Assembly (NCBI RefSeq): GCF_000746095.1
Contig: NZ_JQKP01000002.1
Location: 310,001 to 374,000, forward strand
Length of the DNA stretch: 64,000 nt
Direction of reading: 5' to 3'
Source: Ferriphaselus sp. R-1
GTDB lineage: Bacteria; Pseudomonadota; Gammaproteobacteria; Burkholderiales; Gallionellaceae
Shown piece by piece: positions 1 through 64,000 of the stretch. The translations under genes and the position numbers were made by a program. Position 1 is the first letter of the stretch. Each line of letters starts with the position of its first letter. The notes beneath the pieces were generated by a model. That model ran no database searches, was not told where the DNA came from, and saw only the letters and a list, made by a program, of their open reading frames with translations.

Positions 1-14
1 GAGACTAGAGGAAA

Positions 15-2030
15 ATGGCTTCGGAACGCAAAGTAACCCCCCCCAAATACAACGACATCACCGGCGCGATTCGCATGCTTGCGGTCGATGCGGTGCAAAA
101 AGCCAATTCTGGCCACCCTGGCGCGCCGATGGGTATGGCTGAGATTGCGGAAGTGCTGTGGAACCACCACCTGCGTCACAACCCGGCCAACCCCAAGTGG
201 GCCGACCGCGACCGCTTCGTGCAGTCGAACGGTCATGGTTCCATGCTGATCTACGCACTCTTGCACCTGACCGGTTACGATCTGCCGATCGAAGAGCTGA
301 AGCGCTTCCGCCAGATGCACTCCAAGACTCCTGGTCACCCTGAGTATGGTTACACCGTAGGTGTCGAGACCACCACCGGCCCGCTGGGCCAAGGCATCAC
401 CAATGCCGTGGGCATGGCGATGGCCGAAAAACTGCTGGCCAACGAATTCAACAAGCCCGGCCACGAGATCGTCAATCATCACACCTATGTGTTCATGGGC
501 GACGGCTGCATGATGGAGGGTATCTCGCATGAAGCCTGCGCGCTGGCTGGTACCTGGGGTCTGGGCAAGCTGATCGCCTTCTGGGACGACAACAACATCT
601 CCATCGACGGTCACATCGACGGCTGGTACACCGATGATACCGCCAAGCGTTTCGAGGCCTATGGCTGGCATGTGATCGCGGATGTCGAGGGTCACGTTCC
701 CGAGGAGATCGATGCTGCGATCGAGGCGGCCAAGGCGGTCACCGACAAGCCGACCCTGATCTGCTGCAAGACCGTGATCGGTGCTGGCTCCCCCAACAAG
801 GAAGGCACCCACGACGTGCATGGCGCTGCGCTGGGTGATGCCGAAGTGGCTGCCACCCGTGCCCACATCGGCTGGAACTACGCACCGTTCGAGATCCCTG
901 CCCATGTGTACGAGGCTTGGGATGCGCGCACTGCAGGTGAGGGGCTGGAGACGCTGTGGAACAACAAGTTCGCCGAATACCGTGCCGCTTACCCGAAAGA
1001 GGCTGCCGAGTTCGAGCGCCGCATGGCGGGTGATCTGCCGGCTAACTGGGAAGCTCATGTGGCCCAGGCCATCGCTGCGGTCAACGCCAAGGGTGAGACC
1101 ATCGCCACTCGCAAGGCTTCGCAGAACGCCATCAATGCGCTGCAACCCGCGTTGCCCGAATTCTTGGGCGGCTCCGCCGACCTGACCGGTTCCAACCTGA
1201 CCAACTGGACAGGCGCGCACCACGTTTCCGGCAAGAAGCCCGGCAACTACATCAGCTACGGCGTGCGCGAGTTCGGCATGTCCCACATCATGAACGGTAT
1301 GGCACTGCATGGTGGTCTGCTGCCGTTCGGTGGCACGTTCCTGATGTTCTCTGAATACGCCCGCAATGCGCTGCGCATGTCGGCTCTGATGAAGCAACGC
1401 GTGATCTATGTGTTCACCCATGACTCCATCGGTCTGGGCGAAGACGGTCCGACCCACCAGCCGGTGGAGCAGACCACTACGCTGCGCTATATCCCTAACA
1501 TGGATGTCTGGCGTCCGTGCGACACCACCGAGTCCATCGTGAGCTGGGCGTGTGCCGTCGAGCGCAAGACCGGCCCGGCTTCCTTGATCTTCAGCCGTCA
1601 GAACCTGCAGTTCCAGAAGCGCTCCGACGCGCAGATCGCCGACATCCGCAAGGGTGGCTATGTGCTGTCCGAGGCCGCAGGCGGCAAGCCACAGGCGATC
1701 ATCATTGCCACTGGCTCCGAAGTCGAGTTGGCGATGAAGGCGCAAGCCGCATTGGCCGCTGAAGGCGTGAACGTGCGCGTGGTCTCCATGCCGTCTACCA
1801 ATGTGTTTGATCGTCAGGACCAGGCCTACAAGGACAGCGTGCTGGTCCCGGGCGTGAAGCGCGTGGCGGTCGAGGCAGGCGTGACCGGCTTCTGGTACAA
1901 GTACGTGGGCCTGGAGGGCAAGGTGATCGGCATGGATTGCTTCGGTGAATCCGCCCCGGCACCTGAGCTGTTCAAGCACTTCGGTTTCACCGTCGAGAAC
2001 GTGGTAGGCGCCGTCAAGAGCGTCCTGTAA
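15..2030 (+). CDS. tkt: Transketolase
   Basis: Thiamine-diphosphate enzyme that moves two-carbon ketol units between sugar phosphates in the pentose phosphate and Calvin pathways; cytosolic. At 671 aa it has the usual bacterial length. The N-terminal half carries the cofactor site ([10 protein letters not shown] at about residues 162-171, preceded by TTGPLGQG). The middle pyrimidine-binding domain contains [12 protein letters not shown], and a C-terminal domain follows. The start has a purine-rich ribosome site (AGAGGAAA) just upstream. It is the first gene here of a same-strand set with gap, pgk, pyk and fba, an order I associate with autotrophic and methylotrophic betaproteobacteria. Its own promoter would lie outside the window. 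Confidence 0.97.
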
Positions 2031-2039
2031 GTCCTGAAA

Positions 2040-2062
2040 CAGAGGAGGCACAGCCTCCTCTG
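2040..2062. terminator. Hairpin between tkt and gap
   Basis: A perfect 10-bp inverted repeat, CAGAGGAGGC / GCCTCCTCTG with a 3-nt loop, lies 10 nt after the tkt stop. Only a short T-rich stretch (ATTGTTT) follows, so it may be a weak terminator or an RNA-end stabiliser that sets different levels of tkt and gap. Confidence 0.55.
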
Positions 2063-2086
2063 CATTGTTTACATTAACAGACCTAA

Positions 2087-3100
<1,014 letters not shown>

Positions 3101-3107
3101 TCGCAAG

Positions 3108-3141
3108 ACCGCAGAGGCACAGGCAACTGTGCCTCTGCGGT
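3108..3141. terminator. 15-bp perfect hairpin with GCAA loop between gap and pgk
   Basis: ACCGCAGAGGCACAG (3108-3122) pairs completely with CTGTGCCTCTGCGGT (3127-3141) across a GCAA tetraloop of the GNRA class. TTTCT follows, so it could terminate weakly. It could equally protect the 3' end of gap mRNA after processing, with pgk made from read-through. Confidence 0.6.
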
Positions 3142-3232
3142 TTCTGGCATCCATCCCAGATTCACCACGCAGCCGCAGCCCAGGCTAGCAAGCTCTGTCT
3201 CTCCGTGGTTAATTTATTGTTAGGAGCAAAAA

Positions 3233-4432
3233 ATGGCTAATTTCATCCGCATGACCGATCTGGATCTGGCAGGCAAACGTGTGCTGATCCGCGCTGACCT
3301 GAACGTGCCCGTCAAGGACGGCAAGGTTACTTCCGATGCCCGTATCACTGCCTCCATGGCCACTATCAACCACTGCCTGAAGGCTGGCGCCAAAGTGATG
3401 GTGACTTCCCATCTGGGCCGTCCGACCGAAGGTGAGTGGTCCGAAGAGAACTCCCTGAAGCCGGTAGCCGACAACATCTCCGGTCGTCTGGGCAAGACCG
3501 TGCGCCTGATCAAGGATTGGGTGGATGGCGGCTTCGATGTGGCTGCTGGTGAGTTGGTGGTGCTGGAAAACTGCCGCATCAACAAGGGCGAAAAGAAGAA
3601 CGTGGACGAGACCGCCCAGAAGTACGCCGCCCTGTGTGACGTGTTCGTGATGGATGCGTTCGGCACTGCCCACCGTGCCGAGGCTTCGACCCACGGTGTC
3701 GCTAAGTACGCTCCGACCGCTTGCGCAGGTATTCTGCTGACCGAAGAGCTGGATGCGCTGAACAAGGCATTGGCCAACCCGGCCCGTCCGATGGTCGCCA
3801 TCGTCGGCGGCTCCAAGGTTTCCACCAAGCTGACCGTGCTGGAAGCGCTGTCAGAGAAGTGTGAACAGCTGGTGGTGGGCGGCGGTATCGCCAACACCTT
3901 CCTCAAGGCAACCGGCCACCCCGTCGGTAAGTCGCTGTGCGAGAACGATCTGGTACCGACTGCGCAGGCGCTGATTTCCAAGATGACCGCGCGCGGCGCG
4001 ACCATCCCTATCGCGACCGACGTGGTTGTGGGTACGGCAGCACCCTTCCTGCCCGGCAATGAAAACACCCCGGCCATCCTGAAGGATGCCAAGGATGTGG
4101 CTGAAGATGAAATGATCTTCGACATCGGCCCGAAATCTGCACAAGAATTGGCTGACATCATCATGAAGGCAGGTACTGTGGTTTGGAACGGCCCGGTCGG
4201 CGTGTTTGAATACGACCAGTTCGGTGCAGGCACCAAGACCATCGCCATGGCCATCGCCAATACCAAGGCGTTCACTCTGGCGGGCGGCGGCGACACCATC
4301 GCAGCGATTCAGAAGTATGACATCTATGACAAGGTGAGCTACATCTCCACCGCAGGCGGCGCGTTCCTGGAATACCTCGAAGGCAAGACCCTGCCGGCCG
4401 TGGCGATCCTGGAAGAGCGTGCGTCTAAATAA
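3233..4432 (+). CDS. pgk: Phosphoglycerate kinase
   Basis: Transfers phosphate from 1,3-bisphosphoglycerate to ADP; cytosolic monomer. The 399-aa protein is a normal length. It has the substrate-binding DLNVPVKDG segment (about residues 24-32), TSHLGRP (about 62-68), the hinge region, and the nucleotide-site [10 protein letters not shown] near the C-terminus. The ATG follows TTAGGAGCAAAAA, a good ribosome site. The gene sits 132 nt after gap with a hairpin between them, and 8 nt before pyk, so pgk-pyk are probably co-transcribed. Confidence 0.97.
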
Positions 4433-4440
4433 GGAACCAC

Positions 4441-5880
4441 ATGCTGCGTAGAACTAAAATCGTGGCCACCCTCGGGCCGGCCACCAGTGACCAGAAAGTC
4501 CTGGAGCAAATGATCCGGGCCGGTGTTGACGTGGTGCGGATGAACTTCTCCCACGGCTCCGCCGCCGACCACATGGGGCGTGCCGAGACCGTGCGTGCCG
4601 CTGCGCGAGCAGTGGGGCGTACCGTCGGTATCCTCGCCGACCTGCAAGGTCCCAAGATCCGTGTCCGCAAGTTCGAGAACGACAAGATCATCCTGAACAA
4701 GGGCGATACCTTCATCCTCGATGCTAGCTGGACGGCGCTGGGCAATCAGGAGCGGGTCGGTCTGGACTACAAGGAGCTGCCACGCGATGTGAGCAAAGGC
4801 TCCGTGTTGTTGTTGAACGACGGCATGCTGGAGTTCGACGTGGAAGAAGTGCGCGGCGAAGAAGTAGTGTGCAAAGTCGTGCGTGGCGGCGTGTTGTCCA
4901 ACAACAAGGGCATTAACCGCAAGGGTGGCGGCCTGACCGCTCCGGCGCTTACCGATAAGGACAAGGAAGACATCAAGACCGCCGCGTTGATCAAGGCGGA
5001 CTTCCTGGCGGTATCCTTCCCCCGTTCGGCGGACGACATGCGGCAGGCGCGCGAGCTGATGCACGCGGCGGGCGGCAAGAGCCTGCTGATGGCGAAGATC
5101 GAGCGTGCCGAAGCGATTCCGGTACTGGGCGACATCATCGATGCCTCTGATGCCATCATGGTGGCACGCGGTGACTTGTCGGTGGAAGTCGGCGATGCTG
5201 CCGTGCCTGGTTTGCAGAAGCGCATGATCAAGATGGCGCGCGCCAAGAACAAGTTGGTCATCACGGCGACTCAGATGATGGAGTCGATGATCACCAATCC
5301 GATCCCGACCCGCGCGGAGGTGTCCGATGTGGCCAATGCGGTGCTGGACGGGACAGATGCGGTGATGCTGTCCGCAGAGACGGCGGTCGGTGATTACCCG
5401 GTCGAGACCATACAGGCCATGGCGCGTATCTGCCTGAAGGCCGAGCGGGAAGTGGAAGACAACTCCATGGACCGCCGCTTGGCGACCCAGAAGTTCAGCC
5501 GTATCGATCAGTCGATCGCCATGTCGGCGTTGTTCGCTGCCTCACATTTCAAGGTCAAGGCCATCGTTGCGTTGACGCAATCCGGTTCGACGGCGCTGTG
5601 GATGTCCCGTGTGAACGCCGGCGTGCCGATCTTCGCGCTGACTCCGACGGATGCGACCCTGAGCAAGGTTACGCTGTTCAGCGGCGTTCACCCGATCGCT
5701 TTCAATCCCAGCTCCACTGATCCGGCAACCACGCTGATCGAGGCTGAGCAGGAGTTGGAACGCTTGGGATTGGTTAATGCGGATGATCTGATGGTGTTGA
5801 CCATAGGTGATGCCGTAGGCAAGACAGGTCATACCAATACGATGAAGATCGCCCGTGTCGGCGATCACCACGGCAAGTGA
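4441..5880 (+). CDS. pyk: Pyruvate kinase
   Basis: Makes pyruvate and ATP from PEP and ADP. The 479-aa protein begins with the family signature RRTKIVATLGPA, contains the active-site block (KIERAEAI, VARGDLSVEV, TQMMESM) and ends in the allosteric C-terminal domain. It follows pgk by 8 nt, which implies one transcript. Pairing pyk with reversible glycolytic genes suggests the cluster serves both carbon breakdown and, with Calvin-type enzymes elsewhere, product withdrawal; that role is inferred. Confidence 0.96.
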   Translation: MLRRTKIVATLGPATSDQKVLEQMIRAGVDVVRMNFSHGSAADHMGRAETVRAAARAVGRTVGILADLQGPKIRVRKFENDKIILNKGDTFILDASWTALGNQERVGLDYKELPRDVSKGSVLLLNDGMLEFDVEEVRGEEVVCKVVRGGVLSNNKGINRKGGGLTAPALTDKDKEDIKTAALIKADFLAVSFPRSADDMRQARELMHAAGGKSLLMAKIERAEAIPVLGDIIDASDAIMVARGDLSVEVGDAAVPGLQKRMIKMARAKNKLVITATQMMESMITNPIPTRAEVSDVANAVLDGTDAVMLSAETAVGDYPVETIQAMARICLKAEREVEDNSMDRRLATQKFSRIDQSIAMSALFAASHFKVKAIVALTQSGSTALWMSRVNAGVPIFALTPTDATLSKVTLFSGVHPIAFNPSSTDPATTLIEAEQELERLGLVNADDLMVLTIGDAVGKTGHTNTMKIARVGDHHGK

Positions 5881-5962
5881 AGGGTTGAGGCCGGAGAGGG
5901 TTTGCTCGTACACTCCGGGTTAGGCAGTTTGTTTAATAGTTGATAAATTAGGAGAGGAAAAC

Positions 5963-7027
5963 ATGGCACTCGTTTCTTTGCGCCAACTGCTCGATCACGC
6001 AGCAGAAAACAGCTACGGCTTGCCCGCATTCAACGTCAACAACCTGGAACAGGTGAAGGCGATCATGGAGGCGGCTGACGAATGCAACAGCCCGGTCATC
6101 ATGCAGGGTTCTGCTGGCGCGCGTAAGTACGCCGGTGAAGCCTTCCTGCGTCACCTGATCGAAGCTGCCGTCGAGATGTACCCGCACATTCCCGTCGTGA
6201 TGCACCAAGACCACGGCGCATCCCCGGCCATCTGTATCCAGGCCATCAAGTCCGGCTTCTCCAGCGTGATGATGGATGGCTCTTTGCTGGCTGACGGCAA
6301 GACTCCGTCCAGCTTCGAATACAACGTCAACGTGACCCGTCAGGTCGTCGAGATGTCCCATGCCGTCGGCGTGTCCGTCGAAGGCGAACTGGGCTGCCTG
6401 GGTTCCCTGGAGTCCGGCCACGGCGAGAAGGAAGACGGTCACGGCGCTGAAGGCGTCCTGTCGCACGACCAACTGCTGACTGACCCCAACGAAGCCGCTG
6501 AGTTCGTGAAGGCTACCCAAGTGGACGCTCTGGCTATCGCCATCGGTACTTCCCACGGCGCGTACAAGTTCACCAAGCCGCCCACAGGCGACACCTTGGC
6601 AATCAGCCGCATCAAGGAAATCCACGCACGCATTCCCAACACCCATCTGGTGATGCACGGTTCTTCCTCTGTGCCGCAAGAGTGGCTTGAGATCATCAAC
6701 CAGTTCGGCGGTGCGATGCCCCAGACCTACGGCGTGCCGGTTGACGAGATCGTTGAAGGCATCAAGCACGGCGTACGCAAGGTGAACATCGACACCGACC
6801 TGCGCATGGCTTCCACGGGCGCTACCCGTCGCTACTTGGCCAACAATCCCAAGGATTTCGATCCACGCAAGTTCCTGGCCGAGACCACCAAGGCGATGAA
6901 GGCGATCTGCAAGGCGCGTTACGAAGCTTTCGGCTCCGCAGGTCAGGCTGCCAAGATCAAGCCGATCTCGCTGGATGCCATGGCGATGCGTTACATCAAG
7001 GGTGAGCTGAACGCGGTTATCAAGTAA
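5963..7027 (+). CDS. fba: Fructose-bisphosphate aldolase, class II
   Basis: Zinc-dependent aldolase joining dihydroxyacetone phosphate and glyceraldehyde-3-phosphate. At 354 aa it resembles the Calvin-cycle type (CbbA-like). Visible motifs are [10 protein letters not shown] near the N-terminus, the metal-binding MHQDHGASP (about residues 75-83), and the [12 protein letters not shown] block. A clear AGGAGAGGAAA ribosome site precedes the ATG. It is the last gene of the cluster, 82 nt after pyk, and is followed by a textbook terminator. Confidence 0.96.
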
Positions 7028-7040
7028 GCGTTCCTTAATC

Positions 7041-7076
7041 CAACAAAAAAGCGACCTCCGGGTCGCTTTTTTGTTG
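7041..7076. terminator. Bidirectional intrinsic terminator between fba and ubiD
   Basis: A 16-bp perfect stem (7041-7056 with 7061-7076, loop TCCG) has A-rich and T-rich arms, so it ends in a U-tract on both strands. It separates the convergent genes fba (+) and ubiD (-). Confidence 0.92.
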
Positions 7077-7087
7077 AGTGCGCCAAA

Positions 7088-8566
7088 TCAAAGCCCCAAG
7101 TCGCTCCACATCGCATCCACCTTCTGCCTCACCGCCACATCCATTACGATGGGCGTACCCCATTCTCGGCTGGTTTCACCCGGCCACTTGTTGGTGGCAT
7201 CCAAGCCCATCTTGCCGCCAAGGCCGGAAACAGGTGAAGCGAAGTCGAGATAGTCGATCGGCGTGTTCTCCACCAGCAGCGTGTCGCGTACCGGGTCCAT
7301 GCGCGTGGTGATCGCCCACATGACCTCTTTCCAGTCACGCACGTCGATGTCGTCGTCCACCACGATAATAAATTTTGTGTACATGAACTGGCGCAGGAAT
7401 GACCACACGCCGAACATCACCCGTTTGGCGTGTCCGGCATATTGCTTGCGGATACTGACCACCGCCATCCGGTACGAACAGCCCTCCGGCGGCAGGTAGA
7501 AATCGACGATCTCGGGAAACTGCTTTTGCAGCAGCGGAACGAACACCTCGTTCAGCGCCACGCCCAGCATCGCCGGTTCGTCGGGCGGCTTGCCAGTGTA
7601 GGTACTGTGGTAGATCGGATTCTTGCGCATCGTCACACGTTCGACGGTGAACACCGGGAAACTGTCCTGCTCGTTGTAGTAGCCGGTGTGGTCGCCGTAA
7701 GGGCCTTCCAGTGCGGTCTCGCCGGGATGGATCACGCCTTCCAGAACGATCTCGGCAGAAGCGGGCACTTGCAAGTCGGAGCCCAGGCACTTCACCAGCT
7801 CGGTCTTGGCGCCGCGCAACAATCCGGCGAACTGATATTCGGACAAGGAATCCGGCACCGGCGTCACCGCGCCGAGTATGGTCGCCGGATCGGCCCCGAT
7901 GACGACCGCGACCGGGAAAGGCTGGCCGGGATGCTTCAGACAGTGATCGAGGAAATCCAGGGCTCCACCGCGATGCGCCAGCCAGCGCATGATGACCTTG
8001 TTCGGGCCGAGCACCTGTTGACGGTAGATGCCGAGATTCTGGCGCGGCTTGTTCGGCCCGCGCGTCACCACCAATCCCCAGGTGATCAGCGGCGCCACGT
8101 CACCCGGCCAGCAATGCTGGATCGGCAGGCGCGACAAATCCACCTCCTTGCCTTCCCACACCACCTCCTGACACGGCGCAGACGACAGCACCTTGGGCGA
8201 CATGGACAGCACCTGTTTCAGGATCGGCCACTTCTCCCAGGCATCCTTCAGCCCCTTGGGCGGCTCGGGCTCCTTGAGGTAAGCCAGCAGCTTGCCGACC
8301 TCGCGCAAGGCGGCAATGTTTTCTTCGCCCATGCCCAGCGCCACCCGGCGCGGGGTGCCGAACAGATTGGCCAGCACTGGCATGGCGTGCTTCCGGCCCT
8401 GCGCATCCACCGCGTTTTCAAACAACAGCGCCGGACCTTGCGCCCGCAGCACCCGGTCGCTGATCTCGGTCATCTCCAGATGGGTGGACACCGGCGCAGC
8501 GATGCGCTTGAGCTCGCCCATTTTCTCCAGTTGCGCGATGAAATCGCGCAGGTCGTGGTACTTCAT
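7088..8566 (-). CDS. ubiD: UbiD-family prenyl-4-hydroxybenzoate decarboxylase
   Basis: Prenylated-FMN-dependent decarboxylase removing the carboxyl group of polyprenyl-4-hydroxybenzoate in ubiquinone synthesis. The 492-aa length matches the E. coli enzyme. It opens with [13 protein letters not shown] and contains the UbiD landmarks [26 protein letters not shown] and [15 protein letters not shown] with its acidic active-site residues. A GGAGGAGC ribosome site precedes the ATG. It needs a UbiX partner to make the cofactor; none is in this window. The leader carries an unusual array of 7-bp repeats. Confidence 0.95.
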
Positions 8567-8580
8567 GCTTGCTCCTCCGC

Positions 8581-8667
8581 AGTCGCCAGTCGCCAGTCGC
8601 CAGACGTAAGACGTAAGACGTAAGACGTAAGTTTAACCACGGAGCGGGGTAACTTACGTCTTACGTC
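8581..8667. repeat. Two 7-bp tandem arrays and an inverted copy upstream of ubiD
   Basis: AGTCGCC occurs three times in tandem (8581-8601) and then ACGTAAG four times (8604-8631). After a 21-nt spacer, CTTACGT occurs twice in reverse orientation (8653-8666). The last 16 nt of the array and 8653-8668 can form a hairpin of about 15-16 bp. It lies just before the ubiD ribosome site on the minus strand, between ubiD and the acyltransferase pair, and has no coding capacity of its own. Confidence 0.85.
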
Positions 8668-8681
8668 TCACGACTACCCAC

Positions 8682-9551
8682 TCAATAAAAACTCTCCGTC
8701 CCCTCGGGGCGCGTCTTGAACCGCTTGTGCAGCCAGAAGTACTGCTCGGGCATCTCAAGCACGCGTTGCTCGATGAACTCGTTCATACGGCGGGCATCTG
8801 CGATGTCGTCACCGCTCGGGAAGTTTTCCCATGCCGGATAGAAAGTCAGCACATAACCTGCCCCCCCGGGCAGCATGCGCGTGATGCTGGGCACAATCTT
8901 CGCGCCCGTCATTTTGGCGATGCGCGGTACAGAGGTCATGGTGGCGGCAGGCACCCCGAAGAACGGGATAAACGCGCCATCGCGCACGCCTTGGTCCTGG
9001 TCGGGCGGATAGATGAACGGCATGCTTTCCTTCATTCCCTTGATGATAGGGCGCAGCCCTTCCTGACGTGCATACAGACGCTGATTTCGAAAGCGGCAGC
9101 GCTTGCGTAGCAACAGATCTGAGAGATACAAGTTTTTCTGTTTGGAGTACATGCATACGGTATCCACCTGCTGTGCGATCCATTGCCCACCAGCATCCAT
9201 AGCCACGAAATGCGGTGTCAGCAAGATCATAGGCTGCCCTTTTACCGCATCGAAATGCTCCAGACCTTCAACATGGATGAGCGAGTTGATGCGTTCGGCA
9301 CTGGCCCACCAGAGCAGACTGCGTTCGATCAGGCCGCGCATGAACATCCTGAAATGTGCGCGCAACAGTTTTTTTCGTGCGGCCACGTCCATGGCCGGGA
9401 AGCACAAGCGTAGATTGGTATCACCCACCCGTCGCCGCTCCGCAGCAAAGGGATAGACCACGGTGCCGAGTACATTGCCCAGAATGACGATGAGGCGGAA
9501 CGGCAGGAAATGGATCAGCCAGAAGATGAAGACTCCGAAACGTGCCAGCAT
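8682..9551 (-). CDS. LpxL/HtrB-family lysophospholipid acyltransferase (copy 1)
   Basis: Inner-membrane acyltransferase of the lipid A late-acyltransferase family, which adds a secondary fatty acyl chain to lipid A or a related glycolipid. The 289-aa protein has one N-terminal membrane segment (ARFGVFIFWLIHFLPF) and the catalytic H-x4-D motif in TPHFVAMD. Typical downstream blocks are YPPDQDQGVRDGAFIPFFG and PSITRM. I use the ATG at 9551, which overlaps the stop of the neighbouring paralogue as TGATG; a longer upstream reading lacks family similarity. It is a tandem, diverged paralogue of the next gene. The exact acceptor and chain are unknown. Confidence 0.88.
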   Translation of the reverse strand: MLARFGVFIFWLIHFLPFRLIVILGNVLGTVVYPFAAERRRVGDTNLRLCFPAMDVAARKKLLRAHFRMFMRGLIERSLLWWASAERINSLIHVEGLEHFDAVKGQPMILLTPHFVAMDAGGQWIAQQVDTVCMYSKQKNLYLSDLLLRKRCRFRNQRLYARQEGLRPIIKGMKESMPFIYPPDQDQGVRDGAFIPFFGVPAATMTSVPRIAKMTGAKIVPSITRMLPGGAGYVLTFYPAWENFPSGDDIADARRMNEFIEQRVLEMPEQYFWLHKRFKTRPEGTESFY

Positions 9552-10438
9552 CACGACTCCTTGCCCATGGCGGGCGGCTCGGCACCGGGGGGCACTTTGT
9601 AACGGTTGTAGCTCCACAGATACTGTTCGGGGCAACTGCGTACGGCAGTCTCGACGGCCCGGTTCATGGCATGGGTGATGGATTCGCCGTCAGTCTGCTC
9701 CAGCGGAGAGAAGCTGAGCACATAGCCCTTGCCATCCTCCAGGCGCACGGCATGGGTCATCATGATGGCCGCACCTGTGGACTGGGCCAGGCGTTCGACC
9801 AGCGTCATGGTGTAGGCGGGGCGACCGAAGAACTCGACCCACTCACCTTCGCCGTTGCCCGGTGCCTGATCGGGCAGCAGGCCTATGGCCTGACCGCGCT
9901 TGAGCGCTTTGAGCATGGCGCGCACGCCGCTGACATCGGTGCGAACCAGCTCCAGCAAGCCGCGCTCGCGCCCAAGGCGCATCATCGGCTCGATCCAGGC
10001 CAGGCGGGGTGGGCGATACATGGTGGTCATGGGCAGGCGCAGAGTGATGTACTGGCCGACGATCTCGAAGCAGCCCAGATGCGGCGTCAGCACGATGATG
10101 CCCTTGCCCTGTGCATGCGCGGCCATCACTTTATCCCAGCCGTGGCAGTCATGGACACAGGCGGAGACCTCCTCCTGCGGGCGTAGCCAGATCCAGGGCA
10201 GTTCCGCGATGCTTTTTCCCATCTCGGCCACATTGCTGCGCAGCGTCTGGCGGAACTCCGTATCGCTCAGTCCCGGCAAAGCCAGACGCAGATTGTCATG
10301 CAGGCGCTCGGCGTAGCGGCCGGACAAGAGATAGGTCGCCCAACCAGCCAAGGTTCCCAAGCGGTGTAGCCACCGTAACGGTAGCCGGGAGGCCAGTCTA
10401 AAAATAAACAGGAATAAGGGAGTGAGCACCGTGGCCAT
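9551..10438 (-). CDS. LpxL/HtrB-family lysophospholipid acyltransferase (copy 2)
   Basis: Second member of the pair, 295 aa from the ATG at 10438 (MATVLTPLFLF). That start gives a normal membrane anchor, and an upstream extension would run through the metK promoter. The catalytic motif here is H-x4-E (TPHLGCFE), and LPDQAPGNGEGEWVEFFG is the substrate block. It is divergent from metK, with 58 nt between the start codons. Copy 1 follows with an overlapping stop and start, so the two are translated together. A division of labour as first and second lipid A acyltransferase is plausible but unproven. Confidence 0.88.
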   Translation of the reverse strand: MATVLTPLFLFIFRLASRLPLRWLHRLGTLAGWATYLLSGRYAERLHDNLRLALPGLSDTEFRQTLRSNVAEMGKSIAELPWIWLRPQEEVSACVHDCHGWDKVMAAHAQGKGIIVLTPHLGCFEIVGQYITLRLPMTTMYRPPRLAWIEPMMRLGRERGLLELVRTDVSGVRAMLKALKRGQAIGLLPDQAPGNGEGEWVEFFGRPAYTMTLVERLAQSTGAAIMMTHAVRLEDGKGYVLSFSPLEQTDGESITHAMNRAVETAVRSCPEQYLWSYNRYKVPPGAEPPAMGKES

Positions 10439-10449
10439 TGTCAAGTTTT

Positions 10450-10458
10450 TGTTATAAT
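10450..10458 (+). promoter_or_regulatory. Extended -10 promoter of metK
   Basis: TGTTATAAT is a consensus TGn-TATAAT extended -10, ending 38 nt before the metK start. No good -35 lies 17 nt upstream, which is normal for this promoter class. Confidence 0.7.
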
Positions 10459-10496
10459 GCCCGCCACTTTTAACCAACCTGAAATAACGGAGAGCC

Positions 10497-11660
10497 ATGA
10501 GCGAGTACTTTTTTACCTCTGAATCAGTGTCTGAAGGCCATCCCGACAAGGTTGCCGACCAGATCTCCGATGCAGTTCTGGACGCGATTCTAGCCCAAGA
10601 CCCCTACGCGCGGGTAGCCGCCGAGACTCTGGTGACCACCGGCCTGGTAGTGATGGCGGGTGAGATCACCACCAGCGCCAACGTGAACTACGGAAAAGTG
10701 GCGCGCGAAGCCATCCGCAAGATCGGTTACGACGACCCCAATCTGCGCTTCGACGCCGACGGCTGCTCCGTCCACGTCTGCTACGGTCAACAAAGCCCGG
10801 ACATCGCTCAGGGCGTGGATCGCGCCTCCGATGACTACCTGAATCAGGGCGCGGGCGACCAAGGCTTGATGTTCGGTTACGCGTGTACCGAGACCGACAC
10901 CCTGATGCCGCTGCCGATCTACCTGTCGCACCGCATCGTCGAGCGCCAGTCGCAACTGCGTCGCGATGGCCGTTTGAACTGGCTGCGTCCGGATGCTAAA
11001 TCGCAAGTCACCGTCAAATATGTGGACGACAAGCCGTTCTGCATCGACACCGTGGTGCTCTCCACCCAGCACACGGCCGACATCGACCTGCCGCAGATCC
11101 GCGAAGCGGTGATCGAAGAGATCATCAAGCCGACCCTGCCGAAGGAGCTGATCAAGGGCGACATCAAGTATCTGGTTAACCCTACTGGTCGCTTCGTCAT
11201 CGGTGGTCCGCACGGTGATGCCGGCTTGACTGGCCGCAAGATCATCGTCGACACCTACGGCGGCGCAGCCCCGCACGGCGGCGGCGCATTCTCCGGCAAG
11301 GATCCGTCCAAGGTGGACCGTTCCGCCGCTTACGCGGGTCGTTACGTGGCGAAGAACATCGTCGCTGCCGGTTTGGCCGACAAGTGCCTGGTGCAAGTGT
11401 CCTACGCGATTGGCGTGGCCCAGCCGACCAGTATCATGGTCACAACCTACGGCACCGGCAAGATCTCCGACGAGAAGATCACCGAACTGGTCAAACGCCA
11501 CTTCGACCTGCGCCCCAAGGGCATCGTGCAGATGTTGGACCTGCTGCGCCCGGTGTACCAAAACACCGCCGCTTACGGTCACTTTGGCCGCGAAGAGCCG
11601 GGCTTCACTTGGGAAGCTACTGATAAGGCGGAGGCTCTGCGTGCCGATGCTGGTTTGTAA
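10497..11660 (+). CDS. metK: S-adenosylmethionine synthetase
   Basis: Makes S-adenosylmethionine from methionine and ATP. The 387-aa protein begins with [20 protein letters not shown] (ATP site) and contains [12 protein letters not shown] and the P-loop-like [20 protein letters not shown] ribosome site (ACGGAGAG) precedes the ATG. It has its own promoter and a strong terminator, so it is a separate unit from the riboswitch-controlled ahcY operon downstream. No SAM riboswitch is visible in its 5' region. Confidence 0.97.
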
Positions 11661-11686
11661 TTCGTAAGTAGTCGCAAGCAAAAGAC

Positions 11687-11712
11687 AAAACGGCACCCAA
11701 CGGTGCCGTTTT
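11687..11712 (+). terminator. Intrinsic terminator of metK
   Basis: An 11-bp stem, AAAACGGCACC / GGTGCCGTTTT with loop CAAC, ends in a T-run. The next promoter starts 5 nt later. Confidence 0.9.
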
Positions 11713-11716
11713 CTTA

Positions 11717-11725
11717 TGCTAGAAT
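11717..11725 (+). promoter_or_regulatory. Extended -10 promoter of the ahcY operon
   Basis: TGCTAGAAT (TGn plus TAGAAT) is followed by a GC-rich discriminator (GCGCGCCC). It would start transcription near 11732, about 40 nt upstream of the SAH riboswitch. The same nonamer stands in front of hemC and lpxC. Confidence 0.65.
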
Positions 11726-11770
11726 GCGCGCCCGCAAGTCGCAGTTTCACTCGATTTGTTTGTATCCGAC

Positions 11771-11835
11771 ACTGAGGAGCGTTGCGACAGGGTTTCCTGC
11801 CAGGCTCAGTGACTCGGCAAGTTTCAACGACGCTC
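11771..11835 (+). promoter_or_regulatory. S-adenosylhomocysteine (SAH) riboswitch aptamer
   Basis: The sequence fits the known SAH aptamer: GAGGAGCGTTGCGAC, then CCAGGCTCAG, then CAACGACGCTCAC. Helix P1 is ACTGAG (11771-11776) with CTCAGT (11805-11810). An inner stem pairs CAGG (11788-11791) with CCTG (11796-11799). The pseudoknot is GAGCGT (11777-11782) with ACGCTC (11830-11835). In this class SAH binding raises expression of the genes that recycle SAH. Here those are ahcY, then a holin-like gene and metF. Confidence 0.95.
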
Positions 11836-11908
11836 ACCCAAACCGTGCCGGGCACGGGAGTCCGGGTGAGTCGAAATCCCCCTCCCTCCGGTCATTATGT
11901 TCAAGGAG
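11833..11908 (+). promoter_or_regulatory. Probable expression platform of the SAH riboswitch
   Basis: CTCACCC (11833-11839) is the perfect complement of GGGTGAG (11864-11870), with CCGTGC/GCACGG nested inside. This hairpin uses three bases of the 3' pseudoknot strand, so it excludes ligand-bound folding. No U-run follows, which argues against a terminator. CTCC repeats at 11882-11889 can pair with the ahcY ribosome site GGAG (11905-11908) or with GGGAG at 11856-11860, suggesting translational control. The mechanism is inferred. Confidence 0.55.
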
Positions 11909-11914
11909 AACACT

Positions 11915-13327
11915 ATGGCTGAATTCAATGATTACGTAATCGCCGACATCAATCTTGCTGCCTGGGGCCGCAAGGAGATCGCTATCGCCGAGACCGAGAT
12001 GCCCGGTCTGATGGCCATCCGCGAAGAGTTCGCGGCGACCCAACCGCTGCGTGGCGCGCGCATCACCGGCTCGCTGCACATGACCATCCAGACCGCCGTG
12101 CTGATCGAGACGCTGAAGGCGCTCGGCGCGGAAGTGCGCTGGGCATCCTGCAACATCTTCTCCACGCAAGACCACGCTGCTGCGGCGATCGCAGCAGGCG
12201 GCACTCCGGTGTTCGCCGTCAAGGGCGAATCGCTGGCCGAATACTGGGACTACACCCACCGCATCTTCGAATGGGCGGACGGCGGCTATACCAACATGAT
12301 TTTGGACGACGGCGGCGATGCCACCCTGTTACTGCATTTGGGCACCCGCGCTGAAACCAATCTGTCGCTGCTAAACAACCCGACCTCGGAAGAAGAGACC
12401 TGTCTGTTCGCCTCCATCAAGGCCACCCTGGCCAAGGACCCGACCTGGTACTCCAAGCGCTTGGCCGAGATCAAGGGCGTGACCGAAGAGACCACCACCG
12501 GCGTGCACCGTCTGTACCAGATGCACCAGCGCGGCGAACTGAAGTTCCCCGGCATCAACGTGAACGACTCCGTCACCAAGTCCAAGTTCGACAACCTGTA
12601 CGGCTGCCGCGAATCGCTGGTGGACGGCATCAAGCGTGCGACTGATGTGATGATCGCGGGCAAGGTCGCCGTGGTCGCAGGTTACGGCGACGTGGGCAAG
12701 GGTTCGGCTCAGGCGCTGCGCGCCCTGTCTGCTCAAGTTTGGGTCACCGAGATTGACCCGATCTGCGCGCTGCAAGCTGCGATGGAAGGCTACCGCGTGG
12801 TGACCATGGATTACGCTTGTGAACACGCTGACATCTTCGTCACCACCACCGGCAACTTCCACGTTATCACCCACGACCACATGATCAAGATGAAGGATCA
12901 GTCCATCGTCTGCAACATCGGTCACTTCGACAACGAGATCGACGTCGCTTCCATCGAGAAGTACCAGTGGGAAGAGATCAAGCCGCAAGTCGACCACGTG
13001 ATCTTCCCGACTGGCCGCCGCATCATCCTGCTGGCCAAGGGTCGTCTGGTCAACCTGGGCTGCGGCACCGGTCACCCGTCTTACGTGATGTCGTCCTCCT
13101 TCGCCAACCAGACCATCGCTCAAATCGAGCTGTGGACTGAAGCTGAGAAGGGCAGCAACAAGTATCCGGTGGGCGTGTACACACTGCCGAAGCATCTGGA
13201 CGAGAAGGTCGCGCGCCTGCAGCTGAAGAAGCTGAACGCGCAACTGACCGAACTGACCGACCAGCAGGCCGCTTACATCAGTGTGCCCAAGGAAGGTCCG
13301 TACAAGGCCGACCACTACCGCTACTAA
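11915..13327 (+). CDS. ahcY: Adenosylhomocysteinase (SAH hydrolase)
   Basis: Splits S-adenosylhomocysteine into homocysteine and adenosine using bound NAD, which relieves product inhibition of methyltransferases. From the ATG at 11915 the protein is 470 aa, with the NAD-binding [17 protein letters not shown] and the conserved C-terminal DHYRY. It carries the extra segment of about 40 residues typical of bacterial enzymes. I choose 11915 because AAGGAG lies 6 nt upstream; an in-frame ATG at 11897 has no ribosome site and falls in the riboswitch platform. It is the first gene of ahcY-holin-metF. Confidence 0.97.
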
Positions 13328-13350
13328 TCTGGCTGTAGGCGTATGATGCG

Positions 13351-13374
13351 AGGGGCGGATTTTCCGCCCCTTTT
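13351..13374 (+). terminator. Hairpin with short T-run between ahcY and the holin-like gene
   Basis: GGGGCGG (13352-13358) pairs with CCGCCCC (13364-13370), followed by TTTT. Because it sits inside an apparent operon it probably attenuates transcription, giving more ahcY than metF message. Confidence 0.6.
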
Positions 13375-13390
13375 GGCTTGAGGAGTGACG

Positions 13391-13744
13391 ATGCAACTGT
13401 TGCTGATCTGGATGTTGAACGCGCTGGCGTTGCTGGCGGTGGGCAACCTTGTTCCCGGCATCCATCTGGACGGTTACGGTGATGCCATGATCGCTGCGCT
13501 GCTTCTGGGACTCGTCAATGCCTTCATCCGCCCGCTGTTCGTCCTGCTGACCCTGCCCGCCACCGTGCTGACGCTGGGGCTGTTCATCTTCGTGATCAAC
13601 GGCTTGCTGTTCTGGTTCACCGGCTCTATCCTGCGCGGCTTTGTCGTGGACGGGTTCTGGTATGGTTTGGCTGGTGCCATCCTGTACAGCGTATTTTCGT
13701 GGGGGCTCACCTCAGCCGCCGCACAACTCATGAGGAAATCATGA
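13391..13744 (+). CDS. Phage-holin-family (YvlD-like) membrane protein
   Basis: Small integral membrane protein, 117 aa from the ATG at 13391 preceded by AGGAG; a GTG six bases earlier is less well placed. It has four hydrophobic segments, at roughly residues 1-22, 32-55, 60-80 and 86-110. The motif LVNAFIRPLFVLLTLPATVLTLG is split by a loop and typical of the Phage_holin_4_2/YvlD family. The family name does not mean phage origin; in betaproteobacteria it commonly sits between ahcY and metF. Its stop overlaps the metF start (ATGA). Function unknown. Confidence 0.85.
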   Translation: MQLLLIWMLNALALLAVGNLVPGIHLDGYGDAMIAALLLGLVNAFIRPLFVLLTLPATVLTLGLFIFVINGLLFWFTGSILRGFVVDGFWYGLAGAILYSVFSWGLTSAAAQLMRKS

Positions 13745-14577
13745 ACAAGACTCCCATCAGTTTCGAATTCTTCCCGCCGCAGACCCCGGAAGGTCTGGGC
13801 AAGCTGGTCGATACCAGCAAACAACTGGCGTTGTACAAGCCGGAATACTTCTCGGTGACCTTCGGTGCGGGCGGCTCCACCCGCGACCGTACGCTGGCCA
13901 CGGTCGAGCAGATTCTGCGCCAGGGCTTTGACGCCGCGCCGCATCTGTCCTGCGTCGGCTCCACCCGCGAGAACATCCGCGAGATCCTGCACACTTACAA
14001 GGCGTTGGGCGTGAAGCGCATCGTCGCGCTGCGCGGCGACCTGCCGTCCGGCATGGCCACCACCGGCGAATTCCAGTATGCCAACGAGCTGGTCTCGTTC
14101 ATCCGCGCCGAGACCGGCGAGCACTTCCACCTCGAAGTCGCCGCCTATCCGGAAGTGCACCCGCAGGCCAAATCTGCCCGCGACGATCTGCTCAATTTCA
14201 AGCGCAAGATGCACGCCGGTGCGAACGCCGCCATCACCCAGTATTTCTACAACGCCGATGCCTATTTCCACTTCGTCGAGCAGGCGCGCAAGCAGGGCAT
14301 CACCCAGCCCATTGTGCCGGGCATCATGCCCATCATGAAATACTCGCAACTGGCACGCTTCTCCGAGATGTGCGGGGCGGAGATCCCGCGCTGGATGCGC
14401 AAGACGCTGGAAGGCTTCGGCGACGACACCGACTCCGTGCAGGCGTTCGGCCTGGATGTGGTTAGCCAGCTATGTGAGCAATTGCTAACCTCGGGCGTGC
14501 CCGGTCTGCACTTCTACACGCTGAATCAGGCTGGCGCCTCGGTCGAGATCCTGAAACGTCTGGGTTACCGCGCCTGA
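13741..14577 (+). CDS. metF: 5,10-methylenetetrahydrofolate reductase
   Basis: FAD enzyme reducing methylenetetrahydrofolate to methyltetrahydrofolate, the methyl donor for homocysteine remethylation. The 278-aa TIM-barrel protein starts MNKTPISFEFFPPQTPEG and carries SVTFGAGGSTRDRT and ALRGDLPSG, all family signatures. The ATG at 13741 overlaps the upstream stop by four bases, so the two genes are translationally coupled. Position behind the SAH riboswitch links SAH breakdown with methyl supply. The stop is one base from the trhP start. Confidence 0.95.
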   Translation: MNKTPISFEFFPPQTPEGLGKLVDTSKQLALYKPEYFSVTFGAGGSTRDRTLATVEQILRQGFDAAPHLSCVGSTRENIREILHTYKALGVKRIVALRGDLPSGMATTGEFQYANELVSFIRAETGEHFHLEVAAYPEVHPQAKSARDDLLNFKRKMHAGANAAITQYFYNADAYFHFVEQARKQGITQPIVPGIMPIMKYSQLARFSEMCGAEIPRWMRKTLEGFGDDTDSVQAFGLDVVSQLCEQLLTSGVPGLHFYTLNQAGASVEILKRLGYRA

Positions 14578-14578
14578 T

Positions 14579-16027
14579 ATGAAAGCTCCCGAACTCCTCC
14601 TGCCCGCCGGTACGCTGGACAAAATGCGCACCGCCTACGCCTTTGGTGCGGACGCGGTGTATGCCGGGCAACCGCGCTACTCACTGCGCGCGCGCAATAA
14701 CGAATTCAAGCTGGAGGAGCTGCGCACTGGCATCCAGGAGGCGCATGCGCTGGGCAAGAAGCTGTTCGTCGCCAGCAATCTGATGCCGCACAACGCCAAG
14801 GTAAAGACCTACATGGCGGACATGCAGCCGGTGATCGAGATGCAGCCGGATGCGCTCATCATGGCCGACCCCGGCCTGATCGCCATGGTGCGGGAGCGCT
14901 GGCCGGAGCAGGAGATCCACCTCTCCGTGCAGGCCAACACCGTCAACTACGCGGCGGTGAAGTTCTGGAAATCGCTCGGCCTGTCGCGGGTGATTTTGTC
15001 GCGTGAACTGTCGTTGGATGAGATCGAAGAGATACGCCAGCTGTGTCCCGACATCGAACTGGAAGTGTTCGTGCACGGTGCGCTGTGTATCGCCTACTCG
15101 GGACGTTGTCTGCTTTCCGGCTACTTCAACCATCGCGATGCGAATCAAGGCACGTGCACCAATTCCTGCCGCTGGGATTACAAGATCGATAACGCCGAGG
15201 AAAATGGCACGGGTGATATTGAAAAACACCCTCTCTCCAACTCTCTCCCACAAGTGGGAGAGAGAGCGAACGTTCCCTCTCCCGCTAGCGGGAGAGGGCT
15301 AGGGAGAGGGTTGGCTGAAGACAGCCAACCTGAAAGACTAGACTTCGATTTCGACAAGGCACTCAGTCAAAGTGCGCTGTCCGATTGCGGCAGCCAGCCG
15401 CGTCATCCACTGGCCGACCGCGTGTATGTCATCTCGCGCCAGGATCATCCCGGCGAGCTGATGCCGGTGCTGGAAGACGAGCACGGCACTTACATCATGA
15501 ACTCCAAGGACCTGCGCGCCGTGGAACACGTCGAGCGTCTGGTGAAGATCGGTGTGGATTCGCTCAAGGTGGAAGGCCGCACCAAGTCCATCTATTACGT
15601 CGCCCGCACCGCACAAGTCTATCGTCAAGCCATTGATGACGCGGTGGCCGGTCGCCCGTTCAACCTGCAACTGCTGGGCGCGCTGGATGCGCTGGCGAAT
15701 CGCGGCTACACCGACGGTTTCTACGAACGTCACCACACCCACGAGCAGCAGAACTATATGCGCGGCCACTCCGAGAGCTTCCGTCAGCAATACGTCGGCG
15801 ATATCGTGAGCTGTGCCGACGGCATGGCTGAGATCGAGGTGAAGAACAAGTTCTCGGTCGGTGACAAGCTGGAGATCATTCACCCCGCTGGCAATCACAT
15901 CGTGGACGTGACCGAGATGCGCAGTCTCGAAGGTGCGGCCATGAGCGTCGCTCCCGGCAGCGGCCACCGCGTGCAGATCCCGTTGCAAGGCGAATTGGCC
16001 AAGGGCATGGTGGCGCGCTTCCTGTAA
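14579..16027 (+). CDS. trhP: Peptidase U32-family tRNA hydroxylation protein (TrhP/YegQ-like)
   Basis: Member of the U32 group. The E. coli homologue YegQ (TrhP) takes part in prephenate-dependent 5-hydroxylation of uridine 34 in tRNA. The 482-aa protein has ELLLPAGTLDKMRTAYAFGADAVYAG at the N-terminus (split motif), the cysteine region GRCLLSGYFNHRDANQGTCTNSC, HGTYIMNSKDLRAVEHVERL and EGRTKSIYYVARTAQVYR. Residues from about 217 to 246 are not family sequence: they are an in-frame two-hairpin repeat element. The protein is therefore about 30 aa longer than the E. coli one. No stop or frameshift results. The gene starts one base after metF. Confidence 0.9.
   Translation: MKAPELLLPAGTLDKMRTAYAFGADAVYAGQPRYSLRARNNEFKLEELRTGIQEAHALGKKLFVASNLMPHNAKVKTYMADMQPVIEMQPDALIMADPGLIAMVRERWPEQEIHLSVQANTVNYAAVKFWKSLGLSRVILSRELSLDEIEEIRQLCPDIELEVFVHGALCIAYSGRCLLSGYFNHRDANQGTCTNSCRWDYKIDNAEENGTGDIEKHPLSNSLPQVGERANVPSPASGRGLGRGLAEDSQPERLDFDFDKALSQSALSDCGSQPRHPLADRVYVISRQDHPGELMPVLEDEHGTYIMNSKDLRAVEHVERLVKIGVDSLKVEGRTKSIYYVARTAQVYRQAIDDAVAGRPFNLQLLGALDALANRGYTDGFYERHHTHEQQNYMRGHSESFRQQYVGDIVSCADGMAEIEVKNKFSVGDKLEIIHPAGNHIVDVTEMRSLEGAAMSVAPGSGHRVQIPLQGELAKGMVARFL
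15228..15313 (+). repeat. Two-hairpin palindromic element, in-frame within trhP
   Basis: Hairpin 1 pairs CTCTCTCCCAC with GTGGGAGAGAGAG (15241-15266). The linker is CGAACGT. Hairpin 2 pairs CCCTCTCCCGC with GCGGGAGAGGG (15274-15297), followed by a tail AGGGAGAGGGTTGG. It adds about 30 residues to TrhP without a stop. The same layout and reading frame occur in murC, with similar elements in mfd and at 18556-18646. Confidence 0.85.
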
Positions 16028-16160
16028 GCCACCGCAACGGTCGGGTGCCGGTTCCCTGGCTAAGTCTTAGTGCATGCGTGCGCGCCACGCACCATTCTGG
16101 ACGGCTGCTCGACCCCCGCTTCTCCTCCCGCTCTGGATTTCGCGCGCTTTGCTGCCGCTA

Positions 16161-16238
16161 CAGGCCATCCACACGCGGTGGCCTGAATATTGCTCTGCAT
16201 TCTGTCAAACGCATGGGCGCTGCCCCGCATCGCCCATG
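16161..16238 (+). promoter_or_regulatory. Possible sigma-54 promoter with two inverted repeats
   Basis: TGGCCTGaataTTGCT (16179-16194) has GG and GC exactly 10 bases apart, as required for a -24/-12 promoter. It would start transcription near 16205, about 57 nt before the 96-aa gene. The -24 element is also the right arm of CAGGCCA (16161-16167) / TGGCCTG (16179-16185). A second repeat, CATGGGCG / CGCCCATG, lies at 16212-16219 and 16231-16238. The rest of 16028-16261 shows no coding signal. No enhancer-binding regulator is nearby, so this is a motif-only call. Confidence 0.4.
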
Positions 16239-16261
16239 GCCTGCAATATCAGGAGACAGAA

Positions 16262-16552
16262 ATGACGGAAGAATTGGAATTGATGCAGTTGATGGCGCGC
16301 TTCAAACTGCAGGTGCGGCGACAGCTCAATCAACTGGTAGACCTTGACCTGCTCAAGACCGACAGCGCGTATGCCCGCACCCGCTTATCCGAGATCGAGA
16401 ACCTTGCCGATGACGAAGAGTTGCTGATGATGGTGCTGCGGTTGCGCGGCATCCTGCTGCCGGTCGCCCCTCCGCCCCAAGTTAAAGCGGTCGAGGAGCC
16501 GCCACAAACAGAGACAGGGCGCAGCTACAAATTCGGCGCGCGCTCCTGGTAA
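16262..16552 (+). CDS. Hypothetical 96-aa protein
   Basis: I do not recognise the family. The ATG at 16262 follows AGGAGACAGAA, a good ribosome site. The first 70 residues look helical and charged (ELELMQLMARFKLQVRRQLN; EIENLADDEELLMMVLRLRG). A proline-rich tail (LLPVAPPPQ) and a short basic end (RSYKFGARSW) follow. There are no cysteines, signal peptide or membrane segment. It stands alone between trhP and a convergent gene, behind a long non-coding leader with a possible sigma-54 site. It could be a small regulatory or scaffold protein; that is a guess. Confidence 0.65.
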   Translation: MTEELELMQLMARFKLQVRRQLNQLVDLDLLKTDSAYARTRLSEIENLADDEELLMMVLRLRGILLPVAPPPQVKAVEEPPQTETGRSYKFGARSW

Positions 16553-16562
16553 AGGCGCAGGA

Positions 16563-16760
16563 CTACTCGGCTTTATCCTCAGCAGCAGATTTGGTCGCGG
16601 GCGTAGGCGCAAGCGGCTTAGGGCGATTCTTGCTCTCGTCGAAGAAGCGGAAGCGCCCGAACAGCACGCAGCCCTTCATGCCCAGCTCGCACGGCAAGTG
16701 ATTCACCCGCTCGCACTTGTCATCCACCAGATGCGGACAGCCCCAATTACTCATGTTCAT
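16563..16760 (-). CDS. Small four-cysteine protein, 65 aa
   Basis: Unrecognised small protein. Four cysteines are spaced C-x7-C-x7-C-x6-C in the first half ([20 protein letters not shown], then GCVLFGRF), which suggests metal or iron-sulfur binding. The last 20 residues are proline- and charge-rich and probably disordered. Its ATG overlaps the stop of yjdM (ATGA), so it is probably translated with yjdM, itself a zinc-ribbon protein. A second ATG two codons later is also possible. No function is assigned. Confidence 0.65.
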
Positions 16761-17095
16761 GCCTTTTTCACGAACTCCGTCTTCAACTGCATCGCGCCGA
16801 TGCCGTCGATCTTGCAGTCGATGTCGTGGTCGCCGTCCACCAGGCGGATGTTCTTCACCTTGGTGCCGACCTTCACCACCGACGACGAACCCTTGATCTT
16901 CAAGTCCTTGATCACCGTCACGGTGTCGCCGTCGTTCAGCACGGTGCCGAAGGCATCCTTGAACACCTTGGTTTCTTCAACCGCTTCAGCGGCGACCTTC
17001 GGCCACTCATGCGCGCACTCGGGACAGACAAAATTGTCGCCGTCTTCGTAGGTGTATTCGGAATTGCATTTGGGGCAGGGAGGGAGGACGGTCAT
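16757..17095 (-). CDS. yjdM: Zinc-ribbon protein YjdM (PhnA family)
   Basis: The 112-aa protein has an N-terminal zinc ribbon, CPKC (about residues 7-10) and CPEC (about 24-27), followed by the PhnA domain with [20 protein letters not shown] and [20 protein letters not shown]. Despite the old name PhnA, this is not phosphonoacetate hydrolase and there are no phosphonate genes here. The biochemical role is not established. It is followed by the overlapping four-cysteine gene and preceded, after 80 nt, by the cold-shock/Excalibur gene on the same strand. Confidence 0.88.
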
Positions 17096-17175
17096 AGGGT
17101 TCCTTTAATCTTTCGGTAGGATGGAGATGCTGGGATGTGTGTTTGTCCTTCTGGCACTGGTTTCTGTGATCTATG

Positions 17176-17796
17176 TCAGGGGAGTAGCTGATCCCCGAAA
17201 TTATCGCAGTGCTGACTTTCGCAAGGTATTCCGTCGTTGTCGCCATCCATTTTCGTGTTGGGACAGTTAGACAGAAAATACTTGGCCTCATCACAATCAG
17301 TCATTTGTGAGCAGAAAATACGGCCATCACACTGTCGAGTGATGGGTTGTAAAAGGGGGTGTTCGGCAGCGGACTTTGGTGGGGGCAAGGCGTCTGACGC
17401 ATTGTCCATTTTAGGCTGCAATGAACTGGGAATCTGCCCAATGGGCTCCGGGGAGCGCTTCGAGAACTCAGCATAGCCATAGAAACAAAGCACGACAAAG
17501 AAGGGCAGAGCTAATTTTGCAAGAAAACCACCACGTCGCGGAGAGCGGCCAAGTTTGTAGCCCGTATGCACAGATGAGCGCGTGGATTTCAATGCCCGTT
17601 CAACATTGATCGCCTGTTTCTTTCCCCGCTCACTTAGCGCAATTCCAAAGGTCAGGCTCTCGCCAACAATTGGCCGAGGACTATCCTTTGGAAAGGACGA
17701 TATATGAACAAAGATCTGATCGCCACCTTGTGAGGGTTCGATAAAACCGAATCCCCGCTCGTCATTCCACTTGGAAAGTTTACCGACGAATTTCAT
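17176..17796 (-). CDS. Cold-shock-domain / transmembrane / Excalibur protein
   Basis: The 206-aa protein has three parts. Residues 1-68 form a cold-shock domain with the RNA-binding motifs KWNDERGFGFIEP and IFVHIS. Residues about 90-108 form one membrane segment (FLAKLALPFFVVLCFYGYAE), then a proline-rich linker. Residues about 155-198 are an Excalibur-type calcium-binding domain with DGDNDGIPCE and six cysteines (156, 162, 168, 178, 192, 197). If inserted N-in, the nucleic-acid domain is cytosolic and the Excalibur domain periplasmic. It begins 5 nt after ubiE, although co-function is unlikely. Function unknown. Confidence 0.85.
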   Translation of the reverse strand: MKFVGKLSKWNDERGFGFIEPSQGGDQIFVHISSFPKDSPRPIVGESLTFGIALSERGKKQAINVERALKSTRSSVHTGYKLGRSPRRGGFLAKLALPFFVVLCFYGYAEFSKRSPEPIGQIPSSLQPKMDNASDALPPPKSAAEHPLLQPITRQCDGRIFCSQMTDCDEAKYFLSNCPNTKMDGDNDGIPCESQHCDNFGDQLLP

Positions 17797-17801
17797 CTCG
17801 A

Positions 17802-18536
17802 TTACAGCTTATACCCCCGATGCACCGCCACGACGCCGCCGGTGAGGTTGAAGTAGTCGACGCGGGAGAGTCCGGCGTCGGTCATCATCTGCTTCAGTTC
17901 TTCCTGCCCCGGGTGCATGCGGATGGATTCGGCGAGGTAGCGGTAGCTGTCGGGGTCGTCGGCGACGAGTTTGCCCATCAGCGGCAGCAGCTTGAAGGAG
18001 TAGAGGTCGTAGCCCTTTTCCAGCGGTTTGGCGACTTTGGAGAATTCCAGCACGATGACGCGGCCGCCGGGTTTGAGCACGCGGGTCATCTCGCGCAGGG
18101 CGGCATCCTTGTGGGTGACGTTGCGCAGGCCGAAGGAGATGTTGACGCAGTCGAAGTAGTTGTCCGGGAAGGGCAGGTGTTCGGCGTCGCACTGCGAGGT
18201 GGGGGTGACGATGCCTTCGTCCAGCAGGCGGTCGCGACCCACGCGCAGCATAGCGTTGTTGATGTCGGTGAGGACGACCTGGCCGCCGCTGCCGACCTTC
18301 TTCAGGAACAGGCGCGACATGTCCGCCGAGCCGCCCGCCACGTCCAGCACGCGGTCGCCGGCGCGCACGCCGCTGATGCTGACGGCGAAGCGCTTCCAGA
18401 TGCGGTGTAGACCGGCGGACATCAGGTCGTTCATCACGTCGTATTTGCTGGCGACGGAGGTGAACACGCCCGCCACCTTCTTGGCTTTTTCTTCTTCAGC
18501 GACGGTCTGGAAACCAAAATGGGTGGTTTTGCTCAT
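17802..18536 (-). CDS. ubiE: Ubiquinone/menaquinone C-methyltransferase
   Basis: SAM-dependent C-methyltransferase of quinone synthesis, 244 aa. Motif I is [18 protein letters not shown]. Other signatures are [28 protein letters not shown] and [16 protein letters not shown], and the C-terminal [12 protein letters not shown] is typical. AAGGAG precedes the ATG. The DUF971 gene lies upstream, the usual betaproteobacterial partner. The expected next genes (Tim44-like, ubiJ, ubiB) are replaced by the cold-shock/Excalibur gene. It is a second quinone gene in the window, with ubiD. Confidence 0.96.
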
Positions 18537-18555
18537 CTCAACTCCTTAGCTAATT

Positions 18556-18646
18556 ATCCCCTCCCCCTTGAGGGGGAGGGCCAGGAAGAGGGTGCTGCGC
18601 GCCTAGCCTCTTCCCTGCCCCTCTCCCATTCAATGGGAGAGGGGAT
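18556..18646. repeat. Two-hairpin palindromic element between DUF971 and ubiE
   Basis: A 91-bp element with terminal inverted repeats TATCCCCTC / GAGGGGATA. Hairpin 1 is CCCTCCCCCTTGAGGGGGAGGG and hairpin 2 is CCCCTCTCCCATT / AATGGGAGAGGGG. It is the intergenic relative of the elements in trhP, mfd and murC, and starts 6 nt after the DUF971 stop on the minus strand. Confidence 0.8.
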
Positions 18647-18652
18647 ACGTCG

Positions 18653-19012
18653 TCAATCCCGGCTTGCGCCCGCCGCTTCCAGCCGTTGCAGATAGTCCTG
18701 CCACAGGCCATCCTGATCCTGCCCCAGCTCATACAGGTAGGCCCAGGTATAAATGCCGGAATCGTGGCCGTCGTCATACACCAGTTTCACGCCGTAGCTG
18801 CCCGAAGGCTGGATATCGCTGATGCCGACGTTGCGCTTACCCACTTGCAGCGTCTCCTGCCCAGGGCCGTGGCCACGCACTTCGGCGGAGGGGGAATAGA
18901 CGCGCAGGAACTCGAACGGCAGGGTGTAGCGTGCGCCGTCGTCAAAGGCGATCTCCAGCTTGCGCGAACTCTGGTGCGCGGTGATCTCGGTGGGTGTGGG
19001 CATGGCTGACAT
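18653..19012 (-). CDS. DUF971 (GBBH-like N-terminal) protein
   Basis: A 119-aa protein of the DUF971 family, related to the N-terminal domain of gamma-butyrobetaine hydroxylase. Motifs include PTEITAHQSSRKLEIAFDDG, LPFEFLRVYSPSAEVRGHGP and HDSGIYTWAYLYELG. I use the ATG at 19012 by similarity to the family start; in-frame ATGs at 19021 and 19003 are alternatives and none has a clear ribosome site. A TATAAT on the minus strand at 19034-19039 could be its -10. It precedes ubiE, a pairing common in betaproteobacteria; role unknown. Confidence 0.82.
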   Translation of the reverse strand: MSAMPTPTEITAHQSSRKLEIAFDDGARYTLPFEFLRVYSPSAEVRGHGPGQETLQVGKRNVGISDIQPSGSYGVKLVYDDGHDSGIYTWAYLYELGQDQDGLWQDYLQRLEAAGASRD

Positions 19013-19072
19013 CAATGGCATAAAACGGCGGCCATTATATACCGGGCAAACACGGCGCAGACCGTGCTGGCT

Positions 19073-19078
19073 TATAAT
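19073..19078 (+). promoter_or_regulatory. -10 box of mfd
   Basis: TATAAT followed by a GC-rich discriminator (GCACGCCC), 27 nt before the ATG at 19106. It rules out the upstream GTG at 19064 as the translation start, because that codon would lie above the transcription start. No clear -35 is seen. Confidence 0.6.
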
Positions 19079-19105
19079 GCACGCCCGATTTGCTGCGCCG
19101 CTGTC

Positions 19106-22100
19106 ATGCTGTTCGATTCCACCCATTCCCGTCCCCGCTACGCCAACCTGCACGGTTCGTCTGATGCCTTGGCGCTGGCGCAACTCGCCCGGCAGAAATC
19201 CCCGCTGGTGATCCTGACGGCGGACGCGCGCGAGGCGCAGCGGCTGGTGGAAGAGCTGCCCTACTTCGATCCTGAGCTGCGCGTGCACCTGCTGCCTGAC
19301 TGGGAGACGCTGCCTTACGACCATTTCTCGCCGCATCAGGATCTGGTCTCCGAGCGGCTGGCGACGCTGCACCATATCCGCACCGGGATGTGCGACGTGA
19401 TCATCGTGCCGGTGACCACCGCGCTCTACCCGCTGCCGCCGGTGAGTTACATGGCGGCGTACACCTTTTTCATGAACAAGGGCGAGCGGCTGGTGCTAGA
19501 CACTTTCCGTGCGCAAATGACGCTGGCAGGCTACACCCACGTGCAGCAGGTGCTCACCCCCGGCGAGTATTGCGTGCGCGGCGGGCTGATCGACCTGTTC
19601 CCCATGGGCAGCCCGGTGCCGTATCGCATCGACCTGTTCGACGACGAGATCGAGACCATCGCCACCTTCGACGTGGACACGCAGCGCACCATCTATCCGG
19701 TGCCGGACATCCGCCTGTTGCCCGCCCGCGAATTTCCGCTGGATGAGGCCGGACAGGCGCGCTTCCGCCAGAATTTCCGCGAACGCTTCGAGGGCGATCC
19801 GTCCAAGGCCAGCATCTACAAGGATGTGAGCAAGGGCATCGCCCCGGCGGGCATCGAGTACTACCTGCCGCTGTTCTTCGGCGAGACCGCCACCTTGTTC
19901 GACTACCTGCCGCCGGCGGCCACGCTGTGCCTGCACCACGCCGTGAACGAGGCCGTCACCGAGTTCGGCAAGGATGCCGCCAGCCGTTACAAGCTGCTGC
20001 GCGGCGATCCGCAGCGCCCGCTGCTGGAGCCGAAAGAGCTGTTCATGGATGGCGAGCAGTTTTTTGGACGGGTCAAGGAATTTGGGCGGGTAGATGTGCT
20101 TGCCGCTGGGGTGCCCTCACCCCAGCCCTCTCCCGAGGGGAGAGGGGGTTCTGATTCCCCTCGCCCTCCGGGAGAGGGGTTAGGGGAGAGGGAAGTACCC
20201 CAAACCTCCACTCCGTGCCCCACCGCCCCCATTCCGCCCATCGCCGTGGACCGCAAGGCGGAGGTGCCGGTGCTGGCGTTCCAGTCCTTCATCCAGCGCC
20301 ACGATGGGCGCGTGCTGTTGCTGGCGGAGTCGCTGGGGCGGCGCGAGATCATGGCGGGCTACCTGCGCGAGTACGGGCTGACGCCGGAGACGTGTGAGAG
20401 TTACGCCGACTTCAAGCAAGGCAAAGCGTCGTTCATGCTGGGGGTCGGCCCCTTGCAGCGCGGTTTCATCCTGCCCGACGAGCACTGTGCCATCGTCACC
20501 GAGACCGAGCTGTATGCCACGCAGCCCAAGAGCCGCAGCGCGCGCGGTGCCAAGAAGAGCAGCGTCGAAGGCATGTTGCGCGACCTGTCCGAACTTAAGC
20601 CGGGCGACGCGGTGGTGCATGAACAGCACGGCATCGGGCGTTATCAAGGGCTGATCACGCTGGATCTGGGCGAGGGCGACAACGAGTTTCTGCTGTTGCA
20701 GTATGCGAGCGAGGACAAGCTCTACGTGCCGGTGTCGCAACTGCACGTCATCAGCCGTTACAGCGGCGGCGCGGCGGAAGATGCGCCTTTGCACAAGCTG
20801 GGCAGCGGGGCGTGGGACAAGGCCAAGCGTCGCGCCATGCAGCAGGTGCGCGACACCGCCGCCGAGCTGCTCAACCTCTATGCCCAGCGCGCCACGCGGA
20901 AGGGACATGCCTTCAAGCTGACATATCACGACTACGAGGCCTTCGCCGCTGGGTTCGGTTTCGAGGAGACCGCCGATCAGGCTGCCGCCATCGAGGCCGT
21001 CATCCTCGATCTGCAGTCGGGCAAGCCGATGGATAGGCTGATCTGCGGCGATGTGGGTTTCGGCAAGACCGAGGTGGCTTTGCGCGCCGCCTTCATCGCT
21101 GCGATGGAAGGCAAGCAGGTGGCGGTGTTGGCCCCCACTACGCTGCTGGTCGAGCAGCATTACCAGAACTTCTCCACCCGCTTTGCCGATTTCCCGGTGC
21201 GGTTGACCGAGCTGTCGCGTTTCCGCTCCACCAAGGAATCCGCGCAGGCGTTGCAAGAGCTGTCTGAGGGCAAGGTGGACATCGTGATCGGTACCCACAA
21301 GCTGATTCAGAAGGACATCAAGTTCGCCAACCTCGGCCTCGTCATCATCGACGAAGAGCACCGCTTCGGCGTGCAGCAGAAGGAGCGGCTCAAGGCGCTA
21401 CGCGCCGAGGTGGACGTGCTGACGCTGACCGCCACGCCCATCCCGCGCACGCTGGCGATGTCGCTGGAAGGGCTGCGCGACTTTTCGGTGATCGCCACCG
21501 CGCCGCAGCGCCGTTTGTCGATCAAAACCTTCGTCAGCCAATACAGCCAGGGCGTGATCCGCGAAGCCGTGCTGCGCGAACTCAAGCGCGGCGGCCAGGT
21601 GTACTTCTTGCACAACGAGGTGGACACCATGCCCAACATGCTGGAAAAGCTCACCAGCCTGTTGCCCGAGGCGCGCATCCGCATGGCGCACGGTCAGATG
21701 GGCGAGCGCGAACTGGAAGCGGTGATGCGCGACTTCACTCACCAGCGCTTCAATGTGCTGCTGTGCTCAACCATCATCGAGACCGGCATCGACGTGCCGT
21801 CCGCCAACACCATTATCATGAACCGCGCCGACCGCTTCGGCCTGGCGCAGCTACACCAGTTGCGTGGCCGCGTCGGTCGCTCGCACCATCAGGCCTACGC
21901 TTATCTGCTGGTCGATAGTCTGGAGGGCTTGACCGCCCAGGCCAAGAAGCGCCTCGAAGCGATCCAGGCGATGGAGCAGCTGGGCAGCGGCTTCTACCTC
22001 GCCATGCACGATCTGGAGATACGCGGCGCGGGCGAAGTGTTGGGCGAATCGCAGAGCGGCGAGATGCAGGAGATCGGTTTCGCCCTCTACACCGACATGC

Positions 22101-22594
22101 TCAACGCCGCCATCACCTCGCTGCGCCAGGGACACGAGCCGGACATGGCGCATCCGCTGGGCGTGACCACCGAGATCAATCTGCACACCCCGGCGTTGTT
22201 GCCCAACGACTATTGCGGCGACATCCACCAGCGCCTGGTGCTGTACAAACGGCTGGCCAGTTGTACTGATCTGAGCGAGCTGGAAGCGTTGCAAGCCGAA
22301 CTGATCGACCGCTTCGGCCTGCTGCCGGAGGCCGCCGAGGCACTGCTGCTGTGCCACCAGCTGCGCATCGCCGCGAAACCGTTGGGCATCGCCAAGCTGG
22401 ATGCTTCGACCGAAGCCATCCAGGTGCAGTTCGTGCCGAACCCGCCCATCGACCCGATGAAGATCATCAAGCTGATCCAGACCAAACGGCACTACAAACT
22501 GGTGGGGCAAGACAAGCTGCGTATCGAGCTGAAATACCACGACCTCACGCAGCGCGTGCTGGCGATCGGGAACTTCCTTGGGGAGCTGGGTTAG
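19106..22594 (+). CDS. mfd: Transcription-repair coupling factor
   Basis: ATP-dependent translocase that removes RNA polymerase stalled at DNA damage and recruits UvrA. It is 1162 aa from the ATG at 19106. The N-terminal UvrB-like part contains HLLPDWETLPYD. The polymerase-interaction domain has AVVHEQHGIGRYQGL. The helicase core has Walker A CGDVGFGKTE (about 646) and DEEHRFGVQQKE (about 748). The TRG region ETGIDVPSANT and the C-terminal UvrA-binding domain follow. Residues about 336-364 are an in-frame repeat element in the linker between the UvrB-like part and the rest. The reading frame is intact. Confidence 0.95.
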   Translation: MLFDSTHSRPRYANLHGSSDALALAQLARQKSPLVILTADAREAQRLVEELPYFDPELRVHLLPDWETLPYDHFSPHQDLVSERLATLHHIRTGMCDVIIVPVTTALYPLPPVSYMAAYTFFMNKGERLVLDTFRAQMTLAGYTHVQQVLTPGEYCVRGGLIDLFPMGSPVPYRIDLFDDEIETIATFDVDTQRTIYPVPDIRLLPAREFPLDEAGQARFRQNFRERFEGDPSKASIYKDVSKGIAPAGIEYYLPLFFGETATLFDYLPPAATLCLHHAVNEAVTEFGKDAASRYKLLRGDPQRPLLEPKELFMDGEQFFGRVKEFGRVDVLAAGVPSPQPSPEGRGGSDSPRPPGEGLGEREVPQTSTPCPTAPIPPIAVDRKAEVPVLAFQSFIQRHDGRVLLLAESLGRREIMAGYLREYGLTPETCESYADFKQGKASFMLGVGPLQRGFILPDEHCAIVTETELYATQPKSRSARGAKKSSVEGMLRDLSELKPGDAVVHEQHGIGRYQGLITLDLGEGDNEFLLLQYASEDKLYVPVSQLHVISRYSGGAAEDAPLHKLGSGAWDKAKRRAMQQVRDTAAELLNLYAQRATRKGHAFKLTYHDYEAFAAGFGFEETADQAAAIEAVILDLQSGKPMDRLICGDVGFGKTEVALRAAFIAAMEGKQVAVLAPTTLLVEQHYQNFSTRFADFPVRLTELSRFRSTKESAQALQELSEGKVDIVIGTHKLIQKDIKFANLGLVIIDEEHRFGVQQKERLKALRAEVDVLTLTATPIPRTLAMSLEGLRDFSVIATAPQRRLSIKTFVSQYSQGVIREAVLRELKRGGQVYFLHNEVDTMPNMLEKLTSLLPEARIRMAHGQMGERELEAVMRDFTHQRFNVLLCSTIIETGIDVPSANTIIMNRADRFGLAQLHQLRGRVGRSHHQAYAYLLVDSLEGLTAQAKKRLEAIQAMEQLGSGFYLAMHDLEIRGAGEVLGESQSGEMQEIGFALYTDMLNAAITSLRQGHEPDMAHPLGVTTEINLHTPALLPNDYCGDIHQRLVLYKRLASCTDLSELEALQAELIDRFGLLPEAAEALLLCHQLRIAAKPLGIAKLDASTEAIQVQFVPNPPIDPMKIIKLIQTKRHYKLVGQDKLRIELKYHDLTQRVLAIGNFLGELG
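20112..20192 (+). repeat. Two-hairpin palindromic element, in-frame within mfd
   Basis: Hairpin 1 is CCCTCTCCC / GGGGAGAGGG (20127-20147). Hairpin 2 is CCCCTCGCCCTCCGGGAGAGGGG (20157-20179). A tail TTAGGGGAGAGGG matches the tails in trhP and murC. It encodes a Pro/Gly/Glu-rich segment with no stop, in a different codon phase from the trhP and murC copies. Confidence 0.82.
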
Positions 22595-22661
22595 CGCGCT
22601 GCTGCAAGCGGCCCGGGCCGGACTTCTGGGCTATACTCTGCGCAACTTGGGGACGAGGGCC

Positions 22662-23939
22662 ATGCCGACACTCAGCCAGATCGAACAACTTCAGCGGATG
22701 AAGCGCTTCGCACTGTATCTGCTACTGGCAGCGGCGGTGCTGTATGCACTGGCGATGGCATTGCACCGCTTCCATCCGCTGTTCGGTTACGTTGCGGCCT
22801 TCGCCGAAGCAGCGATGGTGGGCGCGATCGCCGACTGGTTCGCCGTGGTGGCGCTGTTCCGCCGCCCGTTCGGCCTGCCCATCCCTCACACCGCCATCAT
22901 CCCGCAGAACAAGCAGCGCATCGGCAACAATCTCGCCGCCTTTATCTGTCAGCATTTCCTGAGTACCGAGCAGGTGCTGGCCAAGATCCGCGAATTCGAT
23001 CCGGCGGCCAGACTGGCGAACTGGCTGGCCACGCCACAACAGGCGCAGCTGCTGGGGCGCTTGTCCGCTGATGCCGCCCGCTACAGCCTGATCGCGCTGG
23101 AAGACAGCCGGGTGCAGCACTTCATTCGCGATACCGCCATCGCCCGGCTGGAACAGGTGGACTTCGCCCGCGCCAGCGGCGAGGTGCTGGACCTGCTGAC
23201 GCACGACCGGCGGCACCAGGCGCTGCTGGACGAGGCCTTGCGCATGCTGGACGAGTTGCTGGCCAGCCCGCATGTGCAGGAGCAGGTGAGCGAGGCCATC
23301 GCCGGTGAGCTGCGCAGCATGAACTACCTCGGCGGTACCTTGCAAAGGCTGGGCGTGGACGAGTTGGGCGCGCGCTACTCCACGGCCAAACTGGTCAGTG
23401 GCTTGTCCGGATTGATCGCCGACATCTGCCGCGATACCCGTCACCCGCTGCGCGAGCGCTTCGATCACTACGTCGCCGATTTCGTCCTGCGTCTCAAGGA
23501 CGACCCCGACATGCATCTGAAGGGCGAACAGATCAAGGCGCATCTGCTCCATCATCCGCAACTGTCCGATGCCTTGAGTCAGGCCTGGCACGACCTGCTC
23601 GACTGGCTGCGCGACGATCTGGGACGCGAGGATTCGGTGCTGCGTACCCGCGTCACCGCCACCGTGCAGTTGCTGGGCGAGAAGTTGCAGGGCGACGAAC
23701 CCATGCGTGCCTGGATCAATGAGCAGATCATGGTCGCCGCGCCGCGCTGGATAGAGCAATACCGCGAAGACATCCGGCGTTACATCGCGGAGCGGGTGGA
23801 TGCCTGGGATACCGGAGAGTTGGTGGGAGCGCTGGAGCACAACATAGGCCGTGACCTGCAATTCATCCGCATCAACGGCACCCTGGTTGGTGGCAGTATC
23901 GGCTTGCTGATCTACACAGTGACGCAGTGGCTGCGCTGA
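22662..23939 (+). CDS. DUF445 (YjiN-like) membrane protein
   Basis: A 425-aa protein of the DUF445 family. An N-terminal hydrophobic segment (YLLLAAAVLYALAMAL) is followed by FAEAAMVGAIADWFAVVALFRRP and PHTAIIPQNKQRIGNNLAAFI, the family signature. A long helical region follows, with a C-terminal membrane segment (LVGGSIGLLIYTVTQWL). I use the ATG at 22662; a longer frame overlaps mfd. The family is anchored in the inner membrane, but its function is not defined. It follows mfd closely and may be transcribed from it or from a TATACT box near 22632. Confidence 0.85.
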   Translation: MPTLSQIEQLQRMKRFALYLLLAAAVLYALAMALHRFHPLFGYVAAFAEAAMVGAIADWFAVVALFRRPFGLPIPHTAIIPQNKQRIGNNLAAFICQHFLSTEQVLAKIREFDPAARLANWLATPQQAQLLGRLSADAARYSLIALEDSRVQHFIRDTAIARLEQVDFARASGEVLDLLTHDRRHQALLDEALRMLDELLASPHVQEQVSEAIAGELRSMNYLGGTLQRLGVDELGARYSTAKLVSGLSGLIADICRDTRHPLRERFDHYVADFVLRLKDDPDMHLKGEQIKAHLLHHPQLSDALSQAWHDLLDWLRDDLGREDSVLRTRVTATVQLLGEKLQGDEPMRAWINEQIMVAAPRWIEQYREDIRRYIAERVDAWDTGELVGALEHNIGRDLQFIRINGTLVGGSIGLLIYTVTQWLR

Positions 23940-23958
23940 CTGCCGGTAGAATGGCGGC

Positions 23959-25176
23959 ATGAACACTCAAATCCTGCAGCCGTTCGGGCTGCGCTCCACC
24001 CCGCTCACCTTCAAAATCATGCCGCCGCTGGCGCTGTACGTCCACATCCCCTGGTGCGTGCGCAAATGTCCCTATTGCGACTTCAATTCGCACGAGGCCA
24101 AGCCTGCCCCGAGCCTGTCGCAGGGCGGTGGTCTGCCGGAGGAGGCTTATGTCGAGGCGCTGTTGCGCGACCTGGAGTCGGCGCTGCCGCTGATCTGGGG
24201 ACGTCGGGTGGTCAGCGTGTTCATCGGTGGCGGCACGCCCAGTCTGTTGAGTGGCGCGGCGGTGGAGCGCTTGCTGACCGGGCTGCGCATGCGTTTGACG
24301 CTGGAGCACGATGCGGAGATCACGCTGGAAGCCAATCCCGGCACGGTGGAGGCCGGGCGTTTCGCCGCATACCGCGATGCGGGCGTGAACCGGCTGTCGC
24401 TGGGCATCCAGAGCTTCAACGATGCTCATCTCAAGGCGCTGGGGCGCATCCATTCGGCGGACGAGGCGCGTCATGCCATCGAACTGGCGCAGCGGCACTT
24501 CGACAATTTCAACCTCGACCTGATGTACGCGCTACCGCAGCAGACGCTGGCCGAGGCTGAGGCTGACCTGCGTGCCGCGCTGAGCTTCGCGCCGCCGCAT
24601 CTTTCGTATTACCACCTCACGCTGGAGCCAAACACGCTGTTCGCCCATCAGCCGCCCGTGCTGCCGGACGACGATGCCAGCGCCGAGATGCAGCAGCGCA
24701 TCGGCGAGCTGATGGCCGCACACGGCTACCGGCACTACGAAACCTCGGCCTACGCGCAACCCAGAAAACACTCACGCCACAACCAGAACTACTGGCAGTT
24801 CGGCGATTATCTCGGCATTGGCGCGGGGGCGCACAGCAAGCTGAGTTTCCACGACAAGGTGATGCGTCAGGCGCGCCACAAGCAGCCGCAAGCCTATCTG
24901 GACGCTGTCGCTAACGGCACGCAGGTGCAGAGCGAGCACACGCTCAGCCGGGACGATCTGAGCTTCGAGTTCATGATGAACGCGCTGCGGCTGAACGAGG
25001 GATGCGATGCTGCGCTGTTCGAGGAGCGTACCAGTTTGCCGCTGCTGCTGATCCGCCGCGAGCTGGCCGAGGCCGAGCGGCGCGGCTTGTTGGTGCAGGA
25101 CGGCGGGCGCATCGCGCCGACCGAACTGGGGCGGCGTTTCCTCAACGATCTGCTGGCAATCTTCCTGAAGGATTGA
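23959..25176 (+). CDS. hemW: Radical-SAM heme chaperone HemW
   Basis: HemW family member (formerly annotated as oxygen-independent coproporphyrinogen oxidase), a heme-delivering radical-SAM protein, 405 aa. The iron-sulfur motif is C33-x3-C37-x2-C40 (PWCVRKCPYCDFNSHE). Other signatures are VFIGGGTPSLLSG and NRLSLGIQSFNDAHLKALGRIH. It lacks the extra N-terminal residues of true HemN. The ATG at 23959 gives a 20-aa leader; the ATG at 24019 (MPPLALYVHIPW) is an equally good start, because a TAGAAT -10 lies at 23947-23952. Residues about 48-58 contain a short extra segment resembling repeat DNA. Confidence 0.9.
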   Translation: MNTQILQPFGLRSTPLTFKIMPPLALYVHIPWCVRKCPYCDFNSHEAKPAPSLSQGGGLPEEAYVEALLRDLESALPLIWGRRVVSVFIGGGTPSLLSGAAVERLLTGLRMRLTLEHDAEITLEANPGTVEAGRFAAYRDAGVNRLSLGIQSFNDAHLKALGRIHSADEARHAIELAQRHFDNFNLDLMYALPQQTLAEAEADLRAALSFAPPHLSYYHLTLEPNTLFAHQPPVLPDDDASAEMQQRIGELMAAHGYRHYETSAYAQPRKHSRHNQNYWQFGDYLGIGAGAHSKLSFHDKVMRQARHKQPQAYLDAVANGTQVQSEHTLSRDDLSFEFMMNALRLNEGCDAALFEERTSLPLLLIRRELAEAERRGLLVQDGGRIAPTELGRRFLNDLLAIFLKD

Positions 25177-25207
25177 TAGTCTGACGGCTCACCCAACGGA
25201 GGCCGCC

Positions 25208-25786
25208 ATGATCCATCGTATCGTCGCACTGTTGCTATCCCTGCTTTGTGCCAGCGCGTATGCCGGGGAGGGGCTGGACCTCTACTTCGTGCGTCATGCG
25301 CAGACTCAGGCCAACGCCCAAGGCGTACACACCACCCAGACCAGCAGCACCTTCAGCGAGGCTGGCTTGGCGCAGGTCGAGGCGCTGACGGCGGCGCTCA
25401 AAGGTTATCGCTTCGATGCCATTCTGGTCAGCCCGACCGAGCGTACCCAGCAGACCATCCGTCCCTATCTGGAGCAGAGCGGCAAGTCAGCCGAAACCTG
25501 GCAGGAGCTCACCGAGTGTTGCTGGCAGCGTGATCGGGACGATCCCAAATATGTGGCGGGTACAGAGCAAGTCTGGCGCGCTGCTGACATGATCCGTCAG
25601 CGCTATGGCAATTCCGGCAAGACCATATTGGTCGTCGCTCATTACCATTCGGGGCAGGTGTTGCTGGCCAAGCTGCTGGGAGTGAGTCGCGATGATCTGC
25701 CGGGGCTGGAGAATGCGCGCATCACCCATTTGAAGCAGGATGCCGGCGGCAAGTTCTCCATCGTGACCATCAACGTCGAGCCGTGA
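25208..25786 (+). CDS. Secreted histidine-phosphatase family protein
   Basis: A 192-aa phosphoglycerate-mutase-like protein. It has a signal peptide (residues 1-19, MIHRIVALLLSLLCASAYA) and the catalytic RHA motif in YFVRHAQTQAN. The second catalytic histidine is in VVAHYHSGQVLLAKLLG. Typical intracellular members have RHG and no signal peptide, so this one should act on a phosphate ester in the periplasm. The substrate is unknown. A GGAGG ribosome site precedes the ATG. It converges with trmB, leaving 3 nt between the stop codons. Confidence 0.82.
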   Translation: MIHRIVALLLSLLCASAYAGEGLDLYFVRHAQTQANAQGVHTTQTSSTFSEAGLAQVEALTAALKGYRFDAILVSPTERTQQTIRPYLEQSGKSAETWQELTECCWQRDRDDPKYVAGTEQVWRAADMIRQRYGNSGKTILVVAHYHSGQVLLAKLLGVSRDDLPGLENARITHLKQDAGGKFSIVTINVEP

Positions 25787-25789
25787 GGC

Positions 25790-26467
25790 TCAGCGCTTCT
25801 TGAAGATCAGATCCCATACCCCGTGTCCTAGCCGGATGCCGCGCTGCTCGAACTTGGTCAGAGGCCGGTAATCGGGGCGGGGCGCATAGCCGTCGGCGGT
25901 GTTCTCCAATTGTGGTTCGGCGCTGAATACCGCCAGCGCCTGCTCCGCATATTCCTGCCAATCGGTGGCGAAGTGGATGTATCCGCCGGTCTTGAGTTTG
26001 GGCATCAGGCTGGCGACAAAGGGTGACTGCACCAGACGGCGCTTGTTGTGGCGCGCCTTGTGCCACGGATCGGGGAAGTAGATGTGCACGCCGTCGAGGG
26101 AGCCATCAGCGATCATGTCGCGCAGCACTTCCACGGCATCGTGCTGGATGATGCGGATGTTGTTCAAGCCTTGCTCGTCGATCAGTTTGAGCAAGTTCCC
26201 TACCCCCGGCGTATGCACTTCCAGTGTCAGATAGTCGTTCTCAGGCTTGGCTGCGGCAATAGCGGCGGTGCTGTCGCCCATGCCGAAGCCTATCTCCAGG
26301 ATCTTCGGTGCCGGTCGGCCAAAGGCAAGTTCCAGGTCCAGCGGCTGGGGCGCGTAAGTGATGCCGAAGCGCGGCATCAGTGTGTCAACGGCACGTTGCT
26401 GGGCGGGCGAGACCCGCCCTTGGCGCAGAACAAAGCTGCGGATGTGTCGGTGAGTGGTTTCGGTCAT
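25790..26467 (-). CDS. trmB: tRNA (guanine-N7-)-methyltransferase
   Basis: Methylates N7 of G46 in tRNA variable loops using SAM. The 225-aa protein has the SAM site [15 protein letters not shown] and the family signature [16 protein letters not shown]. The C-terminal [22 protein letters not shown] binds tRNA in this family. It is transcribed away from the MHYT-domain gene; 107 nt separate their start codons. No partner genes are adjacent. Confidence 0.95.
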
Positions 26468-26574
26468 GACAGGTTTTAATGAATAGCCGCGTGGCTCGAA
26501 TGGAGTAGAATTTTACCCGAGTCCGCCATTGCCACCACGGACTCTTGAGGGTGAGTCATCACAAGGGCGAGTTG

Positions 26575-29013
26575 ATGCAGGGCAATTACGACATCTGGTT
26601 GGTTCTGTTATCCATCGGCATTGCGGTCATGGCCTCATATGTCGGTCTGGATATGGCTTCGCGCACCAACGCGGCCCGGCGTGTCGGCCAGCGCAGATTC
26701 TGGCTGGCGGGCGGCACGCTGTCGATGGGATGCGGTGTCTGGGCGATGCACTTCATCGGCATGCTGGCCTTCAATCTGCCGGTGCCCATCGCCTATGACA
26801 TTCCCATGACCTTGCTGTCCTTGCTGGTGGCCAATGCGGTCTCCGGCTTGGCGCTGTTCATGGCCAGCCGCAAGTCGCTGGGTCTGGGTTCGCTGATTCT
26901 CACCGGCACCGTCATGGGGCTGGGCATCGCGGCCATGCATTATCTGGGGATGCAGGCGATGCGGGTGTCGCCTCCCATACGTCATGATCCAGGGCTGTTC
27001 AGCCTGTCCATCGTCATCGCGGTGCTGGCATCCATCGCGGCGTTGTGGCTGACCTTCTCTCTGCGTGGTGACCACAGCCCCGCGCCGATCTGGAAGAAGG
27101 CTGGGAGTGCGGTGCTGATGGGTGCTGCCATCGTCGGCATGCACTATGTCGGCATGGCGGGTGCCATCTTTGCGCCCGATACCGTGTGTACCGTTGCTGC
27201 GCCCGAGTTCAGTGGCAATCTGCTGGCCGTGATCGTGGCGATCTGTTCCGGCCTGATCCTCACCGCGACATTGCTGCTGGGGATGATGGATGCCCGCATC
27301 GCCTTGCAGGCCGAGCGACGGGTGCGCGAGATGACGCGTGAACTGCGCGACAGCGAGGAGCGCTTCCGCACCATGACCGAACGGGTGCGCGACATCTTCA
27401 CCATCCTGAGTGCGGAAGGTATCGCCAAATATGAGAGCCCGGCAGTCAAGGATGCCTTGGGTTACGATCCGGAAGAGCTGATCGGGCAGAGCATCTTCGA
27501 GATCATTCACCCGCAAGACAAGGACGCGGTGCAGTACAAGTTCGAGCAAGTGATCTCAGGTTACGAGATGGTGCGGCCCATCGAGTTCCGTACCCGCCAC
27601 AAGGATGGCTCTTGGCGCATTCTGGAGGCCTTCGCTCGCAACGAGCTGGCGAATCCTGCCGTGGACGGCATCGTGGTGCATTCGCGCGACATCACCGAAC
27701 ACAAGCAGTCGCAACAGACCATCTGGAATCTGGCGCATCACGATGCGCTGACCGGCTTGCCTAACCGTAGCCTGTTGCAGGATCGCATCCTGCAAGCCAT
27801 CCATCAGGCGCACCGCGAGAGCCACAAGCTGGCCGTACTGTTCCTCGACCTCGATCATTTCAAGCATATCAACGACTCGCTCGGCCACCACATCGGGGAT
27901 ACGTTGCTGCAGATCGCGGCACAACGCATCGAATCCTGCCTGGGGGAGGGTGATACGGTCGCACGTCTGGGGGGAGACGAGTTCGTGGTCCTGTTGCCTA
28001 CCTTCCAGTCGGATGCCGATGTGACCGAGGTGGCCGACCGGGTGCTCGCCGCCATGGCGCAGGCCTTCTCGATCGAAGGGCACACCTTGCATATCGGGGT
28101 CAGCATCGGCATCAGCCAGTACCCGCGTGACGGCAAGGAGCCGGGTCACCTGATGCGGATGGCGGATGCGGCGATGTATCACGCCAAGGCGAATGGCCGT
28201 AACCATGCCCAATTTTTTACCGAGCAGATCGACAGTGTGGCGCGCGAGCGCCTGGAGGTCGAGAATGGCTTGCGGTTGGCGTTGCAGCAGAGTGAGTTGA
28301 GGCTCTATTACCAGCCGTTGGTAGACCTCAAGACCGATGTGGTGGTCGGCATGGAGGCGTTGCTCCGCTGGGAGCATCCGCAACGTGGCTTGCTCAGCCC
28401 CGCCAGTTTCGTCGAGATCGCCGAGGATACCGGTCTGATCACCAGCATCGGTGACTGGATACTGAACGAGGCTTGCCGGCAGGCCAAACAGTGGCGGGAT
28501 CAGGGCCATGTCCTGCAAGTGGCGATCAACCTTTCCGTGCGCCAGTTCGACACCGGGGATCTGCACCAGGCCATCATCCATGCGCTGCGCCTGTCCGGTC
28601 TGCCCGCGCAGCAGCTGAAGCTGGAGATCACCGAGAGCACCATGATTAGCAACATCGAGGAGACTTCGCTATTGCTGGAGCAGTTGCGCAGCCTGGGCAT
28701 CCAGATCGCCATCGACGATTTCGGCACCGGCTATTCCAGCCTGAGCTATCTCAAGCGCTTCCCGATCGACACCCTGAAGATCGACCAGTCGTTCGTGCGT
28801 GACATCGGCATCGATGCGGATGACGAGGCCATCGTCACCGCCATCGTGGCGGTGGCACACAGCCTGAAGATGGGATTGATCGCGGAAGGGATCGAGAGCG
28901 AGCGCCAGCTCGACTTCCTGCGCGGCCTGGGCTGCGACATCGGGCAGGGCTACTATTTCAGCAAGCCGCTGCCGCCCGAGCAATTCACGGAGTTTTTGAA
29001 GGGTCGAACTTAG
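26575..29013 (+). CDS. MHYT-PAS-GGDEF-EAL cyclic-di-GMP signalling protein
   Basis: The 812-aa membrane protein has an N-terminal MHYT sensor of seven helices with repeated motifs MHFIGM (about 57), MHYLGM (about 121) and MHYVGM (about 189). This is a predicted copper or gas-sensing module. A PAS domain follows (about 260-385). The GGDEF cyclase domain has an intact GGDEF at about 466 but no RxxD inhibition site just before it. The EAL domain has E-A-L at about 593, [20 protein letters not shown] and EGIES, so it is probably active. I use the ATG at 26575, where the family starts; a GTG at 26551 is possible. It converges with thiG, their stop codons overlapping. Confidence 0.9.
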
Positions 29014-29798
29014 CGACCTATCATGCCGCTGGTCGGCGAGCTGGGCGTGGCGCTGTAGAACTTCCTCGGCATCCGTCCAGCCAGATAGGCCTCGCGACCC
29101 GCTTCCACCGCCTTCTTCATCGCCGAAGCCATCAGCACCGGGTCTTGCGCGGCTGCGATGGCGGTGTTCATCAACACACCCTGACAGCCCAGTTCCATCG
29201 CGATGGCGGCATCGGAGGCCGTGCCCACGCCCGCATCCACGATCACAGGGACTTTCACCCGCTCCAGGATCAGTTGCAGATTCCACGGATTGAGGATGCC
29301 CATGCCGGAGCCGATCAGCGAGGCCAGCGGCATGATGGCGGCGCAGCCGATGTCTTCCAGTTGCTGGGCGATGATGGGGTCGTCCGAGGTATAGACCATC
29401 ACCTCGAAGCCTTCTTTCACCAGCGTTTTGGCGGCGGCCAGGGTCTCGACCACGTTGGGATAGAGCGACTGCGGGTCGCCCAGCACTTCCAGTTTCACCA
29501 GCCGGTGGTCGTCCAGCAGTTCACGCGCCAGACGCAGCGTGCGTACCGCATCGTCGGCGCTGTAACAGCCGGCGGTGTTGGGCAGGTAGGTGAACTCGGA
29601 GGGCGGCAGGAAATCCAGCAGCGAGGCTTCGCCCGAGTTCTGGCCGATGTTGGTGCGGCGGATCGCCACCGTCACGATGTCGGCGCCGCTGGCATTGATG
29701 GCCGCGCGCGTCTGCGCAAAATCCTTGTATTTGCCGGTGCCTACCAGCAGGCGGGATGAATACGCCTTGCCGGCGATGGTCAGAGTATCGTTGCTCAT
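29010..29798 (-). CDS. thiG: Thiazole synthase ThiG
   Basis: Forms the thiazole ring of thiamine from deoxyxylulose phosphate, dehydroglycine and ThiS thiocarboxylate. The 262-aa barrel protein begins with [19 protein letters not shown]. It contains the Schiff-base lysine region [15 protein letters not shown], and [20 protein letters not shown]. It is 24 nt downstream of thiS, so the two form a thiSG unit. Other thiazole genes (thiO or thiH, thiF) are not in the window. Confidence 0.96.
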
Positions 29799-29822
29799 GT
29801 GTTTTTCCGTGGTTTGATGGGG

Positions 29823-30026
29823 CTAGCCGCCGCCGACCGCGACGACGATCTCAAGTTTGTCGCCGTCGGCCAGTCGCTGTTCGGCGAACAGGCTGCGCGG
29901 CACGATCTCGCCGTTGCGCTCGATGGCGATCCGCTTGCCGGTGAGTTGCATCTGCTGGATCAGCTCGGAGACGCTGGGCGCAGCGTCAAAAGTCTGGGGT
30001 GCGCCGTTGATGGAGACTGAAATCAC
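29823..30026 (-). CDS. thiS: Sulfur carrier protein ThiS
   Basis: A 67-aa ubiquitin-fold protein that carries sulfur as a C-terminal thiocarboxylate for thiazole formation. It starts MISVSINGAPQTFDAAPSV and ends in the required Gly-Gly (VVAVGGG). It is the first gene of thiSG. Only 42 nt separate its start from tRNA-Gly, which leaves no room for a TPP riboswitch. Confidence 0.93.
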   Translation of the reverse strand: MISVSINGAPQTFDAAPSVSELIQQMQLTGKRIAIERNGEIVPRSLFAEQRLADGDKLEIVVAVGGG

Positions 30027-30042
30027 GTTGTGGTGTGGCTCG

Positions 30043-30051
30043 TGTTAGAAT
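30043..30051 (+). promoter_or_regulatory. Extended -10 promoter of tRNA-Gly
   Basis: TGTTAGAAT (TGn plus TAGAAT), followed by a GC-rich discriminator (TGCGCCGC), ends 17 nt before the mature tRNA. It resembles the metK and ahcY promoters. Confidence 0.6.
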
Positions 30052-30068
30052 TGCGCCGCATTTTACAT

Positions 30069-30142
30069 GCGGGTGTAGCTCAATGGTAGAGCAGAAGCTT
30101 CCCAAGCTTACGACGAGGGTTCGATTCCCTTCACCCGCTCCA
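30069..30142 (+). tRNA. glyU: tRNA-Gly(CCC)
   Basis: A complete 74-nt cloverleaf. The acceptor stem is GCGGGTG / CACCCGC with an encoded TCCA end. The D-arm is GCTCAATGGTAGAGC, the anticodon loop is TTCCCAA (anticodon CCC, reads GGG) and the T-arm is AGGGTTCGATTCCCT. It closely resembles E. coli tRNA-Gly(CCC). It lies on the plus strand between two minus-strand genes, 8 nt from the hemY stop. Confidence 0.97.
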
Positions 30143-30150
30143 CTCGCGTA

Positions 30151-31326
30151 TCACCCCTCCCGTTTGCCACTCCGCCGCTCCGAAGCCAGCCGGTACTGTG
30201 CCAGTGCAGTGGCCGTGTCGCCTTGCCGTTCGGCCAACTGTCCCAGCGCGTAATGGGTGGCTCGGCTGGGCTGGATATTCAGGCTGGCTTGCAGATGGAT
30301 GCGCGCCTCGTCCCAGCGCTGCAGGTGCGAGTACAGCTTGCCCAGTGCCAGTAACAGCCCGGCATCGTTGGGGTGGGCTTGCTTCCAGCGACCGGCTTGT
30401 GTCAGGCGGTCGAGCGCATCCTCGCCGGGATAGTCGCCCAGATGTGCGGCCAGTTCGCTATCCCAGCGCTGCTCCAGTGCATGGGTGATGACCTGCCATG
30501 CCATGTGGACATTGCCTTGGGCACCAAAACCTTGCGCGGCCACCATGGCGATGTCCGGGCTGCGATGCAGGTCTGCCGGCATGGCTTTCCAGACTGCCAG
30601 CAGCGCCCCGGCCTGGCCGAGGCTGGAGCGCAGTCTTTCCTGCCAGGCCTGCTGGCGGGTCTGGCTCAGGCGGGTCACGTCCATGGCATGACGTTGTTCC
30701 AGTTGTTCCACGCATTCCAGTACGGCAGGCCAGTCGCCCAGCATCTGCTGCGCTTTCAGCTCCAGAGTCAGCACCCCGGCGTGATGTTTGCTGCCGATCT
30801 CGCGCAGGGCTTGCAGGGCCAGCAGCGCGGCTTGTGGTTGCTGTTCATCCAGTGCGAACTGGGCTCGTGCGGCCAGCTTCATGGCCGAGTCGTCGTCAAT
30901 GGCGGCGAGGAAGGCATCGCGCCGCTCGACTTCGCGGTGGGCATGGGCCGCCCGTGCGGCGATGACCGGCAGCACAGCGCTGGTCTCGCCCAGACCCATC
31001 GCCTCGGTCGCAGCCTTTTCCGCCGCGCTGTAGCGTCCTTCCAGAAAGGCGGTCAAGGCCTCCAGAAACACGCCGCGTTTCTTTTCTTCGGCGCGTTCGC
31101 TGCGGAAGCGACGCACCTTCTCCGGCAGGTTGAGTGCGTGGATCAGCAATTGTGCCGACAGGAAGCTCAGTACGAACAGGCCGATCAGGGTCAGGGCGAA
31201 TAGCGTCAGTGACAGGTGGATGCGGTACGGTGCATAGACCAGCAGGACGTAGCCCGGGTTGTGTGCCGCCAGCGATAGCGCCACGGCTGCCGCCGCCAGC
31301 ACCAGCAGCCAGATCAGGAATTTCAT
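30151..31326 (-). CDS. hemY: HemY-like TPR membrane protein
   Basis: The 391-aa protein has two N-terminal membrane segments (FLIWLLVLAAAAVALSLA and LTLFALTLIGLFVLSFLSA). A soluble domain rich in helical repeats of tetratricopeptide type follows, ending in THYALGQLAERQGDTATALAQYR. It belongs to the HemY_N family, is unrelated to protoporphyrinogen oxidase of the same name, and has no proven enzymatic role. The start at 31326 overlaps the hemX stop (ATGA); an upstream extension of the frame lies inside hemX. It is last in hemC-hemD-hemX-hemY. Confidence 0.88.
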   Translation of the reverse strand: MKFLIWLLVLAAAAVALSLAAHNPGYVLLVYAPYRIHLSLTLFALTLIGLFVLSFLSAQLLIHALNLPEKVRRFRSERAEEKKRGVFLEALTAFLEGRYSAAEKAATEAMGLGETSAVLPVIAARAAHAHREVERRDAFLAAIDDDSAMKLAARAQFALDEQQPQAALLALQALREIGSKHHAGVLTLELKAQQMLGDWPAVLECVEQLEQRHAMDVTRLSQTRQQAWQERLRSSLGQAGALLAVWKAMPADLHRSPDIAMVAAQGFGAQGNVHMAWQVITHALEQRWDSELAAHLGDYPGEDALDRLTQAGRWKQAHPNDAGLLLALGKLYSHLQRWDEARIHLQASLNIQPSRATHYALGQLAERQGDTATALAQYRLASERRSGKREG

Positions 31327-32426
31327 TTCTTGGCTTTCTCGTGGGCGATGCGGTAGGCGCGCACTGCTTCGATGCTGCCATTGATGTCCGGCAGGTCGAT
31401 GTCGATGCTGGCCGTGCCCAGCTTCTGCAAGGCGGTCAGCGCCTGTTTGCCATCTGTCGAGTTGGCATCGAAATAGCGCTTGACCCAATCGGTCGCGGCC
31501 TTGAGGTCGTTGCGGAAGCTGGTCTCGTCGCGCGACAGCAGGGCCAGCCGGGCCGACAGCAGGCGCAGCTTCAGGTTCTCGCGCAGGAAGAACGATTCGG
31601 TCGGCGACAGCAAGGGCATCTCGCGCTTGCGCATGTCTTCGATGCGCACCATGTTGCGGGCTTCCTGCCAGATCTCGCGCCACAGGTGCTGCCAGCTGCT
31701 CTCGTTGGCGGGTGCGGCGACGGCAGGCGCGGGTGTGGCGGGCCGGGTAGCGGTCGGACTCACCTCATGGTTCAGCGGGATGGACTCGGCGGCCAGGATC
31801 AGGCTGTCGAGCCGCAGCGTGATGCCGGTGGTGTCCACGGCGGGCAGGGTGCGCAGCTTGTCCATGTCGGCGTTGATCGCCTTGCGCAGCGTGTTCAGCG
31901 CGGGGCGGTCCATGCGCTGCAAGCGGCCATCCGCCTGCTGCATGGCGATCAGCGCCGCCTTGACGTTGGCCGAGAGTTGCAACTGCTGCGAAGCGATCAT
32001 CAGCATCTGTTCGACCTCGGCCAGTGCCGTCTCGTCACGGTTGCTCGACATCTCCTGATACAGCGTCTCCAGCGCGGCGCGCTCGCTTTGCGCTTCGGCA
32101 TTGGCACTTTCCAGTGCGGTGACCTTGTTGCTCAACTCGCTCAGGGCTTCCTGACTTTGCCTGGTCAGTACCTGGTTGGCCTTGTTGTTGCCGTCCATCT
32201 CGGTCAGGCGCTTGGCCAGTTCCTGCTGCATGGCGCTGAGCTGGCGCTGGCCGTCTAGCCATTGCCACACGAACAGGGCCAGTACCAGCGCCAAAGTCAT
32301 CTGGCCGATGCTGAGTCGGGACAGATAATCGAACACGCTCCGCGAGTGGGCGACGCGCGTGGCGGCGACATCCGGCGAGGAGTGCGGTTCGGGGTGGCCG
32401 TTTGATGTAGGCGTGGTTTCGCTCAT
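31323..32426 (-). CDS. hemX: HemX-like membrane protein
   Basis: A 367-aa single-pass inner-membrane protein. A short cytosolic N-terminus precedes the membrane segment (IGQMTLALVLALFVWQWL), then comes a long coiled coil (LSAMQQELAKRLTEMDGNNK, then repeated Q/E/L heptads). The periplasmic domain contains WQHLWREIWQEARNMVRIED and ENLKLRLLSARLALLSRDE, the HemX (PF04375) core. The family was once called uroporphyrinogen methyltransferase, but it has no SAM motifs and its role is unclear. The ATG at 32426 overlaps the hemD stop. Confidence 0.88.
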   Translation of the reverse strand: MSETTPTSNGHPEPHSSPDVAATRVAHSRSVFDYLSRLSIGQMTLALVLALFVWQWLDGQRQLSAMQQELAKRLTEMDGNNKANQVLTRQSQEALSELSNKVTALESANAEAQSERAALETLYQEMSSNRDETALAEVEQMLMIASQQLQLSANVKAALIAMQQADGRLQRMDRPALNTLRKAINADMDKLRTLPAVDTTGITLRLDSLILAAESIPLNHEVSPTATRPATPAPAVAAPANESSWQHLWREIWQEARNMVRIEDMRKREMPLLSPTESFFLRENLKLRLLSARLALLSRDETSFRNDLKAATDWVKRYFDANSTDGKQALTALQKLGTASIDIDLPDINGSIEAVRAYRIAHEKAKK

Positions 32427-33193
32427 GATGGGGTCCGCTGGTTTGCCCATGCTACCAAACCTGAGAGCAGGCCGTCATCACCTGTGGCGGTGGTATGCAC
32501 TTCGTTTAAGCCGAGTTGCTGTGCTTTTTCCGCGATGCGCGGGTGCAGCGCGAACACGGGGATGGCGAGCGCTCGCGGCTTGCCGCTGGCCACCAATAGT
32601 TCGTGCAGATGGGCCAGGGCCTCGCTGCTGGTGACGGTGATTGCATCGGGGGCGGTGGCCAGCAATGCGGCGACATCGAAGGTCGGCTTGGCGCGCCGGT
32701 AGCACGCGGCATATTCGACGGTGGCACCGCGCTGCTTGAGCGTGTCGCCCAGCAATTCGCGCCCGCCATCCCCGCGCAGGATCAGCACGCGCTTCCCGGC
32801 CACGGCCTGCAACTCCGGCAGCGCGAGCAGGGACTCACTGTCGAATCTCTCCTGTGGAACGATGATGGAGCCGACCCCGAGTGCGCGTAGTGATTGGGCG
32901 CTCCCCTGACCGACGGTGGCGACGCGCAGATCTGGCGGCAAGCCGCCTGCTGACTGGATGGCAGCCATGCCGTACTGCACTGCGTTCGGACTGATGAAGA
33001 TGGCTAGTTGAAAGTCGGCCAGTTGCGCCAGTTGTGCTGCGAGCGCCCGCGGGTCGGCGGGTGGGGCGATCTCCAGCAGGGGGAGCGACACCGGATTGCC
33101 GCCCAAGCGGCTGATGCCTTGCATCAGTTGCGTCGCTTGCTCGCGCGGGCGAGTCACGACGATGTTCAATCCGGCTAACGGGGTGTCAGTCAT
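32423..33193 (-). CDS. hemD: Uroporphyrinogen-III synthase
   Basis: Cyclises hydroxymethylbilane to uroporphyrinogen III. The 256-aa two-domain protein shows the weakly conserved family pattern: [11 protein letters not shown] at the N-terminus, [43 protein letters not shown] and [16 protein letters not shown]. Its start overlaps the end of hemC by 8 nt and its stop overlaps the hemX start, so the four genes form one translationally coupled operon. Confidence 0.93.
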
Positions 33194-34136
33194 TCAATGC
33201 AGCGAGGATCTCACCGGCGCCTTGCGCCAGCAGCGCATCGGCCACGGCATTGCCCAGAGCCTCAGGCGCAGCCATGTCGCCGGTCTGCTCGGCGCGCAGC
33301 ATGCGGCTGCCGTCCGGGGTGGCGACGAAGCCGCGCATGCGCAGCTTCCCGTCGACCACTTCGACGAAGCCGCCCAGCGGCACCTGACAGCTCCCGGCCA
33401 GACGGCGGCTCATGGCGCGCTCGGCCAGCACGCAGGCGGCGGTATCGGCGTGATGCAGCGGAGCCAGCGCCTGCACCAGGTCAGCGCGGTCGGCGCGGCA
33501 CTCGATGCCCAGCGCACCCTGGCCCACGGCGGGCAGGCTGTCGTCGGAGGAGATCAGCGCACGGATGCGGTCGCCCAAGCCCAGACGCTTCAGTCCGGCA
33601 GCGGCGAGGATGATGGCGGCGTACTGGCCTTCGTCCAGCTTGCGCAAGCGGGTCTGCACATTGCCACGCAGCGGCTGGATCACCAAGTGCGGGAAGCGGG
33701 CGCGCAACTGGCTCTCGCGGCGCAGGCTGGAGGTGCCGACCACGGCGCCGGCAGGCAGCGACTCAAGGTTGGCGTGGTGGTTGGAGACGAAGGCATCGCG
33801 CGGGTCTTCGCGCTCGCCGATGCAGGCCAGGGCGAAACCTGCGGGCAGATGCATGGGCACGTCCTTCAGCGAGTGCACGGCGATGTCGGCGCGTCCCTCT
33901 TCCAGCGCGGTTTCCAACTCCTTCACGAACAGCCCTTTACCGCCGATCTTGGATAGGGTTACGTCGAGGATGCGGTCGCCCTGCGTGGTCATGCCTAGGA
34001 TGCTAACCTCGGTTTCTGGGTATAATGCGCGCAACCGATCCCGTATGTGTTCTGCTTGCCACATCGCCAAGGCGCTTTCGCGCGAGGCAATGACCAGTTT
34101 GGCGGGAGCGATGTGAGTGTGGGATGCCTGACTCAT
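33186..34136 (-). CDS. hemC: Hydroxymethylbilane synthase (porphobilinogen deaminase)
   Basis: Polymerises four porphobilinogens into hydroxymethylbilane, supplying heme and siroheme. The 316-aa protein has [37 protein letters not shown] and the cofactor-binding [12 protein letters not shown], with Cys250 holding the dipyrromethane. It is first in hemCDXY and divergent from ppc; the start codons are 102 nt apart. A minus-strand extended -10 lies about 46 nt upstream of the ATG. Confidence 0.96.
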
Positions 34137-34181
34137 TGAGTTGAAATTCCTGATGTCTTGTTGAGATTTTGTGCGCGGCGC

Positions 34182-34190
34182 ATTCTAGCA
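34182..34190 (-). promoter_or_regulatory. Extended -10 promoter of hemC
   Basis: On the minus strand TGCTAGAAT is followed by GCGCCGCGC, the same nonamer and discriminator style as the ahcY promoter. Predicted transcription start is near 34175, giving a leader of about 40 nt. No consensus -35 is seen. Confidence 0.6.
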
Positions 34191-34238
34191 TGGCGATTGC
34201 GCGCGCGTTGTCGCCCATGATGTTGAGACGCTGCTGAA

Positions 34239-37019
34239 ATGAAGACTGTTAAGAACTTGCTTTCCGCTCCTGCTGACCTGTCCAGCAAGGATTTGCCGCT
34301 GCGCGAGGATATCCGCCTGTTGGGCCGCATTCTGGGCGACACCCTGCGCGAGCAAGAGGGCGAGGCCACGTTTGAACTGGTCGAGCGCGTGCGCCGCGCG
34401 GCGGTCAGTTTCCGCAAGACTCAGGATGCCCGCGACGGCGAGACGCTGGAGCTCATGCTGAACGCGTTGTCCCCCAGCGAGACGCTGGCCGTGGTGCGCG
34501 CATTCAGTTATTTCTCGCAGCTCACCAACATCGCCGAGGATCTGCACCACAATCGCCGCCATCGCGCCCACCTCAAAGCCAGGAGCGCACCCAAGGACGG
34601 TAGCCTGCAATTGGCGTTGGACCGGGTCGAGAAGGCAGCGATAGACCAGGAATCGTTGCAGCGCTTCCTCGACAGTGCCCTGATCTCGCCGGTGTTGACC
34701 GCCCACCCCACCGAGGTCCAGCGCAAGAGCATCCTGGATTGCCAGCTGATCATTTCCAGCTTGCTGGCCGTTCGCGATCGCATGGATCTGACCCCGAGCG
34801 ACGAGGAAGACAACGAACACGCCCTGCGTCGCTTCGTGCTGATCCTGTGGCAGACCCGCATGCTGCGCACGGCCAAACTGACGGTGCGCGACGAGATCAA
34901 AAATGGTTTGGAATTCTATCGCTACACCTTCCTGAAAGAGATTCCCGAGATCTATGCCGGGCTGGAGAAACAGCTTGAAGGGCGGTTCTCCAAGGACATC
35001 AAGGTGCCGTCCTTGTTGCGCGTCGGCAGCTGGATCGGCGGCGACCGTGACGGCAATCCCTTTGTCACCCATGATGTGATGCGCGATGCGGTGCGTCAGC
35101 ACTCCGCATTGGTGTTCGAGCACTATCTGGAAGAGACCCACATCCTGGGCACGCGGCTGAGCCTCACCGATCGTCTGGTCGATGTCAGCGCTGCGCTGCG
35201 CGCCCTGTCCGATGCGTCGCCCGACACTGCATCGAGCCGTGCGGATGAGCCTTATCGCCGTGCCCTGATCCTGGTCTATTCCCGATTGGCAGCCACGGCC
35301 AGAGCGCTCGGCCACGACATCGTCCATCGCCGTCCGCTGGACGAGCAGGCCGAACCCTATGCCAATCCGCAGGCGCTGATCGCCGATCTGGATGTGCTGA
35401 TCGACTCGTTGTACAAGCACGGCGCGGTGTATCTGGCGCGCGGACGTCTGGCCAATTTGCGCCGGGCGGTCGAGGTGTTCGGCTTCCATCTGGCACCGCT
35501 GGACATGCGCCAGCACAGCGCGATCATAGAGCAGACCGTCAGTGAGCTGTTCTCGCATGGCGCTGGCCAGACCGATTACCCGCAGCTGGGTGAGGCGGAG
35601 CGGCGTCAGGTGCTGCTCGCTGCACTGCAAGCGGACAAGATCCTGCTCGCCGATCTCGACCAGTACGGCGACGTGGCCCAGAGCGAGCTGCGCATCATGC
35701 AGGCAGCCGCCGAGCTGCATCAGAGTTTCGGTCGTGCCGCCCTGCCCAATCACATCATCTCCAAGACCGATGCGGTCAGCGACATGCTGGAAGTGGCCCT
35801 GATGTTGCAGCAGGTGGGCCTGCTGGAAGAGTCGAGCCGCCTGCATGTCAACATCATCCCCCTGTTCGAGACCATCGAGGATCTGCGTGGTGGTGCCCGC
35901 ATCATGGATGAGTTGTTCTCCATCCCCTGGTACAGAAAGCTGCTGGAAAGCCGCGACAACACTCAGGAAGTGATGCTGGGCTACTCCGACAGCAACAAGG
36001 ACGGCGGTTATCTGACGGCCAATTGGGAGCTGTACAAGGCCGAGGTCGAACTGGTGCAGGTGTTCGCCAAGCACGGTATCGAACTGCGGCTGTTCCATGG
36101 CCGTGGCGGCACGGTGGGGCGTGGTGGCGGCCCCAGCTACGATGCCATCCTGGCGCAACCGCCGGGCAGCGTGAACGGGCAGATCCGCATCACCGAGCAG
36201 GGCGAGGTGATCTCCAGCAAATACTCGAACCCCGAGATCGGTCGCCGCAACCTCGAAACGCTGATCGCGGCCACGCTGGAAGCCACGCTGCTGGACCATC
36301 CGCACGATGCGGACGGCAATCCCGAATTCATGCGCATCATGGAGTCCTTGAGCCTGGATGCGTTCGCCGCGTACCGCAAGCTGGTGTACGAGACACCCGG
36401 TTTCACCGATTACTTCTTTACTGCGACACCGATTCGCGAGATCGCCGAGCTCAATATTGGCAGCCGCCCTTCGTCGCGCAAGGCCTCCGACAGGATCGAG
36501 GATCTGCGCGCCATCCCCTGGGTGTTCAGCTGGGGGCTGAACCGCGTCATGCTGCCGGGCTGGTATGGCTTCGGCAGTGCGGTGCAGCGCTTCATCGAGC
36601 GCGAAGGCGAGGCCGGTCTGGCCCAGTTGAGGCTGATGTACCAGACCTGGCCGTTCTTCCGGGGGCTGATGTCCAACATGGATATGGTGCTGTCCAAGAC
36701 CGACATGGGCATCGCGTCGCGTTATGCGCACCTGGTCGAGGATGTCGAGCTGCGTGAACGTATCTTCGGCGAGATCGAGCGCGAGTGGGAGGCGACTGTC
36801 GAGACCTTGTTCAGCGTGACGGGCAACACCACCCTGTTGCAGGACAATCCCACATTCGCACGCAGCCTGACGACGCGCACGCCTTACATCGATCCGCTGA
36901 ACCACTTGCAGGTCTCCTTGCTGTACCGCCACCGTAATGGCGACAACGACGAGAAGGTGAAGCGCGCCATCCATCTGACGATCAACGGCATCGCGGCAGG
37001 TCTGCGCAACAGCGGCTAG
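34239..37019 (+). CDS. ppc: Phosphoenolpyruvate carboxylase
   Basis: Fixes bicarbonate onto PEP to give oxaloacetate, refilling the TCA cycle. The 926-aa enzyme has the catalytic [11 protein letters not shown] (His156), [16 protein letters not shown] (about 581) and the glycine-rich [19 protein letters not shown] (about 619). [20 protein letters not shown] follows. The C-terminus ends LRNSG where many enzymes end QNTG. An ordinary divergent partner of hemC in betaproteobacteria. A strong terminator follows the stop. Confidence 0.96.
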
Positions 37020-37025
37020 GGGGTG

Positions 37026-37067
37026 CGCCTGCCGGGTCAGGGGGATTCTCCGGCAGGCGTTGTTTTT
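37026..37067 (+). terminator. Intrinsic terminator of ppc
   Basis: A 10-bp GC-rich stem, CGCCTGCCGG (37026-37035) with CCGGCAGGCG (37050-37059), is followed by TTGTTTTT. Confidence 0.88.
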
Positions 37068-37130
37068 GGTATTTGAAGAGCGGCAGTCTCTTCGTGCAAA
37101 GTTTCGTATCGAGCTAAAGGGGAGCTTTAC

Positions 37131-38978
37131 ATGTCTAACCGTAACACCAAATATCCGTCGGTCTTGCTGTTGACCCTGCTGGCAGGTGCTCCTGTCCTGA
37201 CGTTAGCCTCGGAGACAGCGCCCATGGGGCGATTGAGCCCAAGGATAGAACTGCAGACCAGTGACCAGATCGGCGGCATTTCAGCTACCAAAGGTTCGTC
37301 CGGGCATGGCAAGTCGGCAGCTGAACCGGCACCTATGCTCGAAGTCAGCGGGGCCCTGGGCGGCACCATCCCTGCGCCCGCAGAGACAGCTGTGGAGCCG
37401 GTGACGCAAAAGGAAGACGTGGTGCCGACTGTCGCCCCGACCGAGGACGGAATGAGTGCCAAGGCGCGGGATAAGGCCGAGGCCAAGGCTGCACGCGAAG
37501 CTGGAAAGCTGGCGGATGCGCAGGCCAGAGCCGAGGCCAAGGCCGCGCGTGAGGCCAAGAAGCAGGAAGAAGCCCAGGCCAGAGAGGCGGCCAAGGTCGC
37601 ACGGGAGAAGCAGCGTCAGGAAGAGGCTCAAGCCAGAGAAGCCGCCAAGGCTGCGGCTGCCGCTGAGCGTGAGTCGGCCAGATCGCAAGAGGCCAAGCCC
37701 GCAGTAGTGGAATCCCGGCAGGAAGAGGCCCCCACCCAAGAAAAGGTCGAGTTCGAGGCCAAGAAAGCGCGCGGATCGGCCAATTTCAAGGCCAAGGCCG
37801 CTGCCGAGCTGCAAGCCATAGCCGATGAGAAGGCTGGCAGCGCACACCGCGCCCAGGCTCGCGCCGAAGATCAGGCCGATGTCGCGGCCAAGGCCAGGGC
37901 GGAAGCCAAGGCGACTGCCCGCGATGCAGCCGAAGCCAAGGTCAAGTCTGCCGATGCTGCAAAAGCGCTGGCGGACCTTGAGGCCAAGGCGGCTGCCGAA
38001 GCGCTGGACAACGTCGGCTCGGGTTCCGGAGTAAGCGCGTCGACCGAAGCGGCGATCGTTGCCGCGCGGGAGGAGATGCGCCAGGCTGAGGCCGCAGCCA
38101 AGTCCAAGTCTGCGACGGCTTCCAGAGCGAAGGCCGAGGCGGATATGCAGGCTGAAGCTGCCGAACTGGCAAGGTCCAAGGCTGAATCCCAGGCCAGAAC
38201 TGCCGCCAAGGCGGCTGAGGAGGCGCAGTTGGCCGCGCATGATGCGGCCGTCGCCAAGGCGAAGGCCGCTGCGGCAGCTCAGGCGGTCGCAGATTTCGAG
38301 GCTAAATCCGCTGCCGATGCCATCGCCAGGGCTCAGGCCAGGGCTCAGGCCGCCGCCGATGCCAAGGCCAGGGCTGACGCGGATGTCATCGCGGCAAGGT
38401 CGGGTGCGAAGCCGCAAGTCGATCCCGGTGTCGCCGTCAAGTCGGCGGTGGCGGCCCGCCTGGCACTTCCGGTCATTACCGAGCCGTATACCGCACTCAA
38501 GCTCAAGGATGCGATCCGGGTCCCCGGCTGGGACATCTCGATCATCGGTGTTTCCCGACCGGGTAATGTGCTGGCTTCGCGCGGTGCAGCCGATCAGACC
38601 GCCAGCGTGGGCGAGTGGGTGGTGGTGTTCCTGGAGCTGAGGAACACCAGCAATGCCCCGCAATCCGTGCTGGACTACAACTTCCAGATCGTTTCCAGCG
38701 GTGCGGCGGCAGGTTGCCAGAACCCTGAAGCGGGCGGTTGTCGTTACTTCATCAGCGGTTTGAGCGAAGCGCGCGGCCTGTATCAGCAAACGCGTGGCCT
38801 GACGGTTCTCCATTCGAACTATGACAAGCGGGAGTTCGCCCCCGGCGCGATGGCCAGAACAGCCGTGGTGTTCGATCTGCCGGTCAGCGGCTTTACCCAG
38901 AAGTTCGGTATCGGCGACAGCTATGTCGATCTCGGTACCCTGAAGAACGTGCCGGTGACCCCATCCGCCACGAAGTGA
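37131..38978 (+). CDS. Secreted alanine-rich coiled-coil protein with C-terminal beta domain
   Basis: A 615-aa protein I cannot place in a named family. Residues 1-26 look like a signal peptide (LLLTLLAGAPVLTLAS). Residues 27-107 are a low-complexity linker. Residues about 108-425 are an Ala/Lys/Glu/Arg-rich helix of TolA type containing a diverged internal duplication (265-292 resembles 371-398). Residues about 450-606 form a beta-rich domain (VPGWDISIIGVSRPGNVL, GEWVVVFLELRNTSNAPQ) with two cysteines (529, 537). This looks like an Ig-like DUF4352-type domain, an inference from pattern only. AGGGGAG precedes the ATG. It is monocistronic, between the ppc terminator and a convergent gene. A periplasm-spanning or envelope role is plausible. 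Confidence 0.8.
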   Translation: MSNRNTKYPSVLLLTLLAGAPVLTLASETAPMGRLSPRIELQTSDQIGGISATKGSSGHGKSAAEPAPMLEVSGALGGTIPAPAETAVEPVTQKEDVVPTVAPTEDGMSAKARDKAEAKAAREAGKLADAQARAEAKAAREAKKQEEAQAREAAKVAREKQRQEEAQAREAAKAAAAAERESARSQEAKPAVVESRQEEAPTQEKVEFEAKKARGSANFKAKAAAELQAIADEKAGSAHRAQARAEDQADVAAKARAEAKATARDAAEAKVKSADAAKALADLEAKAAAEALDNVGSGSGVSASTEAAIVAAREEMRQAEAAAKSKSATASRAKAEADMQAEAAELARSKAESQARTAAKAAEEAQLAAHDAAVAKAKAAAAAQAVADFEAKSAADAIARAQARAQAAADAKARADADVIAARSGAKPQVDPGVAVKSAVAARLALPVITEPYTALKLKDAIRVPGWDISIIGVSRPGNVLASRGAADQTASVGEWVVVFLELRNTSNAPQSVLDYNFQIVSSGAAAGCQNPEAGGCRYFISGLSEARGLYQQTRGLTVLHSNYDKREFAPGAMARTAVVFDLPVSGFTQKFGIGDSYVDLGTLKNVPVTPSATK

Positions 38979-38989
38979 TCGCAGTAACG

Positions 38990-39012
38990 GGGGCCGATGT
39001 CCTGTCGGCCCC
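38990..39012. terminator. Hairpin between convergent genes
   Basis: GGGGCCGA (38990-38997) pairs with TCGGCCCC (39005-39012) across a 7-nt loop. There is no clear T-run on either side, so any terminator activity is weak. The right arm touches the stop codon of the TauE-type gene. Confidence 0.5.
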
Positions 39013-39815
39013 TATCCCAGCGCTTTCAACAGCATCTTGCTCGCCAGTACCAGCAAGACCAGAGCAAAGGCCTTGCGCAAAATACCCAGCGGCAGGCGGT
39101 GTGCCGCCCTGGCCCCCAGTGGGGCGGTGGTCATGCTGGCGGTAGCCAGGCCGAGCAGGGCGGGCAGGTAGATGAAGCCCAGTGTGTGGGGCGGCAGCGA
39201 GGCGGCACCTGCCGACAGGCCGGTCAGCAGATAACCTGCACTGCCGCCCAAGGCGATGGGCAGTCCGATGGCGGAAGAGGTGCCGATGGCCTGCCGCAGC
39301 GGTATGTTGCACCACACCAGAAAGGGAATGACCACCGTGCCGCCGCCGATGGAGACCAGGCTGCTCAGCCACCCGGTGCACACGCCCATCGCACTCATCC
39401 CGGCCCGGCCCGGCAGGTCGCGTCCGGCATGGGGGCGCAGGTCCAGCAGTATCTGGGCGGCGGCAAAGTAGACGAAGCAGGCGAAGAAGCCGAACAGGAA
39501 GCGCGGTGAGACGCTGAAGGCGGACAGTGCGCCCAGCGCCGTACCGAGCAGGATGCCGGGGGTGATGCGGCGGACGATGCCCCAGTTCACCGCCCCGTGC
39601 TGGTGATGTTTGCGCAGGCTGGCCAGAGCGGTGAACACGATACAGGCCATGGCCGTGCCCAGCGCCAGATGCATGATCTGCTCGCCGGGGAAGCTCTGGG
39701 CCTCGAACAGCATGACCAGTACCGGCACCATCACTGTGCCGCCGCCGATACCGAACATGCCTCCCAGAAAACCCGCGACGGCACCCAATGCCAGGTACGC
39801 CGCCCACCATTCCAT
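39012..39815 (-). CDS. TauE/SafE-family membrane transporter
   Basis: A 267-aa integral membrane protein of the sulfite exporter TauE/SafE family, with about eight hydrophobic segments. It has two copies of the glycine-rich signature: GFLGGMFGIGGGTVMVPVLV near the N-terminus and SLVSIGGGTVVIPFLVW in the middle. Family members move sulfite, sulfonates or other small organic anions; the substrate cannot be told here. The ATG at 39815 overlaps the stop of the EVE-domain gene as TGATG. An upstream extension of the frame lies inside that gene and is not real. Confidence 0.88.
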   Translation of the reverse strand: MEWWAAYLALGAVAGFLGGMFGIGGGTVMVPVLVMLFEAQSFPGEQIMHLALGTAMACIVFTALASLRKHHQHGAVNWGIVRRITPGILLGTALGALSAFSVSPRFLFGFFACFVYFAAAQILLDLRPHAGRDLPGRAGMSAMGVCTGWLSSLVSIGGGTVVIPFLVWCNIPLRQAIGTSSAIGLPIALGGSAGYLLTGLSAGAASLPPHTLGFIYLPALLGLATASMTTAPLGARAAHRLPLGILRKAFALVLLVLASKMLLKALG

Positions 39816-40276
39816 CAGCGTGCCAGTTCCTCGGTGATGTAACGCCACTCTGCCGGGTCGAGCGGGGTGATGGAGAGACGGTTGCCGCGCTGCAGGGTGC
39901 GCATCCGCTCCAGCTCGGCATGGGCGCGCAGTTCGGGCAGGGAGATCAGCTCGACCTTGCGTACCAGTTGCACATCGACATTGAACCAGCGCGGCGTTTC
40001 CAGCGTGGCTTTGGGGTCGAAGTATTTGCTGTGCCGGTCGAACTGGGTGGCATCCGGATAGGCCGTGCTGGCTACTCGCGCGATACCGGCGATGCCGGGT
40101 GCGGCGCAGTTGGAGTGGTAGAACAGCACGCCGTCGCCGACCGCCATCTGGTCGCGCATGAAATTGCGCGCCTGATAGTTGCGCACGCCGTACCACGCCA
40201 CGGTCTGCTCGGGCAGGGCGGCAAGGTCGTCGATGCTGACATCGGCGGGCTCGGACTTCATCAGCCAGTAACGCAC
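39815..40276 (-). CDS. EVE-domain protein
   Basis: A 153-aa protein consisting of one EVE domain, a PUA-like fold that binds modified bases in RNA or DNA. The start MRYWLMKSEPADVSIDDL and the segments WYGVRNYQARNFMRDQM and GDGVLFYHSNCAAPGIAGIA are typical of the widespread stand-alone (thymocyte nuclear protein 1-like) subgroup. It is followed by the overlapping TauE/SafE gene, a common betaproteobacterial pair. Stand-alone copies are housekeeping-like, and no restriction genes are nearby. Confidence 0.9.
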   Translation of the reverse strand: MRYWLMKSEPADVSIDDLAALPEQTVAWYGVRNYQARNFMRDQMAVGDGVLFYHSNCAAPGIAGIARVASTAYPDATQFDRHSKYFDPKATLETPRWFNVDVQLVRKVELISLPELRAHAELERMRTLQRGNRLSITPLDPAEWRYITEELAR

Positions 40277-40280
40277 GGGA

Positions 40281-41495
40281 TCAGCTCCGGTAGCTGGCGT
40301 TGATCTTGACGTAGTCGTAGGAGAAATCGCAGGTCCATACCGTGCCGGTGGCGTTGCCGCGATCCAGCACGACGCGGATGCCGATGTCTTCTTGCTTCAT
40401 CACGCGCGCGCCGTCCTCCTCCTGATAGCTCGCCGCACGACCGCCGTTTTCGGCGACCAGTACGTCGTCCAGATACAGCTTTAGCCGCGTCACGTCGAGG
40501 TCGCTCACCCCGGCGTAGCCGATGGCGGCGAGAATGCGGCCCAGGTTGGGGTCGGAGGCGAAGAAGGCGGTCTTGACCAGTGGCGATCTGGCCACGGCGT
40601 AAGCGATCTGCTTGGCCTCGGCCACGTCACGTGCACCCTCAACGGTGATGGTCATGAACTTGGTCGCGCCTTCGCCGTCGCGCACGATGGCTTGCGCCAG
40701 CTGGATGGCGACTTCGTTGATGGCGGTTTGCAGTTCGGCGTAATTGGCGGCACTGACGGACGCGCCGCTCTTGCCGCTGGCGATCAGCATCAGTGCGTCG
40801 TTGGTCGAGGTGTCGCCATCCACGGTGATGCTGTTGAACGAGGCATCGGCAGCGGTCTTGACCATGGTTTGCAGCAGCGCCTGCGGCACGGCGGCATCGG
40901 TGGCGATGTAGCCCAGCATGGTCGCCATGTTGGGGTGAATCATGCCGGAGCCCTTGGCAATGCCGGTGACGGTGACGGTCTTGCCGCCGATCTGCACCTT
41001 GCGCGAGCAGCCCTTGGCGACGATGTCGGTGGTCATGATGGCGTGGGCGGCGTTGTGCCAGTTGTCCTCGGCGAGCGCAGCTACGGCTTGCGGCAGGCCG
41101 GCGACGATCCTGTCGACCGGCAGCGGCTCCATGATCACGCCGGTGGAGAACGGCAGCACCGCTTCCGGCGCGCAGCCCAGCAGTTTGGCCAGTTCGGCAC
41201 AGGTGGCGCGCGCGGCGGCCATGCCTGGTTCGCCGGTGCCGGCGTTGGCATTGCCGGTGTTGACCACCAGTGCGCGCGTGGACGATGCGGCCAGATGTTC
41301 CTTGGCGACGGTGACCGGCGCGGCGCAGAAACGGTTGGTGGTGAACACGCCCGCCACGGTCGCGCCGTCATCCAGACGAATGACCAGCAGATCTTTGCGG
41401 TTGGGGCGTTTGATATTGGCTTCGGTGGTGCCCAACAAAACGCCGCTGACTGGCAACAGTTCAGCGGCGGTGGGCGATGTCAGTTTGACCGGCAT
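40281..41495 (-). CDS. argJ: Bifunctional ornithine acetyltransferase / N-acetylglutamate synthase
   Basis: Moves the acetyl group from N-acetylornithine to glutamate in the arginine cycle. The 404-aa precursor cuts itself before Thr192 in [14 protein letters not shown], leaving Thr192 as the nucleophile. Other signatures are [33 protein letters not shown] and [15 protein letters not shown]. The gene lies 11 nt downstream of the cNMP-domain gene and near secA, a familiar neighbourhood. No other arginine genes are in the window. Confidence 0.95.
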
Positions 41496-41506
41496 CGCGG
41501 TTCCTC

Positions 41507-42004
41507 CTAGTAACGTCCGTGCATCTTGTAGAAATAGTTGCTCATCTCTTCGGTCTCGGCGTTCTTGCGCCGTGCCACGCCGTGCATGTAGCGCACCAGA
41601 CCTCGCATCACGTAGTAGACGATGGCCGGGTGGCGATCCAGCAACGATTCCAGTTTGGCGCGCTCCAGCAACAGTACCGCGCCGTCTTTCTTCACTTCGA
41701 CCCGGGCGTTGATGTTGGTGCCCTTGCCGCCGACGAAGCCGATGATGCTGGCCAGGTCGCCTTGCTTGTTCAGCTGCAGGGTCATCGGTTCGTTGTTCAC
41801 CGTGGCCTGGATCTCGGCCTCACCTTCGGCCAGAATCATCAGCGATTCGGCCAGCGGGTTGCGGCCCGGCTCGATGATGACCTCGCCCGCCTTGTAGCGT
41901 TGCAGGGTGACGACACCTGCCAGAACCTCGATCTCGGAGTCGCGCAGCTCCTCGGTCAGCGTGGTGTGATGCAAAGTTTGCAGAAGCAGTTCATCAGTGG
42001 TCAT
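41507..42004 (-). CDS. Stand-alone cyclic-nucleotide-binding-like domain protein
   Basis: A 165-aa protein with one cNMP-binding (Crp-type) beta-roll: [49 protein letters not shown] and [19 protein letters not shown]-terminal helix ([21 protein letters not shown]) follows, with no DNA-binding helix-turn-helix. The phosphate-binding cassette lacks the usual R-A/T-A pattern, so ligand binding is doubtful. It may act by protein contact. It sits between secA and argJ on the same strand with 11-18 nt gaps, so it is co-transcribed. Confidence 0.85.
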
Positions 42005-42022
42005 GCCGTTTCTCCCATCGAA

Positions 42023-44737
<2,715 letters not shown>

Positions 44738-44824
44738 GTTTCTTCTTCTATGGGAATGACAAAGGCTTCTGCCTAAGGGCGCGGCATATTACCATACAGA
44801 CCGTCCCACTATCACCCTAAGCCC

Positions 44825-45247
44825 ATGTCGAAACAACTGACTGCCTTCCTCGGCGACAACCCGGAGCTGCGGCCATTGCTCGAACATGCTCGCGAGTTGC
44901 AGCGCTGGCAGGGCGAGTTCGAGCAAATCGTGCCGCCTTCGTTGCGACCGAGCTGTCGTGTGGGGCAGGTGGATGCGGGGCGTTTGCAACTGCTGGCCGA
45001 CAACGGGACCGTCGCGGCCAAGTTGCGCCAGCTCGCGCCTACCCTGCTGGAGGCGCTTCAGAGCAAGGGTTGCCCGATCCGTGAAGTGTGGGTGCGCGTG
45101 CAAGTCGGCGGTTACGCCGCACCGCGCCGCAAGGGCGGCGGGGCGCTGGGCAGTCAGGGGCAGCAGGAGGTACGCTTGCTGGCCGAGTCGCTGGCCGAAT
45201 CGCCGCTGCGATCGGCGCTGGAGAAGCTACTCCAGCACTGTCGCTAG
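44825..45247 (+). CDS. dciA: DUF721 protein, probable DciA-type helicase loader
   Basis: A 140-aa DUF721-family protein with LRQLAPTLLEALQSKGCPIREVWVRVQV, a KH-like core split by a short loop. It is followed by a basic glycine-rich linker and a C-terminal helix (LAESLAESPLRSALEKLLQH). DciA proteins load the DnaB helicase in bacteria that lack DnaC. This member is short and its N-terminal part is less typical, so that role is inferred. Position divergent from secA is usual in betaproteobacteria. Its stop shares CTAG with the stop of the convergent 66-aa gene. Confidence 0.75.
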   Translation: MSKQLTAFLGDNPELRPLLEHARELQRWQGEFEQIVPPSLRPSCRVGQVDAGRLQLLADNGTVAAKLRQLAPTLLEALQSKGCPIREVWVRVQVGGYAAPRRKGGGALGSQGQQEVRLLAESLAESPLRSALEKLLQHCR

Positions 45248-45444
45248 ACCAGTATCCGCCAGCCGGTCAGCACCAACCGTTCCAATACGAACAAGGCCGC
45301 GAAGATCAGCACCACGACCACGATCAGGCGCACGGTCTGCCAGGCAAAGTTCAGGTAACGCTGCTTCCGGGTGAACAGGTACATGCCGCCGGAGACGGCG
45401 ATGAGCAGGGCGGCGAGGATGAGGAACAGGCGCAGGATCAACAT
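45244..45444 (-). CDS. Small two-helix membrane protein, 66 aa
   Basis: I do not recognise this protein. Two hydrophobic segments (ILRLFLILAALLIAVSGGMY and LIVVVVLIFAALFVLERLVL) flank a short basic loop (TRKQRYLNFAWQTVR), which predicts both ends outside or both inside the cell. It begins 16 nt after lpxC on the same strand and is probably the last gene of the dcw-type transcript. Its stop overlaps that of dciA. The compact length and regular hydrophobic pattern favour a real gene. Confidence 0.65.
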   Translation of the reverse strand: MLILRLFLILAALLIAVSGGMYLFTRKQRYLNFAWQTVRLIVVVVLIFAALFVLERLVLTGWRILV

Positions 45445-45460
45445 GGCCCGGTGCGATGCG

Positions 45461-46372
45461 TCAGATCGCCTGAAGTTGCAGGCGCAGGAAGTCCGGCGCT
45501 TCCTCTTCCTTGTCGAAGCTCACGTATTCCCAGGCCGATGCGTCCGCCAGCAGCGCGCGTAGCAGGGCGTTGTTGAGAGCGTGGCCGGACTTGTAGCCGG
45601 AGAAGGCACCGATCAACGGATGCCCGATCAGATACAGGTCGCCGATGGCATCCAGCACCTTGTGCTTGACGAACTCGTCGTCCGAGCGCAGGCCGTCCGG
45701 GTTGATGACGCGGTACTCGTCCATCACGATGGCATTGTCCAGATTGCCACCGAGTGCCAGACCTTGCGAGCGCAAGTACTCGACTTCGTGCATGAAGCCG
45801 AAGGTGCGCGAACGGCTCACTTCCCGGATGTAGGAGTGTTCGCCCAGATCGACGGTGACATGTTGCTTGGTGGCGGTGAAAACCGGGTGGGCGAAGGCGA
45901 TGGTGAAGGTGAGCTTGTAGCCGTGATGCGGGTCGAAGCGTACCCATTTGTCGCCATCCCTGACCTCGACCGGCTTGAGGATGCGAACGAATCTCTTGGG
46001 TGCGGCCTGTTCGATCAGGCCGGCGGATTGCAGCAGAAAGATGAAGGTGCCCGCGCTGCCGTCCATGATGGGGACTTCGGCGCTGGTCAGCTCGACGATG
46101 GCGTTGTCCACGCCCAGTCCGGCAAAGGCCGACATCAGATGCTCTACGGTGGAAACGCGCGTGCCGTTCGCTTCCATGCACGTGGAAAGGCGGGTGTCAT
46201 GGACCGACTCGGCGGTAGCCGGGATTTCGACTATGGGTGTCAGATCGACGCGGCGAAAGACGATGCCGTGGTTGACGGGCGCTGGCTTGAGGGTAAGTTG
46301 GACCTTTTCCCCCGTGTGCAGGCCGACCCCCGTGGCCGTTACCGTCGATTTGAGAGTTCGCTGCTTGATCAT
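45461..46372 (-). CDS. lpxC: UDP-3-O-acyl-N-acetylglucosamine deacetylase
   Basis: Zinc enzyme of the committed step of lipid A synthesis. The 303-aa length is normal. Zinc ligands His78 ([10 protein letters not shown]), His237 and Asp241 ([12 protein letters not shown]) and the catalytic His264 (YKSGHALNN) are all present. It starts [21 protein letters not shown]. It follows ftsZ after a 95-nt gap with a hairpin and its own extended -10 promoter, so it can be expressed separately from the division genes. Confidence 0.97.
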
Positions 46373-46401
46373 GTCCGTTCAGAGCCGTTTGCCTGGCCGC
46401 G

Positions 46402-46410
46402 ATTCTAGCA
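46402..46410 (-). promoter_or_regulatory. Extended -10 promoter of lpxC
   Basis: On the minus strand TGCTAGAAT, identical to the ahcY and hemC elements, lies 29 nt before the lpxC start. GC-rich sequence (CGCGGCC) follows it. Confidence 0.6.
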
Positions 46411-46423
46411 TAGCCAGACAGGC

Positions 46424-46462
46424 GGCGACCCGGGGCGGCGGAGAGATGCGCCCCGGGTCGCC
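46424..46462 (-). terminator. 14-bp hairpin after ftsZ
   Basis: GGCGACCCGGGGCG (46424-46437) is the perfect complement of CGCCCCGGGTCGCC (46449-46462), 5 nt after the ftsZ stop. No T-run follows, so it may protect the ftsZ 3' end or pause polymerase rather than end transcription. Confidence 0.6.
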
Positions 46463-46467
46463 CGGAC

Positions 46468-47637
46468 TCAGTCCGCCTGCTTGCGCAGGAAGGACGGGAT
46501 GTCCAGCATGTCCATGCCGGATTCGCGCAGCGAGGCGACTGCGGTCTCGCGCTGGCTGCGGCCACTGCGCATCACGGTGGGACGATCCAGTTCGCCGTAG
46601 TTGATCATCGGCATATCGTCGGTACCGGTGCGCTGGTTCTCGTAGGACGGAGCGACCAGCACCGGCTTGGGTTGACGGCGGCTGCCGACCTTGCCCAGAC
46701 CGGTGGCCACCAGCGTCACGCGCAGTTCGTCACCCATGTCTTCGTCGAATACGGAACCGACGATGACGGTGGCTTCCTGAGCGGCGAACTGGAAGCAGTT
46801 CATCACTTCGTGCAGCTCTTCCAGTGTCAGGTTGCTGCTGGAGGTGATGTTGACCAGGATGCCGCGTGCGCCGGACAGATCGACATCTTCCAGCAGCGGG
46901 CTGGCGATGGCCTGTTCGGCGGCTCGCTTGGCGCGGTCTTCGCCAGTCGCGGTGGCCGCGCCCATCATGGCCATGCCGTTCTCGGACATCAGCGTACTCA
47001 CGTCGGCGAAGTCCACGTTCACCATGCCGGGCACGTTGATGACTTCAGCGATACCGGCGACAGCACCTTGCAACACGCCATTCGAGGCTTTGAACGCTTG
47101 TGGCAGCGTGGTCTTGCCGCCCAGCACTTCCATCAGCTTGGCGTTCGGCACGATGATCAGCGAATCGACGTGGCTGGCCAGCTCTTCGATACCGTTCTGT
47201 GCCAGCGTCATGCGCTTGCCCTCGAACATGAAGGGCTTGGTCACCACCGCCACGGTCAGGATGCCCAACTCCTTGGCCACCTTGGCCACGATGGGTGCCG
47301 CGCCCGTGCCGGTGCCGCCGCCCATGCCCGCAGTGATGAACACCATGTTCGCGCCCCGGATGAGTTCGGCGATGCGCTCGCGGTCTTCTTCCGCCGCTGC
47401 CTGGCCGACCTCGGGCTTGGCACCCGCGCCCAGACCCTTGGTCAGGTTCGCACCGATCTGCAACTGCACGCGCGACTTGCTGCGCTTGAGCGCCTGAGCA
47501 TCGGTGTTGATGGCGATGAACTCCACGCCTTTCATGCCCTGCTCGATCATATGATCGACTGCATTACCGCCGCAGCCGCCCACTCCGATGACCTTGATCA
47601 CCGCACCGTGAGGTTGTGCATCCAATATCTCAAACAT
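46468..47637 (-). CDS. ftsZ: Cell division protein FtsZ
   Basis: Tubulin-like GTPase that forms the division ring. From the ATG at 47637 (MFEILDAQPHGAVIKVIGVG) it is 389 aa; a longer upstream frame runs through the ribosome site region. The tubulin signature GGGTGTG is at 106-112, the T7-loop region contains NVDFADV, and the C-terminal tail MLDIPSFLRKQ binds FtsA and ZipA-type partners. It follows ftsA by 53 nt and closes the division part of the dcw cluster. Confidence 0.98.
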   Translation of the reverse strand: MFEILDAQPHGAVIKVIGVGGCGGNAVDHMIEQGMKGVEFIAINTDAQALKRSKSRVQLQIGANLTKGLGAGAKPEVGQAAAEEDRERIAELIRGANMVFITAGMGGGTGTGAAPIVAKVAKELGILTVAVVTKPFMFEGKRMTLAQNGIEELASHVDSLIIVPNAKLMEVLGGKTTLPQAFKASNGVLQGAVAGIAEVINVPGMVNVDFADVSTLMSENGMAMMGAATATGEDRAKRAAEQAIASPLLEDVDLSGARGILVNITSSSNLTLEELHEVMNCFQFAAQEATVIVGSVFDEDMGDELRVTLVATGLGKVGSRRQPKPVLVAPSYENQRTGTDDMPMINYGELDRPTVMRSGRSQRETAVASLRESGMDMLDIPSFLRKQAD

Positions 47638-47690
47638 TGTTCTCTCCTTATTAAAACGACCACACCCTGAATAAAACCAACTCCGAAAAA

Positions 47691-48926
47691 TCAGAAATTG
47701 CCCTGAAACCATGCCCGCATCTTGCCCAGCACATCGCCGACAGATTTGGTTTGCATTTTGTGTTCACTGTGCTGTTTGTGGCTTTCCAGTCCGTACAGCA
47801 ACAGCCCCACGCCGGTGGAGTAGCGTGGCGTGCGCACCACGTCGGACAAGCCGCCGACGTAACGTGGCATGCCCAACCTCACCGGCATGTGGAAAATCTC
47901 CTCGCCCAGTTCCACCATGCCCTGCATGGCAGCGCTGCCGCCAGTGATGACGATGCCGGAGGACAGCAGGTCTTCGTAACCGCTGCGGCGCAGCTCCGCT
48001 TGCACCAGCGAATACAGCTCTTCGATACGCGGTTCGATCACTTCGGCCAGCGTCTGGCGTGACAACATGCGCGTGCTGCGCTCACCTACGCCGGGTACCT
48101 CGATAGGCACGTCATCGGCCAGCTGGCGCAGCGCGCAGCCGTATTTGATCTTGATGTCCTCGGCATCCTTGGTCGGGGTACGCAAGGCCATGGCGATGTC
48201 GTTGGTCACCTGATCACCGGCGATGGGAATGACTGCCGAATGGCGGATGGCCCCGCCGGTGAAGATCGCCACGTCGGTGGTGCCGCCGCCGATGTCCACC
48301 AGGCACACGCCCAGTTCCTTCTCGTCGTCTTCCAGCACGGCGCGACTCGATGCCAGCGGCTGCAGGATCATCTCGTTCATCTCCAGCCCGCAGCGATGCA
48401 CGCATTTGATGATGTTCTGTACCGCCGCCACCGCGCCGGTAACGATGTGTACTTCCACTTCCAGCTTCATCCCGCTCATGCCCAGCGGCTTCTTGATGCC
48501 GCCTTGGCCGTCGATGCTGAATTCCTTTTCCAGAATGTGCAGGATCTGCTGGTCGCTGGGCAGGCTGATCGAGCTGGCGGTCTCGACCACGCGGTCGATG
48601 TCCCACTGCGTCACTTCCTTGTCCTTGATCTTGACCATGCCACTGGTGTTCATGCTCTTGATATGGCTGCCCGCGATGCCGGTGTAGACCTGGGTGATCT
48701 TGCAGTCAGCCATGAACTCCGCGTCGCGCAGCGCCTTCTGGATGGTGTTCACGCTGGCATCGATGTTCACCACCATGCCCTTCTTCATGCCGGACGATTC
48801 CTGCATGCCCGCACCGATCACCTCGATCGTGTCATCCGGTTTGACCTCGCCCACGATGCACACGATCTTCGAGGTGCCGATGTCCAGCGCCACGATCAGT
48901 TCCTTGTATTCCTTGCTCTTGCTCAT
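47691..48926 (-). CDS. ftsA: Cell division protein FtsA
   Basis: Actin-like ATPase that ties FtsZ filaments to the membrane. The 411-aa protein has the phosphate loops VALDIGTSKIVCIVGE and VCLVDIGGGTTDVAIF, and the adenosine block GIVITGGSAAMQGM. The C-terminal amphipathic helix (VLGKMRAWFQGNF) is the membrane anchor. It lies between ftsQ and ftsZ in the standard order. Confidence 0.97.
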   Translation of the reverse strand: MSKSKEYKELIVALDIGTSKIVCIVGEVKPDDTIEVIGAGMQESSGMKKGMVVNIDASVNTIQKALRDAEFMADCKITQVYTGIAGSHIKSMNTSGMVKIKDKEVTQWDIDRVVETASSISLPSDQQILHILEKEFSIDGQGGIKKPLGMSGMKLEVEVHIVTGAVAAVQNIIKCVHRCGLEMNEMILQPLASSRAVLEDDEKELGVCLVDIGGGTTDVAIFTGGAIRHSAVIPIAGDQVTNDIAMALRTPTKDAEDIKIKYGCALRQLADDVPIEVPGVGERSTRMLSRQTLAEVIEPRIEELYSLVQAELRRSGYEDLLSSGIVITGGSAAMQGMVELGEEIFHMPVRLGMPRYVGGLSDVVRTPRYSTGVGLLLYGLESHKQHSEHKMQTKSVGDVLGKMRAWFQGNF

Positions 48927-48942
48927 GTCTTTCCTCCTGCCC

Positions 48943-49680
48943 CTATACCTTGCTGTTCGTAGTGCGTGCCGCCGGCTTGCTCAGTCCGCCCGGCAGATAG
49001 GCGGCAAAGCCGCTGCGATAACGTAGATCCACATAGCTGACTTTGTGTGCCGATGAAGCTAGGCTGTAGTGGTACACCGCGACGAAGCGCGCCAGCCGCC
49101 TTCCGACATCTTCGCGTCCCAATTCCAGCACCAGCCCGTCGTCCAGCTTGAGTCGCCAGTCGCGGCGCGGAGACAGGCTGATCTGCACCACGCTCTGCTC
49201 CAGCGGTTTGACCTGCGCGCCGAAATCGGCGAACTTCTGCATCACCTCCGCTGCCGTACCGGTCGGGCCGTAATACTCGGGCAACTCTTCCTCGGTCTCG
49301 GCGGCGAACACCTCGCCATGGTTGTTCACCAGCTCGATGCCGTTCCAGCGTGCCACGGCCTGATGTTCTTCCAGCGCGATCTCCAGTTGCGCCGGGAACT
49401 CGCGGCGCAGGCTGACTTTGCGTACCCAGGGCAGTTGTTCCAGCGACTGGCGCAGATGGACCAGGTCAGCCGTGAAGAAGTTGCCTTTCAACTCATTGCG
49501 CACCACTCGCGCCACTTGTTCCTCGGAAATCCGGATCGGGGCAGCGGCCAGCTTGGCCGTCTTTAGCGGGAAGATCGGCAGATGCACCACGTAATGCGCC
49601 GCACCTGCCAGGATCAGCAGCAGGCTGATGCCCAGCAGGGCATTGGCGAGATTGCGCAGCGCTTTGGCGTCATCCCACAT
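48943..49680 (-). CDS. ftsQ: Cell division protein FtsQ
   Basis: Bitopic divisome protein, 245 aa. One membrane segment ([20 protein letters not shown]) is followed by the periplasmic POTRA domain ([36 protein letters not shown]) described in two parts, and the FtsQ beta domain with [23 protein letters not shown] split by strand turns. It recruits FtsL/FtsB in the family. Its start overlaps the end of ddl by 11 nt. Confidence 0.93.
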
Positions 49681-50581
49681 GGGCCATCTCCAATACTTTG
49701 AGAACCAGTTGCTCGAAACTCAGCCCCGACTCACGCGCCGCCATCGGCACCAGGCTGTGGTCGGTCATGCCGGGCGAGGTGTTCGCTTCCAGCAGATAGG
49801 GGCGGCCTGCTTCGTCCACCAGAAAATCCACCCGCCCCCAGCCGCGACCGCCCAGCAGCTTGAAGCCCTGCAAGGCCAGGCGCTGCATCTCGGCTTCCTG
49901 TTCTGCAGTCAGCCCGCACGGGCACAGGTAGCGCGTGTCGTTGCGCAGGTACTTGGCCTCGTAGTCGTAGAACTCGTTGGCGGGCACGATGCGGATCACC
50001 GGCAGCGCCGTATCCCCCAGAATCGCGGCGGTGAATTCGCCGCCCAGCACCGCGCGCTCGGCGATCACCAGCGCGTCGTGCTTGGCCGCTTCGTGGTAGG
50101 CCGTGGGCAAGTCGGCCAGCGATTTCACCTTGCTGATGCCGACGCTGGAGCCTTCGTTGGCAGGCTTCACGAACAGCGGCAGACCCAGCCGTTCAGCTAC
50201 GCCTGCCCAGTCGCTGTCGGCGCTGAGCATCTCGTACTGCGGCACCGGCAGGCCGCCCGCCTGCCAGATCATCTTGCTGCGCCACTTGTCCATCGCCAGC
50301 GCGGAAGCCATTACGCCGCTGCCGGTGTAAGGGATGCCCAGCAGTTCCAGCGCGCCCTGCACCGTGCCGTCCTCGCCGCCGCGACCATGCAGGGCGATGA
50401 AAGCGCGGTCGAAGCCGTCGTCGCGTAGTGCTTCCAGCGATTGCACCGCCGGGTCGAAGGGATGCGCGTCCACGCCGCTGCGCTGCAAGGCGGCCAGCAC
50501 CGCCGCGCCGCTCTTCAGCGACACTTCGCGCTCCGCCGAGCGACCTCCGAACAAGACTGCGACTTTGCCGAAATTTTTCAC
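49670..50581 (-). CDS. ddl: D-alanine--D-alanine ligase
   Basis: ATP-grasp enzyme making the D-Ala-D-Ala end of the peptidoglycan stem peptide. The 303-aa protein is of the shorter DdlB type: [54 protein letters not shown] and [17 protein letters not shown]. It overlaps murB by 4 nt and ftsQ by 11 nt, in the usual dcw position. Confidence 0.96.
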
Positions 50582-51507
50582 TGCTTCTCTCCGATGATGC
50601 GTATTTCCGGATGCAAATGGATGCCGGTCCTGGCCGCCACTTCCGCTTGCACCCGCTCTATCAATCCTTCGATGTCAGCCGCTGTCGCCCCGCCGGTGTT
50701 GACGATGAAGTTGGCGTGCTTCTGCGACACCTCAGCGCCGCCGATCTTGCAGCCCTTCAGCCCGCAAGACTCGATCAGCCGTGCGGCGTGGTCGCCTGCC
50801 GGGTTGCGGAACACCGATCCAGCGTTGGGCGTGCCTATGGGCTGGCTGGCGACGCGCTTTTCCAGCAGCGTTTTGATCGCCAGCCGCGAGGCCGCGCCGT
50901 CGCCGGATTCAAACTTCAGCCAGACGCCGACGAACAGCTCGTCGGTCGGCAGCGGGAACGGTTCGCCGTCGTCATCACGCCGCTGCACGCTGCGATAGCC
51001 GATGGCGTAATCCGCCGGTGTGCGCTCGACCAGTTCGCCCGCGCGGGTCAGCACCTGCACGCGCGCCACCTTGTCCCAGATCTCACTGCCGTAGCAGCCA
51101 GCGTTCATTGCCAGCATCCCGCCGACAGTGCCGGGAATGCCCGCGCAGAATTCCGCGCCGATCAAATCGTGGGTGGCGGCAAAGCGCGCCAGCTTCGCGC
51201 CCGGCACACCCGCTTGTGCATACAGCAAGCCATCCGCTTCCTGATGCAACTCGGTCAGCGCGCCGTGGGTCAGCAGCAGGGTGCCGCGCAGACCGCCGTC
51301 GCGCACCAGCAGATTGCTGCCCAGCCCCACCGTCAGCAGCGGCTCGTCTTGCGGCAAGGTGCGCAGGAACAGCGCCAGATCGGCCAAGTCCACCGCCTGA
51401 TACATCCGCGCCACCCGGCCACCCGCGCGCCAGCTCACATGGCGGCTCATGTCCACGTCCAGGCTGAGTTCGCCGCGCAAGAAGTTGGTGGGTTCGCTCA
51501 TGTTCAT
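50578..51507 (-). CDS. murB: UDP-N-acetylenolpyruvoylglucosamine reductase
   Basis: FAD enzyme that reduces the enolpyruvyl group to form UDP-MurNAc. The 309-aa protein has [65 protein letters not shown] and [14 protein letters not shown], the type I MurB pattern. Its ATG at 51507 overlaps the murC stop (an ATG two codons later is also possible). It overlaps ddl by 4 nt. Confidence 0.96.
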
Positions 51508-52970
51508 TCCGCCCTCGCGACGAGCTTACGAACCTGCGCGGCCACACCGCCGATGGAGCCTGCGCCCATGGTCAGCACCACGTCGCCGGGTTGCGCCAGA
51601 TTGAGGATGGTCTGCGGCATGTCGGCGATCTGCTCGACGAACACGGCTTCCTTGCCCGTCACCCGCAGCGAGCGCATCAGCGCGCGGCCGTCCGCCGCCA
51701 CGATGGGGGCTTCACCGGCGGCATAGACCTCGGCTAGCAACAGCGCGTCCACCGTGCCCAGCACTTTCACAAAATCCTCGAACAGGTCGCGGGTGCGGGT
51801 GTAGCGGTGCGGCTGGAAGGCCAACACCAAGCGCCGACCGGGGAACGCGCCGCGCGCCGCCGCCAGTGTCGCCGCCATCTCGACAGGGTGATGGCCGTAG
51901 TCGTCCAAGAGGGTGAAGGTTCCCTTGCCGCTGGCGGCAAGGACGTTTGCCCCCTCGCCCGCAAGCGGGAGAGGGTTGGGGAGAGGGGCATCCAACACTG
52001 GAATCTCCCCATACCGCTGGAACCGCCGTCCCACGCCCTGGAACTCGGCCAGCCCGGCCACGATGGCCTGTTCGTCCACGCCCACTTCCAGTGCGATGGC
52101 GATGACGGCCAGCGAATTCAGCACGTTGTGATTGCCCGCCAGATTCAGCGTCACTTCCAGATCGATCGGCACGCTGTTGTGGCGGCACAGCGCGGTGTAG
52201 CGCATCTTGCCGCCTTCGTGGCGCACGTTGACGGCGCGAATCTGCGCGTCTTCGCTGAAGCCGTAGGTGGTGTAGGGCTTGCTGATGCGGCCCATGATCT
52301 CACGCACGTTGGGGTCGTCCACGCACAGCATGGCACGACCATAGAACGGCAGGCGCTCCAGGAAATCGACAAAGGTCTGCTTCAGACGATTGAAGTCGTG
52401 ACCGTAGGTTTCCATGTGGTCGGCGTCGATGTTGGTGACCACGGCCAGAATGGGCGAGAGATACAAAAAGGAGGCGTCGGATTCGTCCGCCTCGGCGACC
52501 AGAAACTCGCCGGTGCCCAGCTTGGCGTTGGTGCCGCTGCTGTTCAGCCGCCCGCCGATCACGTAGGTCGGATCGAAACCGCCCTGCGCCAGCACGCTGG
52601 CGGCGAGGCTGGTGGTCGTGGTCTTGCCATGCGTCCCGGCGATGGCGATACCCTGACGCAGCCGCATCAGCTCGGCCAGCATCATGGCGCGCGGCACCAC
52701 GGGAATCTTGCGGGCGCGAGCTTCGACCACTTCCGGGTTGTCGGCCTGCACGGCGGTGGAAGTCACCACCGCGTCGGCGTTGCCCAGATTCTCGGCAGCG
52801 TGACCACGATGGATGGTCGCGCCCAGCGCGGCCAGACGTTGCGTCGCGGCGTTGTCGGCCAAGTCCGAGCCGCTCACCTGAAAACCCAGATTGAGCAGCA
52901 CCTCGGCGATGCCGTTCATCCCCGAGCCGCCGATGCCGACGAAATGCAGCGCTTTGACTTTATGCTTCAT
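51504..52970 (-). CDS. murC: UDP-N-acetylmuramate--L-alanine ligase
   Basis: Adds L-Ala to UDP-MurNAc. The 488-aa protein starts with the UDP-binding [16 protein letters not shown], has the P-loop [10 protein letters not shown] (111-120), and carries [18 protein letters not shown] in the C-terminal domain. Between [16 protein letters not shown] and that motif, residues about 327-350 are a two-hairpin repeat element read in frame. It falls in the linker between the central and C-terminal domains. E. coli MurC has only a short loop there. The ligase motifs are otherwise intact, so the enzyme is presumably active. Confidence 0.96.
51928..51989 (-). repeat. Two-hairpin palindromic element, in-frame within murC
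   Basis: On the minus strand: CCCTCTCCCCAA, hairpin 1 CCCTCTCCCGCTTGCGGGCGAG, linker GCAAACGT, and hairpin 2 CTTGCCGCCAGCGGCAAG. It has the same order, direction and codon phase as the trhP element. Hairpin 2 has a quite different sequence but remains a perfect palindrome. Confidence 0.82.
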
Positions 52971-54031
52971 GCGGCCAACTCCTCACATACTTTGGCTACT
53001 TGCCGCGCCGAGTCCGGCTTGGCCAGCGCCCGCGCCGCCTCGGCCATGGCCAGAGCGCGTTCGCGTGTCATCTCTTGCAACATGCCCGCCAGTTTTTCCG
53101 CTGTCAGTTCCGGTTGCGGCAACAGGATGGCCGCGCCGTGATCGGCCAGAAACTTGGCGTTACCGGTCTGGTGATCGTCCACTGCGAACGGGAGCGGCAC
53201 CAGCACGCTGGCCACGCCAGCCGCTGCCAGCTCCGCCACGGTGAGCGCGCCGGAGCGGCAAATCACCAGATCGGCGGCGGCGTAGCGCGCGTCCATATCG
53301 TTCAGGAAGGCGCACACTTCGGCGTTCACGCCGGCTTGCGCGTACAAGGCCTGCACTGCTTCAAAATGTTGCTTGCCGGTCTGATGCGTCACGTGCGGAC
53401 GCGCACCTTCCGGCAGCAAGGCCAAGGCCTGCGGCAGGCATTCGTTCAACGCCTTCGCGCCCAGACTACCGCCCACCACCAGCACCTTGAGCGGGCCGCT
53501 GCGTCCGGCGAACCGCTCGGCGGGCGCGGCTAGCACGGCGATGCTGTCGCGCACCGGGTTGCCCAGCCACTCGGCATCGGGCAACACCTGCGGGAAGCCG
53601 GACAGCACGCGGTCGCTGAGCTTGCCCAGCGCCTTGTTGCTTAATCCGGCCACCGAGTTCTGTTCGTGGATCACCAGCGGGCGGCGCAGCAACCAGGCCA
53701 TTAACCCGCCGGGGAAGGTGATGTAGCCGCCCAGACCGAGCACCACGTCGGGGCGGTGGCGGAAGATGGCTGCGGCGCTCTGTCCGAGTGCGCGCAGCAG
53801 GTTGAACGGCAGCATCAACTTGCGTACCAGCCCCTTGCCGCGTAGCCCGCCGAAGTTCACCCAGGCCACCGGGTAGCCGTGCTTGGGCACCAGTTCAGCC
53901 TCCATGCTGGCGGGTGCACCCAGCCAGGTCACGTTCCAGCCCTGACCGTGCAGTACGTCGGCCACCGCCAGCCCTGGGTAGATGTGCCCGCCGGTGCCGC
54001 CTGCCATGATGAGAATGTTGCGCGGGCTCAT
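52967..54031 (-). CDS. murG: UDP-N-acetylglucosamine transferase MurG
   Basis: Adds GlcNAc to lipid I to form lipid II on the inner face of the membrane. The 354-aa GT-B protein has [20 protein letters not shown] (N-terminal glycine loop), [44 protein letters not shown] and [22 protein letters not shown]. It overlaps murC by 4 nt. Its ATG overlaps the stop of a duplicated copy of the FtsW C-terminal codons (see 54028-54175) instead of ftsW itself. Confidence 0.97.
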
Positions 54032-54175
54032 GCTGGCAACCCCCGTAGCAATCGTCTGTTTTGGCTGCGACCGCCCCGTTGGGGCTTAACTTGCTGTCGC
54101 AAGTTAGTCTTCGCCGAAACAGAAGGCTCAACGCTAAGCATCATGCTGGCAGCCCCCGTAATAGCCTTCTGTTTT
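54028..54175 (-). repeat. Duplicated ftsW 3' end around a hairpin-rich insert
   Basis: The last ten codons of ftsW plus stop ([10 protein letters not shown], 54141-54175) recur at 54028-54062 with the same peptide but synonymous base changes. Between them lie about 78 nt with hairpins TAACTTGC/GCAAGTTA (54087-54106) and GCCCC/GGGGC (54073-54085). A 12-bp inverted repeat, AAACAGAAGGCT (54117-54128) / AGCCTTCTGTTT (54163-54174), has its second arm inside ftsW. On the minus strand the region is also a 38-codon open frame (54028-54144), coupled by ATGA overlaps to both ftsW and murG. Confidence 0.85.
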
Positions 54176-55298
54176 CATAATCGATTCTGAGCAGGATCGC
54201 CACTGCGACGCAGTTCACCACGATGCCGCTGCCGCCGAAGCTGAGGAAGGGCAGGGTCAGACCTTTGGTGGGCAGCACGCCCATGTTCACGCCGATGTTG
54301 ATCATCGACTGGATGCCGATCCAGACGGCGATGCCCTGAGCGACCAAGGCTGCGAACGGGCGCTCCACGAAGGCAGCCTGACGGCCTATCATGTAGGCGC
54401 GGGCGACGAACCAGGTGATCAGTGCCATCACCACGAACACGCCGATGAAGCCCAGTTCCTCGCCGATCACCGCCATCAGGAAGTCGGTGTGGGCCTCGGG
54501 CAGGTAGAACAGTTTCTCCACGCTGCCGCCCAGGCCGACCCCGGTCCATTCGCCGCGACCGAAGGCGATCAGGGCATGGCTCAACTGGTAGCCTTTGCCG
54601 TAGGGGTCGGACCAGGGGTCCATGAAGCCGGTGACCCGCTTCATGCGGTATTCGGACGACAGGATCAGCGCGGCGAACCCGAGTGGCAGAATGATCATCA
54701 GCCCGGCAAATACTTTGAGCTTGAACCCCCCCAGCCACATGATGCAGAAAGCGATGGCGAAGATCACCACGAAGGCACCCATGTCAGGTTCCAGCAACAG
54801 CAGGGCTCCGACCACGCCCATCACGATAGCCATGGGCAGGAAGGCTTTGGTGAGCAGGTGGCCGACGCTGCTCTTGCGCACGGTATAGTCGGCTGCATAC
54901 AGCACGGCGAACAGCTTCATCAGTTCCGACGGTTGCAGGTTGAACACCAGCAGCGAGAGCCAACGGCGGCTGCCATAGACCACCTTGCCGATACCCGGGA
55001 TCAGTACCAGAGTCAGCAAGGCCACTCCTGCCAGGAACAGCCAGGGGGCCAGCTTCTGCCAACCGCGTACCGGCATCTGGAAGGCGATCATGCCAACGGT
55101 GAATCCGACGGCGATGAAGATGGTCTGGCGTGTCAGGTAGTAGGTCGCCTGATGGGTGAACTTGCTGGCTTCGGCGGTGGCGATGGACGCGGAATAGACC
55201 ATCACCAGCCCGATGGAGAGCAGCAGCAACGCCACCCAGCTCAGCACGGCATCGTACTCGGCCAGGGGGGCGAACGACCGTTTTGCGGCGGCGATCAT
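54141..55298 (-). CDS. ftsW: Peptidoglycan glycosyltransferase FtsW
   Basis: SEDS-family polymerase of septal peptidoglycan, 385 aa with about ten membrane segments. Signatures are [35 protein letters not shown] (motif split by a turn), [32 protein letters not shown] and [14 protein letters not shown]. It overlaps murD by 4 nt. Its final ten residues ([10 protein letters not shown]) are repeated just downstream, an unusual arrangement at this normally tight ftsW-murG junction. Confidence 0.96.
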
Positions 55299-56677
55299 GC
55301 GGGCTCCTGTTGCGGCAGCGCCTGCACGGCGGCGATGAACACCTGCGCGCGGTGTACATAGTTGCGGAACATATCGAAGCTGGCGCAGGCGGGCGACATC
55401 AATACGGCATCGCCGGCTTGCGCCAGCGAGGCGGACAGTTGCACAGCTTCGGCCATGTCGGAGGCGTGGTACAGCGGCTTGTTACAGCCTTGCAGTGCCT
55501 GCTCGATCAGGGGGGCATCGCGGCCTATCAGCACCACGGCGCGGGCATATTGTGCGACGGGCTGGTTCAGCGGGGAGAAGTCCTGCCCCTTGCCATCGCC
55601 GCCCAGGATCAGCACGGTCGGCTGCCCCATGCCGCTGAGTGCCGCTGCCGTAGCACCGACGTTGGTACCCTTGGAGTCGTCATACCAGCTGACACCGCCG
55701 ATCTCGGCGACCTTTTCCACGCGATGCGGCAAACCCTTGAACTCGCGTAACGCTTGCACCAGCGGCTCCAGCGGCAGGCCGATGGCGCGGCACAGCGCCA
55801 GTGCCGCCAGCGCGTTGGCGATGTTGTGTTGTCCGTTGAGCTGAAGTTCGCTGGCCTTCATCACACGCAGCATGCCTTGTACCAGCCAGACATCGCCGTC
55901 GGCGTGGGTGATGCCCCAGTCCTTGCCGGTGGGGGGCGCGCTCAGGCCGAAGGTCACACAGTTGCGGCCCAGTAGGGCCATGCGCGAACTTTCCGCGTCA
56001 TCGCGGTTGAGCACCTGTACCCCGTGCTGACCCTCGCTGCGGAAGATGCGCGACTTGGCGGCGATATAGCCGTACATGTCGGCGTAACGGTCGAGATGGT
56101 CTTCGCTGATGTTGAGCACGGTGGCGGCATCGGCGCTGAGCGACCAAGTCGTTTCCAGTTGGAAGCTGGACAGCTCCAGCACCCATACTTCGGGCTGCTT
56201 GCCGGCGCGATCCAGCAACACATCCAGCACGGCGGGCGAGATGTTGCCTGCCACCTCGGTATCCAGCCAGGCCGCGCGGCACATCGCGCCGACCATGCTG
56301 GTGACGGTGGTCTTGCCGTTGGAGCCGGTGATGGCGATGATCTTGGGTGCGCCCTCCCTGGGCAGGGTGCGGGCAAACAGCTCGATGTCGCCCACGACCG
56401 GGATCTTGCGCTCCATCGCGCGCTGTACCAGCGGCTCGGCGACCGGCACGCCGGGGCTGATGGCGACCAGATCGACATCGTCCAGCAACTCGCTGCGGAA
56501 GAAGCCGCAACGCACGTCGGCCAGCGGGAATTGCGCGCGCAGGGATTCCAGACCGGGCGGGAAGTTGCGGCTGTCGGCGATACGCACACGTGCCCCTTGC
56601 GCGCTCAACCAGCGCACAAGCGATAACCCGGTCTCACCCAGACCCAGCACCAGCACATGTTTGTTCGCCAATTCCAT
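55295..56677 (-). CDS. murD: UDP-N-acetylmuramoylalanine--D-glutamate ligase
   Basis: Adds D-Glu to UDP-MurNAc-L-Ala. The 460-aa protein has an N-terminal [20 protein letters not shown], the P-loop [13 protein letters not shown] (118-123 is GSNGKT), [25 protein letters not shown] and [23 protein letters not shown] (broken by a loop). It lies between mraY (9-nt gap) and ftsW in the usual order. Confidence 0.96.
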
Positions 56678-56686
56678 AATGGGCTC

Positions 56687-57790
56687 CTATCTCAGCTTGA
56701 GGGATGCCAGTCCCAGCAGGACCAGTAACATCGTGATGATCCAGAAACGCACGACCACCTGAGTCTCCTTCCAACCTTTTTGCTCATAGTGGTGGTGCAG
56801 CGGTGCCATCAGGAAGATGCGCTTGCCTTCGCCGAATCTGGCCTTGGTGTATTTGAAGTAGCTCACCTGGGCGGCGACCGACAGGGTTTCCACCACGAAC
56901 ACGCCGCCCATGATGAACAGCACGGCTTCCTGCCGCACGATCACGGCGACGGTGCCCAGTGCCGCGCCCAGCGCCAGCGCGCCCACATCGCCCATGAACA
57001 CTTCCGCCGGATAGGCGTTGAACCACAGGAAGGCGAGTCCGGCACCCCCGATGGCGGCGCAGAATATGGCCAGCTCGCCCGCACCCGGAACGTGCGGCAC
57101 GCCCAGGTATCTGGCGAACACGGCGTGTCCCGCGACGTAGGCGAAGATGGCCAGCGCGCCGCTGACCAGTACGGTCGGCATGATCGCCAGGCCGTCCAGC
57201 CCGTCGGTCAGGTTCACCGCATTGCTGGTGCCGACGATGACGAAATACACCAGTACAAGGAACCAGAACGCCGACAGCGGGAACACCAGATACTTGAAGA
57301 ACGGCACGATCAGCTCGGTGTGGGCGGGCAGGGAGGCGGTCTGCCACAGATACGCGCCCACAGCCAGCGCGATCAGCGATTGCCAGAACATCTTGGCCTT
57401 GGCCGACAAGCCCTTGGGGTTGCGGTGCACCACCTTGCGGTAATCGTCCACCCAGCCGATGGCACCCACGCCCAGTGTGGTCAACAGCACCACCCAGATG
57501 TAGGCGTTGTGCAGGTCGCCCCAGAGCAGGGTGGTGATGGCGACCGAGGTAAGGATCAGCGCGCCGCCCATGGTGGGTGTGCCCGCTTTCACCAGATGTG
57601 TCTGTGGCCCATCGTTGCGAACCGACTGGCCGATCTTCATGGCGGTCAGCTTGCGTATCATCCACGGGCCGACGGCGAAGGAGATGAACAAGGCCGTCAT
57701 CGCGGCCAGCACGGCGCGCAGCGTGATGTAATTGAACACGTTGAAAGTGCGTACGTCCTGGCCCAGCCATTGTGCTAATGCGAGCAGCAT
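56687..57790 (-). CDS. mraY: Phospho-N-acetylmuramoyl-pentapeptide transferase
   Basis: Integral membrane enzyme that makes lipid I. The 367-aa protein has about ten membrane helices. Family motifs are [33 protein letters not shown] (acidic DD pair), [16 protein letters not shown] and [11 protein letters not shown]. The C-terminal [13 protein letters not shown] binds substrate. Its start overlaps the end of murF by 16 nt. Confidence 0.97.
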
Positions 57791-59151
57791 GTTTCCTCCC
57801 CGGTGAGGCAGTGGGCTACCACCCGTTCCATCTTCATGAAGCGCGATCCCTTCACCAATACGGTGGCTTCGGGTTCCAGCGCCCTGTCCAGCGCATCGAG
57901 CAGATCCTCGATGCGGTCGAAATGTTGTCCGCCTGCGCCGAACGCCTGTACCGCCTGGGCGCTCAGCGGGCCCAGCGCGTACAGTCGATCGATCCCGCTG
58001 GTCGCTGCGGCTGCGCCGATCTCGGCGTGGAAACGTGCCGCATCAGCGCCCAGCTCGCCCATATCGCCCAACACGAAGATGCGCAGTCCGTCGGCTTGCG
58101 CCAGTACGGCGATGGCCGCGCGCATCGAAGCGGGATTGGCGTTGTAGGTGTCGTCGATCACGATGGCACCGCCGGGGGTGCGCTTGCGCTGCAAGCGGCC
58201 ACTCACCCCGGCGAACGCTTCCAGCCCGGCCCTGATCTGCTCCAGCTTGATGCCTATCGCCAAAGCGGCGGCGGTGGCCGCGAGGGCGTTGCGGGCGTTG
58301 TGCGCGCCGGGCACTTGCAGATGCAGGTGGGCGATGCCCGCCGGTGTGCTGATGGTCAGTTGCGAGCCGGCGGCGATCGGTTGCCAGCTGCCACACACCA
58401 CGGCGGCGGCATCCAGACCGAAATCGAGGACGGGATGCGGTGCGGCGAGTTTGCGCCACAATCCGGCATAGGCATTGTCGGCATTGAGCACGGCCACGCC
58501 ACCCGCCGCCAGTCCGGCGAAGATCTCGCCTTTGGCGCGGGCGACGGCTTCCACCGTGCCCAGGCCTTCCAGATGCGCCCCGCTGGCGTTGTTCACCAGC
58601 GCGACGTTGGGGCTGGCCAGACGGGTCAGATAGTCGATCTCGCCGGGATGATTCATGCCCATCTCGATCACCGCGTAGCGATGGGTCTTGCGCAGGCGCA
58701 GCAGGGTCAGCGGCATGCCGATGTCGTTGTTCAGATTGCCCTGCGTGGCCAGCACGGCATCTTTGCTGCCCGCTGCGACGGTGCAGACGGCGGCCAGCAT
58801 TTCTTTCACGGTGGTCTTGCCGTTGCTGCCGGTGACGGCGATCAGTGGCAGATCGAAGCGGCTGCGCCACCAGGCGGCGAGCTGCCCCAGCGCCAAACGG
58901 GTATCGGGCACGCGCAACACGGGAATGGTCACGTCGCCGACCTCGCTGTCGGCATTGACCACGGCAGCGACCGCACCGTCCTTGGCCGCCTGCGCCACGA
59001 ATGCGGCCCCGTCGAAGTGTTCGCCGCGCAGGGCGACGAACAGGTCACCCGCGACGATCTTGCGGCTGTCCGTGTTCACGTTGGCGATGCGCGGGTTCGT
59101 CGCGCTGCGCGCGATGCCCAGAGCCTTGGCGACTTGCAGCAGCGTCATCAT
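57775..59151 (-). CDS. murF: UDP-MurNAc-tripeptide--D-Ala-D-Ala ligase
   Basis: Adds the D-Ala-D-Ala dipeptide made by Ddl. The 458-aa protein has the P-loop [14 protein letters not shown] (108-113 is GSNGKT), [32 protein letters not shown] and [18 protein letters not shown]. The final residues contain two cysteines, which is unremarkable. It overlaps murE by 4 nt and mraY by 16 nt. Confidence 0.96.
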
Positions 59152-60632
59152 GTGCGGGCCCTCCAGACGGAAAGTGCCGCTTCGGCCTGCGCCACATCGC
59201 TGAACGGATGCTTGATCCCGCCGATCTCCTGGTACGGCTCGTGTCCCTTGCCAGCCAGCAACACGGTGTCGCGTGCGCCCGCCCGGGCGATGGCGTGGGC
59301 GATAGCCTCGGCCCGGTCTTCGATGACCTGGGCGCGTTCCATGCCGGATACGATGTCGGCGATGATGGCTTGCGGCGCTTCGCTGCGCGGGTTGTCGCTG
59401 GTGACGATGACCTGCTGGGCCAGCTTCTCGGCGACCTTGCCCATCATCGGGCGCTTACCGCTGTCGCGGTCGCCGCCGCAGCCGAACACGCAGATCAATT
59501 GACCGCGCTGCGCTTCGGCCAGTTCGCGCAACGCAGTCAGCACCTTGTCCAGCGCATCCGGCGTATGGGCGTAGTCCACCACCACCGTCGGGCGGTCATC
59601 TCCGCCCAGCCGTTGCATGCGTCCGGGGACTGCCTGGACTTGCTCCAGCGCAGCCACCGCCTGTGCCAGCGGCACGTCGCTGACCAGCAGTACGGCCAGC
59701 GAACCCAGCAGGTTGGCGGCGTTGAAGCGACCGACCAGCGGGCTGCTCAAGCGCGCGCCACCCCAGCTCGAATGCACGTTCAGTTGCAGGCCCGTACCGG
59801 CCATCCGGAGCTCGCCGCCGTACACCATGCGGATGCCGAGATGCTCGGCGCGCTGGAGTGCGGCATCGCTCAAGCCGTAGCCGATCACTTCGACATCGCT
59901 GTCGCGCAGTTGCTCGGCGAACTCCATGCCGTGCGCATCGTCCAGATTCAGCACGGCGTATCTGAGCCCGTGGGTGTCGAACAGCTTGCGCTTGGCGGCG
60001 GCGTAGTGCGTCATGTCGCCGTGGAAATCGAGATGGTCGCGGCTCAGATTGGTGAACAGCGCCACGTCGAAACGCACGGCCTGAACACGGCCCTGCTCCA
60101 GCGCGTGGGAGGAGACTTCCATCGCCACGGCAGCGGCACCTTGCTTCAGGAACTCGGCCAGCAGGCCGTGGAGGCGGATGGCATCCGGCGTGGTGTTGGC
60201 TGTCGGCAGCAACGCGCCGGGGAAGCCGTTGCCCAGCGTGCCGATCAAGCCGCATCTCCGGCCCTGGGCCGCCAACGCGGTGGCCAGCCAGGTGCTGCAC
60301 GAAGTCTTGCCGTTGGTGCCGGTCACGCCGATCATCCACAGCTTGTCGGACGGGTGCCGGTACACGGCATCGGCCAGCTCGCCTGCGTGTTCGCGCAGTC
60401 CGGCGACGGGCAGGTTGGGGCAATGCCATGCGGCATCCCAGACATAACCGTGCGATTCCCAGATCACCGCGTTGGCACCGTTGGCGATGGCTTGCGGGAT
60501 GAAGCGACGGCCATCGGCAGCGGCGCCGGGGTAGGCGACGAAGGTGTCGCCCGGCTGCACGGCGCGGCTGTCGGTGGTCAGGCGCGAGACCGGAGCGCCC
60601 AGCGTGTGCAGGAGGTCGGGAGTGAAGCTCAT
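59148..60632 (-). CDS. murE: UDP-MurNAc-L-Ala-D-Glu--meso-diaminopimelate ligase
   Basis: Adds the third stem-peptide residue. The 494-aa protein has the P-loop VTGTNGKTSCSTW (GTNGKT 105-110), FTNLSRDHLDFHGDM and VDYAHTPDALDKVL. The DNPR motif at 413-416 selects meso-diaminopimelate over lysine, so the wall is of the Gram-negative meso-DAP type. It overlaps ftsI and murF by 4 nt each. Confidence 0.97.
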   Translation of the reverse strand: MSFTPDLLHTLGAPVSRLTTDSRAVQPGDTFVAYPGAAADGRRFIPQAIANGANAVIWESHGYVWDAAWHCPNLPVAGLREHAGELADAVYRHPSDKLWMIGVTGTNGKTSCSTWLATALAAQGRRCGLIGTLGNGFPGALLPTANTTPDAIRLHGLLAEFLKQGAAAVAMEVSSHALEQGRVQAVRFDVALFTNLSRDHLDFHGDMTHYAAAKRKLFDTHGLRYAVLNLDDAHGMEFAEQLRDSDVEVIGYGLSDAALQRAEHLGIRMVYGGELRMAGTGLQLNVHSSWGGARLSSPLVGRFNAANLLGSLAVLLVSDVPLAQAVAALEQVQAVPGRMQRLGGDDRPTVVVDYAHTPDALDKVLTALRELAEAQRGQLICVFGCGGDRDSGKRPMMGKVAEKLAQQVIVTSDNPRSEAPQAIIADIVSGMERAQVIEDRAEAIAHAIARAGARDTVLLAGKGHEPYQEIGGIKHPFSDVAQAEAALSVWRART

Positions 60633-62368
60633 ACTTCCTCTCCGATGACTTCGCCTGCGGGCGGCATCAACACGTTGCCCAGCGGCGCATCGTTGGGGAT
60701 GTTCATCATGCGCAGGGCGCTGCCCATCACGTTGCTGAACACCGGCGCGGCGACCTGACCGCCGTAATACTGCGCCCCGGCGGGCTCGTCCACCATCACG
60801 GCGACGATCAAGCGGGGGTTGGAGGCGGGTGCCATGCCGACAAAGGACGCGATGTATTTGTTGACGTAGTGTCCGCCGTCCAGCTTGTGCGCGGTGCCGG
60901 TCTTGCCCGCCACGCGGTAGCCGTTGATCTGGGCTTGCGGCGCGGTGCCGCCGGGCTGTACCACCAGTTCCAGCATGGCGCGCACTTCACGCGCGGTCCG
61001 TTCCGAGAACACTTTCTTGCCGACCATGGGCACGTCGCGCCGGGTCAGTGTGACCGGCTGTAACTCCCCGTCGTTGGCGAACACGGTGTAGGCGCGCGCC
61101 AGTTGCAGCAGATTGACCGAGATGCCGTTGCCGTAGGACATGGTGGCCTGATCGATGGGCACCCAGCGCTTGAAATCGCGCAGGCGGCCATAGGCTTCGC
61201 CGGGGAAGTTGCTGCCCGTCAGCGCGCCGAAACCGGCCTCGCTCAGGTTGTGCCAGAACACCTCCGGCGGCAACGAAAGCGCCAGCTTGGTCGCGCCTAC
61301 GTTGCTGGATTTCTGGATGATCTCGGACACCGTCATGGACGAGGCGGAGTGCGTGTCGCGGATCTTGTGTCCGCCTACGACATAAGCGCCGTTCTCGGTA
61401 TTGATCAGAGTGTCCGGGCGTACCTTGCCCGCTTCCAGCGCGGCAGCAGCGGTGAACGGCTTCATGGTGGAGCCCGGCTCGAACAGGTCGGTCACGGCAT
61501 GGTTGCGCATGGTCTGCATGGCTGGCCGTTCGCGGTTGTTCGGGTTGTAGCTGGGCCAGTTCGCCAGCGCCAGCACTTCGCCGTTCTTGGCATCGAGCAC
61601 CACGATGGAGCCGGCCTTGGCGTGGTGGCTCTCGACCGCTAGCCTGATCTCGCGGAAGGCGAGATATTGCAGTTTGCTGTCCAGACTCAGTGCGACATCG
61701 GTGCCCGGTTTGGGCGGACGCACGTTGGCCACATCCTCGACCACATGGCCGCGCGCATCCTTGATGATGCGCTCACTGCCCGCCATGCCGGCGAGCTGGT
61801 CTTGCAGCAGTAGTTCCAGCCCTTCCTGGCCGTTGTCATCCACGCCGGTGAAGCCCAGCAGGTGCGCCGTGACTTCGGCTCCGGGGTAGAAACGGCGATA
61901 TTCGCGGTGCAGGGCGACACCGGGTATCTTCAGTCGGACCGCCTTTTCGGCTTCGTCCGGTGGAAGCTGGCGCTTGAGGTAGACGAAACCCTTGTCGCGG
62001 TTGGCCAGCTTGCTGGCCAGTTCGTCCTTGCCGAGATGCAACACCTTCGCCAGTTTGTCCAGTTGCTGTGCCGTGGCCTCGACATCTTCCGGGTTCGCCC
62101 AGATGGATTCGACCGGCGTGCTGACGGCCAGCGGCTCGCCGAAACGGTCGGTGATCATGCCGCGATGGGCCGAGATCTCGATGTCGCGGCTGTAACGGGC
62201 GTTGCCCTTGCTTTGCAGGAAGGTGTCGTGGAAACCTTGCAGGTAGGCGGAGCGGACCACCAGGCCGCCCATGCCCGCGAGCAGCAGCAGGAACAGTAGT
62301 CGCGCGCGCCACGGCGGCAGCTTCATCGGCTCCGGTGGGCGGCGGCGCAGGGTGCCGGCGTAGCTCAT
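60629..62368 (-). CDS. ftsI: Septal transpeptidase FtsI (PBP3)
   Basis: Class B penicillin-binding protein that crosslinks septal wall. From the ATG at 62368 (overlapping the ftsL stop) it is 579 aa; a longer frame upstream is inside ftsL. It has a short cytosolic start, one membrane segment (LLFLLLLAGMGGLVV, 24-38), and a periplasmic dimerisation domain. The transpeptidase motifs are S300-TMK, SSN (354-356) and KTGT (489-492), all intact. Confidence 0.97.
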   Translation of the reverse strand: MSYAGTLRRRPPEPMKLPPWRARLLFLLLLAGMGGLVVRSAYLQGFHDTFLQSKGNARYSRDIEISAHRGMITDRFGEPLAVSTPVESIWANPEDVEATAQQLDKLAKVLHLGKDELASKLANRDKGFVYLKRQLPPDEAEKAVRLKIPGVALHREYRRFYPGAEVTAHLLGFTGVDDNGQEGLELLLQDQLAGMAGSERIIKDARGHVVEDVANVRPPKPGTDVALSLDSKLQYLAFREIRLAVESHHAKAGSIVVLDAKNGEVLALANWPSYNPNNRERPAMQTMRNHAVTDLFEPGSTMKPFTAAAALEAGKVRPDTLINTENGAYVVGGHKIRDTHSASSMTVSEIIQKSSNVGATKLALSLPPEVFWHNLSEAGFGALTGSNFPGEAYGRLRDFKRWVPIDQATMSYGNGISVNLLQLARAYTVFANDGELQPVTLTRRDVPMVGKKVFSERTAREVRAMLELVVQPGGTAPQAQINGYRVAGKTGTAHKLDGGHYVNKYIASFVGMAPASNPRLIVAVMVDEPAGAQYYGGQVAAPVFSNVMGSALRMMNIPNDAPLGNVLMPPAGEVIGEEV

Positions 62369-62655
62369 GGCTGCGCCTCCTGCAACATGGCCCGGCTGAC
62401 GTGCACGTACTGGATCTGTTTTGGGTTGGGTAGCTGCATCTGCAGCTGGTTGGTGACGATGTTCTCGACACGTGCGGGCATCGACCAGGTGCTGTGTTCG
62501 AGGCGGAGTTGGCCCCACTCGACTTCCATCTGCTGGGCGCTGTCCTTCTCGTGCTGGATGGCCACGGTGAGCTTGCGGGCATGATGTTGTGCCGTGATCG
62601 TGCCCAGGGCGCAGACGATGGCAACGATCAGCAGCAGCAAATCGAGGCGATTCAT
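62365..62655 (-). CDS. ftsL: Cell division protein FtsL
   Basis: Bitopic divisome protein, 96 aa. The membrane segment is [18 protein letters not shown] (about 4-21). A periplasmic coiled coil follows, with leucine-zipper-like spacing ([20 protein letters not shown]). Sequence conservation in FtsL is low, so size, topology and position between rsmH and ftsI carry the call. It partners FtsB and FtsQ in the family. Overlaps both neighbours by 4 nt. Confidence 0.93.
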
Positions 62656-63590
62656 GCCGCCTCCCGTATTCTTGCGGCTACCCGCATGATGGCGCTGCGC
62701 GCGCGCGCGTTGACTGCCAGTTCGGCTTCCGAGGCGCGGACCGGCTTGCCGATGAGCTGTAGCTTACCCTGCGGGATCTCACTGGCGCGGATGGGCACAT
62801 GGCGGGGGAGTTTGTCGCCCTCGGCCATGTCGCGCAAGAAGCGCTTGACCATACGGTCTTCCAGCGAATGAAAACTGATGACCACCAGTCGCCCCCCGTC
62901 CCTCAGATGCTCCACGCATTGCGGCAAGACCCGCGATAGCTCGTCGAGCTCACCGTTGAGATGAATCCGTATAGCCTGAAAGGTGCGCGTCGCCGGATTC
63001 TGGCCGGGTTCGCGGGTGCGCACGGCCTGAGCAACGACCTCGCTGAGTTGGCGCGTGGTTGCGATAGGCTGCTTTTGGCGCGCAGCAACAATCGCCCTTG
63101 CAATCTGTGCAGCAAACCGTTCTTCGCCATATTCCCTGATGACCTCTTTGATTGATCCTTCTTCAGCAACGGCCAACCACTCTGCGGCAGTCAGGCCCCG
63201 GCTGGTGTCCATGCGCATGTCCAGCGGTGCGTCGAAGCGGAAGCTGAACCCGCGTTGTGCATCGTCGAGTTGCGGTGAAGAGACACCCAAATCGAGCAGC
63301 ACGCCGTCCACTCGCGGCACTTGCAATGCCTGCAACACCTCGCCGAGGTCGGCAAAGGCGCTGTGAGCGATCTGGAAGCGCACATCGGTGATCTGGCGGG
63401 CGGCAGCGATCGCCAGTGGATCCTTGTCCAGCGCGATCAATCGCCCATGCGGGCCGAGCCGTTGCAGAATCAGTCGGCTGTGGCCGCCGCGACCGAACGT
63501 GCCATCTACATAGATGCCGTCCGGCTTGATCTCTAACGCTTCGACTGCTTCCTGCAACAACACCGTGGCGTGGGACAAACCCTCGCTCAC
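62652..63590 (-). CDS. rsmH: 16S rRNA (cytosine-1402-N4)-methyltransferase
   Basis: Methylates N4 of C1402 in the ribosomal decoding centre (older name mraW). The 312-aa protein begins [13 protein letters not shown], with [16 protein letters not shown] as the SAM site. Other signatures are [20 protein letters not shown], the inserted helical domain, and [17 protein letters not shown]. It overlaps ftsL and mraZ by 4 nt each, so the front of the dcw cluster is tightly coupled. Confidence 0.97.
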
Positions 63591-64000
63591 AGTGTGAAGC
63601 CCTCCATGCCGGGCGGTAGCGAGCCATCGCCAAAGTCGATGACCTCCTCACTCAGCTTGCCCCAGCGTTGTTGATCCCACAGTTCGAATTTGTTGCCCTG
63701 ACCGACCAGCACCACTTGTTTGTCCAGCTTGGCGTAGTCGCGCAGGGTGGAAGACACCAGCACACGTCCAACGGCATCCATCTCGATGGTCTCGGCGTGA
63801 CCGAGCAAGCGGCGTTGCAACTGACGGACTTGCGGATTGAGCGCGGGCATTTTTTGCAACTTTTCGCTGATCGGGGCCCACTCCGGCTCGGGATAGATCA
63901 GCAGGCAGGCATCCTGATGATCGGCGGTCAACACCAACTTGCCTGCGCATTGCGCAAGCAGGACATCGCGGTGCTTGGCCGGTATCGCCAGCCTGCCCTT
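63587..64000 (-). CDS. mraZ: Transcriptional regulator MraZ (5' end beyond window)
   Basis: First gene of the dcw operon. An AbrB-like DNA-binding protein that in E. coli represses the operon by binding repeats in its promoter. 137 codons plus the stop are present. The visible part begins within the first domain ([20 protein letters not shown]) and includes the second half-site, [23 protein letters not shown]. An internal ATG at 63937 is not the start, because family sequence continues upstream to the window edge. About 10-14 N-terminal residues and the promoter are missing. Confidence 0.93.

Follow-up and report, generated by a model that had tools for sequence, protein, structure and literature searches.

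A stop-free palindromic insert in trhP of Ferriphaselus sp. R-1 points to a family of in-gene triplex motifs associated with DUF559 nuclease genes

How can a gene coding for a tRNA-modifying enzyme carry several palindromes and remain open, and where do such palindromes come from? The question is raised by trhP of Ferriphaselus sp. R-1, a bacterium of the iron-oxidizing family Gallionellaceae. The DNA analysed around it is a stretch of 64,000 nt, called the window below. An earlier note on this DNA had described palindromes of about 86 nt, coding for about 30 residues in an otherwise normal gene, and had taken them to suggest a mobile palindromic family. The features of the locus, in window positions, are the following.

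14579-16027, plus strand: trhP, prephenate-dependent tRNA uridine(34) hydroxylase, 482 codons (ORF, NCBIfam NF011996)
15227-15337, plus strand: insert in trhP, 111 nt, 37 codons, stop-free (boundaries from insert-free orthologues)
15229-15264, minus strand: first triplex motif of the insert, diverged (3 substitutions relative to the pattern), second G-strand leftward
15275-15310, plus strand: second triplex motif of the insert, perfect match to the pattern, second G-strand rightward
15309-15330, plus strand: third hairpin of the insert, 9-bp stem, GGTTGGCTG-AAGA-CAGCCAACC

The observation was confirmed: the trhP frame is intact and open through the palindromes, and its product matches NF011996 with 746.9 bits (cut-off 534), in two stretches. 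The palindromes lie where the note had put them, but their extent had been underestimated. Measured against 445-aa orthologues without insert, the added segment covers 111 nt between GDIEK and LDFDFDKAL, and 86 nt is too short because the third hairpin and the tail are also part of it. Within it, besides the third hairpin, are the units CCCTCTCTCCAACTCTCTCCCACAAGTGGGAGAGAG and CCCTCTCCCGCTAGCGGGAGAGGGCTAGGGAGAGGG, hairpins in inverted orientation, each with a C-arm, a loop, a G-arm, a linker and a second G-strand. Variant forms of the third hairpin are found in the trhP inserts of four other genomes. The folding energy of the insert RNA is -69.6 kcal/mol, compared to -39.6 (sd 4.0) for shuffled sequences (z -7.6). 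A short loop, a short linker and a strand predicted to be able to form C-G-G triads correspond to the build of a published element, the intrastrand triplex motif (TM). Judged by this build, the insert is made of two TMs plus the third hairpin. In E. coli, Table 1 of Holder et al. 2015 (PMC4666352) gives 23 copies of this motif (TM-ECO), for which the same article reports triplex formation in vitro; its authors state that they never found mobility functions around TM. An Rfam search with the trhP insert returned nothing above threshold, and sub-threshold matches to miRNA hairpins only. AlphaFold2 gave a weak model for TrhP (mean pLDDT 67.9; residues 220-310 and other stretches below 50), so that no conclusion was drawn from it, and a sequence search for solved TrhP relatives found none.

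Further TMs are present in the window, as follows.

51504-52970, minus strand: murC with in-frame TM (ORF, NCBIfam murC 531.9 bits)
51951-51988, plus strand: TM in murC, read antisense
19106-22594, plus strand: mfd (transcription-repair coupling factor) with an in-frame TM pair
20114-20147, minus strand: TM in mfd, peptide PSPQPSPEGRG
20157-20192, plus strand: TM in mfd, peptide PRPPGEGLGER
18557-18592, plus strand: left member of an intergenic TM pair, diverged
18607-18644, minus strand: right member of this intergenic pair

The strict TM pattern was found 4 times in the window, against 0 times in 100 first-order Markov windows. The related element that the note had reported in murC is indeed there, and the peptide pattern said to be common to the murC and trhP elements, in the same orientation and phase, was recovered by comparing the murC element with the first trhP unit, the latter judged by eye (PLSNSLPQVGERAN is one of the two peptides). 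This murC insert is absent from genomes G001 and G039, and near-identical in G002. The mfd pair (20114-20192) is a third in-frame case in the window that had been missed; G001, G002 and G039 all lack it. No ORF of at least 100 aa spans the intergenic pair at 18557-18644. Apart from TMs, a short stretch of tandem and inverted ACGTAAG repeats was seen at window positions 8588-8682.

The element is far from unique. The strict TM pattern occurs at 41 places in the R-1 genome, and the reversed pattern, taken as a control, at 0. Wholly within ORFs are 27 of these 41 TMs, in 21 genes, as called with a simple coding score plus one assignment by hand (RlmI). The hosts are nifN, a YbbP-like permease, mutS, a FadB-like gene, a cytidylyltransferase, ileS, leuS, a Methyltransf_28 gene, trhP, mfd (2 TMs), murC, mpl, metG (2), valS, cusA (2), a CusB-like gene, rlmI, hrpA (4), EPSP synthase, ubiH and murU. 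Two more in-gene TMs fall outside the strict pattern, in miaA and in an NAD(P)H-hydrate dehydratase gene, and leuS has two further TM-like stretches, seen by eye. Two congeners were searched, G001 and G002, with 5 and 46 strict TMs respectively. For 13 of 18 R-1 segments compared, the insert is clearly absent in G001, which has something at the R-1 sites in nifN, the permease, hrpA and cusA; the tail of the CusB-like gene gave an ambiguous picture. G039, with 0 strict TMs, has no TM at any compared site where sequence was found, and in G002, TM-like stretches occupy the corresponding positions of mutS, rlmI, hrpA, ubiH, murU, leuS, mpl and nifN. Nucleotide alignments of 18 genic sites, which bear on a possible likeness to MITEs of DDE transposons (terminal inverted repeats with a constant target-site duplication), revealed no clean target-site duplication as a general signature; only trhP is suggestive, with GARARACT-like flanks (by eye), and the flanks are diverged at most genic inserts.

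At the scale of the family, 124 of 150 genomes carry at least one strict TM, with a maximum of 224. Genome G051 has 120 copies, for 1 match of the reversed control per strand. In G049, 30 of the 49 TMs were examined and 10 were called in-ORF, among which those in mpl, nifN and a FadB-like gene (named by eye) lie at about the same place as in R-1; an eleventh in-gene case, at 450233, is in HrpA and adjoins DUF559. As a side observation, the genome with 224 TMs, G008, is 1.3 Mb long and 75% complete.

The distribution of the trhP insert itself was then surveyed. A trhP match was found in 122 of the 158 family genomes searched, and 119 of the matches cover the insert site, those of G071, G121 and G195 not reaching it. 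Extra residues at the site are zero in 109 genomes (G044, a partial match 11 residues short, being counted here), 4 in G001, 7 in G133, and a long insert is present in 8 (G000, G027, G134, G135, G142, G157, G185 and G191). The possibility that all orthologues share the segment, which would speak against an insertion, thus did not materialise. The long inserts are of three types, and the frame is kept in all. G135, G157, G185 and G191 have the two-TM insert of R-1 with a form of the third hairpin, G134 and G142 a single TM of another type, and G027 (L138) an unrelated CATTCCCGCG/CGCGGGAATGAC palindrome at the same place, with one TAG elsewhere in its copy of the gene. In G001 the site reads GDIERLPEKLDF, which looks like a deletion scar that has kept both ends of the insert. 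In a trhP gene tree of 53 rows, from which G191 was excluded by the length filter, G001 is the sister of R-1, and the two-TM carriers are in separate clades, beside rows without insert, so that 6 changes are needed for the insert label. We considered a recent horizontal spread of the insert, as these separate clades might suggest, and did not retain it: among the five two-TM carriers, identity is 85-96% in the insert and 79-88% in the flanks, and since the former only partly exceeds the latter, a single old gain followed by many losses would also account for the pattern.

The sequence of TMs offers a simple reason why so many of them can be read through. Their arms are pure C/T, then G/A, and never have a T followed by a purine. 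This means that stop codons can occur in loops and linkers only, and that TM copies are readable in most frames; 13 of the 41 are open in all six. The two arginine-rich frames (LSRKRER type) are used by 1 of the 27 in-gene TMs, for 31% expected from the open frames (binomial P 6e-4). These frames were picked after looking at the data, and a bias could also come from the derivation of the copies from a small number of master elements, so the uneven use amounts to no more than a hint that the peptide is under selection. Inserts of 3n nucleotides that land in permissive loops would be kept and may be translated, within the host protein, as Pro/Gly/Ser-rich linkers, and their loss could leave short in-frame scars.

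What the earlier note had missed, besides the identity with a published TM family and the mostly in-gene location of the R-1 copies, is a tie to DUF559 nuclease genes. In metG of R-1, the region that separates the anticodon-binding domain from the tRNA_bind domain holds a TM-DUF559-TM unit in frame. Pfam PF04480 (DUF559) matches this insert with 124.0 bits, and the C1 copy with 150.8 bits, for a cut-off of 20.6. The same profile gave 218 matches in 104 of the 150 family genomes. TM and DUF559 numbers go together (Spearman rho 0.68 on 150 genomes, a value not corrected for phylogeny or completeness). Exceptions exist in both directions: 3 of the 53 genomes with at least 20 TMs are without a DUF559 match, and 9 of the 26 TM-free genomes have one.

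To describe the surroundings of DUF559, 30 loci retrieved as best matches, 20 hand-chosen ones (18 of them picked for frames of at least 500 aa) and R-1 metG were taken, that is 51 loci, or 50 once a duplicate was removed. A flanking TM had to match the pattern with at most 2 substitutions, point inward, and lie within 330 nt of the DGGQH codon. Such TMs were present on both sides at 34 of the 50 loci, on the left at 39, on the right at 42, on at least one side at 47, and on neither side at 3. The 30 retrieved loci alone gave 19 with both sides and 27 with at least one. In the 34 two-sided elements, the left and right TMs resemble each other (mean edit distance 5.2, versus 8.5 across elements; 0 of 300 shuffles were as low), and the distances between TMs go with those between the DUF559 sequences (Mantel rho 0.55, 0 of 2000). 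The E.DGGQH motif is conserved in these elements, partly by construction because it served to locate the loci.

DUF559 lies in frames of at least 500 aa in 33 cases among the 150 matches listed, of 218. Four hosts were named by Pfam (MetRS, HrpA, MmeI-like and HsdM-like), and the remaining ones were placed by eye in the same four kinds, from their flanking peptides. At site 1 of HrpA, five genomes have a DUF559 unit, R-1 a solo TM, G002 a degenerate TM, and G001, G039 and G145 none; in the MetRS linker, six genomes have the unit. Both sites display a trait of homing-type elements, in that one position of a conserved gene is occupied by a nuclease-coding element in relatives that are scattered, and the recurrence of insertions at matching positions in several genes is compatible with either homing or strong permissiveness. 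The solved structures nearest to DUF559 are the endonuclease-like 3hrl (E 8e-25) and, weakly, the mobile intron protein 3r3p (E 0.037). No self-splicing RNA was detected by Rfam, at the gathering threshold, in loci L300, L372 and L379. For the DUF559 protein of E. coli, YcjD, a PD-(D/E)XK nature and a relationship to Vsr are predicted in PMC1189080, and a Vsr-like DUF559 protein of Caulobacter is tied to DNA damage in PMC12907096. In the openly licensed literature, we found nothing that connects DUF559 with the triplex motif; the connection, if it holds, is new.

Two observations on location can be added. By eye, from their flanks, TM-DUF559-TM units of several family genomes seem to sit at a common ybbA-ybbP-like junction (L345, L346, L352, L355, L356, L357, L360, L362 and L369). 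Units also recur in restriction-modification methyltransferase genes, at L386 (G040), L379 (G166) and L415 (Pseudanabaena galeata), and because of this recurrence some of them are perhaps functional nuclease fusions and not parasites.

The association was also looked for outside Gallionellaceae. A tblastn search with the R-1 DUF559 returned 45 records of the plasmid collection, some of them whole chromosomes, and from the 40 listed, 20 loci picked for variety were fetched. In 12 of these 20 loci, but in none of the other 8, a TM with at most 1 substitution is no farther than 300 nt from DUF559, compared to 3 of 20 in a control zone at 300-900 nt, which is twice as long. Related palindromes are present at three more loci (Qipengyuania, Sphingomonas, Shinella). 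The association of TM and DUF559 thus recurs in other phyla, and in a Pseudanabaena plasmid the unit is in frame in an annotated methylase-like protein of 1,621 aa. The TMs point inward in Gallionellaceae, and outward in Deinococcus aetherius, Pseudanabaena galeata and others, a lineage-dependent orientation that a precise model must explain. The R-1, E. coli and Deinococcus proteins are all members of the DUF559/YcjD family (PF04480); E. coli YcjD scores 167 bits in Pfam, yet E. coli is missing from the control line of the family DUF559 search. With a 701-nt query holding ycjD, 5323 of 5426 E. coli genomes match some of the query and 3360 at least 80% of it. In MG1655, ycjD is unbracketed, with one nearby TM, the published number 9, at 166 nt. 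No DUF559 relative was confirmed in viral contigs, and a phage search for such relatives gave 2 records. For Legionella, PMC12308824 describes recombination hotspots formed by repeated segments that contain a transposase and DUF559, and as DUF559 is next to a transposase there, another enzyme could be the mover.

Taken with the R-1 data, these results lead us to propose that the trhP insert is probably a non-autonomous member of a mobile TM family whose autonomous form is TM-DUF559-TM. The autonomous form would be a gene for a small PD-(D/E)XK (Vsr-like) endonuclease with an inverted TM at each end, the TMs being the ends of the element and the solitary TMs its non-autonomous form. DUF559 would be an active nuclease that recognises TM, its activity being a family prediction (PMC1189080). 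Its substrates would be TM hairpins or empty target sites, a copy would be left behind through repair or gene conversion, and the movement would follow a homing-like repair or a hairpin route. The nuclease ORF may itself sit in frame within the host protein. In its broadest form, to which we give about even chances, TM-DUF559-TM would be a class of mobile elements undescribed so far, homing or transposing in frame into essential genes without splicing, MetRS, HrpA or DNA methyltransferases would contain its nuclease as an internal domain, and bacterial triplex repeats, those of E. coli included, would be non-autonomous or relic copies. The idea of a mobile palindromic family put forward in the earlier note is thus supported, and we infer that the insertions at trhP and elsewhere are mobile.

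The main rival reverses causality: DUF559 genes would be homing-type parasites that settle at TMs by cleaving hairpins, and TMs would spread by other means. Bracketing, co-variation and varying orientation fit this scheme equally well; most TMs of the R-1 genome, paired or single, have no DUF559 with them, and E. coli K-12 has 23 TMs for an unbracketed ycjD. Nevertheless, TM number follows DUF559 number, and the left and right TMs are matched within elements, which a passenger arriving late need not produce. We consider this reading unlikely.

A second explanation dispenses with a dedicated enzyme. TMs would both arise and multiply through replication slippage, template switching or repair events at triplex-forming DNA, those tolerated in loops being kept by selection. 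E. coli TM loci are unstable and undergo partial deletions, as reported in PMC4666352, and the G001 trhP resembles a deletion scar. Slippage and repair, however, leave unexplained that a single gene family is bracketed at a fixed distance across phyla and that TM and DUF559 co-vary, so that we hold this explanation to be rather improbable.

TMs could also be REP-like repeats of the usual kind, with a RAYT/Y1 tyrosine transposase as their mover and DUF559 as a bystander. RAYT genes have REPs at their flanks and some REPs lie within genes (PMC3733652), R-1 has three Y1_Tnp matches, two of them above cut-off, and TM and Y1_Tnp counts are weakly correlated (rho 0.22, p 0.007). Against this, the 5-7.5 kb stretches around the three R-1 matches contain 0 TMs, the nearest TM being in mutS, about 1.7 kb from the second match and just beyond the stretch searched; Y1_Tnp is absent from 6 of the 53 TM-rich genomes and present in 18 of the 26 TM-free ones; and the conserved GTAG/CGTC tag is lacking (GTAG in 3 of 41 copies, in the linker, and CGTC in 0 of 41). 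A RAYT mover of TMs is therefore unsupported by both genome counts and R-1 neighbourhoods, and appears very unlikely.

Finally, that the trhP segment is a natural variable linker of chance low complexity is hardly credible, since although the site is length-variable in other Betaproteobacteria, with three kinds of insert there, the DNA of the insert belongs to a repeat family with 41 copies and zero control matches in the R-1 genome, and a permissive linker at this site accounts for its retention, not its origin.

How does the proposed TM-DUF559-TM element compare with known systems? TMs share with the PIT element a three-block structure, CCCTCNCCC-loop-GGGNGAGGG-linker-GGGNGAGGG, inverted pairs, and many copies in many genomes (Table 1 of PMC4666352, compared by eye). 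They differ in that the E. coli K-12 copies published in that table are always intergenic, whereas 27 of 41 are in reading frames in R-1, and in that TMs bracket DUF559 genes in Gallionellaceae. The Rickettsia palindromic elements (RPE), evoked in the earlier note, are also in-frame palindromes found in many unrelated genes and seemingly tolerated, as are the R-1 inserts, absent from orthologues. The comparison is sound as an analogy of tolerated inserts, but does not extend to family membership: the host lineage is another one, and RPE were set beside TM by description only. Intragenic REPs are single or dimeric palindromes in ORFs, whose dimers or groups code for 20-30 aa, several of them in DNA repair and tRNA-related genes; but they carry a GTAG/CGTC tag and are tied to tyrosine transposases, according to PMC3733652, whereas TMs have no conserved tag and are tied to DUF559. 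Vsr-like/EDxHD homing endonucleases and inteins likewise place a small PD-(D/E)XK-type nuclease at one shared position of conserved genes in species that are scattered, and a weak sequence link to 3r3p exists; the difference is that Rfam finds no self-splicing intron in the loci searched and the host frame simply continues through TM-DUF559.

If our reading holds, a free-living bacterium can house palindromic inserts by the dozen, and complete nuclease domains too, within the reading frames of aminoacyl-tRNA synthetases, mismatch repair and cell-wall enzymes, and the tolerance of proteins for insertions becomes directly testable. DUF559, as a specific and testable partner, would answer the question of how TM spreads. 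For annotators, Pro/Gly-rich inserts of this sort are a warning, being repeat-derived. Lastly, a second family of palindromes, with peptides GTTSHSTKPASGQVAGY and TSDLPACGLSRLAGSS, was noticed by eye nested within TM loops, as a repeat in a repeat, at L051:1000-2565 (nifN C-terminus), L372 (HrpA) and L024 (murU).
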